From NCBI RefSeq assembly GCF_003851885.1, contig NZ_BHZE01000004.1, positions 62,001 to 126,000 of the forward strand: 64,000 bases of DNA, given 5' to 3'. The notes below the pieces were generated by a model that made no database searches, had not been told where the DNA came from, and saw only the letters and a list, made by a program, of their open reading frames with translations. Positions 1 through 64,000 of this stretch are shown in pieces. The position numbers were made by a program, and so were the translations under genes. This DNA is from Thermaurantimonas aggregans (GTDB lineage Bacteria; Bacteroidota; Bacteroidia; Flavobacteriales; Schleiferiaceae). How positions within the stretch are numbered: position 1 is the first letter of the stretch; each line of letters begins with the position of its first letter.

Positions 1-290
1 TCTTCAGAGGCGGTAGGATATACGGGCACATTGATGGCACCACATTGCATAATACCGATATCGCAGAAGTTCCATTCAAAGCGGTTGTTAGTGCTGATTA
101 AGACAACTTTGTCATCGGGCTTAATGCCCAGTTCCATTAAGCCGAGTGCAATATTTTCTGCAGTTTCTACATATTCTTTCGTAGAGATTTCAATCCATTT
201 TCCATTTCGTTTAGATGCTAAAGAAACGGACAATGGCTTTTTTTCGAGCTGGTATTTTGGGAAGTCAAAAAGTCTTGTAGGCTGATTCAT
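1..290 (-). CDS. Long-chain fatty acid--CoA ligase (AMP-forming), N-terminal part, cut by window edge
   Basis: Translating the complement from the ATG at 288-290 gives an open frame running off the window: it starts MNQPTRLFDFPKYQLEKKPL and continues with a stretch resembling the N-terminal region of AMP-binding acyl-CoA synthetases (a 'KPDDKVVLIS' step followed by 'GAINVPVYPT', where these enzymes conserve the substrate-entry region). The family activates fatty acids to acyl-CoA through an acyl-adenylate, on the cytoplasmic side of the membrane. Only about 96 of the usual roughly 590 residues are present, so the catalytic P-loop and adenylation motifs cannot be checked. Family assignment rests on N-terminal similarity recognised by eye. 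Confidence 0.75.
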   Translation of the reverse strand, partial: MNQPTRLFDFPKYQLEKKPLSVSLASKRNGKWIEISTKEYVETAENIALGLMELGIKPDDKVVLISTNNRFEWNFCDIGIMQCGAINVPVYPTASE

Positions 291-374
291 TGTTAATGAA
301 TTTTTAATGTTTGCAAATAAAACAAATTACACCGTTAATGAGAAGGATAGTTTATCAAAAAATTGTTGTTAAAC

Positions 375-404
375 AAAAAAACCTCCCGAATGGGAGGTTT
401 TTTT
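375..404. terminator. Bidirectional intrinsic terminator
   Basis: A 7-bp GC-rich stem (ACCTCCC / GGGAGGT, loop GAAT) is flanked by a run of A on one side and T on the other, so it can stop transcription in both directions. It lies directly after the DUF2795 gene on the minus strand. Confidence 0.85.
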
Positions 405-417
405 CAGATGTTGATGG

Positions 418-642
418 TTAATACTCGTCTTCGTTCCAGAGGAAGTCTTCCTGAGTAGGATAATCTGGCCATATGTCTTCTATCGACTCATAGATCTCGC
501 CTTCATCATCTTCTATGGCCTGTAGGTTTTCGATTACCTCTAATGGCGCACCAGTACGAATCGCGTAATCGATGAGCTCATCCTTTGTGGCCGGCCACGG
601 TGCATCACTAAGGTAAGATGCTAATTCAAGCGTCCAGTACAT
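418..642 (-). CDS. DUF2795 domain small acidic protein
   Basis: This 74-residue, strongly acidic protein (frequent D/E, ending NEDEY) matches the DUF2795 family of Bacteroidota as I know it: it begins MYWTLELASYLSDAPWPATK and carries 'DELIDYAIRTGAP' with a conserved WPDYP near the end. No function is established for the family and no catalytic residues are apparent. It has no signal peptide or membrane segment, so it should be cytoplasmic. A complete promoter (TTTG, 21 bp, TACTTTTG) precedes it and a terminator follows, so it is probably a single-gene transcript. Confidence 0.8.
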   Translation of the reverse strand: MYWTLELASYLSDAPWPATKDELIDYAIRTGAPLEVIENLQAIEDDEGEIYESIEDIWPDYPTQEDFLWNEDEY

Positions 643-666
643 CGTCCGGGGTTTTTAAATTTTTTG

Positions 667-699
667 CAAAAGTATAAATAACTTATGGAATATTTCAAA
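667..699 (-). promoter_or_regulatory. Bacteroidota-type promoter of the DUF2795 gene
   Basis: On the minus strand TTTG (complement of 696-699) is followed after 21 bp by TACTTTTG (complement of 667-674). This fits the TTTG / TAnnTTTG pattern used by the Bacteroidota primary sigma factor, and the box ends 24 bp before the start codon. Confidence 0.7.
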
Positions 700-725
700 G
701 TGGAATAAACACAAAGCTCTTGTAT

Positions 726-1274
726 TTATTGTATTGATTTCCAGGGTGTTTCTTGAGAGCCGGTGAGAAATAAGGTAAATCTTGCCAACGTAAAGAGGTA
801 GTCTGAAAGCCTGTTAAGAAATTTGATAATTCCTGGCTCAACTTGCTCTTCAGAGGCAAGTAATACAACAATTCGCTCGGCTCTACGGCATACACAGCGC
901 GCAAGGTGACAATACGATGCTACTGGGTGACCTCCCGGTAATATGAAGTTTTTTAGAGGCTTAAGGTGTTTGGTCATTTCGTCAATATAGCCTTCTAAAG
1001 CTTCTGTTGAATTTTCAGGCCAAGGTGTGAGATACGACTTTGCCTGTTCATTTTCAGCTGCAAGATGACTGCCAGCTAAAAAGAGCAAATTCTGTATTTG
1101 ATGAAGTTGTTTAATGATATCAGGATGCATGTACTCGTCAGCAACCAAACCCACCCATGAGTTTAGCTCATCTAACGTTCCATATGCTTCGATGCGAATG
1201 TGGTACTTCTCTACTCTACTGCCACCGAGCAGCGATGTCTGACCTCCATCACCTGATTTTGTGTAAATTTTCAT
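726..1274 (-). CDS. Cob(I)yrinic acid a,c-diamide adenosyltransferase, PduO type
   Basis: The 182-residue protein opens with MKIYTKSGDGGQTSLLGG, the ATP-binding signature of PduO-type ATP:cob(I)alamin adenosyltransferases, and carries the second signature 'ARCVCRRAER' near residue 130. The enzyme transfers adenosyl from ATP to cob(I)alamin to make coenzyme B12, and it usually works as a cytoplasmic trimer. Length is normal for the family. A TAnnTTTG box lies about 30 bp upstream of the ATG. No B12 biosynthesis or B12-dependent gene is adjacent, which fits a stand-alone salvage or recycling role. PduO and MMAB-type names are used interchangeably, so I give no symbol. Confidence 0.92.
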   Translation of the reverse strand: MKIYTKSGDGGQTSLLGGSRVEKYHIRIEAYGTLDELNSWVGLVADEYMHPDIIKQLHQIQNLLFLAGSHLAAENEQAKSYLTPWPENSTEALEGYIDEMTKHLKPLKNFILPGGHPVASYCHLARCVCRRAERIVVLLASEEQVEPGIIKFLNRLSDYLFTLARFTLFLTGSQETPWKSIQ

Positions 1275-1303
1275 TTGAAAATAGCTTTTGAAATGGATTA
1301 TGT

Positions 1304-1311
1304 CAAAATTA
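1304..1311 (-). promoter_or_regulatory. TAnnTTTG promoter core of the adenosyltransferase gene
   Basis: The complement reads TAATTTTG, a perfect match to the Bacteroidota -7 element, 29 bp before the start codon at 1274. No clear -33 TTG was seen. Confidence 0.5.
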
Positions 1312-1329
1312 GAGGGATGGAAGACTTTT

Positions 1330-3321
1330 TTAAAAATCTTTGATTACAAAAACAGTTCTTCTGTTAAGTGCTCTGCCTTGCTCGGTTTGATTGGTGGCGA
1401 TCGGTTTGTCGGAGCCAAATCCTTTGTACGACATGCGCGAAGGCGATATACCTTTATTTACTAAGTATTCATAAACCACTTTTGCTCTGTTGTTCGAAAG
1501 TACCAGATTTTCTTTGCGGGTACCCACATTGTCGGTATGACCTTGAATTTCAATTCGAATGTTCTTATTGGTTTTTAAAAACTCGTAAAATTCTTCCAAG
1601 ATTCGAATAGCTCTTTTGTCTAAAGCATATGAATTCGTTTCGAAATTGATATCGTGTAATCGGTATTCCTCACCCCGCTTGAGTTTTTTGACTTCAATGG
1701 TCTGTTGTTTTATTACAGACTCTCGCGATGCATTGATGTCTTCAGCAGCGATGTAGCGCGAGGTAAAGGCAGTTCCCTCCTTCTCAGCCACCAGCAATAA
1801 ATCTTCATTCTGCTGAGCTTGCACAGCTACGGCAAAGTCGCCTGTAACAGTATCGATTCGCACAGTTGATTCTTGGGCTGATTGCACTTTTTTAATTTTT
1901 ACTTGTACATTTCCGGGCGATCGTCCGTTTTCATCCATTAATCTGCCAGTAATTAATCTAGTAAAGTTAGGTCTGGCGTTCTGGGGTAATTCAAAGTAGA
2001 AAATATCCCAGCCCCCTTTACCTTTTATTTTATCTGTCGAAATGTACCCTTTTGTGCCATCGAGGCTTACAAAAAGCCCTACTTCATCAGATTCGGTATT
2101 AATCGGATAGCCAATATTTTGAGGGATACTCCATTTTTGTGTTTGAGGATCAAGTTGAGAATAAAAAATATCAAGTCCTCCGATGCCTCCATGTCCGTTA
2201 GACGAAAAGTACAGTGTAACACCGTCAGAATGGATATAGGGCGATTTCTCGTCTTTGGATGTATTAATCGTGGGCCCTAAATTTTCTGGTGCACTCCAGC
2301 TGCCATTAGGCAATCGATAGCATCGGTACAAATCAAGGCCTCCTTGGCCTCCTTTGCGATTGGAGGCAAAGTACAGCCAATCGCCATTAGCTGTCACAGA
2401 AGGTTGAGACTCCCACGAATCAGGTCTGTTAATCTGTTCTCCTACACTTTGTGGTTCTGTCCATCGGTCGTTAGAAAAAATTGAATAGTATATATCGCAG
2501 TTCTGATATCCAGAGGGAAGCAATTCGCAAATGGTAAAGTATAGCTCTTTATTGTCAGCAGTAATAGACGGTCCGCCTTCGTTGTATTTTTGATTAAATG
2601 GTGCTGGCAATGGCTGCCCACGTTCAAATTTATCATCAGATAAGCGTCGGGCATAGGAAAACTTCTCAACTACGCGCTCCACAGGCACTGGTCCTGATTT
2701 TCGGTCAATCTCTTTGCCTCTCCGGGTGAAAAAGCACCAAGAGCCATCAGGCGATATGGTGGCGAGGTATTCATCTGCTGCAGTACAAATGTCTTCTAAT
2801 GGCCTGGGCTGGAAAGCTACCGGATTTTCACGCAGTCTTCGCTCCATGTCTAAACTAGTAAGTATAGAGCGGGCTTCACGGTCAAACTGCGGTTCTCGAT
2901 CGGGATGCTGAGTGTATTTTTTCAATAATTCAACGCCTTTTGCAGACTGTCCATTTTCAATCAAAACCACTCCAGCATAAAACAATACATCAGCCTTGTA
3001 GTCAGGACATAGCTCCAGAAGACGCATCCAGGCAGCCTCTGCCTCACGTGTGCGTCCACCGCGCACAGCTGTCTCACCAAATAAATACAAAGCATGCGGG
3101 CAATTGCGATCAAAATTCATCATTAAATCGGCATACCTTCTCATTTCTTGATAGTTCTTGGCCCGCCATGCTTTATTCCACTTTTCAATTTGAGCAACTG
3201 CTTTTTCAGCACAAGGTTGCTCACAAGTGCCCAATTCAGGTTGTGCATACAATTTTGAAAAAAATTGAACTCCAGTTACAACAAAAAAGGCAGTAATCAA
3301 ATTATATTTGGTAAAATTCAT
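1330..3321 (-). CDS. PorE-like OmpA-family protein (TPR, beta-propeller, CRD, OmpA domains), likely type IX secretion component
   Basis: The order of domains in this 663-residue exported protein is that described for PorE of Porphyromonas gingivalis. A signal peptide covers residues 1-27. Tetratricopeptide-like helices follow at about 30-150, then a WD40/PD40 propeller at about 190-445 with repeated 'LYFSSN' and 'D(I/L)(F/Y)(Y/R)' blade motifs. A carboxypeptidase regulatory-like domain lies at about 455-545, and a C-terminal OmpA domain at about 555-663 contains 'IEIQGHTDNVG' and 'NNRAKVVYEYL'. The OmpA domain should bind peptidoglycan and the protein would sit in the periplasm. P. gingivalis PorE is a lipoprotein, but no lipobox cysteine is seen here (the signal ends KLYAQ). 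Other PD40-OmpA proteins share parts of this plan, so the T9SS role is inferred. Confidence 0.75.
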   Translation of the reverse strand: MNFTKYNLITAFFVVTGVQFFSKLYAQPELGTCEQPCAEKAVAQIEKWNKAWRAKNYQEMRRYADLMMNFDRNCPHALYLFGETAVRGGRTREAEAAWMRLLELCPDYKADVLFYAGVVLIENGQSAKGVELLKKYTQHPDREPQFDREARSILTSLDMERRLRENPVAFQPRPLEDICTAADEYLATISPDGSWCFFTRRGKEIDRKSGPVPVERVVEKFSYARRLSDDKFERGQPLPAPFNQKYNEGGPSITADNKELYFTICELLPSGYQNCDIYYSIFSNDRWTEPQSVGEQINRPDSWESQPSVTANGDWLYFASNRKGGQGGLDLYRCYRLPNGSWSAPENLGPTINTSKDEKSPYIHSDGVTLYFSSNGHGGIGGLDIFYSQLDPQTQKWSIPQNIGYPINTESDEVGLFVSLDGTKGYISTDKIKGKGGWDIFYFELPQNARPNFTRLITGRLMDENGRSPGNVQVKIKKVQSAQESTVRIDTVTGDFAVAVQAQQNEDLLLVAEKEGTAFTSRYIAAEDINASRESVIKQQTIEVKKLKRGEEYRLHDINFETNSYALDKRAIRILEEFYEFLKTNKNIRIEIQGHTDNVGTRKENLVLSNNRAKVVYEYLVNKGISPSRMSYKGFGSDKPIATNQTEQGRALNRRTVFVIKDF
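3303..3310 (+). promoter_or_regulatory. TAnnTTTG promoter core of the DUF2892 gene, inside the porE-like coding region
   Basis: TATATTTG is a perfect -7 element 17 bp upstream of the ATG at 3328. It lies within codons 4-7 of the divergent porE-like gene. Confidence 0.55.
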
Positions 3322-3327
3322 AAACCT

Positions 3328-3534
3328 ATGAAAGCTAACGTTGGAAAGTTGGACAAAGGTATCCGATTAACGATTGCAGTAGTAGCCTTAGTGCTCTATT
3401 TTACTAAAGTTTTGACCGGAACTGTAGGTATTGTTGCTCTTGTCGTAGCTGGCCTACTGGCATTCACTTCGCTTGTAAATTTTTGCCCTGCTTACACGCT
3501 TTTTGGCATTAATACATGCGAAACGAAAAAGTAA
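3328..3534 (+). CDS. DUF2892 (YgaP-like) small inner-membrane protein
   Basis: I chose the ATG at 3328 because family members begin with an 'NVGxxDRxIR' block, here MKANVGKLDKGIRL. The 68-residue product has two hydrophobic segments (about residues 14-30 and 33-52) followed by the conserved 'NFCPAYTLFGINTC', with two cysteines in the usual places. The family is an uncharacterised two-helix membrane protein, sometimes fused to rhodanese domains. A terminator follows at once. The start lies only 6 bp from the divergent porE-like start, so both promoters must be inside the opposing coding sequence. Confidence 0.85.
   Translation: MKANVGKLDKGIRLTIAVVALVLYFTKVLTGTVGIVALVVAGLLAFTSLVNFCPAYTLFGINTCETKK
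3354..3361 (-). promoter_or_regulatory. TAnnTTTG promoter core of the porE-like gene, inside the DUF2892 coding region
   Basis: The complement reads TACCTTTG, a perfect -7 element 32 bp before the porE-like ATG. It overlaps the first dozen codons of the divergent DUF2892 gene. Confidence 0.5.
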
Positions 3535-3563
3535 TTCCGGAATCCTTTTAACCTTACACATTG

Positions 3564-3597
3564 AAAACCGGTAATCTATTCGATTACCGGTTTTTTT
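3564..3597 (+). terminator. Intrinsic terminator after the DUF2892 gene
   Basis: A 12-bp stem (AACCGGTAATC region against GATTACCGGTT, loop TATTC) is followed by seven T. Confidence 0.9.
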
Positions 3598-3934
3598 ATG
3601 CACTTATTGGCACATGTAAATTTCAAATAATTCAATTTTTTACAACTAATGCTGATAATAGACTTCTAGAATAGTAGAGCAATTCACTTGGAAATAGAAT
3701 AGTACGCCTTTGCGCCCTTTTGAGCATCAAATCTCACTTAAAAAATTTGAGATATTTTCTGTCATGTGATTGCAAAACCGGTCATGTGATCAAATTACGC
3801 AACATCGAGCCTTGATGAAAACATCGAAAGAATTCAAGCTAAACTTCGTGAAAGAATACTATCAGTGATTATTCTGCTGATTTTTATATAAACTGTTAAA
3901 AAAATATTTTTTCACAATATAAATAATTTTTGTT
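3598..3934. other. Intergenic region without a recognisable gene
   Basis: About 340 bp of AT-rich DNA. A short direct repeat 'gtcatgtgat' occurs twice (about 3762 and 3782). I see no coding frame or structured RNA that I recognise. Confidence 0.5.
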
Positions 3935-3942
3935 TATTTTTG
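3935..3942 (+). promoter_or_regulatory. TAnnTTTG promoter core of the small helical protein gene
   Basis: TATTTTTG matches the -7 element perfectly and ends 26 bp before the ATG at 3969. Confidence 0.5.
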
Positions 3943-3968
3943 TCATGCAATTTATAATTTTAAATACG

Positions 3969-4205
3969 ATGGAAGAAGTAAAAATGACTCCAAAAACCGT
4001 AGCCAACTATCTAAAATCAAATTTCAGCAATAGAGGTGGCCTTAAAAGCGTATTCGCTTCCCAATTCCTTTCAAAATTCGATTTAGAGCAGTTAGAAGCT
4101 TTAAAGGCTGACATTGAAGCAGAAATTCAAGCTCGCTACGATGCTATCGCTCAAGAGAAAATTGCTGAAGTAGAAAAACTCGGCTACAAGGTTATTAAAG
4201 CCTAA
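3969..4205 (+). CDS. Small helical protein of unknown function
   Basis: I prefer the ATG at 3969 (MEEVKMTPKTVANYLKSNFS) because it follows a TAnnTTTG box at a normal distance. The product has 78 residues. After 'NRGGLKSVFASQFLSKF' it is almost wholly helical, with a heptad-like, charge-rich stretch (EALKADIEAEIQARYD and onward) that should form a coiled coil, and it ends LGYKVIKA. There is no signal peptide, cysteine or metal motif. I do not recognise a family. A strong terminator follows, so it is a single-gene transcript, which for such a small protein suggests substantial expression. Confidence 0.65.
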   Translation: MEEVKMTPKTVANYLKSNFSNRGGLKSVFASQFLSKFDLEQLEALKADIEAEIQARYDAIAQEKIAEVEKLGYKVIKA

Positions 4206-4225
4206 TTTGGAAATTAAAAAGTGCA

Positions 4226-4252
4226 AAAACCGTCCTAACTGGGCGGTTTTTT
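4226..4252 (+). terminator. Intrinsic terminator
   Basis: Stem ACCGTCC / GGGCGGT with loop TAACT, preceded by A5 and followed by T6, directly after the small helical protein gene. Confidence 0.85.
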
Positions 4253-5246
4253 GTTTTATACAACTCATCTTCAATGATTTTTGAAAAATAAAAATCGAAA
4301 ACTTTTTAAAGACATGTTTCAAAAAGGAAAACACATTTTTAACCATCAACGTATTACTTTTAAATGCTTTTCGAGAATGACTACTTCCTCTGGAAAGTAA
4401 AAACTGTTCAATCATTATGCAACCCTTTAAGAAGGAATAACTGTATAGTGTGGGTAACTTCAATTGAAATATACTGAATAAGTACCCGAAAGGTTAATAG
4501 ATCGCTTTTTTAAAGTGTTTTATCCGCTGGTAGAGTAGAGAGTTTTTTACAACAATTTTAGACATTCAGACAAAATCTTACAAAATACACTTCTAAATTC
4601 CAATCTGCTAATCAAAAAAATTCATATGATAAGAAATGTCATTATAGATGGAAAAAGGGGCTTATGTGCTTATTAGCAATTAAAGAATTTCTGAACGATT
4701 TTGGATTTCTTTTTTTTTACTGCTGAAAAAAAGTTCTTCCTCCTGTTATTCCTTCTTAAATACAGCACTGCATTCTTATTGAAAAAACTTAATACAATCC
4801 AGGTTAAAAATTGCGTTTATTAAACTATGTGCAAGAAAATTTCAAATCTACTTGATAACCGATTGAACCATATTATTTCTAAAATCTTTAAAATTTTTAT
4901 GGCATTTTCGGATTTTGTCCGAAGAATTATGATTTCAAAACATTCTCTTTCATCACATCACATAAATTCTAAGGATTTACTAAAAACTTAATCGACACAG
5001 ATCCCTATATAGGATTAACACTGCATTTAATAATTCTGATTAAGTATAAAATTAAAAGTATTAAAACCGCTAAACCAGGTGGTTATGGCAATCTATCTTT
5101 CAATGAATTATTAAGTTGTACAAAGCTCAAAAACACACGCGAAGATTTAAAAAAATTAAACAAGTGATTGTAGATCAATTAAAACATTTTAATTCACGAT
5201 TAAAATAGCCAAGATTTACTACTTTTACGCGTCAGCTTGCACATCG
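4253..5246. other. AT-rich intergenic region of about 1 kb
   Basis: Stops are dense in nearly all frames and I recognise no gene, RNA or repeat. The only coding-like stretch is a frame open from about 4973 to a TGA at 5165-5167. Its last 35 codons encode a plausible peptide (KPGGYGNLSFNELLSC, then NTREDLKKLNK), but it has no in-frame ATG. It may be a decayed gene fragment. Confidence 0.45.
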
Positions 5247-6179
5247 ATGTCCATCTTGCTCGAAACACATAACATTTCAAAAAAATACGGAAATCACCAA
5301 GCCCTGTCAGAAGTATCGCTTCAGGTCGAAAAAGGAACCATCTTCGGTCTATTAGGACCAAATGGCGCCGGCAAAACAACACTTATCCGTATCATCAACC
5401 AAATCATATCGCCCGATAGCGGAACAGTTTATTTCGACGGAGAACCTTTGAGCCCGAATCATCAATTTCGTATTGGGTATCTGCCGGAAGAGCGCGGTTT
5501 GTACCGCTCCATGAAAGTGGGTGAACAAGCCCTCTACCTGTCCGGATTAAAAGGTATGCCTACAACTGAAGCTAAAAAAGCGCTGCGCTACTGGTTTGAG
5601 CGCCTCGACATTACTGATTGGTGGGACAAGAAGGTGGAAGAACTCTCTAAAGGCATGTCGCAGAAGGTTCAGTTTGTCATTACCGTACTTCACAAGCCGG
5701 AGCTACTCATTCTTGACGAGCCCTTCTCGGGCTTCGACCCTCTGAACGAAGGCATTATTCGCGACGAACTGCTCGAGCTTCATCGACAGGGTGCCACCAT
5801 TATCTTTTCAACCCATCGGATGGATACCGTCGAAGAACTCTGCCAAGACATTGCCATGATCGATCGCTCGCGTCTGGTGCTCAGCGGACCACTTCACTAC
5901 ATAAAGCGGCAGAATGCTCTTCATCAATGGGAGGTTGTACTTGATCCTGTAAATGCAAATACGCTGACACTTCCAGATGATTTTCAGCTCATCAGCCATT
6001 TCACCACCGAACATTCTACTCGTCTCCTTGTCCAAGACATCCGTAATCAAGGTATTAATCCACTTTTGCAATGGCTTGTGGCACAGCCGGGATTACAGCT
6101 TCACTCTATTCGCGAAGTGCTCCCGGCCGTGAAAGACATCTTCATAAATGTAGCTAAAAACAATACCTCAGCAGTATGA
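5247..6179 (+). CDS. ABC transporter ATP-binding protein, NatA type
   Basis: The 310-residue ATPase has Walker A 'GPNGAGKT' (about residues 38-45), a Q-loop region 'GYLPEERGLY', the signature 'LSKGMSQK', Walker B 'LLILDEPF' and an H-loop 'STHR'. The tail of about 80 residues matches the accessory C-terminal domain (DUF4162) of Nat-type exporters. It should energise export by the membrane protein encoded next, whose ATG overlaps its stop by 4 bp (ATGA). The substrate is unknown; relatives in Bacillus extrude sodium, but others export lipids or peptides. Confidence 0.93.
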   Translation: MSILLETHNISKKYGNHQALSEVSLQVEKGTIFGLLGPNGAGKTTLIRIINQIISPDSGTVYFDGEPLSPNHQFRIGYLPEERGLYRSMKVGEQALYLSGLKGMPTTEAKKALRYWFERLDITDWWDKKVEELSKGMSQKVQFVITVLHKPELLILDEPFSGFDPLNEGIIRDELLELHRQGATIIFSTHRMDTVEELCQDIAMIDRSRLVLSGPLHYIKRQNALHQWEVVLDPVNANTLTLPDDFQLISHFTTEHSTRLLVQDIRNQGINPLLQWLVAQPGLQLHSIREVLPAVKDIFINVAKNNTSAV

Positions 6180-7519
6180 ACAAAATTTGGCTTATTATAC
6201 AACGCGAATTTTTCCATCGCGTGCGCAAGCGCTCTTTTATCGTTATTACCCTGATTGGTCCTCTGCTCTTTGGGGCGCTCATTACTGCCCCAGCCATGCT
6301 CTCAAACATTCAGCTCGAAAAGCGCACCATCTTAGTACACGATCGCGCCACTGTTCTCGACTTTCATCCGGGCAATGAAGATATCGCCTTCACCTACATC
6401 GACCCATCGCGCTACAACCTCCAGCAAGCTAAACAGCTGCTGAAAGAAAAACCTGAATTTTATGCGCTGCTCTACATCCCAACCGGCGAAACCTGGGATC
6501 CCGATTTCATCTCCGCGGGCATATCCATGTATAGCCAAGGCGACATCTCTCTCAAAGTTCAATCCTATATCGAGAGCCTTTTAAAATCCAAAATACAGGA
6601 GGAAAAACTAAAGCTCTTGGGCGTTGACCCTGCCGTAGTAAAACAATCGGAAACCAACGTACGCCTGCGTACCTTTTACCTCGAAGATACTGACCGCGCC
6701 GAAAAACAATCGGCCACTGAACTGAAGTTTGTGCTTGCCTACATCGGTAGTTTGCTCATCTATCTCTTCATCTTCCTCTATGGTAGCATGGTAATGCGCG
6801 GCATCATCGAAGAGAAAGCTAACCGTATAGTTGAGATCATCATAACATCGGTAAAACCCTTTCAACTTATGATGGGCAAGATTATTGGCATTGCCCTTAC
6901 GGGCCTGCTCCAATTTGCCATCTGGGTGCTCCTCAGCACTGCCGTGTATGCACTGGCGTCGCAAATCTTCTTCCGCGAAAAATTTGAAGCCGCTCGAGAG
7001 CTCGCCCTTCAGCAAGAGCAGCTGCGCGCAGAAGGGAGTGCAATTCCGATGGATATCGACCGTTCTCTCGAAATCATCAATGCCATCCAAACCATCGACT
7101 TCCCTCTTATACTCTCTCTGTTCCTCTTTTATTTCATCTTCGGCTACCTGGCCTATGGTGCTCTGTTTGCTATAGTAGGCTCTATGGTCGATAACGAAAC
7201 CGACTCTCAACAACTCGTACTGCCCATCAGCATACCACTCATCGTTGCCATTATTGCTATGACAGCCATTTTAGACAACCCCGATTCCGCTCTTGCCAAA
7301 GTACTATCCTTCATACCACTTACCTCCCCCGTCGTGATGATGACACGTATACCCTTTGGCGTACCTTGGTGGGAAACAATTGTCTCCATGTTACTGCTCA
7401 TACTCTTTTTTGTGTTGGCCACTTGGATTGCCGGGCGTATTTATCAGGTTGGTATCCTTATGTACGGCAAACGCTATACCCTCAGCGACCTCGTCCGTTG
7501 GTTTACCAACCGCGGATAA
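6176..7519 (+). CDS. ABC-2 type permease, NatB-like
   Basis: This 447-residue membrane protein belongs to the ABC-2 permease family. A first transmembrane helix at about residues 19-42 is followed by a large extracytoplasmic domain (about 45-185). A cluster of five to six helices from about 187 to the end includes the intracellular 'EEKANRIVEIIITSVKP' coupling motif typical of NatB/YhaP proteins. It pairs with the ATPase upstream (4-bp overlap, translational coupling). Base composition is a little richer in GC than the surrounding intergenic DNA, as for other genes in this block. Confidence 0.92.
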   Translation: MNKIWLIIQREFFHRVRKRSFIVITLIGPLLFGALITAPAMLSNIQLEKRTILVHDRATVLDFHPGNEDIAFTYIDPSRYNLQQAKQLLKEKPEFYALLYIPTGETWDPDFISAGISMYSQGDISLKVQSYIESLLKSKIQEEKLKLLGVDPAVVKQSETNVRLRTFYLEDTDRAEKQSATELKFVLAYIGSLLIYLFIFLYGSMVMRGIIEEKANRIVEIIITSVKPFQLMMGKIIGIALTGLLQFAIWVLLSTAVYALASQIFFREKFEAARELALQQEQLRAEGSAIPMDIDRSLEIINAIQTIDFPLILSLFLFYFIFGYLAYGALFAIVGSMVDNETDSQQLVLPISIPLIVAIIAMTAILDNPDSALAKVLSFIPLTSPVVMMTRIPFGVPWWETIVSMLLLILFFVLATWIAGRIYQVGILMYGKRYTLSDLVRWFTNRG

Positions 7520-8150
7520 TTTTTTTGTATTTTCTTTATCGTATGTGCCCCTAAAACCCTCACTTAGTCCATTCATTTAAGTTTGTACAAACAGGGGGCT
7601 CAAGCCACCTCGTCTGCTACCGTTTCCTCTGGGATATGCTTCGCTCCCGTGCTCCAGCTCTGCATAGCTTTACCTTCGCTGCGCGCTACAGCCGGACCTT
7701 AGGATGCAGACAAATTTTAAAACGTTCGTCTGGATACTTCTCGCGGAAGCAGCCAAGAACTACTTTTAGAATGAATACAGTTAATTGCAGATGTTAGTTA
7801 CAGAATTGAGCGGATGTAGTATTGCTCACCCTAGATCTCTCTTAATCCGTCAAGCGGATTAAAGAGGAACTTCCGCCTACCCCACTTTGCTTCCTCAGGT
7901 CTTAGAGAGTCGCTGATGCCGAAAAAGATTGTCAGACCTTCTTGATCGAGGACAATGTGGTGAATAATTTTTTTGAGTTAAGTGTACAGGCTCAAAGCTT
8001 TGATAAAGTCTTAATTAAATTCACTGTTTCACACCTACCCGTCTTTATACCATGTTCAAGCTCAAGTCTCTGGCATCAAAATCAAGCAAAAAATATGATA
8101 AAAATCAGGTTAAGTAATCTAAGGTTTTTTCAAATATTGTTAGATTCAAT
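7520..8150. other. Intergenic region, partly made of a degraded GGGCGTG-type repeat
   Basis: About 630 bp without a convincing coding frame. The first 200 bp include a repeat copy described separately. Around 7838-7858 the sequence 'taatccg tcaag cggatta' forms a 7-bp hairpin. The rest is AT-rich with no feature I recognise. Confidence 0.5.
7595..7705 (+). repeat. Dispersed GC-rich repeat, degraded copy C
   Basis: Positions 7626-7655 match 27445-27474 at 27 of 30 bases, including an identical 18-mer 'gcttcgctcccgtgctcc'. The leading GGGCGTG of the other copies is not preserved here, so this looks like a worn copy of the same element. Confidence 0.6.
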
Positions 8151-8158
8151 TACATTTG
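8151..8158 (+). promoter_or_regulatory. TAnnTTTG promoter core of the histidine kinase gene
   Basis: TACATTTG is a perfect -7 element ending 15 bp before the ATG at 8174, which implies a very short leader. Confidence 0.5.
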
Positions 8159-8173
8159 AAAAAAATCCCTTGA

Positions 8174-9397
8174 ATGGTAGTTCCATCAAAGCCCTTAGAT
8201 GAAGAAGAACGCCTAGCCGAACTATATAAATACGAAATACTCGACACCAACCCTGAAGAAGACTTCGACCAGCTGGTCGAGTTAGCTTCTGCAATTTGCG
8301 AAGTACCCATCTCTCTTGTATCCCTCATCGATCGAGACCGCCAATGGTTCAAAGCTAAAAAAGGCCTCGACATCGACGAAACCTCTCGAGATGTAGCTTT
8401 CTGCGCGCACGCCATTTTGCAAGACGAAGTCTTTATCGTCGAAAATGCCCTTGAAGACATCCGGTTTTTTGACAATCCATACGTAGTAAACGATGGCATC
8501 CGCTTTTATGCAGGCATGCCTATTAAAACGCGTAACGGAAAAAACCTTGGTACCCTATGTGTGATCGATCACGAGCCTAAAATCCTGAGAACAAGTCAGA
8601 AACGAGCTCTCGAAATTCTTGGCCGACAAGTGGTAAACCTCATGGAACTCCGCCTTACGAACAATCGCCAGAAAGAACTCATCACCCTTTTAGACAAGCA
8701 AAAAGAAGAACTTAAAGCCCAAAACGAATTCAACTCCCGCCTTATTAAGCTCTTAGCGCACGACATCAAAAGCCCACTCACCTCCATTAAAGGTGGTCTT
8801 GACCTCATCCTCGATGGACACCTCCAGCCCAACGAAGCCACCCAAATCTTTAAAGACCTCTCCAATAGCATAGACTCTACCCTTCAAATGGTAAATGACA
8901 CACTGAGATGGGGATTGCTAAACATTCGCAAAGAACTCGTACTTGAACCTATCCACCTCCACACTATGATCGAAGAAATAAAAGACCTTTACAAATTTCT
9001 TCTGAAGTCTAAACACATTCTTTTCTTCAACAATGTACCAGAAGATTACATCTTGTATTCCGATCCTGAATCCGTGGAAATCATCTTGAGAAATTTCATT
9101 CAAAATTCTATAAAATATACGGAAAACGGCACCGTAAAGGTCAGCGTTAACGACAATGACAGTTTTCGTTGCATCAGTGTGACCGACACAGGCAAGGGGA
9201 TGACGCCCGCTCAACTTCAGGCTATCAATCATCAAATCGGCCAATTCCTCTCCACTCCAGGTACCCACGGCGAAAAGGGCACTGGCTTTGGCTTACGCAT
9301 GTGCCTCGATCTGGCAAAATCTATCGGCGCCAACATCTATGCCTCTTCAGAAGAGGGAAAAGGCACCCAATTCAAACTGATTTTCAAACAAGATTGA
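8174..9397 (+). CDS. GAF-domain sensor histidine kinase
   Basis: The 407-residue protein has no membrane segment, so it should sense a cytoplasmic signal. An N-terminal GAF domain (about 20-165) includes the 'CAHAIL' block with its conserved cysteine. A coiled linker follows, then a HisKA domain with 'LLAHDIKSPL' (phospho-acceptor His196). The HATPase domain has N box 'NFIQNSIKYT', G1 'DTGKGM' and G2 'GTGFGLRM'. This GAF architecture is common in Bacteroidota and cyanobacteria, and its ligand is generally unknown. There is no response regulator next to it. The copper ATPase gene starts 43 bp downstream and may be cotranscribed. Confidence 0.93.
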   Translation: MVVPSKPLDEEERLAELYKYEILDTNPEEDFDQLVELASAICEVPISLVSLIDRDRQWFKAKKGLDIDETSRDVAFCAHAILQDEVFIVENALEDIRFFDNPYVVNDGIRFYAGMPIKTRNGKNLGTLCVIDHEPKILRTSQKRALEILGRQVVNLMELRLTNNRQKELITLLDKQKEELKAQNEFNSRLIKLLAHDIKSPLTSIKGGLDLILDGHLQPNEATQIFKDLSNSIDSTLQMVNDTLRWGLLNIRKELVLEPIHLHTMIEEIKDLYKFLLKSKHILFFNNVPEDYILYSDPESVEIILRNFIQNSIKYTENGTVKVSVNDNDSFRCISVTDTGKGMTPAQLQAINHQIGQFLSTPGTHGEKGTGFGLRMCLDLAKSIGANIYASSEEGKGTQFKLIFKQD

Positions 9398-9439
9398 TTA
9401 ACAAGGTTTGAAAGTCCTTTACATTAATTTTTTAATTAG

Positions 9440-11623
9440 GTGAAAACAACAAAAAATACTTTTCCGGTACTCGATATGTCGTGTGCAGCATGTGCTGCCA
9501 CTGTCGAAAAAGAACTGCGCAATCAGCCAGGTGTAAAATCAGCTACTGTTTCATATGCCAGCGGCTGTGCAGTAGTAGAATTTGACGAAGAAAAAACCAA
9601 TCCCGACCAACTACGCATCGCCGTAAGGGCGCTTGGCTACGATATGGACACCGGCGAATACAACCGCCGAAAACATCGCGAAGCAGAACTTAAAGCCTAT
9701 AAAAATCTTCGCCAGCGCACTTTTGCGAGCCTCATCCTTGCAGCCCCAGTCATGGTCATTGCCATGATTTGGATGCACGATACATGGGCCAATTATGTCC
9801 TTTGGCCCCTCACAACTGGTGTCATCTGGTTTGGCCGTCGAATCTTCACCAATGCTTGGAAGATGACCCTAAGCCGCCAGTCAGGTATGGATACTCTCGT
9901 AGCCATCAGCACGGGTACAGCTTATGTGTTAAGCACTCTAGTCACATTTTTTCCTTCTCACTTCGCTGAATTTTTAGGACATCACACCTACTACGAACCG
10001 GCAGCTATGGTCATCGCCTTCGTGCTGCTCGGCAAGTATTTGGAAGAACGCTCTCGCCTTCGCGCCACTGATTTTCTCGACACTCTTACCTCCAACCTGC
10101 CCGAAACTGCCCTTCGCCTCACCGGCGAAACTTGGGAAGAAATTCCCGTACACCTTGTACAGCCTGGCGATGTGCTCATGGCCCGCATGGGCGACCGCAT
10201 TGCTGTGGATGGTCAAGTCACAGATGGTCAGGCTTGGATCGACGAAAGCATCCTCACCGGTGAATCACTACCCGTCTCAAAAAAGACAGGTGATCTTGTA
10301 TTCGCCGGCACTATCAATACTGATGGGATACTACAATATCGCGCTACTCAGACTGGCTCTGAATCTCGCTTTGCCAAAATCATTGCACTGGTCGAAGCTG
10401 CTCGCTCGTCCAAGCCATCAGTTCAGCGTCTTGCCGACCGCATTTCGGCCATTTTTGTCCCCATAGTATTGAGCATTACACTGCTCACTTTCTTAGGATG
10501 GTGGTTTTTTGGTGGTTCTGATGCTTTTTCCATTGCCCTCACTACTTCCTTAGCCGTGCTCGTTGTTGCTTGTCCTTGTGCCTTAGGGCTTGCCACGCCC
10601 ACGGCTATCGTAAATGCCATAGGCACTACTGCCAAATGGGGCATACTGGTTAAAAATGCTGAAACCTTTGAAATCGCCTCACGGGTATCACACATTTTTC
10701 TGGACAAAACAGGCACACTTACCTCTGGAACTCCAGCCATCGATACCATCTACTACCACACCGACGCTCCCAAAGATTTCATCCATTCCCTACTTCTAAG
10801 CATGGAATCGCGCTCTAATCATCCCCTGGCCAAAGCCATCGTTCAGCACTTAAGCAATAAAGTTCAGCTGCTCAACTTCGATGAGTGGACCTATCATCCC
10901 GGGCGAGGTATCGAATCCGTATACAACGGTCAGCGCTACTATCTGGGTAGTGAACAATGGATGAAAGAAATTTTAAACACTTCATCTTCAAATACTGACG
11001 CTCTTGCAGGCACGCACTTCTACCTGTTTACTAGTAGCGAGCGACTAGCCACCATTAGCTTTCACGACACCCTAAGACCACAAGCCGTTGAGGCTATTAA
11101 AGAGCTGAATGAGCTTAAAATAAATGTCGCTATCCTTTCAGGTGATGCAGACAAAGCTGTAGAATCCATAGCGCGTGATGCGGGTATATCTGAATTTCAC
11201 AGCCAATGCTCCCCAGAGCAAAAGCTCGAAGTCATCCATCAGAAGAAAGCCGAAGGCCACATTGTAGCCATGGCAGGCGACGGCATCAATGATGGAGCCG
11301 CTCTGGCTGCTGCTGACCTTGGCATCGCAATGGGTAGTGGAGCTCACCTGGCCATCGAATCGGCACAAATCGTCATCAAAAACGACTCCCCCCTGCTCAT
11401 AGCCCGAATGCTTCGCTTTGCACGTAGAGTGCGCTCCATTATCTATCAAAACCTCTTTTGGGCATTTATATACAACATCATCGCCATACCTATTGCTGCC
11501 GGCATCTTCTATCCTACTTATGGCATTTTGTTGCAGCCCCATTGGGCAGGTGCTGCTATGGCCTTCAGCAGCGTCAGTGTGGTAATGAGCAGTCTTAGAT
11601 TGAGATATCACAAACACATGTAA
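9440..11623 (+). CDS. copA: Copper-translocating P-type ATPase
   Basis: The 727-residue P1B-1 ATPase exports Cu(I) from the cytoplasm. One heavy-metal-associated domain carries 'MSCAACAAT' (Cys15 and Cys18). The transmembrane metal site is Cys378-Pro-Cys380 in 'VVACPCALGLATP', and the phosphorylated residue is Asp422 in DKTGT. The nucleotide-binding 'HPLA' and hinge 'GDGINDGAAL' are present, and the last helix has the 'MAFSSVSVVMSS' signature of copper pumps. The start is GTG, inferred from the HMA domain and the short gap to the histidine kinase. No CopZ chaperone or copper-sensing repressor is adjacent. Confidence 0.95.
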   Translation: MKTTKNTFPVLDMSCAACAATVEKELRNQPGVKSATVSYASGCAVVEFDEEKTNPDQLRIAVRALGYDMDTGEYNRRKHREAELKAYKNLRQRTFASLILAAPVMVIAMIWMHDTWANYVLWPLTTGVIWFGRRIFTNAWKMTLSRQSGMDTLVAISTGTAYVLSTLVTFFPSHFAEFLGHHTYYEPAAMVIAFVLLGKYLEERSRLRATDFLDTLTSNLPETALRLTGETWEEIPVHLVQPGDVLMARMGDRIAVDGQVTDGQAWIDESILTGESLPVSKKTGDLVFAGTINTDGILQYRATQTGSESRFAKIIALVEAARSSKPSVQRLADRISAIFVPIVLSITLLTFLGWWFFGGSDAFSIALTTSLAVLVVACPCALGLATPTAIVNAIGTTAKWGILVKNAETFEIASRVSHIFLDKTGTLTSGTPAIDTIYYHTDAPKDFIHSLLLSMESRSNHPLAKAIVQHLSNKVQLLNFDEWTYHPGRGIESVYNGQRYYLGSEQWMKEILNTSSSNTDALAGTHFYLFTSSERLATISFHDTLRPQAVEAIKELNELKINVAILSGDADKAVESIARDAGISEFHSQCSPEQKLEVIHQKKAEGHIVAMAGDGINDGAALAAADLGIAMGSGAHLAIESAQIVIKNDSPLLIARMLRFARRVRSIIYQNLFWAFIYNIIAIPIAAGIFYPTYGILLQPHWAGAAMAFSSVSVVMSSLRLRYHKHM

Positions 11624-11641
11624 GGCTTACACCCTGTAAAC

Positions 11642-11649
11642 TACCTTTG
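11642..11649 (+). promoter_or_regulatory. TAnnTTTG promoter core
   Basis: TACCTTTG is a perfect -7 box between copA and the pRiA4b-like gene. Its position favours the ATG at 11671 over the ones at 11647 (TTG) and 11662. Confidence 0.6.
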
Positions 11650-11670
11650 CCGTGTAATCACATGGCTTCA

Positions 11671-12210
11671 ATGGAAAACTTTACTTTTCTCGTAACTCTC
11701 GACGACGATAAATCAAACGTAATCCGCGAAATTGGCATCGAATCCAATAAAACTCTCGAAGACCTACACCATCTAATTGTACAAAGCTTTGGGCTTACTC
11801 CGGGAGAACTCGCTTCCTTCTATCGCACCAATGAAAAGTGGGAACAACTCGACGAAATTCCACTCGTGCCACTTGGCGAAGGCGAGAATGCGCCTCTCCC
11901 TATGAGCGAAATCAGTGTAGGAGCTTACTTCACCAACAACCAGCGCCTGCTCTATGTATATGATTTTTTGAATTTATGGACTTTCTACGTAGAGAAAAAA
12001 TCCCAGGGACCAGCCCTTCCCGTAGGCTTAATTCATAGTATAGGCGTGCTCCCTGCAGAAGCACCTGCCAGATTTTTTGAAAGCGAAACCGACCCACACC
12101 GCAAAAATTCCTTCGACGACGACTATCTCTTTTCCGACGCTGATGACGAATTCTTTGACGAAGAAGACTTCGGAGAAGGTTTTCACGAAATAGACCCTGA
12201 TGAATATTAA
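11671..12210 (+). CDS. Plasmid pRiA4b ORF-3-like family protein
   Basis: The 179-residue product (MENFTFLVTLDDDKSNVIRE) has the fold signature of the pRiA4b ORF-3 / IS1096 TnpR-like family: 'TLEDLHHLIVQSFGL', then 'MSEISVGAYF' and 'LLYVYDFLNLWTFYVE'. It ends in a very acidic tail (DDDYLFSDADDEFFDEEDFG). The family is widespread and often chromosomal, despite its mobile-element name, and has no settled biochemical role. No transposon ends are nearby, so the name should not be read as evidence for a mobile element. It is followed after 23 bp by lpdA and may share its transcript. Confidence 0.85.
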   Translation: MENFTFLVTLDDDKSNVIREIGIESNKTLEDLHHLIVQSFGLTPGELASFYRTNEKWEQLDEIPLVPLGEGENAPLPMSEISVGAYFTNNQRLLYVYDFLNLWTFYVEKKSQGPALPVGLIHSIGVLPAEAPARFFESETDPHRKNSFDDDYLFSDADDEFFDEEDFGEGFHEIDPDEY

Positions 12211-12233
12211 TCCCCTTAAATCCCTCTTTTACA

Positions 12234-13631
12234 ATGAATTCATACGACATCGCAATTATAGGCTCAGGCCCAGGCGGCTATGTTTGCGCCATCCGCGCTG
12301 CCCAACTTGGCTTTAAAACAGCCCTTATCGAAAAGTACAACTCCCTCGGCGGCACCTGCCTCAATGTAGGCTGCATCCCCTCAAAAGCCCTACTGGACTC
12401 ATCCGAGCACTACCACAATGCGCTCGAAAATTTCAAGGCTCACGGTATCGAAATCGATTCCCCCCGAGTAAATATGCCTCAAATGATTGAGCGCAAGCGC
12501 AAAGTCGTCGCCCAAACTGTGGACGGCATTCGCTTTCTGATGAAAAAAAATAAAATCGACGTTTATCATGGTGTAGGTTCCTTTGTCGATCCCCATACCA
12601 TCAAAATCACTGGCGAAAAAGAAGAAAACCTCACTGCCAAACACATCGTCATCGCCACCGGCAGCAAGCCATCTTCGCTGCCCTTTGTCAAAATCGACAA
12701 AGAGCGCATCATCACCAGCACCGAAGCCCTTGAGTTGCAAGAAGTACCCAAGCACCTGATTGTAATCGGTGGTGGGGTCATCGGCGTAGAGCTTGGCTCC
12801 GTGTACAAACGCCTCGGCGCCAAAGTAAGCGTAGTCGAATACCTCGACCGCATCATCCCCGCCTTCGACAGCGCACTGAGCAAAGAACTCTACAAAGTGC
12901 TCAAAAAGCAGGGAATGGACTTCTACCTATCCCACAAGGTTACCGCAGTGGAGCGAAAGGGCGATGAAGTCACTGTCACTGCCACAGCCCCTGACGGCAA
13001 AGAGGTACAACTCACCGGCGACTACTGCCTTATCAGCATCGGCCGTCGACCTTACACCGAAGGACTCAATCTCGAAGCAGCCGGCCTTAGTACCGACGAG
13101 CGCGGCCGCATTCCGGTAAACGATCATTTACAAACCGCCGTGCCACACATCTATGCCATTGGCGACGTGGTACGCGGAGCCATGCTCGCCCATAAGGCCG
13201 AAGAGGAAGGCGTATTTGTAGCTGAGTACATCGCCGGCCAAAAGCCCCACATCGACTACAATCTCATCCCAAACGTCGTTTACACATGGCCTGAAGTAGC
13301 CTCCGTAGGCCGCAGCGAAGAAGAACTCAAAGCCGCCGGCATCCCCTATCGCAGCGGCAGCTTCCCCATGCGCGCCCTCGGTCGTGCCCGCGCCAGTGGC
13401 GATATCGACGGCCTCGTCAAAATCCTCGCTCATGCCGAAACCGACGAAATCCTCGGTTTCCACGTCATCGGTGCCCGTGCAGCCGACCTCGTGGCCGAAG
13501 GTGTAGTAGCTATGGAATTCCGCGCTTCCGCCGAAGACCTCGCACGCATCTCACACGCCCACCCCACCTTTGCCGAAGCCATTAAAGAAGCCGCCCTCGA
13601 TGCCACCGGCAAGCGCGCCCTCCACATGTAA
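12234..13631 (+). CDS. lpdA: Dihydrolipoyl dehydrogenase (E3)
   Basis: The 465-residue flavoprotein reoxidises the lipoyl arms of 2-oxoacid dehydrogenase complexes and the glycine cleavage system, reducing NAD+. The FAD-binding motif 'GSGPGGYV' is at residues 10-17 and the redox disulfide is Cys42-Cys47 in 'GGTCLNVGCIPSKA'. The NAD-binding 'VIGGGVIGVELG', the second FAD motif 'IYAIGDV' and the C-terminal catalytic 'HAHPTFAEA' are all intact. It could serve the fused E1 enzyme encoded at 20.7-22.7 kb. An intrinsic terminator follows. Confidence 0.96.
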   Translation: MNSYDIAIIGSGPGGYVCAIRAAQLGFKTALIEKYNSLGGTCLNVGCIPSKALLDSSEHYHNALENFKAHGIEIDSPRVNMPQMIERKRKVVAQTVDGIRFLMKKNKIDVYHGVGSFVDPHTIKITGEKEENLTAKHIVIATGSKPSSLPFVKIDKERIITSTEALELQEVPKHLIVIGGGVIGVELGSVYKRLGAKVSVVEYLDRIIPAFDSALSKELYKVLKKQGMDFYLSHKVTAVERKGDEVTVTATAPDGKEVQLTGDYCLISIGRRPYTEGLNLEAAGLSTDERGRIPVNDHLQTAVPHIYAIGDVVRGAMLAHKAEEEGVFVAEYIAGQKPHIDYNLIPNVVYTWPEVASVGRSEEELKAAGIPYRSGSFPMRALGRARASGDIDGLVKILAHAETDEILGFHVIGARAADLVAEGVVAMEFRASAEDLARISHAHPTFAEAIKEAALDATGKRALHM

Positions 13632-13659
13632 TTTAAAGTGTCATATATTGATTCCTCCT

Positions 13660-13696
13660 TCCCGAGCGTTTTTCACGTTCGGGATTTTTTTTATTT
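13660..13696 (+). terminator. Intrinsic terminator after lpdA
   Basis: Stem TCCCGAGCG / CGTTCGGGA (9 bp with one G-T pair) with loop TTTTTCA, followed by a long T-rich run. Confidence 0.88.
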
Positions 13697-13703
13697 TTTT
13701 TAT

Positions 13704-13860
13704 TATTTGGGCGTGCCCCCCGGCACGGTGCTTTCAGCACCTTCGCCGGGGGTCGGTCCCTTCCGGGCTCGCTCTTCGCTCGGTGCTACGCTGCGCTGCG
13801 CACTGCCGGCTTCGCCGTCACCCTCCAGGCACCTCACGCGGCAGCAGCCTTCGGCCGCTT
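13704..13860 (+). repeat. Dispersed GC-rich GGGCGTG repeat, copy A
   Basis: It begins TATTTGGGCGTGCCCCCC and runs through nested hairpins: the CGGCACGGTGC / GCACC.. arms, then the 'GCTTCGC'/'GCTGCGC' inverted motifs. It ends near the cgGCAGCAGCCttcGGCCGC block. Copy B at 27390 shares the 12-mer 'tatttgggcgtg' and the same succession of palindromes. GC content is far above the flanking DNA. Frames that stay open through it are compositional. Confidence 0.7.
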
Positions 13861-13986
13861 TTAATTACTTTGACTAAAACCAGTTTTTGAAAGACTGATT
13901 TGCGCAGATTATGCTGCGAATTTTTGCCGATAAATTTTTACTCACCCCAAATCCCTCTTTGTTGCCAAAGGCAACAGAGATCCACA
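13861..13986. other. Short spacer between repeat elements
   Basis: No gene. It contains the phrase 'ccccaaatccctctttgttgccaaaggcaacagagatcc', whose inner part 'ttgttgcc aaa ggcaacag' is a hairpin. Confidence 0.4.
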
Positions 13987-14362
13987 GATCCCGACAAATC
14001 TCCCCTGAGCTTTCGTCGGTAGGGGCAGGGAGGGGTAATGAGCAAAAAAAAAGCCCTTAAAACATTTTCGCCCTACGACACAAGGCAGGCATTCCCCGCT
14101 GTGGGGCAAAGAAAGAAGCCGGCGAGGCCGCCATAAACACTAGCTATCAGGTACACACACGTCTGCCGGCCGACATTCCGGCTTCGCTGCAAAGAATGCC
14201 GGCCGTAGCTGTCGTGGCGAAAAGGTTTTAAGGCTTGACCTTTTTGGTTCCTTTTTGTGTCAAAACAAAAAGGAACGCCCGCGCGGCAGCGCATTCACAT
14301 AGTCGTAAACATTAAACCTAACCAAAACCCACACCCCTTCGAAACCCATTAGCGAGTCCTGC
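13987..14362. repeat. Large direct repeat, unit 1
   Basis: About 376 bp that recurs as unit 2 at a constant offset of 424 bp. It holds a perfect 12-bp hairpin at 14247-14276 (GTTCCTTTTTGT, loop of 6, ACAAAAAGGAAC). Palindromic GCCGGCC-type arms lie at about 14163-14215. A minus-strand frame of 73 codons (14073-14294) is open here but is closed by a TGA in unit 2, so it is probably not a gene. Confidence 0.85.
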
Positions 14363-14410
14363 AGGCAATAACTCCCCCCCCCAAATAAATCCAATGGAAG
14401 TAGAGCCGCA

Positions 14411-14786
14411 AATCCCGACAAATCTCCTCTGAGCTTTCGTCGGTAGGGGCAGGGAGGGGTAATGAGCAAAAAAAAAGCCCTTAAAACATTTTCGCCCTAC
14501 GACACAAGGCAGGCATTCCCCGCTGTGGGGCAAGGGAAGAAGCCGGCGAGGCCGCCATAAACATTAGCTATCAGGTACACACACGTCTGCCGGCCGACAT
14601 TCCGGCTTCGCTGCAAAGAATGCCGGCCGTAGCTGTCGTGGCGAAAAGGTTTTCAGGCTTGACCTTTTTGGTTCCTTTTTGTGTCAAGACAAAAAGGAAC
14701 GCCCGCGCGACAGCGCATTCACATAGTCCAAAACGATAAACCTACCCAAAACCCACACCCCTTCAACACCCATTAGCGAAATCTGC
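14411..14786. repeat. Large direct repeat, unit 2
   Basis: Near-identical to unit 1, with about a dozen substitutions seen by eye. The corresponding perfect hairpin is at 14671-14700 with only a loop change. The TTA of the unit 1 frame at 14229-14231 is TCA here (14653-14655), giving a minus-strand TGA. About 48 bp of unrelated sequence separates the units. The repeat ends just before the mnmE stop codon. Confidence 0.85.
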
Positions 14787-14802
14787 GGAGAAAAGGCTTC
14801 TC

Positions 14803-16170
14803 TTATTTCCCAATACAAAAATTCGCGAAAATGTACCCCAAAATATCGTCCGCTACTACCTGGCCGGTGATAGACCCCATGTGGTATAGCGCCTGCCTCA
14901 AATCAATAGCCACCAGCTCACCACTTAAACCCGAACGTAGGCCCCTTTCTGCTTCTTCAAGAGCAGTAATCGACTTCTTAAGCGCATCCAGATGGCGCAC
15001 ATTTGTGATGATTACCTGATTATCAATCCGCTTTTCGCGCAAAATCTCTTTTACAAGAGCCTTTTTCAGTACATCAATTCCGACTTTTTCTTTTGCTGAG
15101 ATGTAGAGAATGTCACCGTCTAAAAATTCAACATCTTGCACTAAATCAGCCTTATTTCCCACCTTTAGAATGGTCGCATCAGGAGCATGCTCTTTAATCA
15201 GTTCATACGTAGCATGCACTTCGCTTTGCGAACTCGCATGTACATCGAATACGTAAAGAATAATCCGTGCCTTCGAGGCGCGTTCCAATGCCTTTCGAAT
15301 ACCAATTTCTTCAATCTCATCCGATGTTTTTCGTAGCCCGGCAGTGTCAATGAAGCGAAATTGAATCCCATCAATGGTGATCACATCTTCGATCACATCG
15401 CGTGTAGTACCGGCTATGTGCGATACGATGGCTTTTTCTTCGCCTAAAAGTGCATTCAGTAAGGTTGATTTTCCAGCGTTTGGTGCACCGAGTATAGCCA
15501 CCGGCACACCGTTTTTTATAGCATTGCCAAGCGAAAAAGACTCGATTAGTGTGCGCAGCCGATGTTTAATCCGGTCCAGAAGTTCAAAAAAACGACTCCT
15601 GTCGGCAAATTCCACATCTTCTTCAGCAAAGTCGAGTTCCAGCTCCAGCAGACCGGTGAATTCAATCAGCTGTGTGCGCATCTCATCCAATTCGCGGCTG
15701 AAGTGTCCCTTGAGCTGGTGCATGGCTATTTGGTGGGCAGCCTTGCTCTCCGAGGCTATCAGGTCGGCTACAGCCTCAGCCTGGCCCAAATCTAGCTTGC
15801 CATTTCGAAATGCCCTTAGGGTAAACTCTCCCGGCTCGGCCAGTCGAGCACCGGCATCCAAACAGCTTTCCAGAGTACGATTTAGTATGTAAGGCGAGCC
15901 GTGACAGCTGATCTCCACCACATCTTCGCCGGTGTAGGAGTGCGGTTGCACAAAAAAGGAAATCAGCACCTCATCGATCAACTCCCTCTGATACCACCAT
16001 TCACCGTATCGAAGGGTATATCCTCTGACCAGTTTTGGCTCAAAGGAGCCTTTTGCAGGTCTAAAATACTGCTTTACAATCGAAAAAGCATCTTTTCCAG
16101 ATAATCGGATTACCCCAATGGCCCCCTGACCATAAGGAGTGGCTATGGCAGCTATGGTATCGGCAGTCAC
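14803..16170 (-). CDS. mnmE: tRNA uridine-5-carboxymethylaminomethyl modification GTPase MnmE
   Basis: With MnmG, this GTPase modifies wobble uridine 34 of several tRNAs. The 455-residue protein has the N-terminal folate-binding domain (starting TADTIAAIATPYGQGAIGVI), a helical domain, and an inserted G domain with P-loop 'GAPNAGKST', 'DTAGLR' and 'NKAD'. It ends with the essential C-terminal motif FCIGK. The start is GTG. The one at 16168-16170 forms a GTGA overlap with the holA stop and is preferred, though GTG at 16173 is also possible. It is translationally coupled to holA. Confidence 0.95.
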   Translation of the reverse strand: MTADTIAAIATPYGQGAIGVIRLSGKDAFSIVKQYFRPAKGSFEPKLVRGYTLRYGEWWYQRELIDEVLISFFVQPHSYTGEDVVEISCHGSPYILNRTLESCLDAGARLAEPGEFTLRAFRNGKLDLGQAEAVADLIASESKAAHQIAMHQLKGHFSRELDEMRTQLIEFTGLLELELDFAEEDVEFADRSRFFELLDRIKHRLRTLIESFSLGNAIKNGVPVAILGAPNAGKSTLLNALLGEEKAIVSHIAGTTRDVIEDVITIDGIQFRFIDTAGLRKTSDEIEEIGIRKALERASKARIILYVFDVHASSQSEVHATYELIKEHAPDATILKVGNKADLVQDVEFLDGDILYISAKEKVGIDVLKKALVKEILREKRIDNQVIITNVRHLDALKKSITALEEAERGLRSGLSGELVAIDLRQALYHMGSITGQVVADDILGYIFANFCIGK

Positions 16171-17180
16171 CACCAGTATTTGTGTGTAAGTCGGTAAATC
16201 AAGTCAAAAATCTCATCGAAGGCATCGGTCGAATGACTGTTTACTCCCTTTATGCGCGCATCGCATCGGGTGCAGTAGAGCAAGGCCATCTCACAATCTT
16301 CCAGCGAAAAGTTGCGCTTGTATCCCATCAAATTCTTCGCGACGTATGGGTGCAGTTTCAATACTTCAGCGGCCTGTTGTTCGGTTTGAATGTTGCCCAT
16401 GTACACAGCATAAAGCTGATAGAAGGAATTAAAAATGCCGGCCGCTATGGGAATAGCCGGATGCTGTTTCGGATTTTTCTTAAAAAAGTGCACGATTCGG
16501 GCTGCCTTTTCAAAATTTTTCTGCATCACGGCATTCGACAGCTCAAAGGCATTAAACTCCCGATTTACGCCAATCAGCTTTTCTACGTCTTCAGCCTTCA
16601 GCTGGAAGTTTTCTTTGCCGAAATACAACTGAATTTTTCGAACCTCATTGGCCAAAATCGACAGTTCGGTGCCCACCCCTTCGTAGATCATGTCGCACAC
16701 ATGCTTATCAGCCAGTATGCCATGACTTTTTAAATACTCTTGTATAAAGGCAGGCATTTGGTAGTCTTTAATTTTCGGAGAATAAAATTCGACAAACTTC
16801 TTTTTGGCTATTTGTACAATAGCCAATCGTCCATCGATTTTTTCACCTTTGGCACTTATTACCAATATCGCCTGCGGATTGGGATTTTCGAGATAGATTT
16901 TTAGCTGTTCGATGTTTGAAAGGTCTTGGGCTTCTTTTACGATCACTACCCGATACGGAGCACCAAATGGAAACTGCCTTGCCTCTTCAATTACACGTTG
17001 TACTGTAGTATCTGCGCCATACAACACTATTTGGTTAAAGTCTCGTTCATCTGTCTGAAGAATAGTGTGCTCAATAAAATGGGTGAGCTGATCAACGAAA
17101 TAAGGCTCTTCACCATGCAGGAGATAAAAATTAGAAAACTGCTGGTTTTGAATATCTTTTTTGATTTTTTCAAAATCCAT
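16167..17180 (-). CDS. holA: DNA polymerase III subunit delta
   Basis: The 337-residue protein has the delta-subunit plan: an N-terminal 'FYLLHGEEPYFVDQLTHFI' that corresponds to the degenerate P-loop region, a central AAA-like part with 'ILVISAKGEKIDGR', and a C-terminal helical collar domain. In the clamp loader, delta opens the beta clamp. A TAnnTTTG box (complement of 17202-17209) precedes the gene, and mnmE overlaps its end. Confidence 0.92.
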   Translation of the reverse strand: MDFEKIKKDIQNQQFSNFYLLHGEEPYFVDQLTHFIEHTILQTDERDFNQIVLYGADTTVQRVIEEARQFPFGAPYRVVIVKEAQDLSNIEQLKIYLENPNPQAILVISAKGEKIDGRLAIVQIAKKKFVEFYSPKIKDYQMPAFIQEYLKSHGILADKHVCDMIYEGVGTELSILANEVRKIQLYFGKENFQLKAEDVEKLIGVNREFNAFELSNAVMQKNFEKAARIVHFFKKNPKQHPAIPIAAGIFNSFYQLYAVYMGNIQTEQQAAEVLKLHPYVAKNLMGYKRNFSLEDCEMALLYCTRCDARIKGVNSHSTDAFDEIFDLIYRLTHKYWW

Positions 17181-17201
17181 CGGACGCTATAAAACAAAGC
17201 A

Positions 17202-17209
17202 CAAAAGTA
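17202..17209 (-). promoter_or_regulatory. TAnnTTTG promoter core of holA-mnmE
   Basis: The complement reads TACTTTTG, 21 bp before the holA ATG at 17180. Confidence 0.5.
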
Positions 17210-17305
17210 CATTCAAGCATGGGTTGGCATTTTTTGAAAGTAAACAATCGCCATTGCTAAGAGGCGATTCAATGTTGAAAATCACGAAAACAGATTATTA
17301 AGAGA

Positions 17306-17333
17306 TTGAAACTTGTGTGCAATGATATTTTTG
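17306..17333 (+). promoter_or_regulatory. Complete Bacteroidota-type promoter of the oxidoreductase operon
   Basis: TTG at 17306-17308 and TATTTTTG at 17326-17333 are separated by 17 bp. The start codon follows 20 bp later at 17354. Confidence 0.7.
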
Positions 17334-17353
17334 CCCGACACAATAGAAAAAAA

Positions 17354-18337
17354 ATGAAAATCGGACTTGCGGGCGTTGGCCATTTAGGCAAAATTCATCT
17401 CAAATGTTTGCTGAATATACCTGAATGGACTGTTAGTGGTATTTATGATGCCGATGCTGAAAATGCTAAAAAAGTAGGTGAAGAATATGGAGTTCATGTC
17501 TTTTCCTCATTCAATGAATTGCTAGAGGCATCCGATGCTGTTGATCTGGTAACGCCCACTACCACCCACTTCGAACTGGCGCGCCAGGTACTCAAAAGCC
17601 GCAAACACCTCTTCATTGAAAAACCTGTAACACATACGCTTCAAGAGGCTCGCAAGCTTCAAAAGCTCTATGCCGAAGCTGAAGTAAAGGTGCAAGTCGG
17701 TCATGTAGAGCGCTTTAATCCGGCTTTTTTAGCCGTAAAAGACCAGATCAAAAATCCCATGTTCATTGAAGCACACCGACTTGCCGAGTTTAACCCGCGA
17801 GGTACCGACGTGCCAGTGGTGCTTGACCTGATGATACACGATATCGATGTAGTACTAGCTGCCGTACAATCACCGGTGAAAAAAATCAGCGCCAGCGGAG
17901 TGGCCGTGATCAGCGATACACCTGACATCACCAATGCACGGATTGAATTCCTAAACGGTACTGTAGCTAATCTCACAGCCAGCCGCATTAGCATGAAAAA
18001 AATGCGCAAAATGCGCATCTTTCAGCGGGATGCCTATATCAGTGTTGATTTTCTGACCAAAGAAAGCGAAGTGATTTCCTTAGTGCCTGAAAATGAACGA
18101 GGAAAGAATCCTTTTGCTCTTACGCTCACCAATGCTGCCGGCGAAACTAAAGAACTCGAATACAGTAAACCAGAAATCAAGCCTCTAAACGCAATAGAAG
18201 AAGAATTAAAATCGTTTTATTACTCGATTGTAAATAAAACTACTGAAGAAGTACCACTTGATGACGGCGTTAGCTCACTAGAGGTTGCTCATGAGATTCT
18301 TCAGAAAATACGTGTAAATCTCTCAATGATTCAATGA
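17354..18337 (+). CDS. Gfo/Idh/MocA family NAD(P)-dependent oxidoreductase
   Basis: The ATG at 17354 gives MKIGLAGVGHLGKIHL, with the Rossmann GxGxxG at the usual place, and it follows a complete promoter. The 327-residue enzyme carries the 'EKPVTHT' motif with the catalytic lysine of the family and a C-terminal alpha/beta dimer domain with 'VGHVERFNPAF'. Relatives oxidise or reduce sugars and nucleotide sugars. Because the operon continues with a lipoprotein and an undecaprenyl-phosphate sugar transferase, a part in surface polysaccharide precursor supply is possible, but the substrate cannot be read from sequence. The stop overlaps the next ATG (ATGA). Confidence 0.92.
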   Translation: MKIGLAGVGHLGKIHLKCLLNIPEWTVSGIYDADAENAKKVGEEYGVHVFSSFNELLEASDAVDLVTPTTTHFELARQVLKSRKHLFIEKPVTHTLQEARKLQKLYAEAEVKVQVGHVERFNPAFLAVKDQIKNPMFIEAHRLAEFNPRGTDVPVVLDLMIHDIDVVLAAVQSPVKKISASGVAVISDTPDITNARIEFLNGTVANLTASRISMKKMRKMRIFQRDAYISVDFLTKESEVISLVPENERGKNPFALTLTNAAGETKELEYSKPEIKPLNAIEEELKSFYYSIVNKTTEEVPLDDGVSSLEVAHEILQKIRVNLSMIQ

Positions 18338-19233
18338 CGCGAAGACTACTACTCTACCTTTTATTTTCCATCTACCTACTCTCGTGTTCTTTTGAAAAAG
18401 CACCCATACCGGCTTATCTCTACATACCAGATGTAGAGATGGTAACCGATTATGTAACCCAAGGAACAGCCTCACACGGCATCAATAGCGTATGGGTAAC
18501 TTTGGAAAACAGGGAATTAGGTGTTTACGAACTTCCAGCCCGAGTACTAATCCCTGTAGAAGGTGAGCAAAGCATAACCTTGAGATATGGAATTTCAGCC
18601 AATGGCATTCGCTCTATGCGAGATGTGTACAGCATGCTGCAGCCTGTGAATGAAACCTTTAATTTCCAGCAGGGCAAGTCCTATTACTTCGAAGCTTCCA
18701 ACGATTCTATCCCAAAAGCCCTGTACAGGGAAAATGCCAAGGTGATCATCGTTGAAGATTTTGATGGACTGGGAATATCTCTGCAGCGCACCGAAAAATC
18801 AGATACAGATATTGTAAAAGTAACCCATCCGGATTCGATATTTTTTAATACACAAAAGCCTGAAATAAATGTAGCTTCAGGAAGGGTTCCCCTTAAACCA
18901 GGCCAGACTTTGGTAGAGATAGCTACTTCCAACCGTTATGTGTTGCCAAAAAACGGACAAAAAGTGTATCTGGAAATGAACTTTAGCGGCAATCAACCTT
19001 TTACAGTAGGCATTTTCGCCAATTTGTTTGATCGAGTAGTACAAGCTCCGGTGGTACAAGTGCGACCAACCCCAGGTGAATGGCGCAAAATATACATTGA
19101 CCTTACTCCTGAAGTCTCCGGTAATCCAAATGCTTTGGACTATCAAATTTTTATGGGTGCTGTAAAACCTGAAACCAACTCACCCGCCACCGAATTTCTG
19201 ATTGATAATCTCAAACTGGTCTATCTGCAGTAG
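18334..19233 (+). CDS. Predicted lipoprotein of unknown function
   Basis: The 299-residue protein has a lipoprotein signal (MTRRLLLYLLFSIYLLSC, cysteine at residue 18 in the lipobox LLSC). The rest is beta-rich. The N-terminal part looks like a beta-sandwich ('VWVTLENRELGVYELPARV'). The C-terminal half ends in 'FLIDNLKLVYLQ', as seen in carbohydrate-binding-like jelly-roll domains. I do not recognise a named family. The gene overlaps the oxidoreductase by 4 bp, and the sugar transferase begins 16 bp after it. Confidence 0.8.
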   Translation: MTRRLLLYLLFSIYLLSCSFEKAPIPAYLYIPDVEMVTDYVTQGTASHGINSVWVTLENRELGVYELPARVLIPVEGEQSITLRYGISANGIRSMRDVYSMLQPVNETFNFQQGKSYYFEASNDSIPKALYRENAKVIIVEDFDGLGISLQRTEKSDTDIVKVTHPDSIFFNTQKPEINVASGRVPLKPGQTLVEIATSNRYVLPKNGQKVYLEMNFSGNQPFTVGIFANLFDRVVQAPVVQVRPTPGEWRKIYIDLTPEVSGNPNALDYQIFMGAVKPETNSPATEFLIDNLKLVYLQ

Positions 19234-19249
19234 AATCGAACATTATTAT

Positions 19250-20683
19250 ATGATTTCAAACGAAAGGAAGAAAAAAGAATTCATACAAAAAGCTATTTAC
19301 GTTACCTTCGATTCACTGGCGTCGATCTTATCGTATTCCGTACTTTTTTATTATCGTAAAAAATATATTGAAACCCGTATTTTTCAGATCAATACATCTT
19401 TTGATTTTGACATAAATTATTTGTTGGGAGCGCTTGTATTTACTGGTATCTGGTTGGCAATTTATCAAATTTCAGGATTTTACAACGATATTTTTCGCCG
19501 TTCGAGACTCAGAGAATTTTTTCAAACTTTTAATCAATCTCTTTTTGGTTCTATTCTCTTATTTTTCCTCTTTTTTCTCGATGATTTTGTATCAGATTAC
19601 CGCGATTATTACAAATCGTTTTTTATCTTTTTTTCTTACCATTTCTTGCTCACCTATCTGTTCCGATTCATCATTTCATCGCGCACAAATCACCTCATTC
19701 AGAAAGGAAAAATTTATTACAATACCATCATAGTGGGTAGCAATCAAAATGCTGTGGATTTATACAATAATATTGTCGGTAAGAGTTTTTCCACAGGTCA
19801 TCGCTTCATTGGCTTTGTGAGTGTGGACAACAACATAAAATTTCTGCTCGAAAAGCGCTTAAAGTATTTAGGAAATTATACCGAATTAGAACGCATTCTC
19901 AGAGAAATCGATGTAGAAGAAGTCATTATAGCCGTGGAATCGCGCGAGCACAGCAAGGTGCAAAGTATCCTTACCCTGCTGGAAGATGAGGATGTGAAGG
20001 TTAAAATGATTCCTGACACTTATGACATTCTCAGCGGAAAGGTAAAGCTCGAGTCGTATGGCGAACCTCTCGTTGAAATTCCTACACAACCGCTAAGTGT
20101 TACTCAAGCTTTTGTAAAACGCGCATTTGATATTGTGGTTTCAGTCCTAGTTCTAGTGATTTTTTCTCCGGTATTTCTGCTTTCTATGCTTTTGGTGAAG
20201 GCGTCGGGACCGGGGCCGATTTTCTTTGTTCAAGAGCGCATCGGCTACAAAGGGCGAAAGTTTAAAATCATCAAATTTCGGTCGATGATCGCTAACGCTG
20301 AAACCAATGGCCCACAACTCAGCTGCGAAGACGACCCGCGCATTACACCTTGGGGCCGGATCATGCGTAAATACAGAATCGACGAACTACCCCAATTTCT
20401 CAATGTTTTAAAAGGTGAAATGTCGGTGGTTGGCCCCCGACCTGAAAGGGAATATTACATCAATCAAATCGTCAAAAAAGCTCCATACTATCGCCAGCTA
20501 CACAAGCTCAAACCAGGCATCACCTCCTGGGGCATGGTAAAATTTGGGTATGCCGAAAATGTGGATGAAATGATTCAACGACTTAAATACGATCTGGTAT
20601 ATCTGGAAAATGCCAATCTACTGAACGATATCAAAATCCTCTTTTATACTATCCTCATCGTATTGCAAGGCAGAGGTAAGTAA
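19250..20683 (+). CDS. Undecaprenyl-phosphate sugar phosphotransferase (WcaJ/PglC-type, polyprenyl glycosylphosphotransferase)
   Basis: With the ATG at 19250 the protein has 477 residues. Four transmembrane helices lie in the first 150 residues, followed by a cytoplasmic CoA-binding-like domain (about 155-285). The C-terminal bacterial sugar transferase domain has a membrane segment ('IVVSVLVLVIFSPVFLLSML') and then 'GPIFFVQERIGYKGRKFKI', 'KFRSM', 'DELPQF' and 'VGPRPE'. The enzyme starts exopolysaccharide or capsule repeat assembly by loading a sugar-1-phosphate onto undecaprenyl phosphate. No other glycosyltransferases, Wzx or Wzy are in the window. It ends 9 bp from the convergent E1 gene. 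Confidence 0.93.
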   Translation: MISNERKKKEFIQKAIYVTFDSLASILSYSVLFYYRKKYIETRIFQINTSFDFDINYLLGALVFTGIWLAIYQISGFYNDIFRRSRLREFFQTFNQSLFGSILLFFLFFLDDFVSDYRDYYKSFFIFFSYHFLLTYLFRFIISSRTNHLIQKGKIYYNTIIVGSNQNAVDLYNNIVGKSFSTGHRFIGFVSVDNNIKFLLEKRLKYLGNYTELERILREIDVEEVIIAVESREHSKVQSILTLLEDEDVKVKMIPDTYDILSGKVKLESYGEPLVEIPTQPLSVTQAFVKRAFDIVVSVLVLVIFSPVFLLSMLLVKASGPGPIFFVQERIGYKGRKFKIIKFRSMIANAETNGPQLSCEDDPRITPWGRIMRKYRIDELPQFLNVLKGEMSVVGPRPEREYYINQIVKKAPYYRQLHKLKPGITSWGMVKFGYAENVDEMIQRLKYDLVYLENANLLNDIKILFYTILIVLQGRGK

Positions 20684-20692
20684 GATACTTTT

Positions 20693-22696
20693 TTAAAACT
20701 CCAGCACCCGCCGAATAGCTTCGTCCATTTGGCTCTTGGCCAAGAAACCCTCTTCGAGCACTGAATTAAAAGGCACTGGTGTATCTAAAGAGCCTACTCT
20801 GCCTACCGGAGCATCAAGCCAACGGAAACACACCTCAGCAATGCGAGCTCCAATTTCTGCTCCGAAGGCACCTGTATAGGTATCTTCATACAGTACCAGC
20901 GCTCTTCCGGTCTTTTTTACAGATTGATAAATGGTCTCTTCATCGAGGGGTATAAGGGTGCGCAAATCGATGATTTCAATGCTGAATTCAGGATGGTTTT
21001 TCTGATATTCCAGGGCCCAATGAACACCAAAACCGTATGTTACCAGTGTAAGGTCTTTACCTTCAGACACCACATTGGCCTGTCCAAAGGGCAACGTGTA
21101 ATACCCCTCAGGCACCTGACCAGTGACCGAGCGATAAAGTGCCTTGTGCTCAAAGAACATAACCGGGTTAGGGTCTTCGAAGGCTGTAAGAAGTAGCCCC
21201 TTAGCATCAGCCGGGAAGGCTGGATAAACAATCTTAAGACCAGGCACATGGGCAAACCAGGACTCATTGCTCTGGCTATGAAACGGACCGGCGGCTACAC
21301 CTGCACCAGTAGGCATGCGCACAACTACGTCAGCATTTTGACCCCAACGGTAGTGTATTTTTGCTAGGTTATTTACGATTTGTGTAAAGCCTTCGGTCAC
21401 AAAGTCGGCAAACTGCATCTCGACCATGGCCTTAAAGCCATTGATTGAAAGCCCAAGACCTGCGCCGATGATGGCACTTTCGCACAGGGGGGTATTGCGC
21501 ACGCGCGCCTTTCCATACTTGTGCACAAAGCCTTCTGTAGCCTTAAATACCCCGCCATATTCGGCAATGTCCTGCCCCATTAAAATCAAATTCGGATGGC
21601 GCTGCATGGCCTGATCCATCGCATCGGTGATGGCGTCAAGCAAGCGCATCTCTCGGCTTGCACCCTTGGGCTGTGTGATTTTGTAATCAAACGGAGCATA
21701 GACATCGGCCAATTCCTTTTCGCGGTCGAAGGTGGCATTGGGTGCTGAAAAAGCCACTTCTAGCTCTTCGTTTATACGTGCTTTGATCTCAGAACGTATC
21801 TCATTGACAAGCTCCTCTGTCAGTACTCCCTCCTCCAGCAGAAAATGCTCATACTGTGCTACTGGGTCTTTTTTAGCCCACTCATCTTGTATGCCCGGCG
21901 GATAGTACTTTGTTCCAGAGGCCTCTTCGTGGCCGCGCATGCGGAAAGTAATGCACTCCAGCAGCACTGGACCACTGCCCTGACTGAGCTTCTGCCTCCA
22001 GTAGCGCACAGCATCGATCACTTCCAGTATGTTGTTGCCATCGATGGTTTCTGCTTCAATGCCATAGCCTATGCCTTTATCAGAAAAGCGCGCACAGCGA
22101 AACTGCTCGTTGCTCGGTGTACTGAGCCCCCATTGATTGTTTTCAATCACGAAAATGACCGGCAGATTCCACACCGCTGCTACATTCACCGATTCATGGA
22201 AATCGCCTTCGCTAGCACCACCGTCGCCGGTGAAAACAGCAACTACTTTTTTGTTGTCTTTCAGCACATTACCCAAAGCAATTCCGTCAGCAATGCCCAT
22301 TTGTGGGCCAAGATGGCTGATCATCCCCACGATTCGATGTTCTTTGCTTCCAAAATGGAATGAGCGATCACGACCCTTAGTAAAGCCCAAAGGTTTGCCC
22401 TGAAACTGCGCAAAAAGTCGATGCAAAGGAATGCCGCGAGTCGTAAAAAGCCCCAAATTGCGATGCATAGGCAACAAATATTCATCGCTCTCCATAGCAT
22501 AGGCTACCCCTACCGAAATAGCCTCCTGGCCCCATCCGCTGAACCATTTGGAAATTCTGCCCTGCCGAAGCAAAATGAGCATTTTTTCCTCTATCAAGCG
22601 GGGCAAAAGGATTTTTTTGTATATATCGATAAGTTCTGCTTTCGAAAATTTATCGACAAAACGATCGAAATGAAGCAATACCTGTGTATCGGCCAT
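20693..22696 (-). CDS. 2-oxoacid dehydrogenase E1, fused alpha and beta subunits
   Basis: The 667-residue protein joins the two E1 subunits that many bacteria encode separately, a fusion common in Bacteroidota. The alpha half (about 1-340) has the thiamine-diphosphate motif 'GDGGASEGDFHESVNVAAVW' ending with 'ENNQWGLSTP'. The beta half (from about 350) has 'LMGQDIAEYGGVFKATEGF' and the C-terminal transketolase domain. It decarboxylates a 2-oxoacid (branched-chain type or pyruvate) and passes the acyl group to a lipoylated E2. E2 is not in the window; E3 is at 12.2 kb. A TAnnTTTG box precedes the gene. Confidence 0.93.
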   Translation of the reverse strand: MADTQVLLHFDRFVDKFSKAELIDIYKKILLPRLIEEKMLILLRQGRISKWFSGWGQEAISVGVAYAMESDEYLLPMHRNLGLFTTRGIPLHRLFAQFQGKPLGFTKGRDRSFHFGSKEHRIVGMISHLGPQMGIADGIALGNVLKDNKKVVAVFTGDGGASEGDFHESVNVAAVWNLPVIFVIENNQWGLSTPSNEQFRCARFSDKGIGYGIEAETIDGNNILEVIDAVRYWRQKLSQGSGPVLLECITFRMRGHEEASGTKYYPPGIQDEWAKKDPVAQYEHFLLEEGVLTEELVNEIRSEIKARINEELEVAFSAPNATFDREKELADVYAPFDYKITQPKGASREMRLLDAITDAMDQAMQRHPNLILMGQDIAEYGGVFKATEGFVHKYGKARVRNTPLCESAIIGAGLGLSINGFKAMVEMQFADFVTEGFTQIVNNLAKIHYRWGQNADVVVRMPTGAGVAAGPFHSQSNESWFAHVPGLKIVYPAFPADAKGLLLTAFEDPNPVMFFEHKALYRSVTGQVPEGYYTLPFGQANVVSEGKDLTLVTYGFGVHWALEYQKNHPEFSIEIIDLRTLIPLDEETIYQSVKKTGRALVLYEDTYTGAFGAEIGARIAEVCFRWLDAPVGRVGSLDTPVPFNSVLEEGFLAKSQMDEAIRRVLEF

Positions 22697-22713
22697 TGGT
22701 GAGAATTAAAGTG

Positions 22714-22721
22714 CAAATCTA
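22714..22721 (-). promoter_or_regulatory. TAnnTTTG promoter core of the fused E1 gene
   Basis: The complement reads TAGATTTG, 17 bp before the ATG at 22696. Confidence 0.5.
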
Positions 22722-22748
22722 TGCAGGTCTGTGAGCTGTGATGTGTTG

Positions 22749-23549
22749 TTAAGTTTTGAAAACGAACTTGCGCATGAGCCAATAGAATAGCCCTGGAAAC
22801 CATCGTTTAAAATAAGCAGCCATGATTTCCAGACCGCCGATGTAGGCATGCTCTCTGCCCGACTGCATCACTTTGATTAGCTTTCTTGCAAACACGTCGG
22901 TACGCATGCCTTTCTCTTGTGCCGGACTGTTTTTCATCAGCTTTGTGCCGTCGCCTTTTAGCGAATTAAGCGTGACCTCCGTATTAATAAATCCCGGACT
23001 TACGATCTGAACTTTTATGCCCTTTTTCCTCACTTCTTCTCTGAAGCCTTCGTAATAGCCATAAAGAGCGTGTTTCGATGCGGCATAGGTGGCAAGTCTC
23101 GGCTGACTAAATTGACCTAAAACGCTTGATATTACCACGATTTGACCTCCACCTTGCTCCATCATCTTGCGGACTACGGCCTTTGCGAGCGCTACGTTGC
23201 CGAAGTAGTTGATGCGCATGATTTTCTCTTCCACTTCGTCGAGTGTATCGAGCGAGTTGCCTAGCTGACCAATTCCCGCATTATTGATTAAAACATCGAT
23301 TCGACCGGCAAATTTTAATGCCTCTTCCGTCCATTGGCTGGCTTTTCCGTAGTCTTCTAAATCCAGCGGCAAGATGTGTGCTTTTACCTGAGTGCACTGT
23401 TGGGCCAACTCTTCGAGTAATTCGCTCCTTCTGGCACTTAGAATTAAAGTGCAACCCCCAATTTTATTGAGTTCCAATGCTAAACCTTTGCCAATGCCCG
23501 AGGATGCACCAGTGATCCAAAGTACTTTTCCCTTGAGATAGTCATTCAT
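22749..23549 (-). CDS. Short-chain dehydrogenase/reductase (classical SDR)
   Basis: The 266-residue enzyme shows the SDR cofactor motif 'TGASSGIGKG' near the N-terminus, 'NNAG' in the middle, and the catalytic Ser with 'YAASKHA' (Tyr and Lys). The extended basic C-terminus after 'VIVKVMQSGREHAYIG'-like sequence resembles DHRS7/DltE-type SDRs that act on lipids. The start codon shares one base with the stop of the upstream gene (TAATG), so the two are translationally coupled. Its substrate is unknown. Confidence 0.9.
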   Translation of the reverse strand: MNDYLKGKVLWITGASSGIGKGLALELNKIGGCTLILSARRSELLEELAQQCTQVKAHILPLDLEDYGKASQWTEEALKFAGRIDVLINNAGIGQLGNSLDTLDEVEEKIMRINYFGNVALAKAVVRKMMEQGGGQIVVISSVLGQFSQPRLATYAASKHALYGYYEGFREEVRKKGIKVQIVSPGFINTEVTLNSLKGDGTKLMKNSPAQEKGMRTDVFARKLIKVMQSGREHAYIGGLEIMAAYFKRWFPGLFYWLMRKFVFKT

Positions 23550-24820
23550 TAAGTCTTTTGTTTTTTGCGTTGAGCTGCCGGCAAAAGTATATTGTTAAGA
23601 ATCAAGCGGTAGCCTGGAGAATTTGGATGCTCATCCAGATCAGTAGGCTTATCACCTACTCGATGCTGATAGTCCTCCGGGTCATGTCCACCGTAGAAGG
23701 TGAAAAATCCCTTGCCGTGTACACCATATAAATAGCGCACTTCGTTGAGCTGTTTGTTCTCTCCCAGAATGACAATACCCGGTTTAATCAATTTTCGATT
23801 AAATGCCGTAGTTTGTCCCATAAATCCCTTAATTACACGAGTGTGATTTTGGGTTAGGATGGTAGGGATCACATCCCATTTGGCAGAGAATTCAAAAAGC
23901 CCGAAGTAGTCGTTTTCCACTTCTACCCTGCGCACATTGGTCATGTCTATATCCGAATATTCGTATTCGTAAGGGTTTGTACTTAGAGTAAAATTCCGAA
24001 AGGCCAAGGTGTTTCCAAAGTTTAATTTGGAATTGTAGTTGGGTTCTGCCGGATCACCGTCAAACATGCTTTCGCAGATATCAATACCAGCAGCAGCCAA
24101 AGCAATATCGTATGAATCTGTAGCTGAGCACATGGCAAATAGGTATCCTCCATTTTCAATAAATTCTTTCAGCTTTACTACTACTGCGAGCTTCAGCTGC
24201 GACACCTTGGCAAAACCCAGGCTTCGCGCCAGCGACTCCAGCTCATTTTTTTGACGGATATACCAGGGAGCATTGCGGTATGCGGCATAAAATTTACCGT
24301 ATTGTCCGGTGAAGTCTTCGTGATGCAGGTGTATCCAGTTGTAGTCTTTTAGCTTGCCTTCCAGAATTTCGCGGTCGTAAATTTTGTCGTAGGGAATCTC
24401 GGCATATTCCATAGCCAGCGTCACCGCGTCGTCCCAGGGCTGACTACCAGGAGGGGTATACACGGCTATTTTCGGAACTACTTCCAGCTTCACCACATCC
24501 ATATTTACTGCCGGGCTCGAAATTTCTGTTCGAATTTGTTCGGCTTGAGCAGATGACAGTATTTCAAACGACACCCCTCTGATTCTGCACTCCCGCACCA
24601 CAGCATCGCGTGCTGGAATCAAAAAAGAGCCTCCTCTGTAGTTGAGAAGCCATTCAATTGGGGTGTGATTCTTTATCGTCCAGTATGCAATTCCATAGCT
24701 TTTTAAGTGATTCCTTTGGCTGAGTTCATCCATCGGGATGAGAAGATAGTCTCCCCAGACAGTTGAAGATGTTAACCAAATAATCGCAAATAGAGTGATG
24801 TTATTAAAACGGCGTATCAT
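23549..24820 (-). CDS. Exported protein of the group often annotated 'asparagine synthetase B'
   Basis: The preferred start is ATG at 24820 (MIRRFNNITLFAIIWLTSSTVWG, a signal peptidase I type signal); a start at 24847 would extend further into dnaB. The mature protein begins 'DYLLIPMDELSQRNHLKSYGIAYW'. I know this family from Bacteroidota genomes, where it is labelled asparagine synthetase B. None of the features of that enzyme are visible: there is no N-terminal Cys2 glutaminase residue and no PPi-loop, and the protein is exported. The later half has 'SATDSYDIALAAAGIDI' and 'FTFYGGHDPEDYQHRVGD', which suggest a flavodoxin-like or amidotransferase-like fold. Function is unknown. Confidence 0.8.
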   Translation of the reverse strand: MIRRFNNITLFAIIWLTSSTVWGDYLLIPMDELSQRNHLKSYGIAYWTIKNHTPIEWLLNYRGGSFLIPARDAVVRECRIRGVSFEILSSAQAEQIRTEISSPAVNMDVVKLEVVPKIAVYTPPGSQPWDDAVTLAMEYAEIPYDKIYDREILEGKLKDYNWIHLHHEDFTGQYGKFYAAYRNAPWYIRQKNELESLARSLGFAKVSQLKLAVVVKLKEFIENGGYLFAMCSATDSYDIALAAAGIDICESMFDGDPAEPNYNSKLNFGNTLAFRNFTLSTNPYEYEYSDIDMTNVRRVEVENDYFGLFEFSAKWDVIPTILTQNHTRVIKGFMGQTTAFNRKLIKPGIVILGENKQLNEVRYLYGVHGKGFFTFYGGHDPEDYQHRVGDKPTDLDEHPNSPGYRLILNNILLPAAQRKKQKT

Positions 24821-26423
24821 CCTCGTCCGAATCGCTGGCAAAGTCATCTACAAATGTACTTCCGCTTGCCGGATTTCTATAAGGCGTAAAGGATGGTCCG
24901 CCAAAGGGATTAAACGTTGGGATATTGCTCTGCCCTCCTGAATCGTCTGCAGCGATGCCTCCTCCGCGGTTCAACTTAGATTCTAAGATAATTTCTCCAT
25001 ACTCTGAGGTGTCCATTTCGCCGGGTATGCCCATTTCAACAAAAGAAGTCGTTTCATTTTCAAAGCGAAAGCGCACATTTTTCAATGCACCGTTACGGTG
25101 CTTGGCAATGATCAACTCCGCCTGGTTGGCGCATGGCGTACCATCTTCCCAGGTTTCGTATTTGTAGTATTCAGGTCGATACAGGAAGCTGACGATGTCA
25201 GCATCTTGCTCTATGGCGCCCGATTCGCGCAGGTCGCTCAGCATAGGTCGCTTGTCGCTGCCTCCACGCGATTCCACCGCTCTGTTTACCTGTGCCAGAG
25301 CGATCACCGGAATATTGAGTTCCTTTGCTATGACCTTCAGGGCTCGCGAAATGCTCGAAATTTCCTGCTCTCGAGTACCATTTTTCTGATTGCCAGCGGT
25401 CATCAACTGTAGGTAGTCGATGATCACGCATTGAATGTCGTGAATCGCCTTTAGCCTCCTACATTTAGCCCTTAAGTCAAAGATGGATATCGACGGCGTA
25501 TCATCTATGAATAGAGGTGCCTTTTCCAGTTTGCTCGACTTAGTGTAGAGCATGTTCCATTGATCAGGAGTTAGCCGACCATTGCGCAAGGCTTGGTTAG
25601 GGATCCCTGTTTCAGACGATATCAGTCGCATAATCAACTGCACAGCCGACATCTCCAGTGAAAAGAAAGCAACCGGAATGTTGTTTTCAATTGCCATGTT
25701 GCGCGCCAGCGAAAGCACAAAAGCCGTTTTACCCATCGATGGTCGCGCGGCTAAAATGATCAAATCAGAACGCTGCCAACCACCCGTGATGCTGTCAAGA
25801 GCTCTGAAGCCACTCGGTACACCGCTCAATCCCTCCTTTTTGCTAATCTCCTCCATCTGCTTCAAAGCATCCTTAACCAGGTCGCCAGCAGTGGTAAAGT
25901 TTCGCTTAAGGTTACCTGCAGTGAGTTCAAAGAGCCTTTGTTCCGTTTCATCGAGCAGCTCGATCGGATCTGTTTCATCCAAAAAAGCTTTTTTCTCTAA
26001 CTGCCCTGATATATATATGATTTCTCTCAGCAGGTACTTCTCTAATATGATTCGAGCATGATATTCAACGTGTGCTGACGAAAACACGCGCTGACTCAAA
26101 TACACCAGATATGCATCGCCCCCTACTTCTTTAATCTTTCCGTTCTTCTTCAGCTCAGCACTTACAGTCAGTAAATCCACCGGCTCACTACGGCTAAAGA
26201 GCTCCTTGACGCATTCGAAGATGATTCCGTGCTTTGGATTATAGAAGTGCTCAGGCTGTAAGATTTCAAGCACCTCTCCAATTGCTCTGTTGTCGATTAG
26301 AAGGGCGCCAAGTACAGCTTCTTCCAGCCCTAGGTCGTGTGGAGGCACTTTGCCTTGACTCAAATAAAAGTCTTTAGCCTCATCTTGCTTTTTAGGCAGT
26401 TTTATCTGGCTGATTTGTTCCAT
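24804..26423 (-). CDS. dnaB: Replicative DNA helicase DnaB
   Basis: The 539-residue hexameric helicase has the N-terminal DnaG-interacting domain (from 'PPHDLGLEEAVLGALLIDN') and the RecA-like domain with Walker A 'ARPSMGKTAF', 'FFSLEMSA' and Walker B 'CVIIDYLQLM'. The C-terminal tail is glycine-rich and acidic and ends DEDDTPF. No intein is inserted. The downstream gene begins inside its last codons. Confidence 0.96.
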   Translation of the reverse strand: MEQISQIKLPKKQDEAKDFYLSQGKVPPHDLGLEEAVLGALLIDNRAIGEVLEILQPEHFYNPKHGIIFECVKELFSRSEPVDLLTVSAELKKNGKIKEVGGDAYLVYLSQRVFSSAHVEYHARIILEKYLLREIIYISGQLEKKAFLDETDPIELLDETEQRLFELTAGNLKRNFTTAGDLVKDALKQMEEISKKEGLSGVPSGFRALDSITGGWQRSDLIILAARPSMGKTAFVLSLARNMAIENNIPVAFFSLEMSAVQLIMRLISSETGIPNQALRNGRLTPDQWNMLYTKSSKLEKAPLFIDDTPSISIFDLRAKCRRLKAIHDIQCVIIDYLQLMTAGNQKNGTREQEISSISRALKVIAKELNIPVIALAQVNRAVESRGGSDKRPMLSDLRESGAIEQDADIVSFLYRPEYYKYETWEDGTPCANQAELIIAKHRNGALKNVRFRFENETTSFVEMGIPGEMDTSEYGEIILESKLNRGGGIAADDSGGQSNIPTFNPFGGPSFTPYRNPASGSTFVDDFASDSDEDDTPF

Positions 26424-26527
26424 AGCAGGTCAATGTTTTTTACATCTTAGCGTCCCGAAGCTCGCTGAGTAAAAGTCCTAAAAAATCATTTTATAGCCAT
26501 AGGTGTTGATAAATATTCTCACCAACC

Positions 26528-27349
26528 TTACCGCAACGTTTGTCTTTTTGATATTCGGGAGGCGATCAAGATGCTGATTTCATATAAGATCATTACAGGT
26601 ATTGTCACCAAAATCTGACTGGCTACATCAGGCGGAGTGATCACAGCCGCCACAATGAGCACTACCACAAAGGCGTGCTTGCGGTACTTTCGCATCCACT
26701 CCGGGGTAAGCAGTCCAAGTTTCGAACCTACATACACCAGCACAGGTAGCTGAAACATCACCCCACATGCCAGCAGTACACTCGTTACCGTTGAGATGTA
26801 CGACGATAAATCGATCTGATTTGCCACCGAATCACTGACCTGATAAGTACCCAGAAACTGCACCGTAAGCGGAACAATCAAAAAGTATCCGAACAAAACC
26901 CCTAAAAAGAACAAAATACTGCTCGACCCAATCAAAACACCGGCATATTTCCTTTCTTCAGGCTTCAACCCCGGTGCCACAAAAAGCCATATTTGCAGCA
27001 CAATATACGGAAAGGCCAAAATCACACCCCCCACCAGCGAAACCCATAAATGCATCGCAAACTGCCCGGCCATTTTCAGATTTACTATCCGAAAGGGCAT
27101 CTCCTCCATACAAAACACCTCACCCTCCCAGAGTTTGCTGAACGCGCAAAAAAGCTCATATGTGACAAAATGCGCCTTGGTCGGACTCAGCAGCACCACA
27201 TCAAAGAAAAAGTTTTTAAACCCAAACACCACAGCAGCAGCCATCACAGCGGCCACCACCGAGCGAATGATGTGCACCCTCAGCTGCTCCAGATGCCCCA
27301 GAAAACTCATCTCGGCATCCTCTATCTTTTTCTTCTTACCAAAAAGCAT
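26528..27349 (-). CDS. tatC: Sec-independent protein translocase TatC
   Basis: The 273-residue membrane protein has the six hydrophobic segments of TatC and the conserved N-terminal 'MSFLGHLEQLRVHIIRS' (with the 'HLEELR' element), 'FPYIVLQIWLFVAPGLKPEERK' and the later 'ITPPD' motif. TatC recognises twin-arginine signal peptides. An insert of about 30 residues in the first periplasmic loop ('LFCAFSKLWEGEVFCMEEM') is typical of Bacteroidota. No tatA or tatB gene is next to it. Confidence 0.94.
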   Translation of the reverse strand: MLFGKKKKIEDAEMSFLGHLEQLRVHIIRSVVAAVMAAAVVFGFKNFFFDVVLLSPTKAHFVTYELFCAFSKLWEGEVFCMEEMPFRIVNLKMAGQFAMHLWVSLVGGVILAFPYIVLQIWLFVAPGLKPEERKYAGVLIGSSSILFFLGVLFGYFLIVPLTVQFLGTYQVSDSVANQIDLSSYISTVTSVLLACGVMFQLPVLVYVGSKLGLLTPEWMRKYRKHAFVVVLIVAAVITPPDVASQILVTIPVMILYEISILIASRISKRQTLR

Positions 27350-27389
27350 AGTTTATAAAAGCTGAAACACATTTTTCTTTTTCTTTTAG

Positions 27390-27560
27390 TATTTGGGCGT
27401 GTCCCTCGCAGGTTGCCCTATCGGGCAGCTGCTCAGGCCGGGCTACTCTGGGGTACGCTTCGCTCCCGTGCTCCGGCTCGGCTTCGCCTCACCTGCGCAC
27501 CGCGCTTACGCGCGCCCGCCGTATCCCTCACGCGAGGCTCGCTCCGCTCGCCTTTCATTG
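27390..27560 (+). repeat. Dispersed GC-rich GGGCGTG repeat, copy B
   Basis: Starts TATTTGGGCGTGTCCC and continues with nested 'GCTTCGC', 'GCTCCGGCTCGGC' and 'CGCGCTTACGCGCG' palindromes between tatC and the proline tRNAs. It shares the 12-mer start with copy A and an 18-mer (27457-27474) with copy C. Overlapping frames of 80-90 codons run through it but have repeat-like composition, so I do not call them genes. Confidence 0.7.
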
Positions 27561-27589
27561 CACAGCCTGCAGCGCACTCATCAAAGGGC

Positions 27590-27617
27590 AAAAAAAAAGC
27601 AGGCTTTCACACCTGCT
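27590..27617 (-). terminator. Intrinsic terminator of the proline tRNA cluster
   Basis: On the minus strand AGCAGG / CCTGCT forms a 6-bp stem followed by nine T, 19 bp past the end of the last tRNA. Confidence 0.8.
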
Positions 27618-27635
27618 TCTTCAATTATTCAAAAG

Positions 27636-27708
27636 TCGGGATGACTGGACTCGAACCAGCGACCACACGCCCCCCAGACGTGTACTCTACCACCTGAGCT
27701 ACATCCCG
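27636..27708 (-). tRNA. tRNA-Pro (anticodon GGG)
   Basis: The complement folds as a standard cloverleaf: acceptor CGGGATG / CATCCCG with discriminator A, D-arm GCTC..GAGT, anticodon stem CACGT / GCGTG with loop CTGGGGG, and T-arm with TTCGAGT. The 3' CCA is not encoded. Confidence 0.93.
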
Positions 27709-27728
27709 AAACATCCTCTTCAAAACAA

Positions 27729-27757
27729 AGAGGCATTGGCATAAAACCAACGCCTCT
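27729..27757 (-). terminator. Terminator-like hairpin between two proline tRNAs
   Basis: On the minus strand AGAGGCGTTGG and CCAATGCCTCT form an 11-bp stem (one G-T pair, loop TTTTATG), followed by TTGTTTTG. It could terminate transcription or mark a processing point between tRNAs. Confidence 0.55.
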
Positions 27758-27771
27758 TCTACTCACCAAGG

Positions 27772-27844
27772 TCGGGATACCAGGACTCGAACCTGGGACC
27801 CCCTGGTCCCAAACCAGGTGCGCTACCAACTGCGCTACATCCCG
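27772..27844 (-). tRNA. tRNA-Pro (anticodon TGG)
   Basis: Cloverleaf on the complement: acceptor CGGGATG / TATCCCG (one G-T pair) with discriminator A, anticodon stem CCTGG / CCAGG with loop TTTGGGA, and T-arm CCAGG-TTCGAGT-CCTGG. No encoded CCA. Confidence 0.94.
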
Positions 27845-27918
27845 ATGGATTATATCATTGGGGCAATTTAGCTCTTTACAATACGCAGCACATCAGCCCG
27901 GGGCATAGCCGCAGAAAG

Positions 27919-27991
27919 TCGGGATGACTGGACTCGAACCAGCGACCCCTACGTCCCGAACGTAGTGCGCTACCAACTGCGCTACATCCCG
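27919..27991 (-). tRNA. tRNA-Pro (anticodon CGG)
   Basis: Cloverleaf on the complement: acceptor CGGGATG / CATCCCG with discriminator A, anticodon stem CTACG / CGTAG with loop TTCGGGA, and the same T-arm as the GGG tRNA. No encoded CCA. Confidence 0.94.
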
Positions 27992-28333
27992 TCGTTTACA
28001 AAGAACTTTCTCTAGAAAAGGGGCTGCAAAGCTATTAAACTTTTCCGCTTCTCAAAAGCAATTTTTCTAAAAAGAATATAATTTTAAAAACCCAACCGCA
28101 TACTTTTCAAAACCAGCGTGGTACCAATTTAAGTCGAAATTTATTCCCTCTTTGAATCCCCCTTCAAATATCCTTTTTTATAAACACTTCTCCCCGGGCG
28201 ATTTCAAAGTAAAACTATCTAAAAATTCTTACCCTTCGATAAGAAAAGATCAAAACTTAACAAAATTTACAGAAACTACACAAAAATAATTTTTTACATC
28301 ATTTGTATCATAAATTAAAGAATTTTGATAAAA
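27992..28333. other. AT-rich intergenic region
   Basis: About 340 bp with no gene recognised. It should contain the promoter of the proline tRNA cluster (minus strand) and ends at the promoter of the outer-membrane protein gene. Confidence 0.5.
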
Positions 28334-28341
28334 TACATTTG
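28334..28341 (+). promoter_or_regulatory. TAnnTTTG promoter core of the DUF6588-like gene
   Basis: TACATTTG lies 18 bp before the ATG at 28360. Confidence 0.55.
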
Positions 28342-28359
28342 TAATAAAAATAAAGTAAA

Positions 28360-29412
28360 ATGAAAAAGTTATTTCTTTTTATGCTGATGTCGTGCATCGT
28401 ACAGTCATATGCTCAGACGTTTGATAATCAGCGACTTTCAAATGAAATTAAAACAAATTTCAACAGCTACTTCGGTGCATACCTACGTCCTTTCACCGAG
28501 TCTTTCGGTGCTGCAAACGGCCTCATGTGGCAAATACCCCATAAAGCTGGTGCAAAGTTCAACATCAACATTTCTACCTTCGTCACAGGTAGCCTGCTGC
28601 CAGATACTTACAAGTCCTTTGACTTTAATACGCTCAACAAAGTCAATTTCGAACTGGTAAATCCAAACGACAACATTCTGCCTACCCTCACCGGCGGCCA
28701 GACGACAAACACCATGCGCTATTTCATAACCGATGACAATGGCAATCGCCTCTTCGACCCGATTAAAAACGATTACGTAACTGTGGATATCGATGCCCTT
28801 GAGGGTCTAAACCTGCCGATACAAATCACCCCAGCAGCTGGAGCACAGCTCGGAATTTGGACACCAATACATACCGGTTTAGCCCTTCGTTATGTCCCTA
28901 ATACAAACATTCAGGAAACAGGTCAAATTGGATTACTGGGTATAGGCGTAATTCACGATATAGCCGGCTGGTTTAAGTTGCCGCTCGAAATCAAGGCAGG
29001 CTTTAGCTACCAAAAGTTAGACATCGCTATCAACAACCCCATCCAGGACAATCCAAACCCCAACAAGTTTACCTTCAATTCTACTTCCCGCTCCTTTGAC
29101 CTCACCATTGGTAAATACTTGTGGATCATCAAACCTTATCTACAGATTTCGAGAATTACTTACAGCAACGAGTTGCTCCTATCCGGTAGATTTACCTATG
29201 ATTTCGAAGATTTCACAGGTGTTCCAGGCCCGATAAGAGACCAGATCAAACTTGATTTTCAAGATCCTGTTGACATCAAGACAAACAACACTATGATCAA
29301 CTACGGCGGTGGCCTTTTTATCAATCTCGGCATCTTTTACCTTCAGGCACAGTACATGCTCGGTACCTTTACCAATGCAGGTGTAGCTTTCGGATTAAAA
29401 ATAGGTTTCTAA
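28360..29412 (+). CDS. Exported outer-membrane protein, probably DUF6588 family
   Basis: A signal peptide (MKKLFLFMLMSCIVQSYAQ) is followed by 331 residues with alternating beta pattern, for example 'LPLEIKAGFSYQKLDI', 'SFDLTIGKYLWIIKPYLQIS' and the last strand 'AGVAFGLKIGF' ending in Phe, as in outer-membrane barrels. The arrangement resembles the DUF6588 family of Bacteroidota, whose function is not known. A terminator with a strong stem follows. Confidence 0.75.
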   Translation: MKKLFLFMLMSCIVQSYAQTFDNQRLSNEIKTNFNSYFGAYLRPFTESFGAANGLMWQIPHKAGAKFNINISTFVTGSLLPDTYKSFDFNTLNKVNFELVNPNDNILPTLTGGQTTNTMRYFITDDNGNRLFDPIKNDYVTVDIDALEGLNLPIQITPAAGAQLGIWTPIHTGLALRYVPNTNIQETGQIGLLGIGVIHDIAGWFKLPLEIKAGFSYQKLDIAINNPIQDNPNPNKFTFNSTSRSFDLTIGKYLWIIKPYLQISRITYSNELLLSGRFTYDFEDFTGVPGPIRDQIKLDFQDPVDIKTNNTMINYGGGLFINLGIFYLQAQYMLGTFTNAGVAFGLKIGF

Positions 29413-29440
29413 ACAATAGCAATCCAATACACATCCTTTC

Positions 29441-29475
29441 AAATCCCCCAAGTTTACCTTTGGGGGATTTTTTTT
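29441..29475 (+). terminator. Intrinsic terminator overlapping the next promoter
   Basis: AAATCCCCCAA / TTTGGGGGATTT form a strong stem followed by eight T. The loop and right arm contain TACCTTTG, the presumed -7 box of the next gene. Confidence 0.85.
29455..29462 (+). promoter_or_regulatory. TAnnTTTG promoter core embedded in a terminator hairpin
   Basis: TACCTTTG matches the -7 element and ends 15 bp before the ATG at 29478, leaving room only for a very short leader. Confidence 0.5.
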
Positions 29476-29477
29476 GT

Positions 29478-30119
29478 ATGAATCGCAAACCTGAAAACGT
29501 AACGCACTATTTACAAAGCGGCTGTGGTCGTTGCGAACGCTGGAATACAGCAAATTGCAGTGTAATCATCCACAATTCTGTGCTTTTAGCACTGATCAAC
29601 CTGTTGCGAAGCACCACCTTAAAAGAAGAAATTAAGTGGAATGCCCCCTGCTATACCTACAATGGCAAAAATGTAGCAATCGTTGGAGCTTTTAGAGATT
29701 ACTGCGTGCTAAGTTTTTTTAAAGGAGCTCTACTTCACGACCCGAAAGGTCTACTTGTAAAGCCAGGTGAAAATACACAGGTTGGCAGAGTTATACGATT
29801 TACTGATACGACGCAGGTTGAACAGCATAGAGAAGACATTCTTTACCTGATAGCCCAGGCCATCCAACTTGAGAGCTCCGTAAAAAAAGTCACCTTCAAA
29901 CAAAATTCACCACCTGAAGTAGAGGAATTCACACAAAAACTTGAATCGGTATCAGGCTTAAAAAAAGCCTTCTATCAACTCACACCTGGCCGGCAAAAGG
30001 CATATCTGCTGTATTTCGCCGAGCCTAAAACACCTGAGGCCCGATTGCGAAGGATTGAAAAGTGTATTCCCTTGATTCTCCAAGGCAAAGGACTGTACGA
30101 CAAATACAAAGCAAAATAG
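29478..30119 (+). CDS. DUF1801 / YdeI-OmdA-associated family protein
   Basis: With the ATG at 29478 the product has 213 residues. It has the DUF1801 core ('LKEEIKWNAPCYTYNGKNVAIVGAFRDYCVLSFFKG') and ends with the helical YdeI-type segment 'TPGRQKAYLLYFAEPKTPEARLRRIEKCIPLILQGKG'. These are small cytoplasmic proteins. Some YdeI relatives are linked to resistance to cationic peptides, but the mechanism is not known, so I assign no function. The ATG lies only 2 bp after the upstream terminator's T run. Confidence 0.88.
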   Translation: MNRKPENVTHYLQSGCGRCERWNTANCSVIIHNSVLLALINLLRSTTLKEEIKWNAPCYTYNGKNVAIVGAFRDYCVLSFFKGALLHDPKGLLVKPGENTQVGRVIRFTDTTQVEQHREDILYLIAQAIQLESSVKKVTFKQNSPPEVEEFTQKLESVSGLKKAFYQLTPGRQKAYLLYFAEPKTPEARLRRIEKCIPLILQGKGLYDKYKAK

Positions 30120-30128
30120 AAATATATG

Positions 30129-32231
30129 TCAGCGGGCCAACGACCTGTTCGACACAAAGAAGTCATAGCTTACCCGGGCATATGCGTAGCCATCCTGATA
30201 ATTGTTAATGGGTGTGTTTCGGTCTTCAAAGGGCTGCCATCCACCCTCCAGATCGATTGTAAGCCCTTTAACTACCACATATCTCACTCTCATAATGAAC
30301 GAATTGCGAATCTGTGGTAAGTTCCATGCCGATGAAAGCGATCGATTATTACCCGCCGATGCACTTACCTGCAGTTTGTTTTCTATAAGGTCGTACAAAA
30401 GGTTTACATTAAAAGCGTTCACATCACTCAATTTTTCTTGTACATTACTGTATAGCAATGTTTTACCAAAATCCAAGGACAGGTAAGTTCTGCTCCCGAA
30501 TCGCTCGCCCAGGCCGATCATTACATTGTAAAACGTGTTGCTCGAACCAGGGCGAATACGGTCTGTTCTTTCATTTAAAAATCCACTTAGTCTGAACGTT
30601 GTATTCCACCTGCCCCGCTGTACATTGTAGGAAATGATGCCATTGAACATTGTGAGATAATCATCAACCTCAGCACCAGGTATTACACTTCTTGTACTCA
30701 AACGGCTTTGTCGGTTGTACTGAAAAAAAATAGTCGGATATTTTGCCGAAATATTTACTTGTACACCAGCACCATAGTTTTCTGTTTTTAAAGTTGAAAG
30801 CAGGGCGTTGTTCAGATTATTTGTATAAGCTTGATATATGCCTGTGATGGTGAGTTTTTTCTTGAACAAAAACAATCGCTCTTGAAAGAGCAAATTATCT
30901 GTATTGTTTCTCAAAAAGGGATTGCTGAGAGAAAAATACTGTGGACCAATACGGCTGTAATCAGCCGTCATTTGGTGCCAGCTTGTACTCCAATTAATGT
31001 TAATAAAATAACTGACAAAATCTGTGGAAATTTGTGTAGGCTTAGTAGATGAATTTATTACAAAAATCCGCTGAAATGCTGATGGATCGAAGGGAAGTTT
31101 TACATTGTAATTGGTATCGAGTTCCTGGTTTGATAAAACCCCGAGTGAAATATCGTTGGTTATGGCGCTGAGTGAAATACCTGATTGAAGGAGAACCCTT
31201 CGACGAAAGAGGCGGGCCTGAAATTCAGCACCACCTACCAGATTGTCTTTAGGAGCCAATCCATATTGAATTGAAGAAGTATCGTCTTTTGCTTTGAGAC
31301 CTTGCAAAGCCAGCATCCAAGTTTTCTTTTTGTTGCCTACATACATTCGTACGGCAGTCAAATTCCTCTGGTAAGTGCCTGGCACCACCAATTGAGAATC
31401 GTTTATCATATTCTGCGGAATTGTCCCAAATTTTTCGTCCCATCGCTCCAGCCGGCCTTCTACGGGTCTATTCAGTTGGCCATGCACTATGTGCAGGCCT
31501 GAGCCCCCAACCTTCACATGAGTGCTGAAGCCCGTAATGCGCACACCTGAGAGCACCAGTCGGTCAAACGCCGGATTTAGATCTCCTACCAAAGCTTCAA
31601 ACCAGGAGGTTTGTAAGCCAGTTTGAAAAAAATTTCTGCTCTGAAGAAAAGGTCGATTATCGCTGGTAGCAAACATTTGAAAGGGTATCGTTACTCTATC
31701 GAGCACCAAACGCGTATTGGCAGTAAGCGTGCGGGTAAAAGGTGGTTCTTGCCTGAGCGCTGCGCCCGGTCCTGTAAGAAACTGCTCTCTGTTGTCAAAA
31801 GATATTGTGCCTCCAAATGAGTACTCTTTATTACGTTGGCCTTCCTTAGCATTCTCAGGTGTTCGTTCATTTACAAAAAAATGCCACTCCACCTCTTGCC
31901 ACCCAGATAAACCTTGTACTTTAAAAAAAATCCTCAAATAGTTTCTTCCATTGCGAAGGAGCTCGTAGTGAATAAAAGACAAAGTATGTTGTTGAATTTT
32001 TATTTCCGGATAGATGGGTTTCTTATTTAGAAAAATGCGCACTTTCCCGGGTACAAAAGTTCTTTGGTCATCCAGCATTATGGACACAAACAGGTTTTCT
32101 GCCGGCACTACCCCCTCAGGCTCGGGTGCAAGAATTTGGTATCTCAACTCCTGAGCATTCATTGAGGTAATAACAAAAATTGCCCAAAATAGCACCTGAC
32201 AAAAAGCCAATAAATTACATGATGCCGGCAT
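30129..32231 (-). CDS. Large exported outer-membrane beta-barrel protein, unknown function
   Basis: A signal peptide (about residues 1-26, ending MNAQ) is followed by an Ig-like region (about 27-130: 'YQILAPEPEGVVPAENLFVS', 'LRIFFKVQGLSGWQEVEWHFFV'). About 550 residues of amphipathic beta strands follow, with aromatic girdles such as 'LTITGIYQAYTNNL', 'TYLSLDFGKTLLYSN' and the end 'AYARVSYDFFVSNRSLAR'. This suggests a barrel of about 20 strands or more. I do not recognise the family. It is the last gene of a four-gene minus-strand operon and starts 13 bp after the fibronectin-like gene, so it may be the outer-membrane anchor or exit pore for the other three exported proteins. Confidence 0.75.
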   Translation of the reverse strand: MPASCNLLAFCQVLFWAIFVITSMNAQELRYQILAPEPEGVVPAENLFVSIMLDDQRTFVPGKVRIFLNKKPIYPEIKIQQHTLSFIHYELLRNGRNYLRIFFKVQGLSGWQEVEWHFFVNERTPENAKEGQRNKEYSFGGTISFDNREQFLTGPGAALRQEPPFTRTLTANTRLVLDRVTIPFQMFATSDNRPFLQSRNFFQTGLQTSWFEALVGDLNPAFDRLVLSGVRITGFSTHVKVGGSGLHIVHGQLNRPVEGRLERWDEKFGTIPQNMINDSQLVVPGTYQRNLTAVRMYVGNKKKTWMLALQGLKAKDDTSSIQYGLAPKDNLVGGAEFQARLFRRRVLLQSGISLSAITNDISLGVLSNQELDTNYNVKLPFDPSAFQRIFVINSSTKPTQISTDFVSYFININWSTSWHQMTADYSRIGPQYFSLSNPFLRNNTDNLLFQERLFLFKKKLTITGIYQAYTNNLNNALLSTLKTENYGAGVQVNISAKYPTIFFQYNRQSRLSTRSVIPGAEVDDYLTMFNGIISYNVQRGRWNTTFRLSGFLNERTDRIRPGSSNTFYNVMIGLGERFGSRTYLSLDFGKTLLYSNVQEKLSDVNAFNVNLLYDLIENKLQVSASAGNNRSLSSAWNLPQIRNSFIMRVRYVVVKGLTIDLEGGWQPFEDRNTPINNYQDGYAYARVSYDFFVSNRSLAR

Positions 32232-32244
32232 GAACGATTCTCAG

Positions 32245-34026
32245 TTAGTTGGATGAAACTTGTTTTTTCTTCTTCTCTGTTACTATCTCAACGGGTACAG
32301 ATCGCATGCTCGCCATGCCGTCGTGACTAATTGCTTCGATTTCAAACCGGTACTGACTAAAATAGCGCATTGGGCCTGTGTAAAATGACCGCCTATCAGC
32401 GGATAAATCATTTTCTGTAATGATTAGCATGCCATCGCGATAGATCCGAAACCCCTTTAAATCAGACACATCTGGATATTCCCAATAAATCATGGCTGTA
32501 TTTGAGTCTACTTCCCAGCGCTTTATAATCGGTACCGGGAGCACTTTCGAGGCCACTTTTACTGTAATGGTATCACTTGGTTCGCTTTCGTACATGTACT
32601 TACCTAAAGACGATACACAAAAGCGATAAGTTGCTCCCTGATCCATAGGCACTTCATAGACGAAGCGGGTTTCGCGAATTGCTTCTTCAAAATTGATCCA
32701 CCGAAGGTCGTTTGACAGAGGGTGAGATGCGTATATGTAAAATTCCTGAGTAATGGTGTCTTGTTGATTTCCCTTTTCCCACTCGAGTGTAATGAAAGTG
32801 CGCATGTTTTGGGTACGCACCGTAGCTCTTAAATTTTTAGGGCGTGGTGGGACGATTTTAGGCAAGTAATAAAACATTACCTCGTCGCTTGAGATCTCTG
32901 TTTGGTCTTTATACACTGCTTTGATCCGATATGCGTAGTATTCTTTCGGTATTAATGGCCCTTTGTCGTTATAAGAATAGGTATTTGGATCAGAGATCAC
33001 CCCTATCTTGGTAAAAGGGCCAGGAGGCAATGCCCGCCATATTTCAAAGCGATCGATATGACGTTGAACACTTTCAGCTATTTTAAAATTTAGCAGAATA
33101 CCTTGGTCATAAGACAGATTCCCGATGATTTGAAGTATTTCAGGTTTTTCATAGGTTTCAATGATCTCGTTTGGATCGTATTTAAAAAAGTTTTCGCTGT
33201 CTTCGAAATTAAAAAAGGAAATCAGGCGAATGGAATATTCATTGACCTCTGTGGGAGATGCGCTGCTATCGTAAACCGAGTAAAATCCATCAGGATTACG
33301 TTGGATCACAGGTGTTGGGTTGATTTTGATCCACTCATCACCATTGCGCCGATAGACATTAAAACCTCTGTGTGCAAAAAGGTTAAGAGTTTGCTGATCG
33401 GCACGCCAGAGCAACTGCACGTTTCTTTTGTTCGTAAACAGTCGCACATTAAAGTCATAAATTCGATTGAAAAAAAACTTTTCTCCGCCAACGAGGCGAA
33501 AGGTTGCAACAGGTCTACTCTGTTCCTTCTGATTAATCATCAGAAACAGACCGTATTCGTATGCTATGCCCATTTGTACATCTGAATCGTCGCAACCCAG
33601 ACCTGCTGCCCTTGCCACATTGTAGTTAATGCTTATTCCAAATTTAAATTCCTGTAACTTTTCAGAATCTTGCAGCTCACTTACAAGTTTAGAATTATCT
33701 ATCTGCTTTAATTTGCCTGATTGAAAGAGCGAATCGATTTCTTCACGAAAAGACAAAAGCGTTTCATTTGTCAAACCTAAATTTTCATACGACTTAGCTG
33801 AAGAAAGTTCAAACGATATTGGACCTGCCACAACAGACCATTGACGCTCTTTTTCACGGCGTTTTTTTAAAATAAATCCGTTTAAATTGGCTGGAACTGT
33901 TTTTGGCATCCAGAAAAATGACCAGCGTAGCCCATCGGGGCTCCCAGCTGTAAGCACGAAAGATTCATTTTGTGCACTCAAAATCAAGCTCTTGCAAAAT
34001 ATTAGGAGCAAAATCAACTGTTTCAT
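32245..34026 (-). CDS. Exported fibronectin type III domain protein
   Basis: I chose the ATG at 34026, which gives a clear signal peptide (MKQLILLLIFCKSLILSAQ); a longer frame from 34080 would overlap the upstream gene. The 593-residue protein has an N-terminal region of about 280 residues of unknown fold, then three fibronectin type III-like domains (about 285-390, 395-495 and 500-590). The later repeats show strand patterns such as 'ITLEWEKGNQQ', 'IYASHPLSNDLRWI', 'TAMIYWEYPDVSDLKGFRIYRDG' and 'YRFEIEAISHDG'. Such modules mediate extracellular or periplasmic binding. No T9SS sorting domain is visible. It lies 10 bp after the 1020-residue protein's gene. Confidence 0.8.
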   Translation of the reverse strand: MKQLILLLIFCKSLILSAQNESFVLTAGSPDGLRWSFFWMPKTVPANLNGFILKKRREKERQWSVVAGPISFELSSAKSYENLGLTNETLLSFREEIDSLFQSGKLKQIDNSKLVSELQDSEKLQEFKFGISINYNVARAAGLGCDDSDVQMGIAYEYGLFLMINQKEQSRPVATFRLVGGEKFFFNRIYDFNVRLFTNKRNVQLLWRADQQTLNLFAHRGFNVYRRNGDEWIKINPTPVIQRNPDGFYSVYDSSASPTEVNEYSIRLISFFNFEDSENFFKYDPNEIIETYEKPEILQIIGNLSYDQGILLNFKIAESVQRHIDRFEIWRALPPGPFTKIGVISDPNTYSYNDKGPLIPKEYYAYRIKAVYKDQTEISSDEVMFYYLPKIVPPRPKNLRATVRTQNMRTFITLEWEKGNQQDTITQEFYIYASHPLSNDLRWINFEEAIRETRFVYEVPMDQGATYRFCVSSLGKYMYESEPSDTITVKVASKVLPVPIIKRWEVDSNTAMIYWEYPDVSDLKGFRIYRDGMLIITENDLSADRRSFYTGPMRYFSQYRFEIEAISHDGMASMRSVPVEIVTEKKKKQVSSN

Positions 34027-34036
34027 GTCAAGCTCT

Positions 34037-37000
34037 TTAAATAGAAAATGAAATATTTGGACTTTCGATCTGGTTTCCATAGCCAGGAATGCTTGCCGGC
34101 AAGGTAATTCTTGCTCTTCCGGAAACAGTCAGGGTGTTGTTCATGTACGAAGCATCTCCCCACACTTCAGCTGAGGCTCCTGTATTAAAATCGTAAAAGA
34201 AGGTTTCTACCCTAACCTGCGCAATTCCTTGAACATAAATACCAAAACTACCACTTAAACCATTTATGTCAAGGTTCATATCTGCGTGCGAGTTCAGCTG
34301 GAGTCTTGCTGTAAAGGTAACCACTCCCTTAAGCCATGAATCTCTGTAATTAAACTCAGAGGTCAATTTGCCACCGATACTACCTGTAAAACTGTTAACG
34401 TCATCGAGATTGCCCTGCAGATTAAAATATCCGTTGTGAAGTTTCACCAAACCACCAAACATATCACCACCCATGTTGTTTCCATTGGCTTTAAACTGGT
34501 TGTTTCCGAAAAAGTAATGAATTTTTAAATTCTTTGATTGAAGGATTGATCCATTTGTTGGAAAATTTAAATCAGCCCCTACGTGGCCACTTATGGTATT
34601 AGCTGGTATAGCATAAGCTGCTACCACTTCACCTTTAAAATAGGGTGTATTTTTCAGTACTTTTACATTACCTTTTATAGTAACAGTTGCGTTTTCGGTG
34701 GTAAGTGCTAATTCGATTTTGCCAACCACCTCACACATTTCAGCCACATCGCTTATACCGGCTAGTATTCCTATCAAATAGGTATCTTTCTGCGGCTGAC
34801 CCGGTCCATCGATTCCTGTAAAGGAGTAATTATATCCCACAGATCCTCCTACTTGTGTGAGTTTTAACCCAGTGTTTCCTATAGGAATTCCAGGTGTTTT
34901 TGCTGCTACACTGAAGTAAACATAGTGGTACTCCTCCGGCTCATCTACAACTCCGTAGTCCAGTGATCCGTCAAGGCCAATTTTAGCAAACTCGCCTCTG
35001 AATGAGCCTTTAAAGCCATTGTTTTTAAAGGTCATATCTACCTCGAGTTCGCAGAAGCCTCGTTTAAGACGCCCTGATACCCCGCCCACGGCAATTTCGC
35101 CAGCCTGGTCAATGGTAAAATCCCGAATATTGGCCGCAGCTTTTACTCCAGTGGCACTGAGTTCAACACTTGCGTTGATTTTTAGTATTTCGTCTTTGTA
35201 TTCAGCTTTGTTCAGATCAAATGAAAATTTTGAATATTTAACCTTTCCGTTACAGTTAAATTCTTTAAGGCCACCCTCTTCCACTAAGAAGGTTGCCACA
35301 GTGATTTTGGCATTGAATTTTGAATGTTTTGCTTTTAAAGAGCCCTGAATTTTGGTCAGGTCAAAATACCTATCAAAATCAGCATTTACATTTAGCTCAT
35401 CCAGATCCATCGAAAATGCTTTTACCTTATTGGCTTGTACTTCTGCATTGCAACCTCCCCCTTGAGGAAAGTTCAGCACAAGCACAAAAGTTCCTTTTAC
35501 AGCTTTCAGATCAGAAACAGTGGCTTTCCCACTTCCATTGGTCAAGTGAAAGGTGCCATCAGGTATACTGGCTTCAAGTCCTAAACTTAATTCATCAAGT
35601 GATACAGTAAAGGCATTGGTCTTGTACCTGGCATTTGGTTTAGCTTTTAAAGTGCCTTTCAACACTCCTTGATTTGAAAAGTCGCCCTTAAAGTCAGCAA
35701 TTACTTTATCCTTATTTCCATCTTTTTTAACAATGTCGATGGCAATGCCCTGAATTCCGCTCCAGTTCCAGGTACCCGTAAAAGAATTTGTATTGGAAAA
35801 ATTGAAGGTAACTGTTGAATTTGTTCCTTTTCTGAGAAGAATGACTCCACGGCCGGCTGAGAGGTCTCTGTCTTCGGGATTGGTAGCCTTGACCTGTACT
35901 GAGCCTTTCAGATTGCCGTTGATATCTACTTCTAAGGCAAACTTTTTCAATGCCAAGTCTAATGCTTTGACTTTTTGGCCTGTAGGCAACTGAAACTCCA
36001 ATGCCGGCACTTCTGCATTACCTTCCCAGGAAAGTACCCCTCCGATCACAGCACGCGTATCGCAAACTCTTTTGATGCCGACTGTCACACCTTGTACCTC
36101 AGCCATACGTACAACTCCTCCCATTTCATCCATTTTTAGCCTCATTGCAGCATTATTAGCCTGATAGGTACAATGTCCATTGGCATCTGGTACAGGTGTC
36201 ATGGGATTCACATTTACTGCGATTTCTATAGGACCGACAAGTACGCTTCCGGCAATGGGTGTACAAAGACATTCACAATTGTTCACTATACTTCGGTAGG
36301 TATAACTCACATTTCCGATGCTGTATTCGAGTTCTACTTGTGCATTCTTGATAGAAGTATCAAGCAAGGTAATGGTTGGTGTCAGAGTTTGGGCATTGGT
36401 TATCCGCACTTTTGGATGAAGAGCCCTCCATCGATAATTGGCTCCAGGAAAATTTTGGGGATAAACTGCCTGTGCAGCATTGATCACTTTTGATCCTGCA
36501 GCACCCAAACACAAAATTTCGGGCAAATCCACCTTCATGCTCACCACAGTCAGATTCATTTCTTCCATACCCGATTGGCGTATGAGACCGTGATAGCGCG
36601 TGTTGCCGTTTTCGTCAACGGTTGTCCATGTAGAATCAGCAAATTCACCGGGCTGCAGGGTTTTGGCATATTCGATTTGATAAGTTCCGGTGATTTTGGC
36701 CGGGGTAGAAAACCCGGGCTCAGGAGCATCAGCTACTTTTGCACTCAAAGTACCTTGCCAGGTTATGGTCTGGTTTGTGCCGATACTGAGCTCTATGGAG
36801 CCAGGGTCGCTCAATGAGGCCTGAGATGGATTTACCTGAATAGTAACAGGTCCTTCTGTTCTAAGGGTTACTTTTCCGTTTTCAAACTGGTCTGTTTGTT
36901 TTTTGAATTGACCGTTAAGGGTTGTGGCCTGCCCGGTTTGTTTGCTCACAAGTAAAATTTGGTTTTTTGGCACTCCAAAAGGCTGAATCACATTAGGATT

Positions 37001-37099
37001 GTTGCCTTGCCCTTGTGCAGGTTTATCTTGTGCGCAGACGCTGGTTACAAATGATAATACGCTCAGGTATATCGCCAGGAAGTTGAAAAAGTTTTTCAT
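34037..37099 (-). CDS. Very large exported beta-rich protein, unknown function
   Basis: The 1020-residue protein starts with a signal peptide (MKNFFNFLAIYLSVLSFVTSVCAQ). Residues about 25-280 include Ig-like strands. The remainder is a long succession of short beta strands with a recurring pattern of alternating hydrophobic and Gly/Asn/Lys residues ('FKGDFSNQGVLKGTLKAKP', 'LTQVGGSVGYNYSFTGIDG', 'FNLQGNLDDVNSFTGSIGG'). The pattern recalls AsmA/TAM-like or beta-solenoid proteins, but I cannot assign a family. A few cysteines (for example 'NNCECLCT') may form disulfides in the periplasm. It is the second gene of the operon, 29 bp after the IPT/Ig gene. Confidence 0.75.
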   Translation of the reverse strand: MKNFFNFLAIYLSVLSFVTSVCAQDKPAQGQGNNPNVIQPFGVPKNQILLVSKQTGQATTLNGQFKKQTDQFENGKVTLRTEGPVTIQVNPSQASLSDPGSIELSIGTNQTITWQGTLSAKVADAPEPGFSTPAKITGTYQIEYAKTLQPGEFADSTWTTVDENGNTRYHGLIRQSGMEEMNLTVVSMKVDLPEILCLGAAGSKVINAAQAVYPQNFPGANYRWRALHPKVRITNAQTLTPTITLLDTSIKNAQVELEYSIGNVSYTYRSIVNNCECLCTPIAGSVLVGPIEIAVNVNPMTPVPDANGHCTYQANNAAMRLKMDEMGGVVRMAEVQGVTVGIKRVCDTRAVIGGVLSWEGNAEVPALEFQLPTGQKVKALDLALKKFALEVDINGNLKGSVQVKATNPEDRDLSAGRGVILLRKGTNSTVTFNFSNTNSFTGTWNWSGIQGIAIDIVKKDGNKDKVIADFKGDFSNQGVLKGTLKAKPNARYKTNAFTVSLDELSLGLEASIPDGTFHLTNGSGKATVSDLKAVKGTFVLVLNFPQGGGCNAEVQANKVKAFSMDLDELNVNADFDRYFDLTKIQGSLKAKHSKFNAKITVATFLVEEGGLKEFNCNGKVKYSKFSFDLNKAEYKDEILKINASVELSATGVKAAANIRDFTIDQAGEIAVGGVSGRLKRGFCELEVDMTFKNNGFKGSFRGEFAKIGLDGSLDYGVVDEPEEYHYVYFSVAAKTPGIPIGNTGLKLTQVGGSVGYNYSFTGIDGPGQPQKDTYLIGILAGISDVAEMCEVVGKIELALTTENATVTIKGNVKVLKNTPYFKGEVVAAYAIPANTISGHVGADLNFPTNGSILQSKNLKIHYFFGNNQFKANGNNMGGDMFGGLVKLHNGYFNLQGNLDDVNSFTGSIGGKLTSEFNYRDSWLKGVVTFTARLQLNSHADMNLDINGLSGSFGIYVQGIAQVRVETFFYDFNTGASAEVWGDASYMNNTLTVSGRARITLPASIPGYGNQIESPNISFSI

Positions 37100-37128
37100 A
37101 GGCTGTGGTTTTTTTAAGAGCTTACTGC

Positions 37129-38580
37129 TTATCTGTTTTGAATTCCAAAGAGTTGTTTCATGAGTAATTCGACCTTCCAGTCGGGTATGCGTCCTCCTCC
37201 GCCAGATACGGCACCACCGGTAATTGTAACTGTGGCGAAGTCTTGTAAGCCACTGTCCATCGCTATCACGGCAGCTGTACCATTATTGATACCAGCAGTA
37301 AAAACACCGTTTATATTGATAGTACCCATATTTGCAGGCACTACTCGCCATTGTGGTTGTCGATTTCCAATGGGTAAATTGTCTTGATCAAACATGTTAA
37401 CGGCAAACTGAAACTGGCTGCCTGCTGGAATTTGTGCTTGTGAGGGGACCACCTCAATACGCGCCACACGACGCCCCCTACCTGTTTGATCGGCTGGCTT
37501 TTGATAGATAAATCGAAAGACTTGACTTGGTAATTGAATTACACCTCTTGAGGTAATTACTTTACCTGTTATTTGCCAGGCATATACCTGACCGTCTATA
37601 AGCTGCTCGGCATATGCTGGATATTGAAAGCTGTTACCGGTAATATTTTCTTGTTTAAATACATGGATGTTTCTAACCACTTCTTCGGCAGTTTGGCCAG
37701 GTAATACTTTATAAAGGACAAAATCATAGCGTTCATTCTGTCCAAACCACTGAAAAAGAGGAAATTCTGTATAAATAATGGCTGGATTCATCCAAAATTC
37801 ATTACCCGGAGCGATCAGTTCAGGATTAAAAAATGGATTTGAAACCACGGAGTTGCCTTTGTCTGTAGATATTACAGAACCGTCTTTGTCTTTTACAACC
37901 AGTTCTACTTCATAATTGTCCGGGGGGAATTGACCTAATCGACGAACCTCATCAGCAAAAGCATACCCCCCACTACCTTGGCTACCACTAATTGTGATTT
38001 TTTCAAAATTTCGGTTGCTAATTCGTTCTTGTTGATTGGGTTGAAGATTTTTTTTGACCGATAGCGTGGCTACTTTTCCATAGTTTTGAGTGGAAAGTGA
38101 TACCTCGATGTTTACTTCCCTGCTTTGGTTATCATTTATTAAGTTAACAAAAAAGAGTATAGGTAAGCTGGAAATATTGGTTACGTCAAAATCAGCAGCG
38201 TTGTAGGTTTCATAAGGGACTATCTCAAGCAATGCCTTGAAATTTCCTGATATTGTAAATACCTCAAAACCATTAGGTTTAGTAATTACCTCGCTGCCAG
38301 TGGTCACAGTTACATTTCTGAAACCAGGTGCTGCTGTCTGAAGTACTGTGATTACAGCAGCTGCCATAGTAGGCGTTTGTACATTGATTGGGTTTTGCAC
38401 CAAAATTCCTTCTCCAAAATCTGCAACTGTTTGCCCGTTTTTAAAGTTGGAATTAATGCCCCTGATTATCACCGTAGTAGTAGTACCAATGGTAGCAGCC
38501 CCTGGCGAGAGATCAACAATCGTTTGACCGAATACCTGTGAACTCAGTAGAACACAAAAGAAAAATTTAAAAATTTTCAT
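37129..38580 (-). CDS. Exported IPT/TIG and Ig-like domain protein
   Basis: A signal peptide (MKIFKFFFCVLLSSQVFGQ) precedes an IPT/TIG-like domain at about residues 20-108 ('IVDLSPGAATIGTTTTVIIRG', then 'GFRNVTVTTG'). A central region (about 110-385) has a segment that reads 'FPLFQWFGQNERYDFVLYKV' and 'QVYAWQITGKV', resembling interrogative beta-sandwich repeats of other surface proteins. A bacterial Ig-like (Big) domain lies at about 390-458 ('RIEVVPSQAQIPAGSQFQFAV', 'NGTAAVIAMDSG'). The protein is probably periplasmic or cell-surface. It is the first gene of the four-gene operon, with about 500 bp of upstream AT-rich DNA. Confidence 0.8.
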   Translation of the reverse strand: MKIFKFFFCVLLSSQVFGQTIVDLSPGAATIGTTTTVIIRGINSNFKNGQTVADFGEGILVQNPINVQTPTMAAAVITVLQTAAPGFRNVTVTTGSEVITKPNGFEVFTISGNFKALLEIVPYETYNAADFDVTNISSLPILFFVNLINDNQSREVNIEVSLSTQNYGKVATLSVKKNLQPNQQERISNRNFEKITISGSQGSGGYAFADEVRRLGQFPPDNYEVELVVKDKDGSVISTDKGNSVVSNPFFNPELIAPGNEFWMNPAIIYTEFPLFQWFGQNERYDFVLYKVLPGQTAEEVVRNIHVFKQENITGNSFQYPAYAEQLIDGQVYAWQITGKVITSRGVIQLPSQVFRFIYQKPADQTGRGRRVARIEVVPSQAQIPAGSQFQFAVNMFDQDNLPIGNRQPQWRVVPANMGTININGVFTAGINNGTAAVIAMDSGLQDFATVTITGGAVSGGGGRIPDWKVELLMKQLFGIQNR

Positions 38581-39063
38581 AGGTTATGGTATGTTGATTG
38601 TAAGCGAATTGATTGATCAAATTTTACAACTAAAACAAAGATTGAAAACAAAACCTGTTGAAACAGTTTCAGATTTTATTTGAATATCGTTAAAACATTT
38701 TTCAATGCACTCGAAATCGCTCTATTTGAGCTTTCTATGATTAATAAAATTATTGATAGAGTTGATTACAGAAATAAAGCGTCTCACAAATTTTTCCCTT
38801 ATAACTCAAGGATAGAAAACAGGATACTTGCATTTTGGAATACTACTTGCACAGGCAACTGATCTTTTTTAGGAATAAAAATTTATATAAAATCGTCTAT
38901 TTCATTGTTTTACAAAAACAAGTAGATTTTTTTTATAATTTTATTGTCTCCATTTAATTTTCTATAAAATCAAAAAACAAGAACAAATTAAAGAAAAAAT
39001 ACAAAATTTCTTACAATAGTTACCAGTGATGTATATTACATCTCAATAGAGAGTGATTTTTTG
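38581..39063. other. AT-rich divergent intergenic region
   Basis: About 480 bp between the exported-protein operon and the thioredoxin gene. The 13-bp palindrome TGAAAC-A-GTTTCA is at 38659-38671, about 80 bp upstream of the operon, and could be a regulator site. A near -7 box with one extra base (TAAAATTTG on the minus strand) is closer to the operon start. No coding frame is convincing. Confidence 0.45.
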
Positions 39064-39071
39064 AACTTTGC
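39064..39071 (+). promoter_or_regulatory. Near-match promoter core of the thioredoxin gene
   Basis: GAACTTTG differs from TAnnTTTG at one fixed position (G for T) and ends 25 bp before the chosen ATG. Confidence 0.35.
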
Positions 39072-39096
39072 ACCCCAAAAAAAGTTGCTTCAAATT

Positions 39097-39885
39097 ATGG
39101 TGAACGAAGAGGTAGATATACTGAAAAAAAGTGAGCAAGTACCTGTATTAGTAGACTTTTGGGCACCTTGGTGTGGACCTTGCCGATTCTTAGGGCCAAT
39201 TATCGAAGAATTAGCCCGAGAAGCCAATGGTCTTTGGCAGCTGGTGAAGGTGAATACCGACGAGCAGCCTGAGTTTATGCACAAATACCACATTCAGGGT
39301 ATCCCAACGATGAAAATGTTTTACAATCGTCAGGTAATTGGCGAGCAGGTAGGCGCACTGCCAAAACACGAACTAAAGCGCTGGATCGAATCACTTATCC
39401 CCACGCCCGAAAAAAAAGAATGGACTGCTCTATCACAGCGCTTAAGTTCAGTAAACGAACAAGAAGGCAAAAAACTTTTGGAAGAATTTATTTCACGCTT
39501 TCCGTCACATCAGGAAGCTAGAATTTTATGGTTGAGATCTGTAGTTTGGCATGAACCTCAGAAAGCATTAAACCATTTACGTGAATGGAAAGACCTGGGG
39601 GCTCATACTGATCTGGTACAAGACATTGAGGCACTGGCACGTCTAATGACTTTTAATCCCGAAGGAAAAACAAAAGTAGACGATATGCTCAGTGAAGCTG
39701 CTGCACACTTAAGATCAAACGACATTGAAGGGGCACTCCGTAAGTTGGTCGATAGCATAATGTATGACAAACACGCCCACGACGAGTTGGCCCGTAAAGC
39801 CTGTATTGCCATTTTCCATCATTTAGGTGAACAACATGAACTGACAAAAGTCTGGCGAAGGCGTTTCAGTATGGCACTCTATTGA
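39097..39885 (+). CDS. Thioredoxin-domain protein with C-terminal TPR-like region (YbbN/CnoX-like)
   Basis: From the ATG at 39097 the product has 262 residues. The thioredoxin domain (about 1-105) has the active site 'WAPWCGPCRF' and the cis-proline segment 'GIPTMKMF'. The rest is helical with TPR-like repeats ('LSEAAAHLRSNDIEGALRKLVDS') and a terminal 'IFHHLGEQHELTKVWRRRFSMALY', which resembles the C-terminal domain of YbbN/CnoX co-chaperones. CnoX proteins protect chaperone clients from oxidation; here the CxxC is intact, so redox activity is likely. A terminator follows. Confidence 0.9.
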   Translation: MVNEEVDILKKSEQVPVLVDFWAPWCGPCRFLGPIIEELAREANGLWQLVKVNTDEQPEFMHKYHIQGIPTMKMFYNRQVIGEQVGALPKHELKRWIESLIPTPEKKEWTALSQRLSSVNEQEGKKLLEEFISRFPSHQEARILWLRSVVWHEPQKALNHLREWKDLGAHTDLVQDIEALARLMTFNPEGKTKVDDMLSEAAAHLRSNDIEGALRKLVDSIMYDKHAHDELARKACIAIFHHLGEQHELTKVWRRRFSMALY

Positions 39886-39916
39886 AGAGCATCTGAATTT
39901 TCAGGTGCTTTTTTTG
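39886..39916 (+). terminator. Intrinsic terminator after the thioredoxin gene
   Basis: AGCATCTGA / TCAGGTGCT (9 bp with one G-T pair) with loop ATTT, then T7. Confidence 0.85.
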
Positions 39917-39930
39917 TTTAAAAATATAAT

Positions 39931-39976
39931 ATTCATAATTAAACAACATCGACATTCATAATTAAACAACATCGAC
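39931..39976. repeat. Perfect 23-bp tandem repeat (two copies) upstream of the rhodopsin gene
   Basis: The 23-mer 'attcataattaaacaac' plus 'atcgac' occurs at 39931-39953 and again immediately at 39954-39976 with no mismatch. It lies about 160 bp before the rhodopsin start. Confidence 0.9.
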
Positions 39977-40104
39977 AGCCGAATAAAAGTATTTAAGCTT
40001 ATTTATTGTGGCAAATTTGATTTTATCATCTATATATCAATATTCTAAAAATTATCAATTGAAATTATTTTACCCAAGTAAACTTTTTTAGTATTTTTTA
40101 TGTT

Positions 40105-40134
40105 TAATGTTTGCATATAAAACGTTAAACATTA
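40105..40134. promoter_or_regulatory. Inverted repeat at the rhodopsin start codon
   Basis: TAATGTTT (40105-40112) and AAACATTA (40127-40134) are perfect inverted repeats with a 14-bp spacer. The right arm includes the A of the start codon. The left arm overlaps the best -7-like box, AATGTTTG (40106-40113). Confidence 0.5.
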
Positions 40135-40892
40135 TGAAAACAAATTTACTTGATGTCGTCACCATTCCGGTAGATGATCCGGTGGCTTTCACTTTCTTTA
40201 CCGGCTACATGTCAATGTTTGCCGCTTCGGTCTTTTTCTTTTTTGAGCGTTCGAGAGTACCAGAGAAGTGGAAAACTTCGCTGCTGGTATCTGGATTGAT
40301 CACTGGTATTGCTGCCGTACACTACTACTACATGCGCGATTACTACGCCAGCACGGGAAGCAATCCAACAGCCTTGCGCTACATCGATTGGACACTTACT
40401 GTACCTCTGATGTGTGTAGAATTTTATTTATTGACCAAACCAGCTGGAGCTACTAAAGGACTTATGTGGCGATTAATCATCGCTGCCGTATGGATGCTTG
40501 TATTTGGATATATTGGCGAGGCCTTTAATCCGGAAGGAGGAAGTACAAGTCATTCCGTTACTTATGGAGTGCTTTCAACCTTAGGATACGTTTACATTTT
40601 ATACTTGGCCTGGATGGGCGAAGTAAAACAGCTGGCCGAAAAAACGAACAATCCCACTATTATAAGAGGTATCCGCACATTATCATGGTTTATTTTAGTT
40701 GGTTGGGCTATCTATCCAATTGGATACATGTGTATGCCTGGTGGCTGGCTCAATATCGCATTTGGCTGGCAGCCTAGTGCTGTTGATTTATTCTATAACA
40801 TAGCCGATGCTATAAATAAAATTGGATTTGGACTAGTGGTGTATAACATCGCTATCGATGATCTTTCAAAGGCAAAGGTTCTAGCTGCTTGA
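40134..40892 (+). CDS. Proton-pumping microbial rhodopsin (proteorhodopsin/xanthorhodopsin type)
   Basis: The ATG at 40134 gives a 252-residue, seven-helix protein. Retinal would bind Lys229 in 'ADAINKIGFG', with Asp225 as second counterion. Helix C reads 'RYIDWTLTVPLMCVEFYLL': Asp85 as proton acceptor, Thr89 and Glu96 as proton donor make the DTE triad of outward proton pumps (not the NQ or NTQ motifs of sodium and chloride pumps). Met93 sits at the colour-tuning site, where Leu or Met gives green and Gln gives blue absorption. His63 matches the conserved His of proteorhodopsin. Gly145 in helix E occupies the position of the carotenoid-antenna fenestration. No blh or carotenoid genes are in the window. 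Confidence 0.96.
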   Translation: MKTNLLDVVTIPVDDPVAFTFFTGYMSMFAASVFFFFERSRVPEKWKTSLLVSGLITGIAAVHYYYMRDYYASTGSNPTALRYIDWTLTVPLMCVEFYLLTKPAGATKGLMWRLIIAAVWMLVFGYIGEAFNPEGGSTSHSVTYGVLSTLGYVYILYLAWMGEVKQLAEKTNNPTIIRGIRTLSWFILVGWAIYPIGYMCMPGGWLNIAFGWQPSAVDLFYNIADAINKIGFGLVVYNIAIDDLSKAKVLAA

Positions 40893-40912
40893 AAGGTTAT
40901 AGCTTAAAAATT

Positions 40913-40947
40913 AAAAGACCCTATGTGTCTGATACATAGGGTCTTTT
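40913..40947. terminator. Bidirectional intrinsic terminator after the rhodopsin gene
   Basis: AAAAGACCCTATGT / ACATAGGGTCTTTT stem with loop GTCTGAT, flanked by A and T runs. It can also serve the convergent barrel gene. Confidence 0.9.
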
Positions 40948-41012
40948 TGCTTTTTACAAATCCTGTTAATATTTCCAATATCTAAACTTTATTCCTTTTG
41001 TTGATTTAAGTG

Positions 41013-41537
41013 CTAAAGTTTAACTGCTAATCCAACAGTAATCCAGGCAATACCGTAACCGAGTTCGGCAAATGCGCCTAACTTTTCGGTAAAGTAGTAC
41101 CTACCACCCAAGTGAAATCCGTACAATAAGCCACTACTCGAAGTAGCCACCGGAAAACCGGGGTCGGGATCGAGCTTTGAACTGACAATATTATAACCAA
41201 GAGTAACCCCTCCATAAGCATCAATATTGTCGTTCAGGTAAAAATGGTATGAACCTCTTGCACCTACAATAATATAAGAGTAATTTACCTTGTAAAATCC
41301 TCCATCGAAAGTGCTGCCCGAATATCCCAGAATACCGCCGGCAGATATCTTATCAGTAAATCCATGTTCATATGATACACTTAACGGTGGAAGGGTAGAT
41401 TTACCAGATGTAAAAGCGCCAAGTCCTACACCTACATTTAAGAGTTTGTCTCCGGCTGCATATTGAGCCGACGATGGTAAACTGGTAGCTGCGATTATGC
41501 TGGCTACGAATACCAGAGAAAGTACTGAATTTTTCAT
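41013..41537 (-). CDS. Small outer-membrane beta-barrel protein
   Basis: The ATG at 41537 gives a signal peptide (MKNSVLSLVFVASIIAATSLPSSAQ) and a mature part of about 150 residues in eight likely strands, ending 'AWITVGLAVKL'. Repeating motifs such as 'LPPLSVSYEHGFTDKISAGGILGYSG' and 'LLYGFHLGGRYYFTEKLGAFAELGYG' are typical of the small OmpA/OmpW-like 'outer membrane beta-barrel' family. No ligand or enzymatic role can be inferred. Confidence 0.85.
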   Translation of the reverse strand: MKNSVLSLVFVASIIAATSLPSSAQYAAGDKLLNVGVGLGAFTSGKSTLPPLSVSYEHGFTDKISAGGILGYSGSTFDGGFYKVNYSYIIVGARGSYHFYLNDNIDAYGGVTLGYNIVSSKLDPDPGFPVATSSSGLLYGFHLGGRYYFTEKLGAFAELGYGIAWITVGLAVKL

Positions 41538-41712
41538 GTTTTTGTGATTTTTGTTCGACAAAAATTTTATAATCTAAATTTTCATTATCTAATACAAATG
41601 ATGTAATTTATTTAATTATCTAATATTCAATTTTTTATCATTATTTTACAACATATGTATTATTTTTTAATAGCTTGTATTTATCAAAAATTTGAATTCA
41701 AATTAAATTAGT

Positions 41713-42456
41713 ATGAAAACTAAAATTCAATTTTTAAGCGCAATGCTGATTTTACTACTGCTCACACAAGCCATGAGCTGCGAAAAGGATGATAAAAATG
41801 AAAATCCGGATCAGCAACAGAATTCGACCCCTACACCTACGCCATCAGACGCAAATGGAGTATTGGTAAATCTTAAGCTCTTTAATACTCAAAGCACTCC
41901 TGTTGGAAATATAGAAATTGAATTTGGAGGTGCTGCGGCCTATTTTCTGGATGCCAATGGCAAATTTCAGGATGCCGGTGAAGTAACTGTTGATGGTACC
42001 CACAAACTCAAAAAGCAAACAGGTGCAATGGAAAACTATTACTTTTATGAACAGACGGCCTCTAACCCTACCGGTATCGAATATGGATCTCAGATTCAGT
42101 GGTCTGTATCTGGCAGCAGTGCAGTACAAGCCTTTAATCACACGATATCGGGATCGATGCCCACAGTCGGACAAATTACTACAACCGGAACCTTGTCAAA
42201 GAGCGGTTGCACTATTAACGTTGCTTCAGTGACAGGTGCAGATTCAGTTATGTTTCAGATAGGAGGAAAAGTAAAAACCAGACCTGGAAATGCAACCTCT
42301 TGTGAATTTAGTGCTGATGATATGAAAGATGTAGGCACGGGTTTACAATTGGTACAAGTGCTCCCATATAAAATACAAGGGGCTACCATTAATGGAAAAA
42401 AATACTATTTCGTACGCGAAGTAAGCAGAACCAAAATGCTTGAAGTTTCTAATTAA
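41713..42456 (+). CDS. Predicted lipoprotein of unknown function
   Basis: The 247-residue protein has a lipoprotein signal with cysteine 23 (lipobox QAMSC) followed by a low-complexity linker rich in Gln, Pro and Thr (QQQNSTPTPTPSD). The globular part is beta-rich and contains two cysteines that could pair. I recognise no family. It stands alone, with a terminator after it. Confidence 0.75.
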   Translation: MKTKIQFLSAMLILLLLTQAMSCEKDDKNENPDQQQNSTPTPTPSDANGVLVNLKLFNTQSTPVGNIEIEFGGAAAYFLDANGKFQDAGEVTVDGTHKLKKQTGAMENYYFYEQTASNPTGIEYGSQIQWSVSGSSAVQAFNHTISGSMPTVGQITTTGTLSKSGCTINVASVTGADSVMFQIGGKVKTRPGNATSCEFSADDMKDVGTGLQLVQVLPYKIQGATINGKKYYFVREVSRTKMLEVSN

Positions 42457-42472
42457 AATATGCTATTCAATT

Positions 42473-42503
42473 AAAAATCCCGGTCTGAGGCCGGGATTTT
42501 TTG
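42473..42503 (+). terminator. Intrinsic terminator after the lipoprotein gene
   Basis: AAAATCCCGG / CCGGGATTTT stem with loop TCTGAGG, followed by T6. Confidence 0.9.
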
Positions 42504-42537
42504 TTTATAAAAATGTTAAGGTGCTTTTAGTGTAAAA

Positions 42538-44226
42538 TCAACTGTTCATGCTGATGAGAAATTCCTCATTGTCTTTAGTGCGGCTAATGCGATCATGGAG
42601 AAATTCCATAGCCTCAACTGGTGTCATATCGCTCAAATGACGACGCAGGATCCACATGCGCTGAAGCACATCTTTTTCAAGGAGCAGGTCTTCACGACGC
42701 GTGCCACTGGCCATCAGGTCGATGGCTGGCCATATTCGACGATTGGCGATACGGCGGTCAAGCTGCATCTCCATGTTTCCGGTTCCTTTAAATTCTTCAT
42801 AAATCACCTCATCCATCTTAGAGCCAGTATCGATCAGCGCTGTGGCAATGATGGTAAGCGACCCTCCATTTTCAATGTTGCGGGCTGCTCCGAAAAAGCG
42901 CTTGGGCTTGTGCAATGCGTGGGCATCAACACCACCTGAGAGTACTTTGCCACTAGCTGGTTGAACGGTATTGTAGGCGCGCGCCAGACGTGTAATTGAG
43001 TCGAGCAGAATCACAACATCGTGGCCGCATTCTACCATGCGCTTTGCCTTCTCAAGCACTATGTTAGCCACTTTAGTGTGGCGCTCGGCCGGCTCGTCGA
43101 AGGTTGAGGAAATCACTTCTGCATTTACAGATCGCGCCATATCGGTTACTTCTTCGGGTCGCTCATCGATGAGTAAGATGATGAGGTAACACTCTGGGTG
43201 ATTGGCTGCTATTACGTTTGCTATTTCCTTTAACAAGGTAGTTTTACCTGTTTTAGGCTGCGCTACAATTAGTCCACGTTGACCTTTGCCTATAGGTGAA
43301 AAGAGATCAATAATGCGGGTGCTGAGCGTAGCATTTTTTCCGGTGAGGTTAAATTTTTCGGTCGGAAAAAGAGGCGTAAGATGCTCAAAGGATACTCGAT
43401 CGCGAACATAGTCAGGCTTACGGCCATTGATTTCTTCGATTTTCACCAAGGGGAAGTATTTCTCTCCTTCTCTTGGCGGCTTTACATAGCCCAAAATCGT
43501 GTCGCCGGTTTTTAAACCATAGCTGCGAATCTGTGATTGAGACACATATACGTCGTCAGGTGAATTTAGGTAATTAAAATCGCTGGAGCGCAAAAAGCCG
43601 TATCCGTCGTTCATTATTTCCAGCACGCCTTCGTGTTGTACGATGCCGTCGAAGTCGTATTCCGTTGTACCTAAAGTTTGCCGCTCATGCCTGTACTGAG
43701 GGCGCTGATCAGGCTGTCGTCTGGCTTCTACATTAGGCTGTTGTTGTTGAGTAGACGTAGGTAATTCGTTTGATGTAGAGGGATCTATAAAGGAATTTGA
43801 ATTTGAAAGCTCTTTCTCAGTTCCGTCTTCAGTGGGCTGCAGAATTTGGGTAACAGTTTCGGTTTCTTCAGGTTTAGCTACAATCTCGCTAAAAAGAGGA
43901 AGCTCAGGTGCCTGTATCTCCGGTTCAGGATCAAATACTCCCGACATTACCAACTGCTCTGCTTCCAGGTCTTTTACAAGCTGGCTTTTTCGGCCTCGTC
44001 TTGGTCTCTTTTCGGGTTGTGTGGTTTGTGTTTCGACGTTGTCAATATCAGTAGTCTCAGCCGTTTCGGCCATCGTCGTTCGTTCAAATTCATTCTGCTT
44101 GCTGAGTATGGCCTTAATCAATTCGGGCTTGCGCAAATAACGAAACTTTGGAATGTCAATGGCAGCCGCTATTTCTTGCAATTCAACTAGTTTGAGCTCT
44201 TGAAGGCGATCTTCCGTAAATGTCAT
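42538..44226 (-). CDS. rho: Transcription termination factor Rho, with a long disordered insert
   Basis: The 562-residue ATPase has an N-terminal SAP-like Rho_N helix region (1-45), then a linker of about 140 residues (about 50-192) rich in Thr, Glu, Gln and Pro. The RNA-binding cold-shock domain starts near 193 ('[21 protein letters not shown]'). The RecA-like motor has '[15 protein letters not shown]', Walker B and the '[12 protein letters not shown]' motif. Standard E. coli Rho is 419 residues, so the extra length is the linker, a known Bacteroidota trait. Rho ends untranslated or antisense transcripts. Confidence 0.96.
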
Positions 44227-44379
44227 GTATTTGGATAGATTTTAAATCTTGTTAAGAAAGGTAAAAAGCACTTAAGGACCAATGAGGGTCAATAGATTAA
44301 GAAAGTTTAAAGAAATATTCTTCCACAAAAGATGCTGCAATAATACAACCCCACTTCGATTTTCAAAAAAAATCTGCTG

Positions 44380-44387
44380 CACCTTTG
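44380..44387 (+). promoter_or_regulatory. Near-match promoter core of the DUF4293 gene
   Basis: CACCTTTG differs from TAnnTTTG only at the first base and lies 19 bp before the ATG at 44407. Confidence 0.35.
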
Positions 44388-44406
44388 CACAAAATTCATT
44401 TTAAAC

Positions 44407-44814
44407 ATGTGGCAACGCATTCAAACTGTTTATCTTTCTCTTGCTGTTTTAGCTAATATACTGTTGATGAGCGGCTTGCCAATTATGACAGCAACTGATT
44501 CAAAAGTAGTATATGCAAAAGACGACATGCTTTTTTTTATTTTAATTCTAATTAGCACAATCGATGCTTTTTTATCCATTTTTCTTTTTAAAAAACGGAA
44601 ACTTCAAGTTTTCATTGGCCGTATTGCTATCCTCACGGCTATGATTGCTGTTGTCAAAATGCTATACACGTTTCTCACTGTTCAGAAAACCTTGGCTCAC
44701 GTTTCGAATATCGGAATGTGGATGCCCCTTGTTTTCATCGTATTGGTAGCATTGGCCAATAAGGCTATCTTAAGAGACGAGGAAAAAGTGCGTTCAGCCG
44801 ATAGAATTCGCTAA
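44407..44814 (+). CDS. DUF4293 family membrane protein
   Basis: This 135-residue protein begins MWQRIQTVYLSLAVLANI, the diagnostic start of DUF4293, and has four transmembrane helices (about 7-28, 40-58, 66-90 and 100-122) with a charged C-terminal tail. Function is unknown. The arrangement rho divergent from DUF4293 is one I recognise from other Bacteroidota. The stop overlaps the sua5 start (TAATG). Confidence 0.88.
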   Translation: MWQRIQTVYLSLAVLANILLMSGLPIMTATDSKVVYAKDDMLFFILILISTIDAFLSIFLFKKRKLQVFIGRIAILTAMIAVVKMLYTFLTVQKTLAHVSNIGMWMPLVFIVLVALANKAILRDEEKVRSADRIR

Positions 44815-45776
44815 TGATCGGGACGGATATTCAAAAAGCTGCAGCACTTTTGCAAGCTGGCGAAGTGATCGGCATGCCTACCGAGACGGTGTACGGTCTA
44901 GCAGGTAATGCACTAAATGCACAAGCTGTAGCTAAAATCTTCGCCATTAAAAAACGGCCGACATTTGATCCTCTCATAGTTCACATCTTTGATCTCAGTC
45001 AAATTGAGCTTTTGTCAAAGTCCTCTCTTTCAGAGAGTTTCTATGTGTTAGCCAATAGATTTTGGCCTGGACCTCTTACTCTTGTCGTCGAAAAGTCGGA
45101 TGCAGTGCCCGACATAGTCACATCAGGGCTCAGTACCGTTGGTATTCGCATGCCGGCACATCCTATGGCCCAACAACTGTTGCGGTTGTGTAATCTACCG
45201 CTTGCGGCACCCAGTGCCAATCCGTTTGGCTACATCAGTCCGGTCACAGCTGAACATGTAGCTCGGCAGCTGGGCGATCAGGTACCATATATTCTCGACG
45301 GTGGTCGTTGCCAGATAGGACTTGAAAGCACCATAGTAGATTGTACTGTGACCCCAGCACGTATCCTACGCAAAGGTGGTATTTCAGTAGAAAAAATCGC
45401 TGAAGCTTTAGGATATCAGCCCGATGTACTATCACATTCTACAGACAATCCGAAGGCGCCAGGAATGTTATCGAGCCATTATGCCCCTCGCAAAAAGCTC
45501 ATACTTACTGATCAAAAAAGTGTATTTAGCTATTACCACAATAAAAATAACATAGCATTTCTTCGTTACCGCACGCCTATCAAACAGCATCCGATACAGC
45601 GCATACTTTCGCCCAATGGATCAGATGCCGAAGCAGCAGCTAATCTGTTTTATTTTTTAAGAGAGCTCGACGAAATGTCAGAGATAGACCTAATCGTAGC
45701 GGAAAAGGCACCTGACAAAGGATTAGGACCAGCTATAAACGACCGATTACAAAGAGCCGCAACAGAGGTGATTTAA
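44814..45776 (+). CDS. L-threonylcarbamoyladenylate synthase (Sua5/YwlC type)
   Basis: The 320-residue enzyme makes threonylcarbamoyl-AMP for the t6A37 modification of ANN-decoding tRNAs. The YrdC domain (about 1-200) includes 'GMPTETVYGLAG', 'KRPTFDPLIVHI', 'PAPSANPFGYISPV'-like sequence and 'LESTIVDCT'. The C-terminal Sua5 domain ('PGMLSSHYAPRKKLIL' onward) marks the long form rather than the short TsaC form. It shares one base with the DUF4293 stop. Confidence 0.94.
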   Translation: MIGTDIQKAAALLQAGEVIGMPTETVYGLAGNALNAQAVAKIFAIKKRPTFDPLIVHIFDLSQIELLSKSSLSESFYVLANRFWPGPLTLVVEKSDAVPDIVTSGLSTVGIRMPAHPMAQQLLRLCNLPLAAPSANPFGYISPVTAEHVARQLGDQVPYILDGGRCQIGLESTIVDCTVTPARILRKGGISVEKIAEALGYQPDVLSHSTDNPKAPGMLSSHYAPRKKLILTDQKSVFSYYHNKNNIAFLRYRTPIKQHPIQRILSPNGSDAEAAANLFYFLRELDEMSEIDLIVAEKAPDKGLGPAINDRLQRAATEVI

Positions 45777-45786
45777 TTAAAAAACA

Positions 45787-47241
45787 TTAATAAATCACGA
45801 ATTTCTTTACATGGACTTTTCCTTTGGGGGTAGTGTATCTGAGAAAGTAAAGTCCTACACTAAGATTACTTACATGAAATTCATTCATTTTTTCTAAAAT
45901 CTCATAACTTTTAATTACTTGACCAGTGGGTGATAAAATGTCAATAAGACCAATATCGGGTGTTATAAGGGTAAAATTACCATTATTCGGGTTGGGAAAT
46001 ACTGAAAATTGCCATCCATTGTCTGTATTAGAAGTATCCGATTCAGACACAAATTTTCCGCAGGTTGGTTGTGTAAATGTATATTTAAAACCAGGTACAT
46101 CTGCAAAGATTTGTCCACAGCTATCGGTTTTAAAAATTTGATTTGTTCCACCAACATACATTACTCCTATAAAACCAGGTTCTAATTTCAATTTTTTCAT
46201 AGCCAAACTATTTACCGAATACTGATATGGATCAACTGTTATATCATACGAATATTTTTTTATAACATTACCAGTGGTATCCATATAAACCAAATGGTCG
46301 AAATAATGCGTGTATCTTCCTCTGTTTGAAAACTTAATTTCAAAAAGTTTGTCTTCTCGATCGTATCTGGTAATCACCACGTATTTAGTTGTCGAATCAA
46401 TTTTTTTGTAATCAACTGTTTTGACAGAATTCATAGATAAATTGATGATAGTTAATGCATGAGGATTGACATCATCCTGTTTCATAAATAATAAAGTAGC
46501 ATCATCAGAACTCAACACTAAATTGCCGTAATCGTTACTCGGAAAAATCTGAGATGTCTGGTTTGTCTTATTGATGCAAAGCACATACTCAGCACCGTCA
46601 TATCGGGTAAATTGAATAATTAAATAAGTATCGTTTTCAAAGAAATTATAAATTTGCTTAAACATACTTTTGTGTACAGATAGATAAGAATCGAAAAGGT
46701 CTCCTATTGTATCCATTTTTCCATCGCTTACGCGCACAGTTGTGAGCAAAAGTTGTTTTTGATTATTCAAATAAATAATTTTTACTTTATCATCGTAAAT
46801 CTTATCACTGATAAAAAGTGTTCCCACTGAATATGGATAGTTATATTCCCATAAAAGTCCTCCGATGCTATCAAATTTTCTCCTGAAAATATATTTTTTG
46901 TAAATAGTAAAAGCCATTAAAAAATCTCGCTTTTCTATATCAATAGGAAGTGCATAATTGAGATTTGAATATTTGTTTACACCACTCTCATCGATCCAGT
47001 AGGATTCTTTGTAAATTCCCTTTTTATCATAGATGACTAAGAGGGGATTTATCTCTTGATACCTTACTGTAAATTTTTCATTAAATACATACAGGTAAGA
47101 ATCAGAATTTTCATAAATCATATCCGAAATGCGATAATAATTCATTCCACCAAAATGAGCCTGGAACGAATGAAAAAATGTGCCTGATTGTGCAGATACA
47201 AGTTGAACCGAAAAAAAGCACACAAGTATTGTATTTCGCAT
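45787..47241 (-). CDS. Exported protein with a type IX secretion (T9SS type A) C-terminal sorting domain
   Basis: The 484-residue protein has a signal peptide (MRNTILVCFFSVQLVSAQ) and a beta-rich region of about 390 residues. The C-terminal sorting domain (about 408-484) opens with 'FSVFPNPNNGNFTLI', contains 'IDILSPTGQVIKSYEI', 'HVSNLSVGLYFLRY' and ends 'KKFVIY'. Such a tail sends the protein through the T9SS to the surface, where it is cleaved or attached to lipopolysaccharide. The passenger region has weak propeller-like repeats but no known catalytic motif. A complete promoter lies upstream. Confidence 0.9.
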   Translation of the reverse strand: MRNTILVCFFSVQLVSAQSGTFFHSFQAHFGGMNYYRISDMIYENSDSYLYVFNEKFTVRYQEINPLLVIYDKKGIYKESYWIDESGVNKYSNLNYALPIDIEKRDFLMAFTIYKKYIFRRKFDSIGGLLWEYNYPYSVGTLFISDKIYDDKVKIIYLNNQKQLLLTTVRVSDGKMDTIGDLFDSYLSVHKSMFKQIYNFFENDTYLIIQFTRYDGAEYVLCINKTNQTSQIFPSNDYGNLVLSSDDATLLFMKQDDVNPHALTIINLSMNSVKTVDYKKIDSTTKYVVITRYDREDKLFEIKFSNRGRYTHYFDHLVYMDTTGNVIKKYSYDITVDPYQYSVNSLAMKKLKLEPGFIGVMYVGGTNQIFKTDSCGQIFADVPGFKYTFTQPTCGKFVSESDTSNTDNGWQFSVFPNPNNGNFTLITPDIGLIDILSPTGQVIKSYEILEKMNEFHVSNLSVGLYFLRYTTPKGKVHVKKFVIY

Positions 47242-47272
47242 AACTACTCAGGTTATTACACTAAAGTTATTT

Positions 47273-47304
47273 CAAAAATAAACTTTTTCCGAATTGAAAA
47301 TCAA
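47273..47304 (-). promoter_or_regulatory. Complete Bacteroidota-type promoter of the T9SS cargo gene
   Basis: On the minus strand TTG is followed after 21 bp by TATTTTTG (complement of 47273-47280), which lies 31 bp before the ATG at 47241. Confidence 0.65.
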
Positions 47305-47396
47305 GAAATTTCATTAAATTGTATTCTTTCTTTTTTCAAGTAAAAACACTTTGTAGGATTGCAGTAAGTTTGGGCAATAGAAAAGGAATTCTAGTG

Positions 47397-48092
47397 ATGA
47401 AACTTTTATTAGCCAGCACTTCTCGATTATATGGTCAAGGGTATTTAGAATATTTGATCGAGGAACTAAGAGATTTTTTTAAAGGTGCTGAGCAAATTGT
47501 GTTTGTTCCGTATGCACGACCGGGAGGAATCGGTTGGGATGCATATACTGAAATTGCGCGCAAGGGTTTCGAGCCTTTAAACATAGAGGTTTTAGGTATT
47601 CATACGCTGAAAAATGTTTCTTTGGAATTACCCAAAGCTGACGGAATTTTTATCGGTGGCGGAAACACTTTTGTGCTGTTGAAAACGCTAAAAGAAACCG
47701 GACATTTTGAACCAATAGCCACTGCTGTGCGCAGCGGAACACCCTACATGGGCAGCAGTGCCGGCTCTAATGTTGCTGGATTAACCATCGGCACTACCAA
47801 CGATATGCCTATTGTATATCCACCTACTTTTGAAGCATTTGGTTTCGTCCCCTTCAACATCAATCCGCATTACCTCGATCCTGTTCCAGACAGCACCCAT
47901 ATGGGCGAGACCCGCGAGCAGCGCATTTTGGAGTTTCATCATTTTAATACACAGCCTGTTGTTGGCTTACGCGAAGGCAGTTGGCTTCGAATCGAAGGTA
48001 ATAAGGTAGAGCTAAGAGGCTCTATTACTGCCCGAATTTTTCGCAAGGATCAATCTCCTATCGAACTTCCTCCAGGTGAGCTTCTTTTGTAA
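47397..48092 (+). CDS. pepE: Peptidase E (alpha-aspartyl dipeptidase)
   Basis: With the ATG at 47397 the protein has 231 residues, the normal family length. It is a serine dipeptidase that cuts after N-terminal aspartate in the cytoplasm. The nucleophile is Ser121 in 'MGSSAGSNVAG', preceded by 'GIFIGGGNTFVLL', and the 'NPHYLDP' segment with the catalytic His lies downstream. The 3' end overlaps the convergent ccoI gene by 35 bp. Confidence 0.9.
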   Translation: MKLLLASTSRLYGQGYLEYLIEELRDFFKGAEQIVFVPYARPGGIGWDAYTEIARKGFEPLNIEVLGIHTLKNVSLELPKADGIFIGGGNTFVLLKTLKETGHFEPIATAVRSGTPYMGSSAGSNVAGLTIGTTNDMPIVYPPTFEAFGFVPFNINPHYLDPVPDSTHMGETREQRILEFHHFNTQPVVGLREGSWLRIEGNKVELRGSITARIFRKDQSPIELPPGELLL

Positions 48093-50520
48093 CCGGCTGG
48101 TATGAAAAAATGTCGAGTTGATTGTCAGATGAATTAAATATGCGTTTTGCTGCAGCCTGTGTGCGAAGAACTACGTACACTACCACAGTAATGGAACTGA
48201 TGGGCATCAAAATAGCGCATACTATGGGCTCAAGCACTCCTGCCAGGGCAAAGCTTAATCCCCCCAGGTTGTACAGCAGGCTTATTAAAAAGCTTTCTTG
48301 AATTATTTTCACAGTCGATTTTGCTGCATCTACATATTTCGGCAGCTTGTAGAGATGTGAAGCCTCGAGTATGGCATCGCAAGCCGGTGAAAAGGTGTAC
48401 ACATCTTCTGCCACACTAATGCCCATGTGACTGCGCATAAGGGCACCGGCATCGTTCAGCCCATCGCCAGCCATAAGGGTTTTTACACCTTTTGATTCCA
48501 AATCTTCAATGTACTGAAGCTTATCGGTCGGTTTTTGAAAAAAGCGAATTTCAGCTTTCTCAGGGAGAAATTTCCTCAGATTTGGTAATTCTCGATCATT
48601 GTCGCCACTGAGTATGGTGATAGGCTTGTCCTTAAGAGCATCAAACAAGTCCTTGAGATTTTCGCGGTATTTGTTTTGAATAGTAAAAAAACCGCGATAG
48701 CGACCGTCGATTTCGATATGTACTTCAGAATTCTGCACTTCCTCCTCGCTTTGTTCGGTAGTAGGTAGCACAAAAGAACGGCTTCCAATTTTCAATTTAG
48801 TTCCATTCACTACTCCAGTGAGACCTGCACCTTTTTCTTCTATAAATTCAGTAATTTCAGCGCTTCCAGAAAGCAATTTTTTACTTAGGATTCTACTCAA
48901 TGGATGAAGGGAGTTTGACACAAGTGCATGCACTAGTATTTGCTCTTCATCCGTAAGAGGAATGCCTTGATAAGTTGCTTCGCCATCAGAGGCTACAGTG
49001 AGTGTGCCGGTTTTGTCAAATACATAATGCTGCACGTCGGCGAGTTGCTCCACCGTTGGGGCGTCTTTCAGATACAAACCATTTCGGCCTAAGTGGAGCA
49101 TCATATTGCTCTCAGCGAAGGGAGCTGCCAGAGCCAAGGCACAAGGACAGGCTACAATGAGTACAGCTGTTAGCACATTGATAGCTGTATTGGCATCAAA
49201 TGGCAGCCATGCCAAAAAACCAAGTATTGCAACAATTAGAAGCCAAATGGTAAATCGCTTGCTGATTTTATCAGTAAGGTCTTTGATGATTTTAACATCT
49301 TTTCGGTGGGTTGGCTGATTCCAAATGCTGGTCAAATAGCTCTGGTCGAGGGGCCTAAGAGCTTTGACTACAATCTTTTCACCCTTTTGCCGTCCGCCGG
49401 CATAAATTTTCTCACCAGGATTTTTTGTTACTGGCATGGCCTCGCCAGTGACAAAAGAGTTGTCGATATACGCCCGCCCTTCCACTAGCTCGGCATCCAC
49501 AGGAATCAGCTCATCGCTGTGAATCAATAAAAGATCATCTTTAGCTATTTTGCTTATAGGTATTAGTTCCTTTGATCCATCTGTCAATATTCGGGTAACT
49601 GCAATTGGAAAGTAGGAGGAATAATCTCTATCAAACGACATGCGCTCGTACGTACGACGCTGAAAATATTTGCCGATAAGCAAGAAAAATAACAATCCGG
49701 CTAAAGAATCGAAAAAGCCGGGTTCATGAAGTACAAAAACTTCGTAAATACTTCTGAAAAAGATAATAAAAATACCCAAGACTATCGGAACATCGATGTT
49801 GATGACTCCGCTGCGTAAGCCTGCCCATGCACTTTTGTAATACTCTTGAGAAGAATACAGTAGAACAGGTAATGAAAGAGCTATACTGACAAATCGGAAG
49901 TAGTAAGCAAAATTTTCATCACCTATGTTATTCATTCCGAAATATTCCGGAATCGAAAGCAGCATAATATTGCCAAAGGCAAATCCGGCAACGGCAAGTT
50001 GATAAATCAAGGTGCGATCATAGGATTTTTCTTCTTTCTTTGCCTCTGTAAGGCTACTTTGCGAAAGAGCAGGAGGATACCCGATGTGATCGAGTACAGC
50101 TGCTACCTGGGCTAACGTAATATCAGCCTCTCGAAAAGTGATTTGAGCGGTTCCCTTCGGAAAATTGACTATTACCGAAATGATGCCTTTCTGTAGCTTA
50201 GGCAGATTTTCAAGAAGCCATATGCACGAGCTGCAGTGAATCTGCGGTAAACTCCATCGCACTACTGCTATACCTCCATCTCTAAATTGTAGAATTTTTT
50301 CAGCTATTTCAGGATTATTTAAAAAAGAAAAATCTTTGCTTTGTGCGTTCTTTTTTTTGCTAACTCCACTAGAGGGATTCAGTTTATAAAAGTCTTCGAG
50401 GGCATTCTCTTTCAGAATGTGGTACACCTCCTTACATCCATGACAGCAAAATACCTTCCCATCATACTCAACTCGCTCTTTATCAATAGGTTCTCCACAA
50501 TGGAAACAGGTTTCAGCCAT
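48058..50520 (-). CDS. ccoI: CcoI/FixI-type copper-transporting P-type ATPase
   Basis: The 820-residue protein starts with a cysteine-rich metal-binding domain (C5-x2-C8, then 'FCCHGC') and a degenerate HMA domain ('HCSSCIWLLENLP'). These two are the hallmark of the FixI/CcoI group, which supplies copper for assembly of cbb3-type cytochrome oxidase. Eight membrane helices, 'VACPCALALAAP', 'DKTGT' and the hinge 'MAGDGLNDAGAL' are intact. Such genes normally lie next to ccoS and ccoNOP; here the neighbours are pepE (convergent) and a Crp/Fnr gene (divergent). No oxidase subunit is in the window. Confidence 0.93.
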   Translation of the reverse strand: MAETCFHCGEPIDKERVEYDGKVFCCHGCKEVYHILKENALEDFYKLNPSSGVSKKKNAQSKDFSFLNNPEIAEKILQFRDGGIAVVRWSLPQIHCSSCIWLLENLPKLQKGIISVIVNFPKGTAQITFREADITLAQVAAVLDHIGYPPALSQSSLTEAKKEEKSYDRTLIYQLAVAGFAFGNIMLLSIPEYFGMNNIGDENFAYYFRFVSIALSLPVLLYSSQEYYKSAWAGLRSGVINIDVPIVLGIFIIFFRSIYEVFVLHEPGFFDSLAGLLFFLLIGKYFQRRTYERMSFDRDYSSYFPIAVTRILTDGSKELIPISKIAKDDLLLIHSDELIPVDAELVEGRAYIDNSFVTGEAMPVTKNPGEKIYAGGRQKGEKIVVKALRPLDQSYLTSIWNQPTHRKDVKIIKDLTDKISKRFTIWLLIVAILGFLAWLPFDANTAINVLTAVLIVACPCALALAAPFAESNMMLHLGRNGLYLKDAPTVEQLADVQHYVFDKTGTLTVASDGEATYQGIPLTDEEQILVHALVSNSLHPLSRILSKKLLSGSAEITEFIEEKGAGLTGVVNGTKLKIGSRSFVLPTTEQSEEEVQNSEVHIEIDGRYRGFFTIQNKYRENLKDLFDALKDKPITILSGDNDRELPNLRKFLPEKAEIRFFQKPTDKLQYIEDLESKGVKTLMAGDGLNDAGALMRSHMGISVAEDVYTFSPACDAILEASHLYKLPKYVDAAKSTVKIIQESFLISLLYNLGGLSFALAGVLEPIVCAILMPISSITVVVYVVLRTQAAAKRIFNSSDNQLDIFSYQPVTKEAHLEEVR

Positions 50521-50611
50521 TGTTTTTAGATTGGCTGCAAATGTTTAATCAAATGGCTTTTTTAAGTATGACTAAACTCATTAATACATCCCAAAAGTCA
50601 TAAAAGTTTAC

Positions 50612-50619
50612 TATATTTG
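50612..50619 (+). promoter_or_regulatory. TAnnTTTG promoter core of the Crp/Fnr-alkB operon
   Basis: TATATTTG ends 19 bp before the ATG at 50639. Confidence 0.6.
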
Positions 50620-50638
50620 TCATGATAAATTGCACACC

Positions 50639-51343
50639 ATGAAATCAGACATTCCACTGTCATGTAACTCTTGTGTTACATTCAAAATTTCACAGCTGCG
50701 TTCTTTGCACAATGGAGAATTGGACTATGTAGAGCGCGAAAAAGGTTGTGCCTTCTTCAAAAAAGGCCAAACCTTGCTGGTAGAAGGCAGCCGCAACAAT
50801 GGCGTGTATTGCATTCACAAAGGAAAAGTGAAAATTACCAGAATGGGTGCTGAAGGACGCGAGCAAATCATACGTTTTGGAAAAGAAGGGGATCTGATCG
50901 GATACCGCTCGTTACTTAGCGGTGAGCCCGTTAGTGCCTCTGTATATGCAATGGATGAAACACATGCCTGTTTTATTCCAAAACACGTGCTCTTTCACTT
51001 CATACAGAGCAATCCTGCATTCACGCTCGACCTTATGAAGTTAGCATGTAAAGATCTTGGCGATGCAGGTAAAATCATCACTAACCTCGCTCAAAAATCT
51101 GTGCGCGAGCGACTTGCCGAAGTGTTGCTGATTATCGACAATTCCTTTGGTACTGATGAAGATGGATGTCTGAACGTAAGCATAACGCGCGAAGAAATTG
51201 CAAACATGGTGGGTACAGCTACTGAAACTGTGATTCGACTGCTCTCAGAATTCAAAGACGAAAATCTCATTGAAAACAAAGGCCGAAAAATAAAATTACT
51301 CAATAAGCGTGAACTTGCGCACATTGGTAATGTATATGATTGA
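50639..51343 (+). CDS. Crp/Fnr family transcriptional regulator
   Basis: The ATG at 50639 follows a TAnnTTTG box. The 234-residue protein has a cyclic-nucleotide-like beta barrel (about 20-140), a long dimer helix and a winged helix ('ITREEIANMVGTATETVIRLLSEF'). N-terminal Cys9, Cys12 and Cys37 plus Cys111 or Cys137 could hold an iron-sulfur cluster as in FNR, though the spacing differs from E. coli FNR. The divergent position next to ccoI, a cbb3 oxidase assembly gene, fits oxygen-responsive control. It leads an operon with alkB 21 bp downstream. Confidence 0.9.
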   Translation: MKSDIPLSCNSCVTFKISQLRSLHNGELDYVEREKGCAFFKKGQTLLVEGSRNNGVYCIHKGKVKITRMGAEGREQIIRFGKEGDLIGYRSLLSGEPVSASVYAMDETHACFIPKHVLFHFIQSNPAFTLDLMKLACKDLGDAGKIITNLAQKSVRERLAEVLLIIDNSFGTDEDGCLNVSITREEIANMVGTATETVIRLLSEFKDENLIENKGRKIKLLNKRELAHIGNVYD

Positions 51344-51364
51344 TGTAGATGGATTAGACAATCA

Positions 51365-52435
51365 ATGAGAAAGTATCGCTATCTGCTTTCTTTTACTATC
51401 ACGTTTTCTACCATATTAGCTTTTCAGTCAGATGGTTGGTTATCCTTTGCTACAGTGATGTATGCCTTTGGTATTTTGCCCTTACTTGAATTAGTACTCC
51501 CGGCAGACCCATCTAATTTTTCTGATAGCGAGGAAACAATTTTAGCTAAAGACAAGCTTTTTGATTTTTTTATTCTGGCTGCAGCAGCTAGTCAATTCGT
51601 CCTTTTTGGATATTTCTTGCTCAATATTGCAACGGTCGATCCTTCACAGCTTACATTTTGGGGCAGGTCGCTTTCCTTCGGAGTGCATACTGGAGTTATG
51701 GGAATTAACGTAGGACATGAGTTGGGCCATAGAGTCGAAAAATGGATGCAGCGCATCGCCATGGGGCTTCTTTCCACCTCGCTTTATGCACACTTTTTCA
51801 TAGAGCACAATTTCGGACATCACAAAAATGTAGGCACTCCGCACGATCCCTCTTCTGCCCGCTTAAACGAACCGATATATAGCTTTTGGCTGCGGGCAGT
51901 TAGCCAGGGCATTATTTCAGCGTACAACATTGAAAAAAATCGACTCCAACGGAAGAAACTGCCCGTGTTCAGTGTTCACAATCTTTTTTTAATACTCATG
52001 CTGGTGCAGACTGCACTCTTAATAGGTGTTTACGCAATTTTTGGCAAAACTGTATTACTCGCTTTTCTCCTCTCTGCCACTACCGGATTTCTATTGCTCG
52101 AAACTGTAAATTACATTGAACATTACGGACTTACCCGCAGAAAAGTAAGCGACCGCAGGTATGAAGATGTAAACGTAACCCACTCGTGGAACTCTGATCA
52201 TATCATCGGCCGCAGCGTGCTCTTTGAACTCTCAAGACACAGCGATCACCATGAAAATCCTTACCGTAAATATCAAATTTTAAAACACTACGACCAAAGT
52301 CCACAAATGCCCACAGGATACCCAGGAATGATGCTGCTTACGCTCATTCCTCCGCTTTGGTTTTATGTAATGAACAGAAAAATCAATCAATTACATGGAG
52401 ATCAGCAAGGAAGAATTGCTACGCAAGTTCAATGA
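51365..52435 (+). CDS. AlkB-like membrane alkane/fatty-acyl hydroxylase
   Basis: The 356-residue protein has six membrane helices and the three histidine boxes of AlkB-type di-iron monooxygenases: HELGH at 118-122, HNFGHH at 148-153 and HSDHH at 292-296, with 'NYIEHYGLTR' between. AlkB uses O2 and rubredoxin electrons to hydroxylate medium-chain alkanes. Several Bacteroidota carry such genes without known alkane use, so a fatty acid or other lipid substrate is possible. No rubredoxin gene is nearby. The thioesterase gene overlaps its end by 41 bp. Confidence 0.88.
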   Translation: MRKYRYLLSFTITFSTILAFQSDGWLSFATVMYAFGILPLLELVLPADPSNFSDSEETILAKDKLFDFFILAAAASQFVLFGYFLLNIATVDPSQLTFWGRSLSFGVHTGVMGINVGHELGHRVEKWMQRIAMGLLSTSLYAHFFIEHNFGHHKNVGTPHDPSSARLNEPIYSFWLRAVSQGIISAYNIEKNRLQRKKLPVFSVHNLFLILMLVQTALLIGVYAIFGKTVLLAFLLSATTGFLLLETVNYIEHYGLTRRKVSDRRYEDVNVTHSWNSDHIIGRSVLFELSRHSDHHENPYRKYQILKHYDQSPQMPTGYPGMMLLTLIPPLWFYVMNRKINQLHGDQQGRIATQVQ

Positions 52436-52820
52436 GCGCTCACGCACTACATTGATGGATACACTACACATTCAATACACGGATGTAGGACCAGACTATT
52501 TGGTAGCTGAAATGCCTGTAGGCCCTCAAGTCCATCAGCCATATGGGGTTTTGCACGGTGGTGCCACCGCAGCTCTTGCAGAGAGCGTAGGTAGTGCAGC
52601 TTCAGCTTTACACATCGATCGAAATACTCAGCAAGTGTATGGCATTGAAATCAGTTGCAATCACTTGCGCTCCATTTCTGAAGGCAAAGTCGTAGCAACC
52701 GCCAAAGCTATTCATTTGGGAAGAAGCACACATCTCTGGGAAATCGAAGTTCGTGACACTGAAGGCAAGTTAATCTCACACTGTAAGCTCACCAATATGG
52801 TAGTTTCAAAGAGAAATTAA
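52395..52820 (+). CDS. PaaI/MenI-like hotdog-fold thioesterase
   Basis: The 141-residue protein has the hotdog motif 'HQPYGVLHGGATAALAESVGSAAS', with the conserved Gly-Gly and a catalytic Glu/Asp two turns later. The N-terminal extension matches family members that start MxxxxELLxxxNxxSxxTLMxTL, so I keep the ATG at 52395 despite the 41-bp overlap with alkB. Members hydrolyse aryl- or acyl-CoA (for example 1,4-dihydroxy-2-naphthoyl-CoA in menaquinone synthesis). Its position after alkB suggests an acyl-CoA linked to the hydroxylase, but that is inference. Confidence 0.88.
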   Translation: MEISKEELLRKFNERSRTTLMDTLHIQYTDVGPDYLVAEMPVGPQVHQPYGVLHGGATAALAESVGSAASALHIDRNTQQVYGIEISCNHLRSISEGKVVATAKAIHLGRSTHLWEIEVRDTEGKLISHCKLTNMVVSKRN

Positions 52821-52938
52821 TTTACAAAGTTTAGCGAAATAAAATTCAATTCAGCCCGGAGTTATTTCCCTCACTTATCATAAATCACGAAACCAATAAG
52901 TCGATAAAAACAGTCAAGTTGGTTGAATGTTCTTCTTC

Positions 52939-52969
52939 TTGCGAATACTCATGTAAAATTGTACCTTTG
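52939..52969 (+). promoter_or_regulatory. Complete Bacteroidota-type promoter of the lipoprotein-cmk operon
   Basis: TTG at 52939-52941 and TACCTTTG at 52962-52969 are 20 bp apart. The ATG follows at 52985. Confidence 0.7.
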
Positions 52970-52984
52970 CTGAAACGCAATTAA

Positions 52985-53530
52985 ATGTCTCGCGCTTTTA
53001 GGTATCTATTTCTATCTCTGTTAATAGCCACAACCATTTCTTGTAAGAAAAAGAGCAAAACTGACCCAGAACCCCCAATTAAACCGCTTAAAGAACTTCT
53101 ACCTGGCTCTTGGAGATCAATTACTTACAAAGCTTCAGCGCGTATAACCCTTTCAGGTGTCGAATACGAATTGATCAGATCTGTAAAAAACGGTGAAATA
53201 AACTGTGTTATAAATGCAGCTTTTGATCGCCTCTACTTCGAAGGTCAAGGCACATTTGAAACTACAATTCGAGTAGCAGGACAAAATCTGCAAACAATGG
53301 ATCAGCTTTTTAGCTATTCGCAGCAAAACTCAAATTATCAAATCACCACAGCTGAAGTAAACTCTTTTGAAATGGTGCGAGTGGGTGAAAGCAACCCAAA
53401 CACCATAGTTGTACAAGTGGTTAGACAATCAGATAATCAGCTTAAAATCTCTTTTGAACAAGCTGAAAACATTGAAAATCTCGGAATGGTCAACTTTCAG
53501 TACGAATACGAACTCACAAAAAATCCATGA
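52985..53530 (+). CDS. Predicted lipoprotein, lipocalin-like
   Basis: The 181-residue protein has a lipobox (TTISC, cysteine 20) and lysines after the cysteine. The globular part starts 'LLPGSWRSITYKA', a pattern often found at the beginning of small lipocalin-like lipoproteins of Bacteroidota, and is made of about eight beta strands. Ligand unknown. The stop overlaps the cmk start by four bases (ATGA), which couples them although their roles seem unrelated. Confidence 0.8.
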   Translation: MSRAFRYLFLSLLIATTISCKKKSKTDPEPPIKPLKELLPGSWRSITYKASARITLSGVEYELIRSVKNGEINCVINAAFDRLYFEGQGTFETTIRVAGQNLQTMDQLFSYSQQNSNYQITTAEVNSFEMVRVGESNPNTIVVQVVRQSDNQLKISFEQAENIENLGMVNFQYEYELTKNP

Positions 53531-54246
53531 ATCCCAAACAGCTCACTATAGCCATCGACGGATTTTCCTCAACAGGCAAATCGACACTTGCCAAAGACCT
53601 GGCAGTGGCTTTGGGATTAAACTACATCGACTCAGGGGCGATGTACCGAGCAGTGGCTCTATATGCCCTCGAAAACAATTTGGTTCACGATGGACAGATA
53701 AGTCCTGAACTAGTAAAGAAACTTGACGACATTCATATTGCCTTCCAGTTCAATCCTACTAATAAAAAGAGCGAAACTTTTTTGAATGGTCGAAATGTAG
53801 AAGATAAAATTCGCTCAACCGCGGTAAGCGCTGTAGTAAGTGAAGTTGCAGCAATTCCTGAAGTGCGTCGTCATTTGGTGTACTTGCAAAAAAATATGGG
53901 AAAAACAGGAGGCGTAGTAATGGACGGCAGAGATATTGGCTCAGTTGTTTTTCCAGATGCCGAGCTGAAAATCTTTATGACTGCTGACGAGGATGTACGC
54001 GTATTAAGACGTTGGAAAGAACTAAAAGACAAAGGGTACAACACCACTATTGAAGAAGTAAGAGAAAATTTAAACCATCGCGATCATTTAGATACGACAC
54101 GTGCTGATAGCCCACTAATAAAAACTGAAGACGCTATAGTACTCGACAACAGTAACCTCTCTCAACAGGAACAACTCGAGCTCGCTATTAGCTGGGCTAA
54201 TAAAGCAAAGGCGATTGTTGAAGAATCACAGAAGGTTCAGTGCTGA
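53527..54246 (+). CDS. cmk: Cytidylate kinase
   Basis: The 239-residue enzyme phosphorylates CMP and dCMP. It has the P-loop 'GFSSTGKST' at about residues 12-20, 'YIDSGAMYRAVALYA' for nucleotide binding, 'VVMDGRDIGSVVFPDA' and the 'DHLDTTRADSPL' motif near the end. Length is normal. It overlaps the preceding lipoprotein gene by 4 bp and the next, convergent gene by 10 bp. Confidence 0.95.
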   Translation: MNPKQLTIAIDGFSSTGKSTLAKDLAVALGLNYIDSGAMYRAVALYALENNLVHDGQISPELVKKLDDIHIAFQFNPTNKKSETFLNGRNVEDKIRSTAVSAVVSEVAAIPEVRRHLVYLQKNMGKTGGVVMDGRDIGSVVFPDAELKIFMTADEDVRVLRRWKELKDKGYNTTIEEVRENLNHRDHLDTTRADSPLIKTEDAIVLDNSNLSQQEQLELAISWANKAKAIVEESQKVQC

Positions 54247-54524
54247 ACAGATTTTAAAAGGCGGATAAATTCTTTTTGCGCAACGCCTTTAGGCATGCCT
54301 TTAAGACGAGCCCAAGCGTCGTGTAGCAATGTCTCCATTACCATGGAATATCGCTCAGGCCTTGGATTAGGATTGTCGCCTAAAGTTGCTTGATTTTTAT
54401 ATGCTTCTAGTAAAATTCGAATATCTAAGGGCAATTCATGGTAATTCACTGACTTGATAATCTTCTGAAAATCAGAATCAGAAGCTTTAGTAACTGAAGG
54501 TAACGGAATTTCTTCTAAATACAT
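54237..54524 (-). CDS. Small protein of unknown function
   Basis: The 95-residue protein begins MYLEEIPLPSVTKASDSDFQ and is mostly helical ('QKIIKSVNYHELPLDIRILLEAYKNQ'), with a Pro/Arg-rich middle and a conserved-looking end 'AWARLKGMPKGVAQKEFIRLLKS'. There is no signal peptide or membrane segment. I recognise no family. The 3' end overlaps cmk by 10 bp on the opposite strand. Confidence 0.6.
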   Translation of the reverse strand: MYLEEIPLPSVTKASDSDFQKIIKSVNYHELPLDIRILLEAYKNQATLGDNPNPRPERYSMVMETLLHDAWARLKGMPKGVAQKEFIRLLKSVQH

Positions 54525-54672
54525 GGGAAATAGATCTTGTCAGATATGCTTTATAAACGATGAGAAATATTTGAAGGTTAGTTCTCCTCAGGGATTTTTT
54601 ATTTGGTATTTTAAAATCTTAGCAAAAGTAGGTAGATATTGAAAATCAATTACTTAAAAAGTTATTAGAAAA

Positions 54673-54999
54673 TTACTCTTCGAGTTCGACGATAAAAATC
54701 GCCTCAGTAGGTTTTTTAAAGTAGTACTGTTCTCTGGCAAAGCGCTCTAGCATATCTGGATTGCTTTCCAACTGCTCGATCAACTTTTTATCTTTCTCAA
54801 TTTCTGATTTGTAAAATTCGATGGCTTTGCGTGTTTGCCGAATTTCTTTGTAAAGCTTGTAGTGAATTTTAAGCGAATGGGTATCTAAAAAGAGCATCCA
54901 AATCAAAAAAAGCACGCCCGAGAGCACATAGCGATTTCTCATCCAACCAAGCGAAGGATGGTTTAAAAGCATTCGGAGGCTGTTAAGTGCTTTTTTCAT
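54673..54999 (-). CDS. Septum formation initiator family protein (FtsB/DivIC-like)
   Basis: From the ATG at 54999 the protein has 108 residues: a short basic N-terminus, one transmembrane helix ('YVLSGVLFLIWMLFLD'), and a coiled coil ('IRQTRKAIEFYKSEIEKDKKLIEQLESNP') that ends with 'LERFAREQYYFKKPTEAIFIVE'. This is the FtsB/DivIC plan, a small bitopic division protein that bridges FtsQ and FtsL. The 'ARExYxFKKPxExIFxVE' end is characteristic. Confidence 0.9.
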   Translation of the reverse strand: MKKALNSLRMLLNHPSLGWMRNRYVLSGVLFLIWMLFLDTHSLKIHYKLYKEIRQTRKAIEFYKSEIEKDKKLIEQLESNPDMLERFAREQYYFKKPTEAIFIVELEE

Positions 55000-55078
55000 T
55001 TGAATGATACAAATAAAAGAAACTAAGGCCGTTAATAAAATGCGCGGCAACAAGTATTATCCACAATGTTTTGTTATT

Positions 55079-56092
55079 TCAGTTCACCACCCAGGTTTGC
55101 GAACCGGCTATCAGCTTATCGAGCGAAAGATCTTTTTTCGTTGCCTTAGCTTGAGCGATTTGTTCATTGGCCAGCGACTCATATGTTGGGCGATTAATCT
55201 GATAGAAAATTCCGAATGGACGTGGGAAAAAGTTTTCATCGCCCGGCATTTCAAAAAAGTTAGCCAAAATCCACGCTTTTGTCAAATCTTTTGGATCGTG
55301 AATCCAGAGATCGTCGGCCGTAAATTGATCTCCCAAAGTGACAATTTGAGGTGTACAGCCATCTAATCGAATTCCTTTATCTTGCTGTGCACCGAAGATT
55401 AAAGGTTGACCCGGCACGAGATTGATTGTATTGTCAGCTTTGTGTGCTTTATCTGAAAAAATCTCAAAAGCACCGTCGTTAAAGACGTTGCAATTTTGAT
55501 AAATTTCAATAAATGATGTGCCTTTATGAGCTATGGCCTCGCGCAGTACATAACGCAGATGCTGAGGATCTCGATCGATGGTGCGTGCCACAAATGTGCC
55601 TTGCGAACCAAGAGCCAATGCAATTGGATTTACAGGATGATCAATAGTTCCGTAAGGCGAAGATTTTGTCTTCTTCCCGAACTCTGAAGTAGGCGAATAC
55701 TGGCCTTTTGTGAGTCCATAAATCTCATTGTTAAAGAGTAACACTTGAACGTCCAAATTTCTTCGAAGCAGGTGCATGGTATGATTTCCACCGATAGAGA
55801 GTCCGTCGCCGTCGCCGGTAATGATCCAAACGCTGAGCTCAGGACGGGTCATTTTGAGGCCGGTCGCAATGGTAGCAGCCCTGCCATGTATGCCGTGCAT
55901 CCCATAGGTATTCATGTAATAAGGGAAGCGCGATGAGCAACCGATACCACTCACAAAGACAATCTCTTCTGGCCTCAAACCTGTTTCGGGAAGTACGCTC
56001 TGAACTTGCTTTAATATAGAGTAATCACCGCAACCAGGACACCATCTTACCTCCTGATCACTCACAAAGTCCTTGGCTGTTAAGACGTTCAT
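55079..56092 (-). CDS. 2-oxoacid:ferredoxin oxidoreductase, beta subunit (KorB/PorB type)
   Basis: The 337-residue protein binds thiamine diphosphate ('[20 protein letters not shown]' then '[11 protein letters not shown]') and has the cluster-ligating Cys pattern 'WCPGCGDY' with '[11 protein letters not shown]'. With an alpha subunit it converts 2-oxoglutarate or pyruvate to the CoA thioester using ferredoxin. In most Bacteroidota korA lies directly upstream; here the upstream neighbour is the divergent peroxidase gene, so the alpha subunit must be elsewhere. A TAnnTTTG box precedes the ATG. Confidence 0.93.
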
Positions 56093-56111
56093 TGATATTA
56101 AAATTTCTCTA

Positions 56112-56119
56112 CAAAGGTA
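56112..56119 (-). promoter_or_regulatory. TAnnTTTG promoter core of the korB-like gene
   Basis: The complement reads TACCTTTG, 19 bp before the ATG at 56092. Confidence 0.5.
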
Positions 56120-56233
56120 CTTTAGCGGTAAGCTTGCTAAATGATTTACATCAGATAAAAAGGTGATTCGGATTATAGTATTTTTCTATTAAAAATAAAC
56201 ATTGTTAGATTTTAATAATTTATATGCTTTCAC

Positions 56234-56241
56234 TATCTTTG
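56234..56241 (+). promoter_or_regulatory. TAnnTTTG promoter core of the peroxidase-azurin operon
   Basis: TATCTTTG ends 11 bp before the ATG at 56253 (17 bp before the alternative ATG at 56259). Confidence 0.6.
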
Positions 56242-56252
56242 TTCAAAACAAA

Positions 56253-57311
56253 ATGCCTATGAAAAAGCACACACTAATTGTATCAGCTGCAGTTCTAACA
56301 GCTCTCATTGCAAGCCAGGCTTGTAATCAATCAGCCGAAAAAGAGAACGCTGCCGAAACAGAAGCTTCCTTCACAGCCGAAGATTCAACGCTTTGGAAAA
56401 CTGCTTCAAACATTTTCAAGCCTCTACCTCCAATTGAGGTGAATTTAGAATCCCCACTGTTCAAATTGGGTGAAAAGCTTTACCACGAAACTGCCCTCTC
56501 AGCCAACAACCAAATGAGCTGCAACACTTGCCATCAGGTAGCCAATTATGGTGTTGACAACGAGCCAACATCTCCAAGCTTTGACAAGAAGGCTCGTGGC
56601 GAGCGCAACAGTCCTTCTTCTTATAATGCGAGTTTGCACATTGCCCAGTTTTGGGATGGTAGAGCTGCTGACCTCGTAGAGCAAGCCAAAGGACCTATCC
56701 TGAATCCGGTAGAAATGGGATTGAAAAACGAGAAAGAAGCTGTAGCCAAAATTAAAGCAATACCAGAGTACAAGGAATTGTTTGAAGCTGCTTTTCCGGG
56801 CGAAAAGGATCCTATCACATATCACAACATCGCTTTGGCCATTTCTGAATATGAGAAATCACTGATGACTCCTTCGCCTTTTGATGAATACCTCAAGGGC
56901 AACTATGCTGCTCTCGATGCCAAACAGCGCGAAGGTCTAAAGACTTTTATCGAAACAGGATGCATCACCTGCCATACTGGCGTAAATCTAGGTGGACACA
57001 TGTACCAAAAATTTGGTTTGGTAAAAGGCCCCTACTGGGAATACACCGGTTCTGAGCGCCAAGATGTAGGTCGCTATGCAGTAACAAAAAATGAGGCTGA
57101 TATGTATGTATTTAAAGTACCTTCACTTCGCAATGTAGAGAAAACTTGGCCTTACTTCCACGACGGCAGTGTGGCTGACTTGAGCAAAGCTGTTCGAATT
57201 ATGGCCACTACTCAGTTAGGTCGTGACCTGAGTAACGAACAGACTGATGCCATCGTTGCATTTTTGCGCAGCCTAACCGGCGAAATACCTAAACATATTG
57301 CCTCAAATTAA
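56253..57311 (+). CDS. Di-haem cytochrome c peroxidase (MauG/CcpA family), lipoprotein
   Basis: The 352-residue protein has a lipoprotein signal (cysteine 24 in SQAC) and two c-type haem sites, CNTCH at 90-94 and CITCHTG at 237-241, followed by conserved 'FKVPSLRNVEKTWPYFHDG'. It reduces hydrogen peroxide in the periplasm with electrons from small redox proteins. An azurin gene lies 38 bp downstream in the same operon, which is a natural electron donor for such peroxidases. The start could be ATG at 56253 or 56259. Confidence 0.93.
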   Translation: MPMKKHTLIVSAAVLTALIASQACNQSAEKENAAETEASFTAEDSTLWKTASNIFKPLPPIEVNLESPLFKLGEKLYHETALSANNQMSCNTCHQVANYGVDNEPTSPSFDKKARGERNSPSSYNASLHIAQFWDGRAADLVEQAKGPILNPVEMGLKNEKEAVAKIKAIPEYKELFEAAFPGEKDPITYHNIALAISEYEKSLMTPSPFDEYLKGNYAALDAKQREGLKTFIETGCITCHTGVNLGGHMYQKFGLVKGPYWEYTGSERQDVGRYAVTKNEADMYVFKVPSLRNVEKTWPYFHDGSVADLSKAVRIMATTQLGRDLSNEQTDAIVAFLRSLTGEIPKHIASN

Positions 57312-57349
57312 ATTTTAACCATAAAATCTATAAATTAGAACACCGAAAA

Positions 57350-57844
57350 ATGAAGACCAATCGTTTAGCTATTTTACTCTTAGCCCTTGCAGCTGCATGT
57401 GGTGGAGGTGCAGAGAAAGAAGCAGCTACTGCTCAAGAAGAACAAGCTGTACAAGAAGAAGTACCGGCTGTCGTAGAAGTGGTAATCGAGGCCAACGACC
57501 AAATGAAGTATAACCTCGACCGCATCGATGTGAAAGCCGGTCAAAAGGTAAAATTGACCCTAAAGCACGTAGGACAATTACCCGTAGAGTCAATGGGTCA
57601 CAACTGGGTATTGCTAAAGCAAGGTACTGATGTGGCTGAATTTGCAACAGCTGCTATCAACCACAAAGACAACGGATACATCGACCCTGCCAAGGCTGAT
57701 CAAGTAATCGTAAAAACTGAAATGATCGGCGGTGGTCAAGAAACTACTATTGAGTTTGATGCTCCTGAAAAGGGTATTTACGACTTTATCTGCACCTTCC
57801 CCGGTCATTACAGCATGATGAAGGGCAAGTTTGTGGTAATGTAA
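57350..57844 (+). CDS. Azurin-like blue copper protein, lipoprotein
   Basis: The 164-residue protein has a lipobox (AAAC, cysteine 17) and an acidic linker. The cupredoxin domain has all azurin ligands: His84 in 'MGHNWVLL', then Cys148, His153 and Met157 in 'CTFPGHYSMMKG'. Spacing (C+5 to His, +4 to Met) equals that of azurin. It should shuttle electrons on the periplasmic side, probably to the peroxidase encoded upstream. An intrinsic terminator follows. Confidence 0.95.
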   Translation: MKTNRLAILLLALAAACGGGAEKEAATAQEEQAVQEEVPAVVEVVIEANDQMKYNLDRIDVKAGQKVKLTLKHVGQLPVESMGHNWVLLKQGTDVAEFATAAINHKDNGYIDPAKADQVIVKTEMIGGGQETTIEFDAPEKGIYDFICTFPGHYSMMKGKFVVM

Positions 57845-57870
57845 TTCAAAGAAAAACACAGTTATTTAAA

Positions 57871-57905
57871 GGGTGTCCGATATTTTTCGGGCACCTTTTT
57901 CATTT
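57871..57905 (+). terminator. Intrinsic terminator of the peroxidase-azurin operon
   Basis: GGTGTCCGA / TCGGGCACC stem (9 bp with one G-T pair), followed by T5. Confidence 0.85.
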
Positions 57906-58213
57906 TAAAACTTTTCCTTTTTAAATAAATCGCTTAAAAAATGTATGCTTTTGGCAGAAATGCCAATAAAGTATCTTTTCTAAACCTTTTAAAAAATTGA
58001 TTTTCTTATAATTAAAAATTGTCAGCCAAAAGTCATTACTGATTATAGCTTTTTTGAATTTTTTAATTCATTAAATACATACGATTAAAATTTTGCTCCA
58101 CAACAAAACACTGAATCGATAGTTTACTGGTAAGAGGATGCTAACGAGCCACTGTATGTGGATTGAATTACACAGAAGCTGAAACCTGGTAAGTACATAC
58201 GTGAGATATCAAA
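57906..58213. other. AT-rich convergent intergenic region
   Basis: About 310 bp between the azurin and aconitase transcription units. I see no gene or structured element. Confidence 0.5.
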
Positions 58214-58250
58214 ATTAAAAAAACCGCCTTGCGAAACCTCGCAAGGCGGC
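58214..58250 (-). terminator. Intrinsic terminator of the dps-aconitase operon
   Basis: On the minus strand CCGCCTTGCG / CGCAAGGCGG form a perfect 10-bp stem (loop AGGTTT) followed by T7. Confidence 0.92.
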
Positions 58251-58275
58251 TTTATTTGAGAACAATATGAGTGAA

Positions 58276-61008
58276 TTAATTTGCCAAGAACTGACGGAGA
58301 ACGTATTGTAAGATACCACCGTGTGTATAGTAGGCAATTTCGATTTTTGAGTCGAGGCGGCACATGACCTGGAAAATCTTTTGGGCACCAGCGTGGTCAG
58401 TAGCCGTTACGGTGAGCAGTTTACCCGGTGTAAGACCCTCAGTTATTCCAGATATAGTAAACGTTTCACGACCGGTGAGGCCAAGGGAGTCAGCATTCTG
58501 ACCATCGAGGAACTGAAGTGGCATTACACCCATTCCTACCAAGTTTGAGCGATGGATTCGCTCATAGCTCTCTGCAATTACGGCGCGAATACCGAGTAAA
58601 TAGGTGCCTTTTGCCGCCCAGTCGCGGGAAGAACCAGAACCGTACTCCTTGCCAGCAAGTACGATAAGGGGTGTATTTTCAGCTTTATAACGCATGGCTG
58701 TGTCATACACTGTGTCTTCCACGCCTGAGGGTATGTGTACGGAGTACCCTCCCTCACGAGTTGCAATGCGGTTTTTGATTCGAACGTTGGCAAAAGTACC
58801 GCGCACCATCACTTCGTCGTTACCGCGACGTGATCCATAGGAGTTGAAGTCTTTTTTCTCTACCCCGCGAGAAATAAGGTACTTGCCGGCGGCAGAATCT
58901 TCTTTAAAAGAACCGGCAGGCGAAATATGGTCGGTAGTGACGCTATCGCCGAGCCAGAGAAGAACACGTGCACCTTCGATATCTGTGGGAGTAGAAGGTG
59001 TGTCGGGTAGATTTTTGAAGAAGGGTGCTTCTTTGATGTAGGTAGATGAACTATCCCATTGGAAGGTTTTTCCTGTGGGTGCATCGAGGGCTTGCCATTG
59101 CTCATCGCCTTCGAAGATGGTTGAATAGCTGCGCTTGAAATCCTCTGGTGTAATAACGCGGGTAATGGTAGCGCGAATTTCCTCTTCTGAGGGCCAGATG
59201 TCGCGCAAATAGACGGGCTCGAGATTGGGATCATACCCAATGGGTTCATTAAGTAAGTCAATATCCACTCTACCGGCAATAGCATACGCAACTACCAGTA
59301 TGGGCGACATAAGGAAGTTCATCTTGACCTGAGGGTGTACCCGGGCTTCAAAGTTGCGGTTACCTGAGAGCACTGAGGCTACGACAAGGTCGTTCTCGTC
59401 AATGGCTTTAGCAATTGGAGCTGGAAGTGGACCGGAGTTTCCGATGCAAGAAGTACAGCCATAACCGACTACGTGGAATCGAAGTGCTTCCAGGTCAGTG
59501 AGCAAACCTGAGCGCTCGAGGTAGTCGGTTACTACTTTAGAGCCGGGTGCTAAAGAAGTCTTTACCCAGGGCTTTACATTCAAACCACGCTCGCGAGCTT
59601 TGCGCGCGAGAATACCAGCACCGATCATTACGGAAGGGTTCGAAGTATTGGTACACGATGTGATGGCTGCTATCACCACGCTGCCGTCGGATATTTGTTC
59701 GGTTTCCGTGCCAATTCTCACTGCAGCCGTGCGGAGGGTTTTCACATCCTCAGTCACTGCTATATCTGCATCTACTTCCACAAGCTCACCGCGCTCTTCT
59801 ACTGGCAGATACCTGCGGCCGTAGTTGGTTTCAAGAAGTGAAATGAATTTACTCTTAAATTCTTTGAGCAAGATTTTGTCTTGCGGACGCTTCGGTCCGG
59901 AAACAGTAGGTTCAATAGTGGAGAGGTCGAGCTCGATGAGTTGCGAGTATTGGATTTGAGCGTTGTCGTCGCGCCAGAGGAGGTTGGCTTTGCAATAGTC
60001 TTCAACCAGCTTTACCGTTTCTTCGCTACGGTTGGTAGTGCGCATGTATTCGAGCGTGCGATCGTCGATGGGGAAATAGGTAATGGTACAGCCAAACTCG
60101 GGCGACATGTTAGAGATTGTAGCGCGGTCAGGTACTGAAAGATTGGCCAAGCCAGGTCCAAACACCTCTACAAACTTGCCGACTACCTTATGTCGACGGA
60201 GCAGCTCAGTAATGGTAAGCACCAAATCAGTAGCTGTAGTGCCTACGGGTAGGCTACCTGTGAGTTTAAGACCCACTACTTCAGGCGTAATAAAGTAAAT
60301 CGGCTGACCGAGCAATGCTGCTTCGGCTTCGATACCGCCTACACCCCAGGCAACAACGCCAATACCATTCACCATCGGGGTATGTGAATCTGTACCTACC
60401 AGGGTGTCGGGGAAGGCTACACCATCGCGCACAATTACGCCGGTAGCCAAGTATTCCAGATTTACCTGGTGGCATATACCCATGCCCGGAGGCACAACCG
60501 AGAAGTTTTTAAAAGACTTCTGTGCCCACTTGAGCAGCTGATAGCGCTCGCGGTTACGCTCGTACTCTACTTCGACGTTTTTCTTGTATGCGTAGCTTGT
60601 ACCAAAAAAGTCAACGATTACGGAGTGGTCAATGACTAAATCAACAGGAATAAGCGGGTTTATGGTGTCAGGCGACTTGCCACGACGGGCAACTTCATCG
60701 CGAATAGAAGCGATATCCACTACCGCCGGCACACCGGTGAAATCTTGCATCAGAACACGACCGGGTTTGAAGGGAATTTCCTTATCCGGCGGTGTGGGCT
60801 GCCAATGCAGGATAGTTTCGATGTTCTCGCGTGTAATCCCGAAATCGTCGAAATTGCGCAGGGCATTTTCCAATAAAATTCGGATCGAATACGGCAAGTG
60901 AGAAACTTTGTGGCCTGCTTGCTCCAATGCCTTAAGAGAATAATATTTAAATGTACCCGAAGCTGTTTTTAGCTCGCGTACGATACCAAAAATATCGTTA
61001 TTTTCCAT
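58276..61008 (-). CDS. acnA: Aconitate hydratase, AcnA/IRP type
   Basis: The 910-residue enzyme interconverts citrate and isocitrate with a [4Fe-4S] cluster. The ligand cysteines lie in 'AITSCTNTSNPSVMIGAG' and 'GYGCTSCIGNSGPLP'. The N-terminal 'GVPAVVDIA' and 'DHSVIVD' and the C-terminal swivelling domain with 'YGSGSSRDWAAKG' match the AcnA/IRP1 family. Start and length are normal. It follows dps by 24 bp, and no separate promoter is obvious, so the two are probably cotranscribed. Confidence 0.96.
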   Translation of the reverse strand: MENNDIFGIVRELKTASGTFKYYSLKALEQAGHKVSHLPYSIRILLENALRNFDDFGITRENIETILHWQPTPPDKEIPFKPGRVLMQDFTGVPAVVDIASIRDEVARRGKSPDTINPLIPVDLVIDHSVIVDFFGTSYAYKKNVEVEYERNRERYQLLKWAQKSFKNFSVVPPGMGICHQVNLEYLATGVIVRDGVAFPDTLVGTDSHTPMVNGIGVVAWGVGGIEAEAALLGQPIYFITPEVVGLKLTGSLPVGTTATDLVLTITELLRRHKVVGKFVEVFGPGLANLSVPDRATISNMSPEFGCTITYFPIDDRTLEYMRTTNRSEETVKLVEDYCKANLLWRDDNAQIQYSQLIELDLSTIEPTVSGPKRPQDKILLKEFKSKFISLLETNYGRRYLPVEERGELVEVDADIAVTEDVKTLRTAAVRIGTETEQISDGSVVIAAITSCTNTSNPSVMIGAGILARKARERGLNVKPWVKTSLAPGSKVVTDYLERSGLLTDLEALRFHVVGYGCTSCIGNSGPLPAPIAKAIDENDLVVASVLSGNRNFEARVHPQVKMNFLMSPILVVAYAIAGRVDIDLLNEPIGYDPNLEPVYLRDIWPSEEEIRATITRVITPEDFKRSYSTIFEGDEQWQALDAPTGKTFQWDSSSTYIKEAPFFKNLPDTPSTPTDIEGARVLLWLGDSVTTDHISPAGSFKEDSAAGKYLISRGVEKKDFNSYGSRRGNDEVMVRGTFANVRIKNRIATREGGYSVHIPSGVEDTVYDTAMRYKAENTPLIVLAGKEYGSGSSRDWAAKGTYLLGIRAVIAESYERIHRSNLVGMGVMPLQFLDGQNADSLGLTGRETFTISGITEGLTPGKLLTVTATDHAGAQKIFQVMCRLDSKIEIAYYTHGGILQYVLRQFLAN

Positions 61009-61032
61009 AATAATTTGCGTTATGAGGGGGCA

Positions 61033-61509
61033 TTACTTATTTAAGAAAGCTGAATACATCCAGCTAAGTTTTTCCTGCTCGCGAATATAGTCACTCATAA
61101 GCGCATTGGTGCCTTCATCGTTGGCATCGGCAGAGAGGTCGAGCAATTCACGCTGGCTGGAAATAAGTATTTTAAATGCTTCAAGTATTCCTTTTACACA
61201 TTCTCTTCCATCGAACACGTTTTCATCTGGTTTAATAGTAGCATTTTTTAGAATAGTAGCATAAGAATGATAGGGTGTTTGCCCCAGGGTAAGAATGCGC
61301 TCTGCTACTTCATCAATTTTCACAATTAAATCGTTGTATAATTCTTCAAATTTCATATGCAATTCGAAAAATTTTTCACCACGAATATTCCAATGATATC
61401 CGCGAACATTCATGTAAAAAACAGAGTAATTGGCCAACAACTTATTGAGTTTTTCTGCTAAAACTTTTGCTTTTTCCTTTTCTATTCCAATAATATTCAG
61501 ATTTTCCAT
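61033..61509 (-). CDS. dps: Dps family ferritin-like DNA-protection protein
   Basis: The 158-residue protein has the Dps ferroxidase signature 'YHWNIRGEKFFELHMKFEELYNDLIVKIDEVAERI', containing the His, Asp and Glu ligands, and the typical five-helix length. Dps dodecamers oxidise and store iron using peroxide and can bind DNA. It is the first gene of a dps-acnA pair that joins iron storage with an iron-sulfur enzyme. A TAnnTTTG box precedes it. Confidence 0.94.
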   Translation of the reverse strand: MENLNIIGIEKEKAKVLAEKLNKLLANYSVFYMNVRGYHWNIRGEKFFELHMKFEELYNDLIVKIDEVAERILTLGQTPYHSYATILKNATIKPDENVFDGRECVKGILEAFKILISSQRELLDLSADANDEGTNALMSDYIREQEKLSWMYSAFLNK

Positions 61510-61527
61510 AATTTTTTGATTTTAGGT

Positions 61528-61535
61528 CAAAGGTA
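61528..61535 (-). promoter_or_regulatory. TAnnTTTG promoter core of dps-acnA
   Basis: The complement reads TACCTTTG, 18 bp before the ATG at 61509. Confidence 0.55.
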
Positions 61536-61588
61536 CTTTTTAATGACTTAGAAGCCTATTAAAATCTTTTATTTAGAATAGTTCTATA

Positions 61589-64000
61589 TTATGATTTTTT
61601 TAGTACAACACCTTTGATTTCATTCAACTTTATAAGTGCTTCTATAGGTGTGATAGCATTGAGGTCAAGGTTGCGCAGTGAGGCTCGTATTTCTTCGAGC
61701 ACGGTATCCTCGAGCTGAAAGAGGGAAAGCTGTATTTCGCGGGGCATCTGTTTAGTGTGTTCTTTAGATCGCTCTTCGAGCTTTTCAAGCATCTGGCGGG
61801 CATGCTGTATGACAAGTGCTGGTAAACCAGCCATCTGGGCCACATGGATTCCAAAAGAATGTTCGCTACCACCAGGTACTAGCTTGCGAAGAAATACGAT
61901 GGTATTTTTTGCTTCTTTTACGCTGATAGAAAAATTTTTGATGCGCTCAAACTGGCTCTCCATCTCATTCATCTCGTGGTAATGAGTGGCAAATAAGGTG
62001 AAAGGCCTGTGAGGATGATCATGTAGGTAGCGGGCAATAGACCAAGCAATTGATATGCCGTCGTAGGTACTTGTACCGCGTCCTATTTCATCGAGCAGTA
62101 CAAGCGATTTTTCAGATATATTGTTTAGAATGAGCGATGTCTCAATCATTTCTACCATAAAGGTGGACTCGCCCTGCGAAATGTTGTCAGAGGCACCCAC
62201 ACGCACAAATATTCTGTCAAGAGGTGTAAGTGTCGCACTTTCAGCGGGAACGAAGCTGCCAATCTGTGCAAGGAGACAAATTAAGGCAGTTTGCCTAAGC
62301 AAGGCTGATTTGCCCGACATGTTCGGTCCGGTAATCATCATCACCTGGCAATTTTCTTTGTCGAGAAGAACATCGTTAGGAATATAATCTTTGCCGGGTG
62401 GTAGTTTTTGCTCAATTACCGGATGGCGACCCGCCTTAATGTCGATTACTGTGTTCTCCGTCAACACAGGTCGGGCATAGTTCATTTCTAGTGCCAGCTG
62501 GGCCAGAGCCACATAAATATCTGTTTCAGCCAATACCCGTGCACACTGTTGCAATGCTGGCAACGAGAGCATCAATTGCTCGATCAACTCAGAAAAGAGC
62601 TGAGTTTCAATGGCTGCAATTTTTTCCTCAGCTGTTAGAATCTTTTCTTCGAAGATTTTCAGCTCTTCTGTGATGTATCGCTCGGCGTTTACTAAGGTTT
62701 GCTTTCGAATCCAATGCGCAGGCACTTTGTCTTTATGCGTATTTCGCACCTCAATGTAGTAGCCAAACACATTGTTGAAAGCCACTTTTAGATTCGATAT
62801 TCCAGTAGATGCACTTTCGCGCTGCTGCAAGTCGAGTAAGAAGTTCTGGGCATTTTCGCGAAGCCTTCGCAGTTCATCGAGCTGAGCATCTACACCCTCT
62901 TTTATCACATTGCCCTTGTTCACAGCTACAGGAGCGTCTTCGTGCAGGCGGCTCAACAACAACTGCCGCACACCCGATGTGTGTGGCATTCTCCTTGCCA
63001 GGCGTTGAGTAGCTGCCCCCTCTACAGAGAGAAGAGAAGTGATTTCTTCAGCCACAGCTAAGCTACGGGCTAAGATCATCAGCTCTTTTGGGGTGGCTTT
63101 TTGAGTGGCAATTTTTGAAGCGATCCTCTCGATATCAATGAGCTGCGAAAGTTTCTCTCCCAACTGCCGCAAGCTGTCCACATGGTTTACAAACCACTCT
63201 ACCATGTCGAGCCGCTCGTTGATTTTGTCTGAATTTTTGAGCGGAAACGAAACCCAGCGCTTTAGCATGCGCGAACCCATTGGGGTGTGCGTGCGGTCGA
63301 TTACATCGAGCAGGCAAGTGCCGTCTGGCGAGAGGGATTGAAAAACCTCCAGATTGCGAAACGTAAAGCGATCGAGCCACAGGTGATCTTCATTTCCGAT
63401 GCGCTGAATAGATGAAATGTGTGATAGATCTTTCTGCTGTGCTTCGCGCATGTAGTGTAATGCTGCACCAGCCGCCACAGCAGCTGCTTGATATTGATCG
63501 AGTCCAAAGCCTTTTAAAGTACTTACCTTAAACTGCTGCAGTACCTGCTCTTCGGCATAAGTGCCTCTATAGATCCAATCGTCAAGACAGTACTGAAAGC
63601 CTACCAACGAAATCAGCGGTTCTAGTTTTTCGAAGGCTTTTTTTGGATACAAGATCTCCCCCGGCTTTGTTGAAGAGAGAATTTTTTCTATATCAGTAGC
63701 GCTGCCTTGTGCATAGTAAAATTCCCCAGTCGATATATCGACCAAGGCTAAGCCTATTTCTGTTTCGCCGGCAACGATCGAAGCCAAAAAATTGTTTGAC
63801 CGCGAGGGAAGTAGATTATCGCTAAGCGCAAGACCAGGAGTTACGAGCTCAGTTACGCCCCGCTTCACAATTTTTTTGGCCATCTTGGGATCTTCTAGTT
63901 GGTCGCACACTGCCACGCGATAGCCTGCGCGCACCAGTCGTGGCAAATAAACCTCCAACGAATGGTGCGGAAAACCAGCCAACTCCACCTCCGCTGCTGC
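61589..64000 (-). CDS. mutS: DNA mismatch repair protein MutS, 5' end cut by window edge
   Basis: The frame continues to the last base: before the apparent start at 63988 (actually GTG, an internal valine) the codons read AAAE, so the true N-terminus lies outside the window. About 800 residues are present. They include the connector, lever and clamp domains and the ABC-type ATPase with Walker A 'TGPNMSGKSALLRQTA', 'DEIGRGTSTYDG' and 'FATHYHEM'. The N-terminal mismatch-recognition motif (F-x-E) is not visible. MutS finds mismatches and recruits MutL. Confidence 0.96.
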   Translation of the reverse strand, partial: AAAEVELAGFPHHSLEVYLPRLVRAGYRVAVCDQLEDPKMAKKIVKRGVTELVTPGLALSDNLLPSRSNNFLASIVAGETEIGLALVDISTGEFYYAQGSATDIEKILSSTKPGEILYPKKAFEKLEPLISLVGFQYCLDDWIYRGTYAEEQVLQQFKVSTLKGFGLDQYQAAAVAAGAALHYMREAQQKDLSHISSIQRIGNEDHLWLDRFTFRNLEVFQSLSPDGTCLLDVIDRTHTPMGSRMLKRWVSFPLKNSDKINERLDMVEWFVNHVDSLRQLGEKLSQLIDIERIASKIATQKATPKELMILARSLAVAEEITSLLSVEGAATQRLARRMPHTSGVRQLLLSRLHEDAPVAVNKGNVIKEGVDAQLDELRRLRENAQNFLLDLQQRESASTGISNLKVAFNNVFGYYIEVRNTHKDKVPAHWIRKQTLVNAERYITEELKIFEEKILTAEEKIAAIETQLFSELIEQLMLSLPALQQCARVLAETDIYVALAQLALEMNYARPVLTENTVIDIKAGRHPVIEQKLPPGKDYIPNDVLLDKENCQVMMITGPNMSGKSALLRQTALICLLAQIGSFVPAESATLTPLDRIFVRVGASDNISQGESTFMVEMIETSLILNNISEKSLVLLDEIGRGTSTYDGISIAWSIARYLHDHPHRPFTLFATHYHEMNEMESQFERIKNFSISVKEAKNTIVFLRKLVPGGSEHSFGIHVAQMAGLPALVIQHARQMLEKLEERSKEHTKQMPREIQLSLFQLEDTVLEEIRASLRNLDLNAITPIEALIKLNEIKGVVLKKS

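What the first reader, a model, noticed from the sequence alone, without database searches (positions are those of the whole stretch)
30129..38580. Four-gene operon of large exported proteins with no recognised function
Four adjacent minus-strand genes, spaced 29, 10 and 13 bp, all carry signal peptides: an IPT/TIG plus Ig-like protein, a 1020-residue beta-strand-repeat protein, a fibronectin type III protein and a barrel of about 550 residues preceded by an Ig-like domain. None shows a type IX sorting domain, an enzyme motif or a recognised name. The order suggests an outer-membrane barrel with three partners, such as a surface-fibre, adhesion or envelope-bridging assembly. The layout and signals are seen in the sequence; the joint function is inference. 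This is the strongest candidate for an undescribed system in the window.
Basis: partly seen in the sequence, partly recalled or inferred. Interest (0 to 1): 0.62.

Follow-up and report, generated by a model that had tools for sequence, protein, structure and literature searches.

The report
Outer-membrane barrel paired with TANFOR-like protein
The four genes are one version of a surface-protein cassette that recurs across the Bacteroidota, in which one outer-membrane barrel family sits next to, or is fused to, a TANFOR-like exported protein; TANFOR proteins have been described as toxins with no known route out of the cell, and this barrel is a candidate for that route.

Summary
Confirmed: four adjacent minus-strand genes (30129-38580; gaps 29, 10, 13 bp), each with an N-terminal signal-like segment and no T9SS sorting domain. 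Pfam and NCBIfam name none of them. They are not orphans. The 700-aa barrel belongs to a family found in 56/247 class genomes and, with a wider profile, 133/296 phylum genomes. The 483-aa protein contains a divergent TANFOR-like domain (profile-profile probability 99%, E 6e-18). The 593-aa protein is the FN3 protein of TANFOR neighbourhoods. The 1020-aa protein resembles the middle region of TANFOR giants (85-95%). All 18 class genomes with a TANFOR-model match carry the barrel (p 2e-13). Two independent fusions join TANFOR-like protein and barrel in one chain, and the same four-gene order recurs in distant genera. The operon is therefore a split variant of a widespread 'TANFOR-like + barrel (+ FN3 + large cargo)' cassette. 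TANFOR proteins were described in 2020 as polymorphic toxins of unknown export route; neither the barrel partner nor the split form appears in the papers I could search. Most likely mechanism (inferred): the barrel anchors or exports the TANFOR-like protein and its large beta-rich partner as a surface binding assembly. No toxin domain was found here. Structure models were poor; export is untested.

The parts
37129..38580 (-). Gene 1 (P1), 483 aa, exported; TANFOR-like protein with N-terminal TIG-type and C-terminal Big_2/LigA-type Ig domains
   Evidence: ORF; 81% identical syntenic orthologue in G001; LigA-type C-terminal domain
37501..38244 (-). Within gene 1: TANFOR-like domain plus following Ig-like domain (residues about 113-360)
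   Evidence: hhalign of the P1 family with N-termini of TANFOR giants: Prob 99.0, E 5.9e-18, 252 columns; clade-only HMM finds giants to 1e-8
34037..37099 (-). Gene 2 (P2), 1020 aa, exported beta-strand-rich protein
   Evidence: ORF; full-length homologues in G001, G188, G168, G409 next to the other genes
36260..36982 (-). Within gene 2: N-terminal domain (residues about 40-280) that is also found fused between P1 and the barrel in G231/G358
   Evidence: HMM hits L054 468-683 (2.9e-67) and L124 473-691 (1.4e-37)
34556..35431 (-). Within gene 2: region resembling the middle domain of TANFOR giants (residues about 557-848, motif GIPxGxxGLxLTxxGG)
   Evidence: hhalign Prob 85-95%, E 6e-6 to 3e-8; reversed control 7%, unrelated families 0.2%
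32245..34026 (-). Gene 3 (P3), 593 aa, exported FN3-repeat protein
   Evidence: ORF; family co-occurs with the barrel in 32/32 genomes at E<=1e-14
30129..32231 (-). Gene 4 (P4), 700 aa, outer-membrane beta-barrel with N-terminal Ig-like domain
   Evidence: ORF; barrel family in 56/247 class and 133/296 phylum genomes; barrel-only structural matches of a low-confidence model
31857..32150 (-). Within gene 4: N-terminal Ig-like domain (residues about 28-125)
   Evidence: sequence and alignment A6; absent from the 550-600 aa TANFOR-type barrel of G018
30132..31844 (-). Within gene 4: barrel domain (residues about 130-700)
   Evidence: homology to TANFOR-associated barrels: hhalign Prob 100, E 1.2e-48 over 518 columns

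Best explanation
The operon is a split, toxin-less variant of a widespread Bacteroidota cassette built around a constant pair: a large outer-membrane beta-barrel (gene 4) and a TANFOR-like exported protein (gene 1). All four products enter the periplasm by Sec (inferred from signal-like N-termini). The TANFOR-like region of gene 1 docks on its cognate barrel; the barrel anchors it, or lets it pass, at the outer membrane; the large beta-rich protein (gene 2), whose counterpart in other genomes is part of the same polypeptide as the TANFOR domain, is the cargo/stalk; the FN3 protein (gene 3) is an accessory binding module, replaced by a LamG-domain protein in a relative. The likely job is a surface adhesive or ligand-binding assembly. 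Shown here: family identity, linkage, co-occurrence, fusion. Inferred: docking, export/anchoring, surface exposure and adhesion.
For: Barrel family homology to TANFOR-giant barrels (E 1.2e-48); TANFOR-like domain in gene 1; gene 2 region homologous to giants' middle domain; FN3 family shared. 18/18 genomes with a TIGR02542 match carry the barrel, p 2e-13, and 32/32 with the FN3 family, p 2.5e-25. 47 of 74 barrels have a same-strand TANFOR-like gene within 2 genes, and 57 of 69 TANFOR-like genes have a barrel within 3. Same order P1>P2>P3>P4 in G188 and G409; P1>P4 in others; tandem P1>P4>P1>P4 in G379. Fusions of P1+P2N+barrel (G231, G358) and, separately, TANFOR-like+barrel (G644). Pairwise distances of the two partners correlate, Mantel r 0.60, 0/2000 permutations. 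LamG gene in place of FN3 in G134. No T9SS sorting domain in any member.
Against: No experiment, and structure prediction failed (pLDDT 44-45), so neither a pore nor a complex is shown. About a third of barrels have no TANFOR-like gene in reach, partly because of contig ends. The Mantel test is not corrected for species phylogeny. In other classes the pair sits with FecR and CHASE2-cyclase genes, which hints at sensing, not secretion.
Confidence: 0.55

Rival explanations
1. T9SS does the export and the barrel is only a surface anchor or shuttle, functionally like PorP/SprF for type B substrates; TANFOR-like proteins use an unrecognised T9SS signal.
For: The genome has a T9SS (SprA). Jana et al. 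proposed T9SS export for TANFOR proteins and report T9SS in >95% of genomes encoding a TANFOR domain (PMC7073777). Dedicated PorP/SprF barrels encoded next to type B substrates are a known arrangement (PMC9143113, PMC12618676).
Against: No type A/B sorting domain in any member; the barrel shows no detectable relation to PorP/SprF (hhalign Prob 0.2-3.5%).
Confidence: 0.22
2. The pair is a trans-envelope sensor or scaffold, not a secretion/adhesion assembly: the TANFOR-like protein stays periplasmic and reports the state of the barrel.
For: In other classes the order is TANFOR-like > FecR-domain > barrel > CHASE2-adenylate/guanylate cyclase. N-terminal fusions to the barrel would place the TANFOR-like part in the periplasm if the usual outer-membrane protein topology holds.
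Against: The window operon has no regulator, FecR or cyclase gene; the large beta-rich, FN3 and LamG proteins suit surface exposure better.
Confidence: 0.13
3. The operon is a polymorphic-toxin delivery locus like those described for TANFOR proteins.
For: TANFOR proteins with C-terminal toxin domains are documented (PMC7073777).
Against: No toxin, nuclease or immunity family in the four proteins, none in the four TANFOR-like giants scanned with Pfam, no adjacent immunity-like gene recognised; gene 2's C-terminus is alignable within its clade instead of freely variable.
Confidence: 0.07
4. Four unrelated exported proteins that happen to be neighbours.
For: Most genomes sampled from the same family lack the genes.
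Against: Same four-gene order in distant genera, strong co-occurrence and fusions; a deletion scar of the operon beside the same neighbour gene in G014 shows loss, not chance assembly.
Confidence: 0.02

Closest known systems
TANFOR-domain protein loci (TIGR02542; Jana, Salomon and Bosis 2020, PMC7073777)
   Same: TANFOR-like domain near the N-terminus, Sec signal, large beta-rich body, FN3 neighbour, Bacteroidota
   Different: Split over separate genes, no toxin domain, TIGR02542 does not detect it directly; a constant barrel partner, which I did not find reported in the paper's text
PorP/SprF-type barrels with T9SS type B substrates (SprB/SprF, PG1035/PorP; PMC9143113, PMC12618676)
   Same: Large exported surface protein encoded next to a dedicated outer-membrane barrel
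   Different: Barrel about 570 residues and not detectably homologous to PF11751; no sorting domain on the partners
Type V (autotransporter / two-partner) secretion, from general knowledge
   Same: Fused or adjacent passenger and outer-membrane barrel; passenger N-terminal to the barrel in the fusions
   Different: No Pfam match to any type V family; barrel size and partners differ; secretion not shown

Membership tests
TANFOR-domain proteins (TIGR02542) | Match to the curated TIGR02542 model above its cut-off (67 bits) | tested here: not met
   P0001: no hit at E<=1; none of the 247 class genomes passes the cut-off either, best 46.8 bits
TANFOR-domain proteins (TIGR02542) | Remote homology to the TANFOR region of giants that the model does match | tested here: met
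   hhalign Prob 99.0, E 5.9e-18; the giants L055 and L016 match TIGR02542 at 7e-8 and 2e-4
TANFOR-domain proteins (TIGR02542) | C-terminal toxin domain / downstream immunity gene (polymorphic toxin) | tested here: not met
   No toxin family in the operon proteins
TANFOR-domain proteins (TIGR02542) | FN3 proteins in the neighbourhood | tested here: met
   Gene 3 family; FN3 domains are enriched in TANFOR neighbourhoods in PMC7073777 Table 1; co-occurrence with the barrel
T9SS substrates | Type A or B C-terminal sorting domain | tested here: not met
   No NCBIfam/Pfam hit in the four proteins; TIGR04183 scan of the whole genome finds about 62 loci, none in the operon
PorP/SprF barrels (PF11751) | Sequence homology to PorP_SprF | tested here: not met
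   No Pfam hit; hhalign Prob 0.2-3.5% against PorP/SprF proteins of the same genome
PorP/SprF barrels (PF11751) | Physical association with the neighbouring exported protein | not testable with these tools
   needs pull-down or complex prediction
TANFOR-like + barrel cassette (defined in this work) | Barrel of the A9 family with a TANFOR-like gene or domain within 3 genes on the same strand | tested here: met
   window gene 4 is 3 genes from gene 1; general pattern

The most novel reading that the evidence does not exclude
The barrel is the dedicated outer-membrane translocon of TANFOR-type proteins, i.e. a two-step secretion pathway of Bacteroidota separate from T9SS, of which this operon is a split, adhesin-type version.
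Probability: 0.25. Interest if true: 0.88.

Novelty: new variant of a known kind. Interest (0 to 1): 0.63.

Why it matters
TANFOR proteins were described in 2020 as Bacteroidota toxins with an unknown export route, guessed to be T9SS. A barrel that co-occurs with every TANFOR-model-positive genome in the class sample, sits beside the TANFOR-like gene and is sometimes fused to it gives a specific, testable candidate for how they reach or cross the outer membrane. It also groups many large exported proteins with no matching family into one system with interchangeable partners: FN3, LamG, very large giants, and FecR plus CHASE2-cyclase.

Tried and rejected
Single-sequence searches in the family and the first named-contig scan suggested lineage-restricted orphans; profile searches overturned this. 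AlphaFold models of genes 2 and 4 had pLDDT 44-45, with only 3-4 admissible alignment rows; their Foldseek matches are used only as weak support that gene 4 is a barrel, and gene 2's Ig/titin matches are disregarded. PorP/SprF homology was tested twice: one search used wrongly extracted ORFs and is discarded for that point, one search is the corrected test. Solved-structure searches for genes 2 and 4 gave nothing. Promoter/terminator scans were at chance. The very large 'LTGGPxQPEV' proteins beside some TANFOR-like genes looked RHS-like from memory, but the two scanned matched no Pfam or NCBIfam family, so they are not called RHS. CHASE2/FecR neighbours were found only in other classes and are not part of the window operon. 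A transposon-mutagenesis paper on two tandem Flavobacterium spreading genes was checked and does not mention these families.

Full report
Observation. Each begins with a signal-like hydrophobic segment. Pfam and NCBIfam give no curated family for any of them. The genome (2.67 Mb, 57 contigs) has a T9SS (SprA) and about 62 sorting-domain loci, none in this operon. In the same-genus genome G001, deposited as an uncultured Flavobacteriales MAG, the same genes lie on broken contigs: genes 2-4 in the same order on one contig and gene 1 at the end of another. Amino-acid change there is far below saturated synonymous change, so these are working genes.

Are they orphans? Single-sequence searches of 60 family genomes found the barrel in four (own genome included) and gene 2 only in the own genome and its same-genus relative. 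Two of the weak barrel hits were informative. In G018 the barrel and FN3 homologues sit directly after a 2119-aa giant whose N-terminus matches the TANFOR model TIGR02542 weakly (2e-4). In G014 only a scar remains: residues 69-159 of gene 3 run into residues 641-700 of gene 4, beside the same DUF1801-type neighbour gene as in the window, so this relative lost the operon.

The barrel family. A profile from four barrels (A4) hit 56 of 247 class genomes; a wider profile (A9) hit 133 of 296 phylum genomes and 83 of 140 genera. Long barrels like gene 4 and the 550-600 aa TANFOR-type barrels are one family (hhalign Prob 100, E 1.2e-48). They are not detectably PorP/SprF.

What sits beside the barrel. 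In the 40 class neighbourhoods taken by barrel hit, the commonest order is barrel > TANFOR-like giant, often followed by FN3. A second group, to which the window belongs, has gene 1 then the others in varying order: P1>P2>P3>P4 (window, G188, G409), P1>P4>P2>P3 (G168), P1>P4 (G272, G260, G347; and G137, where a gene 2 relative lies divergently upstream), P1>P2>x>P4 (G134, G200), and a tandem P1>P4>P1>P4 (G379). In G134 the 'x' gene is a LamG-domain protein. A third group pairs a ~375-aa TANFOR-like protein with a 690-900 aa barrel and a ~2000-aa protein. In other classes the pair lies with a FecR-domain gene and a CHASE2-cyclase gene. Overall 47 of 74 barrels have a same-strand TANFOR-like gene within two genes, and 57 of 69 TANFOR-like genes have a barrel within three.

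Statistics. Every one of the 18 class genomes with a TIGR02542 match (E<=1e-3) carries the barrel (56/247 background; Fisher p 2e-13), as do all 32 genomes with a strong gene-3 match (p 2.5e-25). The distances of 46 barrel/TANFOR-like pairs correlate (Mantel r 0.60, 0 of 2000 permutations), though this is not corrected for species relatedness.

Domain identity. The gene 1 family aligns with the N-termini of the giants over 252 columns (Prob 99.0, E 5.9e-18): residues about 113-360 are a TANFOR-like domain plus the Ig-like domain that follows it in giants. A profile built only from the gene 1 clade finds giants on its own (to 1e-8). Gene 1 also has a LigA-type C-terminal Ig domain. Gene 2 residues about 557-848 resemble the giants' middle region (Prob 85-95%; reversed control 7%, unrelated families 0.2%); this link is the weakest of the four. 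Gene 3 is the FN3 family.

Fusions. In G231 and G358, two species of one genus, a single ORF of 1390/1396 codons carries gene 1, the gene 2 N-terminal domain and the barrel. In G644 an independent 1016-codon ORF joins a TANFOR-like region (19-414) to the barrel (475-1009). Fusions of this kind are strong evidence that the parts work together.

Mechanism. Shown: the operon is a split version of a recurrent TANFOR-like + barrel cassette. Inferred: the TANFOR-like region docks on the barrel, the barrel anchors or exports it, and the large beta-rich protein is cargo or stalk. Adhesion or ligand binding is the best guess for this operon because it carries no recognised toxin and a relative has LamG in place of FN3. 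Two rivals remain open: T9SS export with barrel anchoring, and a sensing role suggested by the FecR/CHASE2 context. Structure prediction could not separate them (pLDDT 44-45); the best-ranked matches of the gene 4 model are all outer-membrane barrel proteins, mostly porins and ushers.

Relation to the literature. Jana, Salomon and Bosis 2020 (PMC7073777) described TANFOR proteins as polymorphic toxins, found FN3, SprB and sorting-domain proteins enriched nearby, and hypothesised T9SS export. A whole-word search of the library found only one other biological paper naming TANFOR, in a list (PMC11796102). I found no report of the barrel partner or of split systems; the library is open-access only, so absence there is not proof of novelty. 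Barrel-plus-substrate pairs are known for T9SS type B proteins (PMC9143113, PMC12618676), which is what this arrangement most resembles in layout without sharing the barrel family or the sorting domain.

Verdict. Observation confirmed; interpretation partly right; a new variant of a known kind, with a plausible but unproven case for a dedicated outer-membrane route.

Noticed in passing
L015 (G014:C2) 7810-8231: Deletion scar: a remnant of gene 3 (residues 69-159) running into the last 60 residues of gene 4, beside the same DUF1801-type gene as in the window.
   Followed up: partly
L159, L170, L172, L174, L157: In other classes of the phylum, conserved order: ~350-400 aa protein (TANFOR-like by profile in most) > FecR-domain protein > ~800-900 aa barrel > CHASE2 plus adenylate/guanylate cyclase protein; a possible envelope-sensing cassette.
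   Followed up: partly
L125, L126, L132, L135-L137: ~375-aa TANFOR-like proteins precede ~1800-2300 aa proteins beginning near 'LTGGPSQPEVQSFEPVGT'; the two scanned match no Pfam or NCBIfam family. A short OmpH-like gene lies between them in L125, with similar-sized genes in several others.
   Followed up: no
L008 vs L009 (G001:C38 and C105): Two versions of the operon in one MAG; gene 3 differs much more at synonymous sites (dS about 1.0) than gene 4 (about 0.25), suggesting recombination or diversifying alleles, or mixed strains.
   Followed up: no
window 40107-40892: Bacteriorhodopsin-family (light-driven pump or sensor) gene, Pfam Bac_rhodopsin 8.6e-41.
   Followed up: no
L089 12073-21155: In the pond MAG D1_MAG_00013 the operon is followed by an Omp85-family gene and, some 4-9 kb further on, genes that read as PorP/SprF, GldK, GldL and GldM of the T9SS (by eye); may be coincidence.
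   Followed up: no
window 28360-29412: DUF6588 protein near the operon; also kept near it in the same-genus MAG (L008, L009).
   Followed up: no

Follow-up and report, generated by a model that had tools for sequence, protein, structure and literature searches.

The rhodopsin gene of Thermaurantimonas aggregans (Bacteroidota) is preceded by two copies of a palindrome whose other full copies in the genome lie before the genes of a CarH-like regulator and of carotenoid synthesis. As read from the DNA, this palindrome common to rhodopsin, CarH-like and crt genes is the new element here. Collectively, the observations make it rather probable that the gene encodes a carotenoid-binding pump of the NM-R1 type and that a CarH-controlled palindrome is common to opsin and carotenoid genes; pumping, carotenoid binding, CarH binding and the response to light are the parts that we infer. 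Evenly balanced, in our judgement, is the wider proposal that, across Bacteroidota, one palindrome places the genes of both rhodopsin and carotenoid under the direct control of a CarH-type B12 photoreceptor, and that this regulon persists in the lineage of T. aggregans with retinal coming from outside or from an unrecognised enzyme.

The window, i.e., the whole stretch of 64,000 nucleotides that was analysed, contains the rhodopsin gene on the forward strand at 40134–40892. Its product of 252 residues matches the Pfam family Bac_rhodopsin with 140 bits (cut-off 24.6) and is the sole such match in the genome, which comprises 2,671,880 bases in 57 contigs and is rated 99.93% complete. The codons of Asp85, Thr89, Met93, and Glu96 (40386–40421, forward strand) specify what we take to be the counterion, a member of the triad, the spectral tuning site, and the proton donor, respectively. 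Residue count and alignment place the retinal Schiff-base lysine, Lys229, at 40818–40820 and the fenestration glycine, Gly145 (GGA), at 40566–40568, both on the forward strand. The earlier note had named these six residues and the reading frame, and both its count and its coordinates proved exact. The protein has the Bac_rhodopsin fold, the Schiff-base lysine, and the Asp/Thr/Glu triad of a proton pump, and it is probably a light-driven outward pump, presumably a green-absorbing proteorhodopsin of the NM-R1 type found in Bacteroidota. An alternative start codon is present at 40107, 27 bases upstream. Since this ATG falls within the proximal palindrome, the more probable start is at 40134.

The palindrome, TGTTTAA-N16/17-TTAAACA, is 30–31 bp long and occurs in exactly five full copies in the 2.67 Mb genome. 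Two precede rhodopsin, a distal one at 39915–39945 and a proximal one at 40101–40131, two bases before the start codon, and both have a spacing of 17. One further copy lies before the CarH-like MerR/B12 gene and two before the sigma-crtID-crtB-idi genes (contig C26, 15170–15200, 16282–16311, and 16336–16366). The shorter core GTTTAA/TTAAAC, at spacings of 15–17, was found at nine places, compared with five for a reversed control; at the four core places outside the full copies, the outer T or A is missing, and three of these places are inside open frames. A 24-base direct repeat at 39931–39977 (starts 39931 and 39954, with a one-base overlap) covers the right arm of the distal palindrome. Because terminator-like hairpins stand both before and after the gene, rhodopsin appears to form a separate transcription unit. 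One hairpin is 3′ of the upstream gene (39884–39913, forward strand), and the other, 3′ of rhodopsin at 40913–40947, is T-tailed on both strands; the scan around rhodopsin gave four such sites, with 0.8 expected. A sigma-70 scan of 39880–41010 found four sites (4.6 expected), and the Bacteroidota sigma promoter TTTG-N-TANNTTTG matched twice in the window (1.97 expected), neither time near rhodopsin. The upstream gene (39097–39885, forward strand) encodes a thioredoxin-like protein, as judged by eye from its WCGPC motif, and adjoins rhodopsin in the sister genome G014 too, where this neighbour is 55% identical and rhodopsin 94%.

Of the 110 rhodopsin loci that were fetched, 108, i.e., all but two with fewer than 150 bases, provided an upstream stretch. 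The core at spacings of 8–24 occurs in 25 of these stretches, 23 times at spacing 16 or 17, compared with an average of 0.2 and never more than 2 in mononucleotide shuffles. No copy was present in the downstream flank (443,020 bases, counted from 800 bases after each gene starts). For the full palindrome at spacing 16 or 17, an exact copy was found in 23 of the 108 upstream stretches, a copy with at most one mismatch in 40, and one with at most two in 53; the corresponding means of first-order Markov shuffles are 0.0, 0.3, and 4.2, and the downstream-flank rates predict 0.00, 0.11, and 1.02 copies. In the 80 named loci (853,640 bases), 37 of the 39 copies with at most one mismatch and a spacing of 15–17 are within 300 bases upstream of rhodopsin. 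Exact copies precede rhodopsin in the cultured species Marivirga arenosa, Hymenobacter amundsenii, and H. artigasi. G014 carries two one-mismatch copies before rhodopsin and, at its CarH-like locus, two exact copies and one with one mismatch. Of the CarH-like loci, 30 were fetched, and the exact core is present in 23, own genome included. Matches had been obtained in 82 of 99 genomes, and the 30 loci represent the best of them; the others include many weak matches to the MerR domain.

The occurrence is patchy. Even at two mismatches, 55 of the 108 upstream stretches have no copy. Among the 30 loci of the own and closest genomes, six carry a copy with no more than one mismatch (the window included), six have one with two mismatches, and 18 have none, although one of these 18 has only 23 bases upstream. 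In T. aggregans itself, no palindrome lies beside crtD-cruF-crtZ (contig C13) or crtY (contig C3); two-mismatch matches elsewhere comprise three in the examined stretch of C13 and two in the window, at 4315 and 46634. It follows that the site may have been gained and lost, or may be degenerate beyond two mismatches. Nor is the palindrome shown to be common to blh, since 11 of the 14 blh loci scanned have no copy, one copy is inside blh (L008), and another is the very copy that precedes a rhodopsin (L141, genome G015). In G095, where rhodopsin and blh are divergent, a one-mismatch copy (L007, 1317–1347) is located between the two genes and could serve both. Within the open-licence literature, we found no report of the palindrome or of CarH control of rhodopsin; the string TTGTTTAA occurs in 11 papers, and in the one examined, on proteorhodopsin, it sits inside a printed gene sequence.

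On contig C26, the genes for the MerR/B12 regulator, a sigma factor, CrtID, CrtB, and Idi run in one direction. The regulator has a MerR helix-turn-helix and a B12-binding domain and matches the light-dependent CarH 5c8d with 74 bits. Aligned Trp140, Glu150, His151, and His189 are kept in 30 of 30 CarH-like sequences, own included, and we take the Trp, Glu-His, and His to be the B12-site residues of CarH. The similarity to CarH is nonetheless moderate, and the protein is named CarH-like because it falls below the NCBIfam CarH equivalog cut-off (94.4 bits, compared with 400). CarH tetramers are reported to bind operators in the dark and to fall apart in green light (PMC9614035), and LitR/CarH proteins are described as negative regulators of light-inducible genes (PMC6739363). 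By analogy, the palindrome would be a control site common to rhodopsin, the gene of the B12-dependent regulator, and sigma-crtID-crtB-idi; most likely, CarH would hold these promoters off in the dark and release them in light, so that the opsin and its carotenoid would be made together.

Control by the sigma factor is an alternative: instead of being the operator of the CarH-like protein, the palindrome might serve as promoter for the ECF-type sigma factor whose gene directly precedes crtID, much as with a light-induced sigma. The sigma-70-like gene, with regions 2 and 4, adjoins the regulator in 27 of the 30 CarH-like loci, own included, and 26 of the 30 have crtI within reach. Moreover, a spacing of 16–17 bases suits −35/−10 boxes, and 30 of 45 palindrome copies are 33–96 bases before the start codon, as estimated by alignment to the window protein. 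By the same estimate, however, 13 of the 45 copies end 2–10 bases before the start, a position from which a −10 box would direct initiation within the coding sequence. In addition, the flanks outside the searched letters are two-fold symmetric, with a correlation of 0.89, compared with 0.42 in direct orientation, although this symmetry is weaker at the base immediately inside the arms. Such symmetric flanks speak, short of proof, for an operator bound by a dimer more than for a sigma promoter, and we regard the sigma promoter as rather unlikely.

Light control by CarH/LitR is known from carotenoid regulons. These systems resemble that of T. aggregans in the MerR and B12-binding domains, in the key residues, and in their place beside crt genes; unlike these regulons, the palindrome of T. 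aggregans also precedes rhodopsin, for which no report was found in the open-licence literature. In Chryseobacterium lacus, another member of the Bacteroidetes, carotenoid genes respond to light, and the authors speculate on a CarA/LitR-like regulator (PMC7064467); the regulator is unproven there, and the available text of that paper mentions no rhodopsin. The 2013 Dokdonia genome paper states that the regulation of proteorhodopsin expression needs further work (PMC3587595). Carotenoid-binding proteorhodopsins are a recent discovery. If CarH-like control is true, green light, sensed by CarH and expected to be absorbed by the rhodopsin, would switch on the pump and the carotenoid together. The shared palindrome offers a direct and cheap test of coordination in the cultured species with an exact copy before rhodopsin.

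Of the solved structures, the one nearest to the pump carries a carotenoid. A sequence search of the PDB placed 9jov and 9jou on top with 249 bits, followed by green and blue proteorhodopsins (163–173 bits), while the xanthorhodopsin-type chains 3ddl, 7ytb, 6nwd, and 9wfa scored 80–102 bits. Membership of the xanthorhodopsin clade was ruled out on this difference from the NM-R1 chains. An AlphaFold2 model built with 31 aligned sequences has a mean pLDDT of 89.4 and a pTM of 0.86, and its top match in VIA-align is 9jou, the zeaxanthin-bound proton pump NM-R1 (Z 30.1, RMSD 1.7, 230 residues, 54% identity). Ranks 2 to 8 are within 1.4 Z units, with several ties, and it is the identity (31–43% there) that separates NM-R1, not Z alone. 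NM-R1 (9jou, with 9jov as a near-identical chain) has the same fold, DTE triad, Met93, helix-E glycine, and Lys. Yet the two proteins share no more than the 54% given above, the T. aggregans rhodopsin has five additional residues in the loop that leads into helix E, and a Tyr precedes the helix-E glycine where NM-R1 has Trp. Kin4B8 and Salinibacter xanthorhodopsin likewise share the fenestration glycine and DTE, but they score only 96 and 80 bits, respectively, compared with 249 for the NM-R1 chains.

According to the earlier note, Gly145 occupies the position of the antenna glycine of xanthorhodopsin, where green proteorhodopsin has Phe, and both placements are borne out. Gly145 pairs with Gly153 of Kin4B8, and in a MAFFT alignment its column is Gly in xanthorhodopsin, Gloeobacter rhodopsin, thermophilic rhodopsin, and 9jov. 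The phmmer alignment, like a gap-free count back from the conserved WxGE, sets Gly145 opposite the Phe of green proteorhodopsin; only MAFFT, through a two-residue gap, puts a Pro in this column. The structural comparison that the note proposed leads to zeaxanthin-bound NM-R1 as the nearest structure, with Gly and no bulky residue at the fenestration. The fenestration residues given for Kin4B8 include Thr157, Tyr204, Ser208, and Tyr209 (PMC13093654). Thr157 and Tyr204 are matched by Thr149 and Tyr198 of the T. aggregans protein, while Ser208 and Tyr209 align, in a loosely aligned part, with Pro202 and Gly203.

The glycine is not a special feature of this protein, being present in all 110 fetched loci, own included. 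Gly145, Asp85, Thr89, Met93, Glu96, and Lys229 show no variation in any of the 111 aligned rows. These rows comprise the window, 80 named loci, and 30 loci of the own and closest genomes (one of which is the own gene); as some genomes may occur in both sets of loci, the rows do not represent 109 independent relatives. A glycine is also reported for all Bacteroidota proteorhodopsins of subtree I (PMC13043013). In these alignments, the fenestration glycine is thus real but ordinary, a trait of the Bacteroidota lineage.

The genome encodes what is predicted to supply a carotenoid for such an opening. CrtID (736 bits), CrtD (667 bits), and Idi are above their NCBIfam cut-offs; phytoene synthase (CrtB) and CruF are above the Pfam cut-offs of their families but below those of NCBIfam, and the same holds for the lycopene cyclase (CrtY) on contig C3. 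Contig C13 encodes CrtD, a CruF-type protein, and a CrtZ-like protein. The crtD match (L004, C13:57744–59207) shows two internal TGA codons in the homology search, yet it is an uninterrupted 512-residue frame in the list of open reading frames. The CrtZ-like protein matches no Pfam or NCBIfam model; we take its His motifs to support its identity as CrtZ. A tblastn search matched it to 109 plasmid records, 95 of them from Pantoea, at less than 60% identity, and in the one Pantoea match that was examined, the gene adjoins crtB, phytoene desaturase, and crtY. CrtZ-like matches are present in 75 of the 99 genomes searched, own and G014 included. A 292-residue hydroxylase on contig C6, the sole PF04116 match in the genome, was not taken as CrtZ. 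With crtID, crtB, crtY, cruF, crtD, and the crtZ-like gene, the genome carries a predicted pathway to hydroxylated carotenoids, the absence of which the earlier note would have counted as a refutation. Nonlabens makes myxol with crtI, crtB, crtY, crtD, cruF, and crtZ types plus crtA-OH (PMC11855829). T. aggregans has the same crtI, crtB, crtY, crtD, cruF, and crtZ types, split over three contigs, whereas the Nonlabens genes are clustered. Given the CruF, CrtD, and CrtZ set, a monocyclic carotenoid with a 3-hydroxy group, of the saproxanthin/myxol kind, is at least as likely a product as zeaxanthin. The earlier note had put forward zeaxanthin, which is not favoured as the sole candidate because CruF and CrtD suggest that the end product is monocyclic; the binding of a hydroxylated carotenoid, the note's broader claim, agrees with the homology to NM-R1 and with the crtZ-like gene and pathway.

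Carotenoid binding by the rhodopsin is well supported by homology and would be expected for the lineage. The helix-E glycine would leave a side opening, in which the ring of a 3-hydroxylated carotenoid from the same cell would sit beside the retinal. The glycine at the fenestration, from which an antenna had been proposed, fits such binding, although antenna may be the wrong word for the role. The bound carotenoid could instead alter the photocycle or stability and pass little or no light energy to retinal, a reading that we consider just as probable as its opposite. A 2025 Nature Microbiology study of carotenoid-rhodopsins in marine Bacteroidota speaks, by its title, of “photocycle-accelerating” pigments, and Kin4B8 binds salinixanthin without energy transfer (PMC13093654). 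The Ser208/Tyr209 pair of Kin4B8 is not kept in the T. aggregans rhodopsin. On the other hand, the glycine, Thr149, and Tyr198 match Kin4B8, where hydroxylated carotenoids do transfer energy, as the same paper reports.

The earlier note had suggested a search for blh, and none was found in the genome: PF15461 (Blh/Brp) had no match, neither beside rhodopsin nor elsewhere, in a search run on this genome alone, with no control genome matched in that run, and RPE65-type oxygenases (PF03055) were absent in a search in which two control genomes matched. Of 99 genomes, own included, 41 have a PF15461 match (one weak and below the cut-off) and 46 a rhodopsin match, and 40 of these 46 have both. The remaining six are that of T. 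aggregans (G000), G014, G012, G026, G040, and G042; the rhodopsin of G040 is a 38-residue fragment, and that of G042 is at a contig end. In these six, a search with a profile of 11 Bacteroidota Blh proteins yielded nothing at E values up to 10, while the positive controls G015, G053, G009, and G027 matched, G053 and G027 being rows of the profile itself. G000 and G014 are near-complete genomes of different genera with a rhodopsin and no recognisable blh/brp. G012 and G026 (L038 and L039) belong to another genus with a rhodopsin and no PF15461 match, G026 being only 84% complete. A rhodopsin without an adjoining blh is not rare, since a Blh-like match lies near only 72 of the 110 rhodopsins (the examined stretches differ in length); from these searches, a genome without blh is less common.

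One might thus regard the opsin as an unused relic in a cell unable to make retinal, as would fit the missing PF15461, PF03055, and Blh-profile matches in a genome rated 99.93% complete and the missing PF15461 and Blh-profile matches in G014. However, the rhodopsins of G000 and G014 differ at 78% of their synonymous sites and at 6% of the nonsynonymous ones (pS 0.776, pN 0.059, used instead of dN/dS because synonymous sites are saturated), so that the protein has evidently been under strong purifying selection without blh. Two palindromes also precede rhodopsin in both genomes; those of G000 are exact, and each of those in G014 has a single mismatch. Moreover, the actinobacterium Aurantimicrobium minutum contains retinal and pumps although it has neither blh nor diox1, and an unrecognised enzyme was proposed (PMC7734400). 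This species resembles T. aggregans in having a rhodopsin and no blh, but it belongs to a different phylum and its protein is xanthorhodopsin-like; in the available text, such Bacteroidetes are mentioned only as data not shown. A relic is accordingly very improbable, and a functional opsin implies that retinal would be either taken up or made by an unrecognised enzyme. Genomes of this kind, with no known retinal gene, make a case for seeking the missing retinal source, which, together with the shared control site, is a point for specialist follow-up. Elsewhere in the window, 51365–52435 encodes a His-rich membrane protein that, by eye, resembles alkane monooxygenase.
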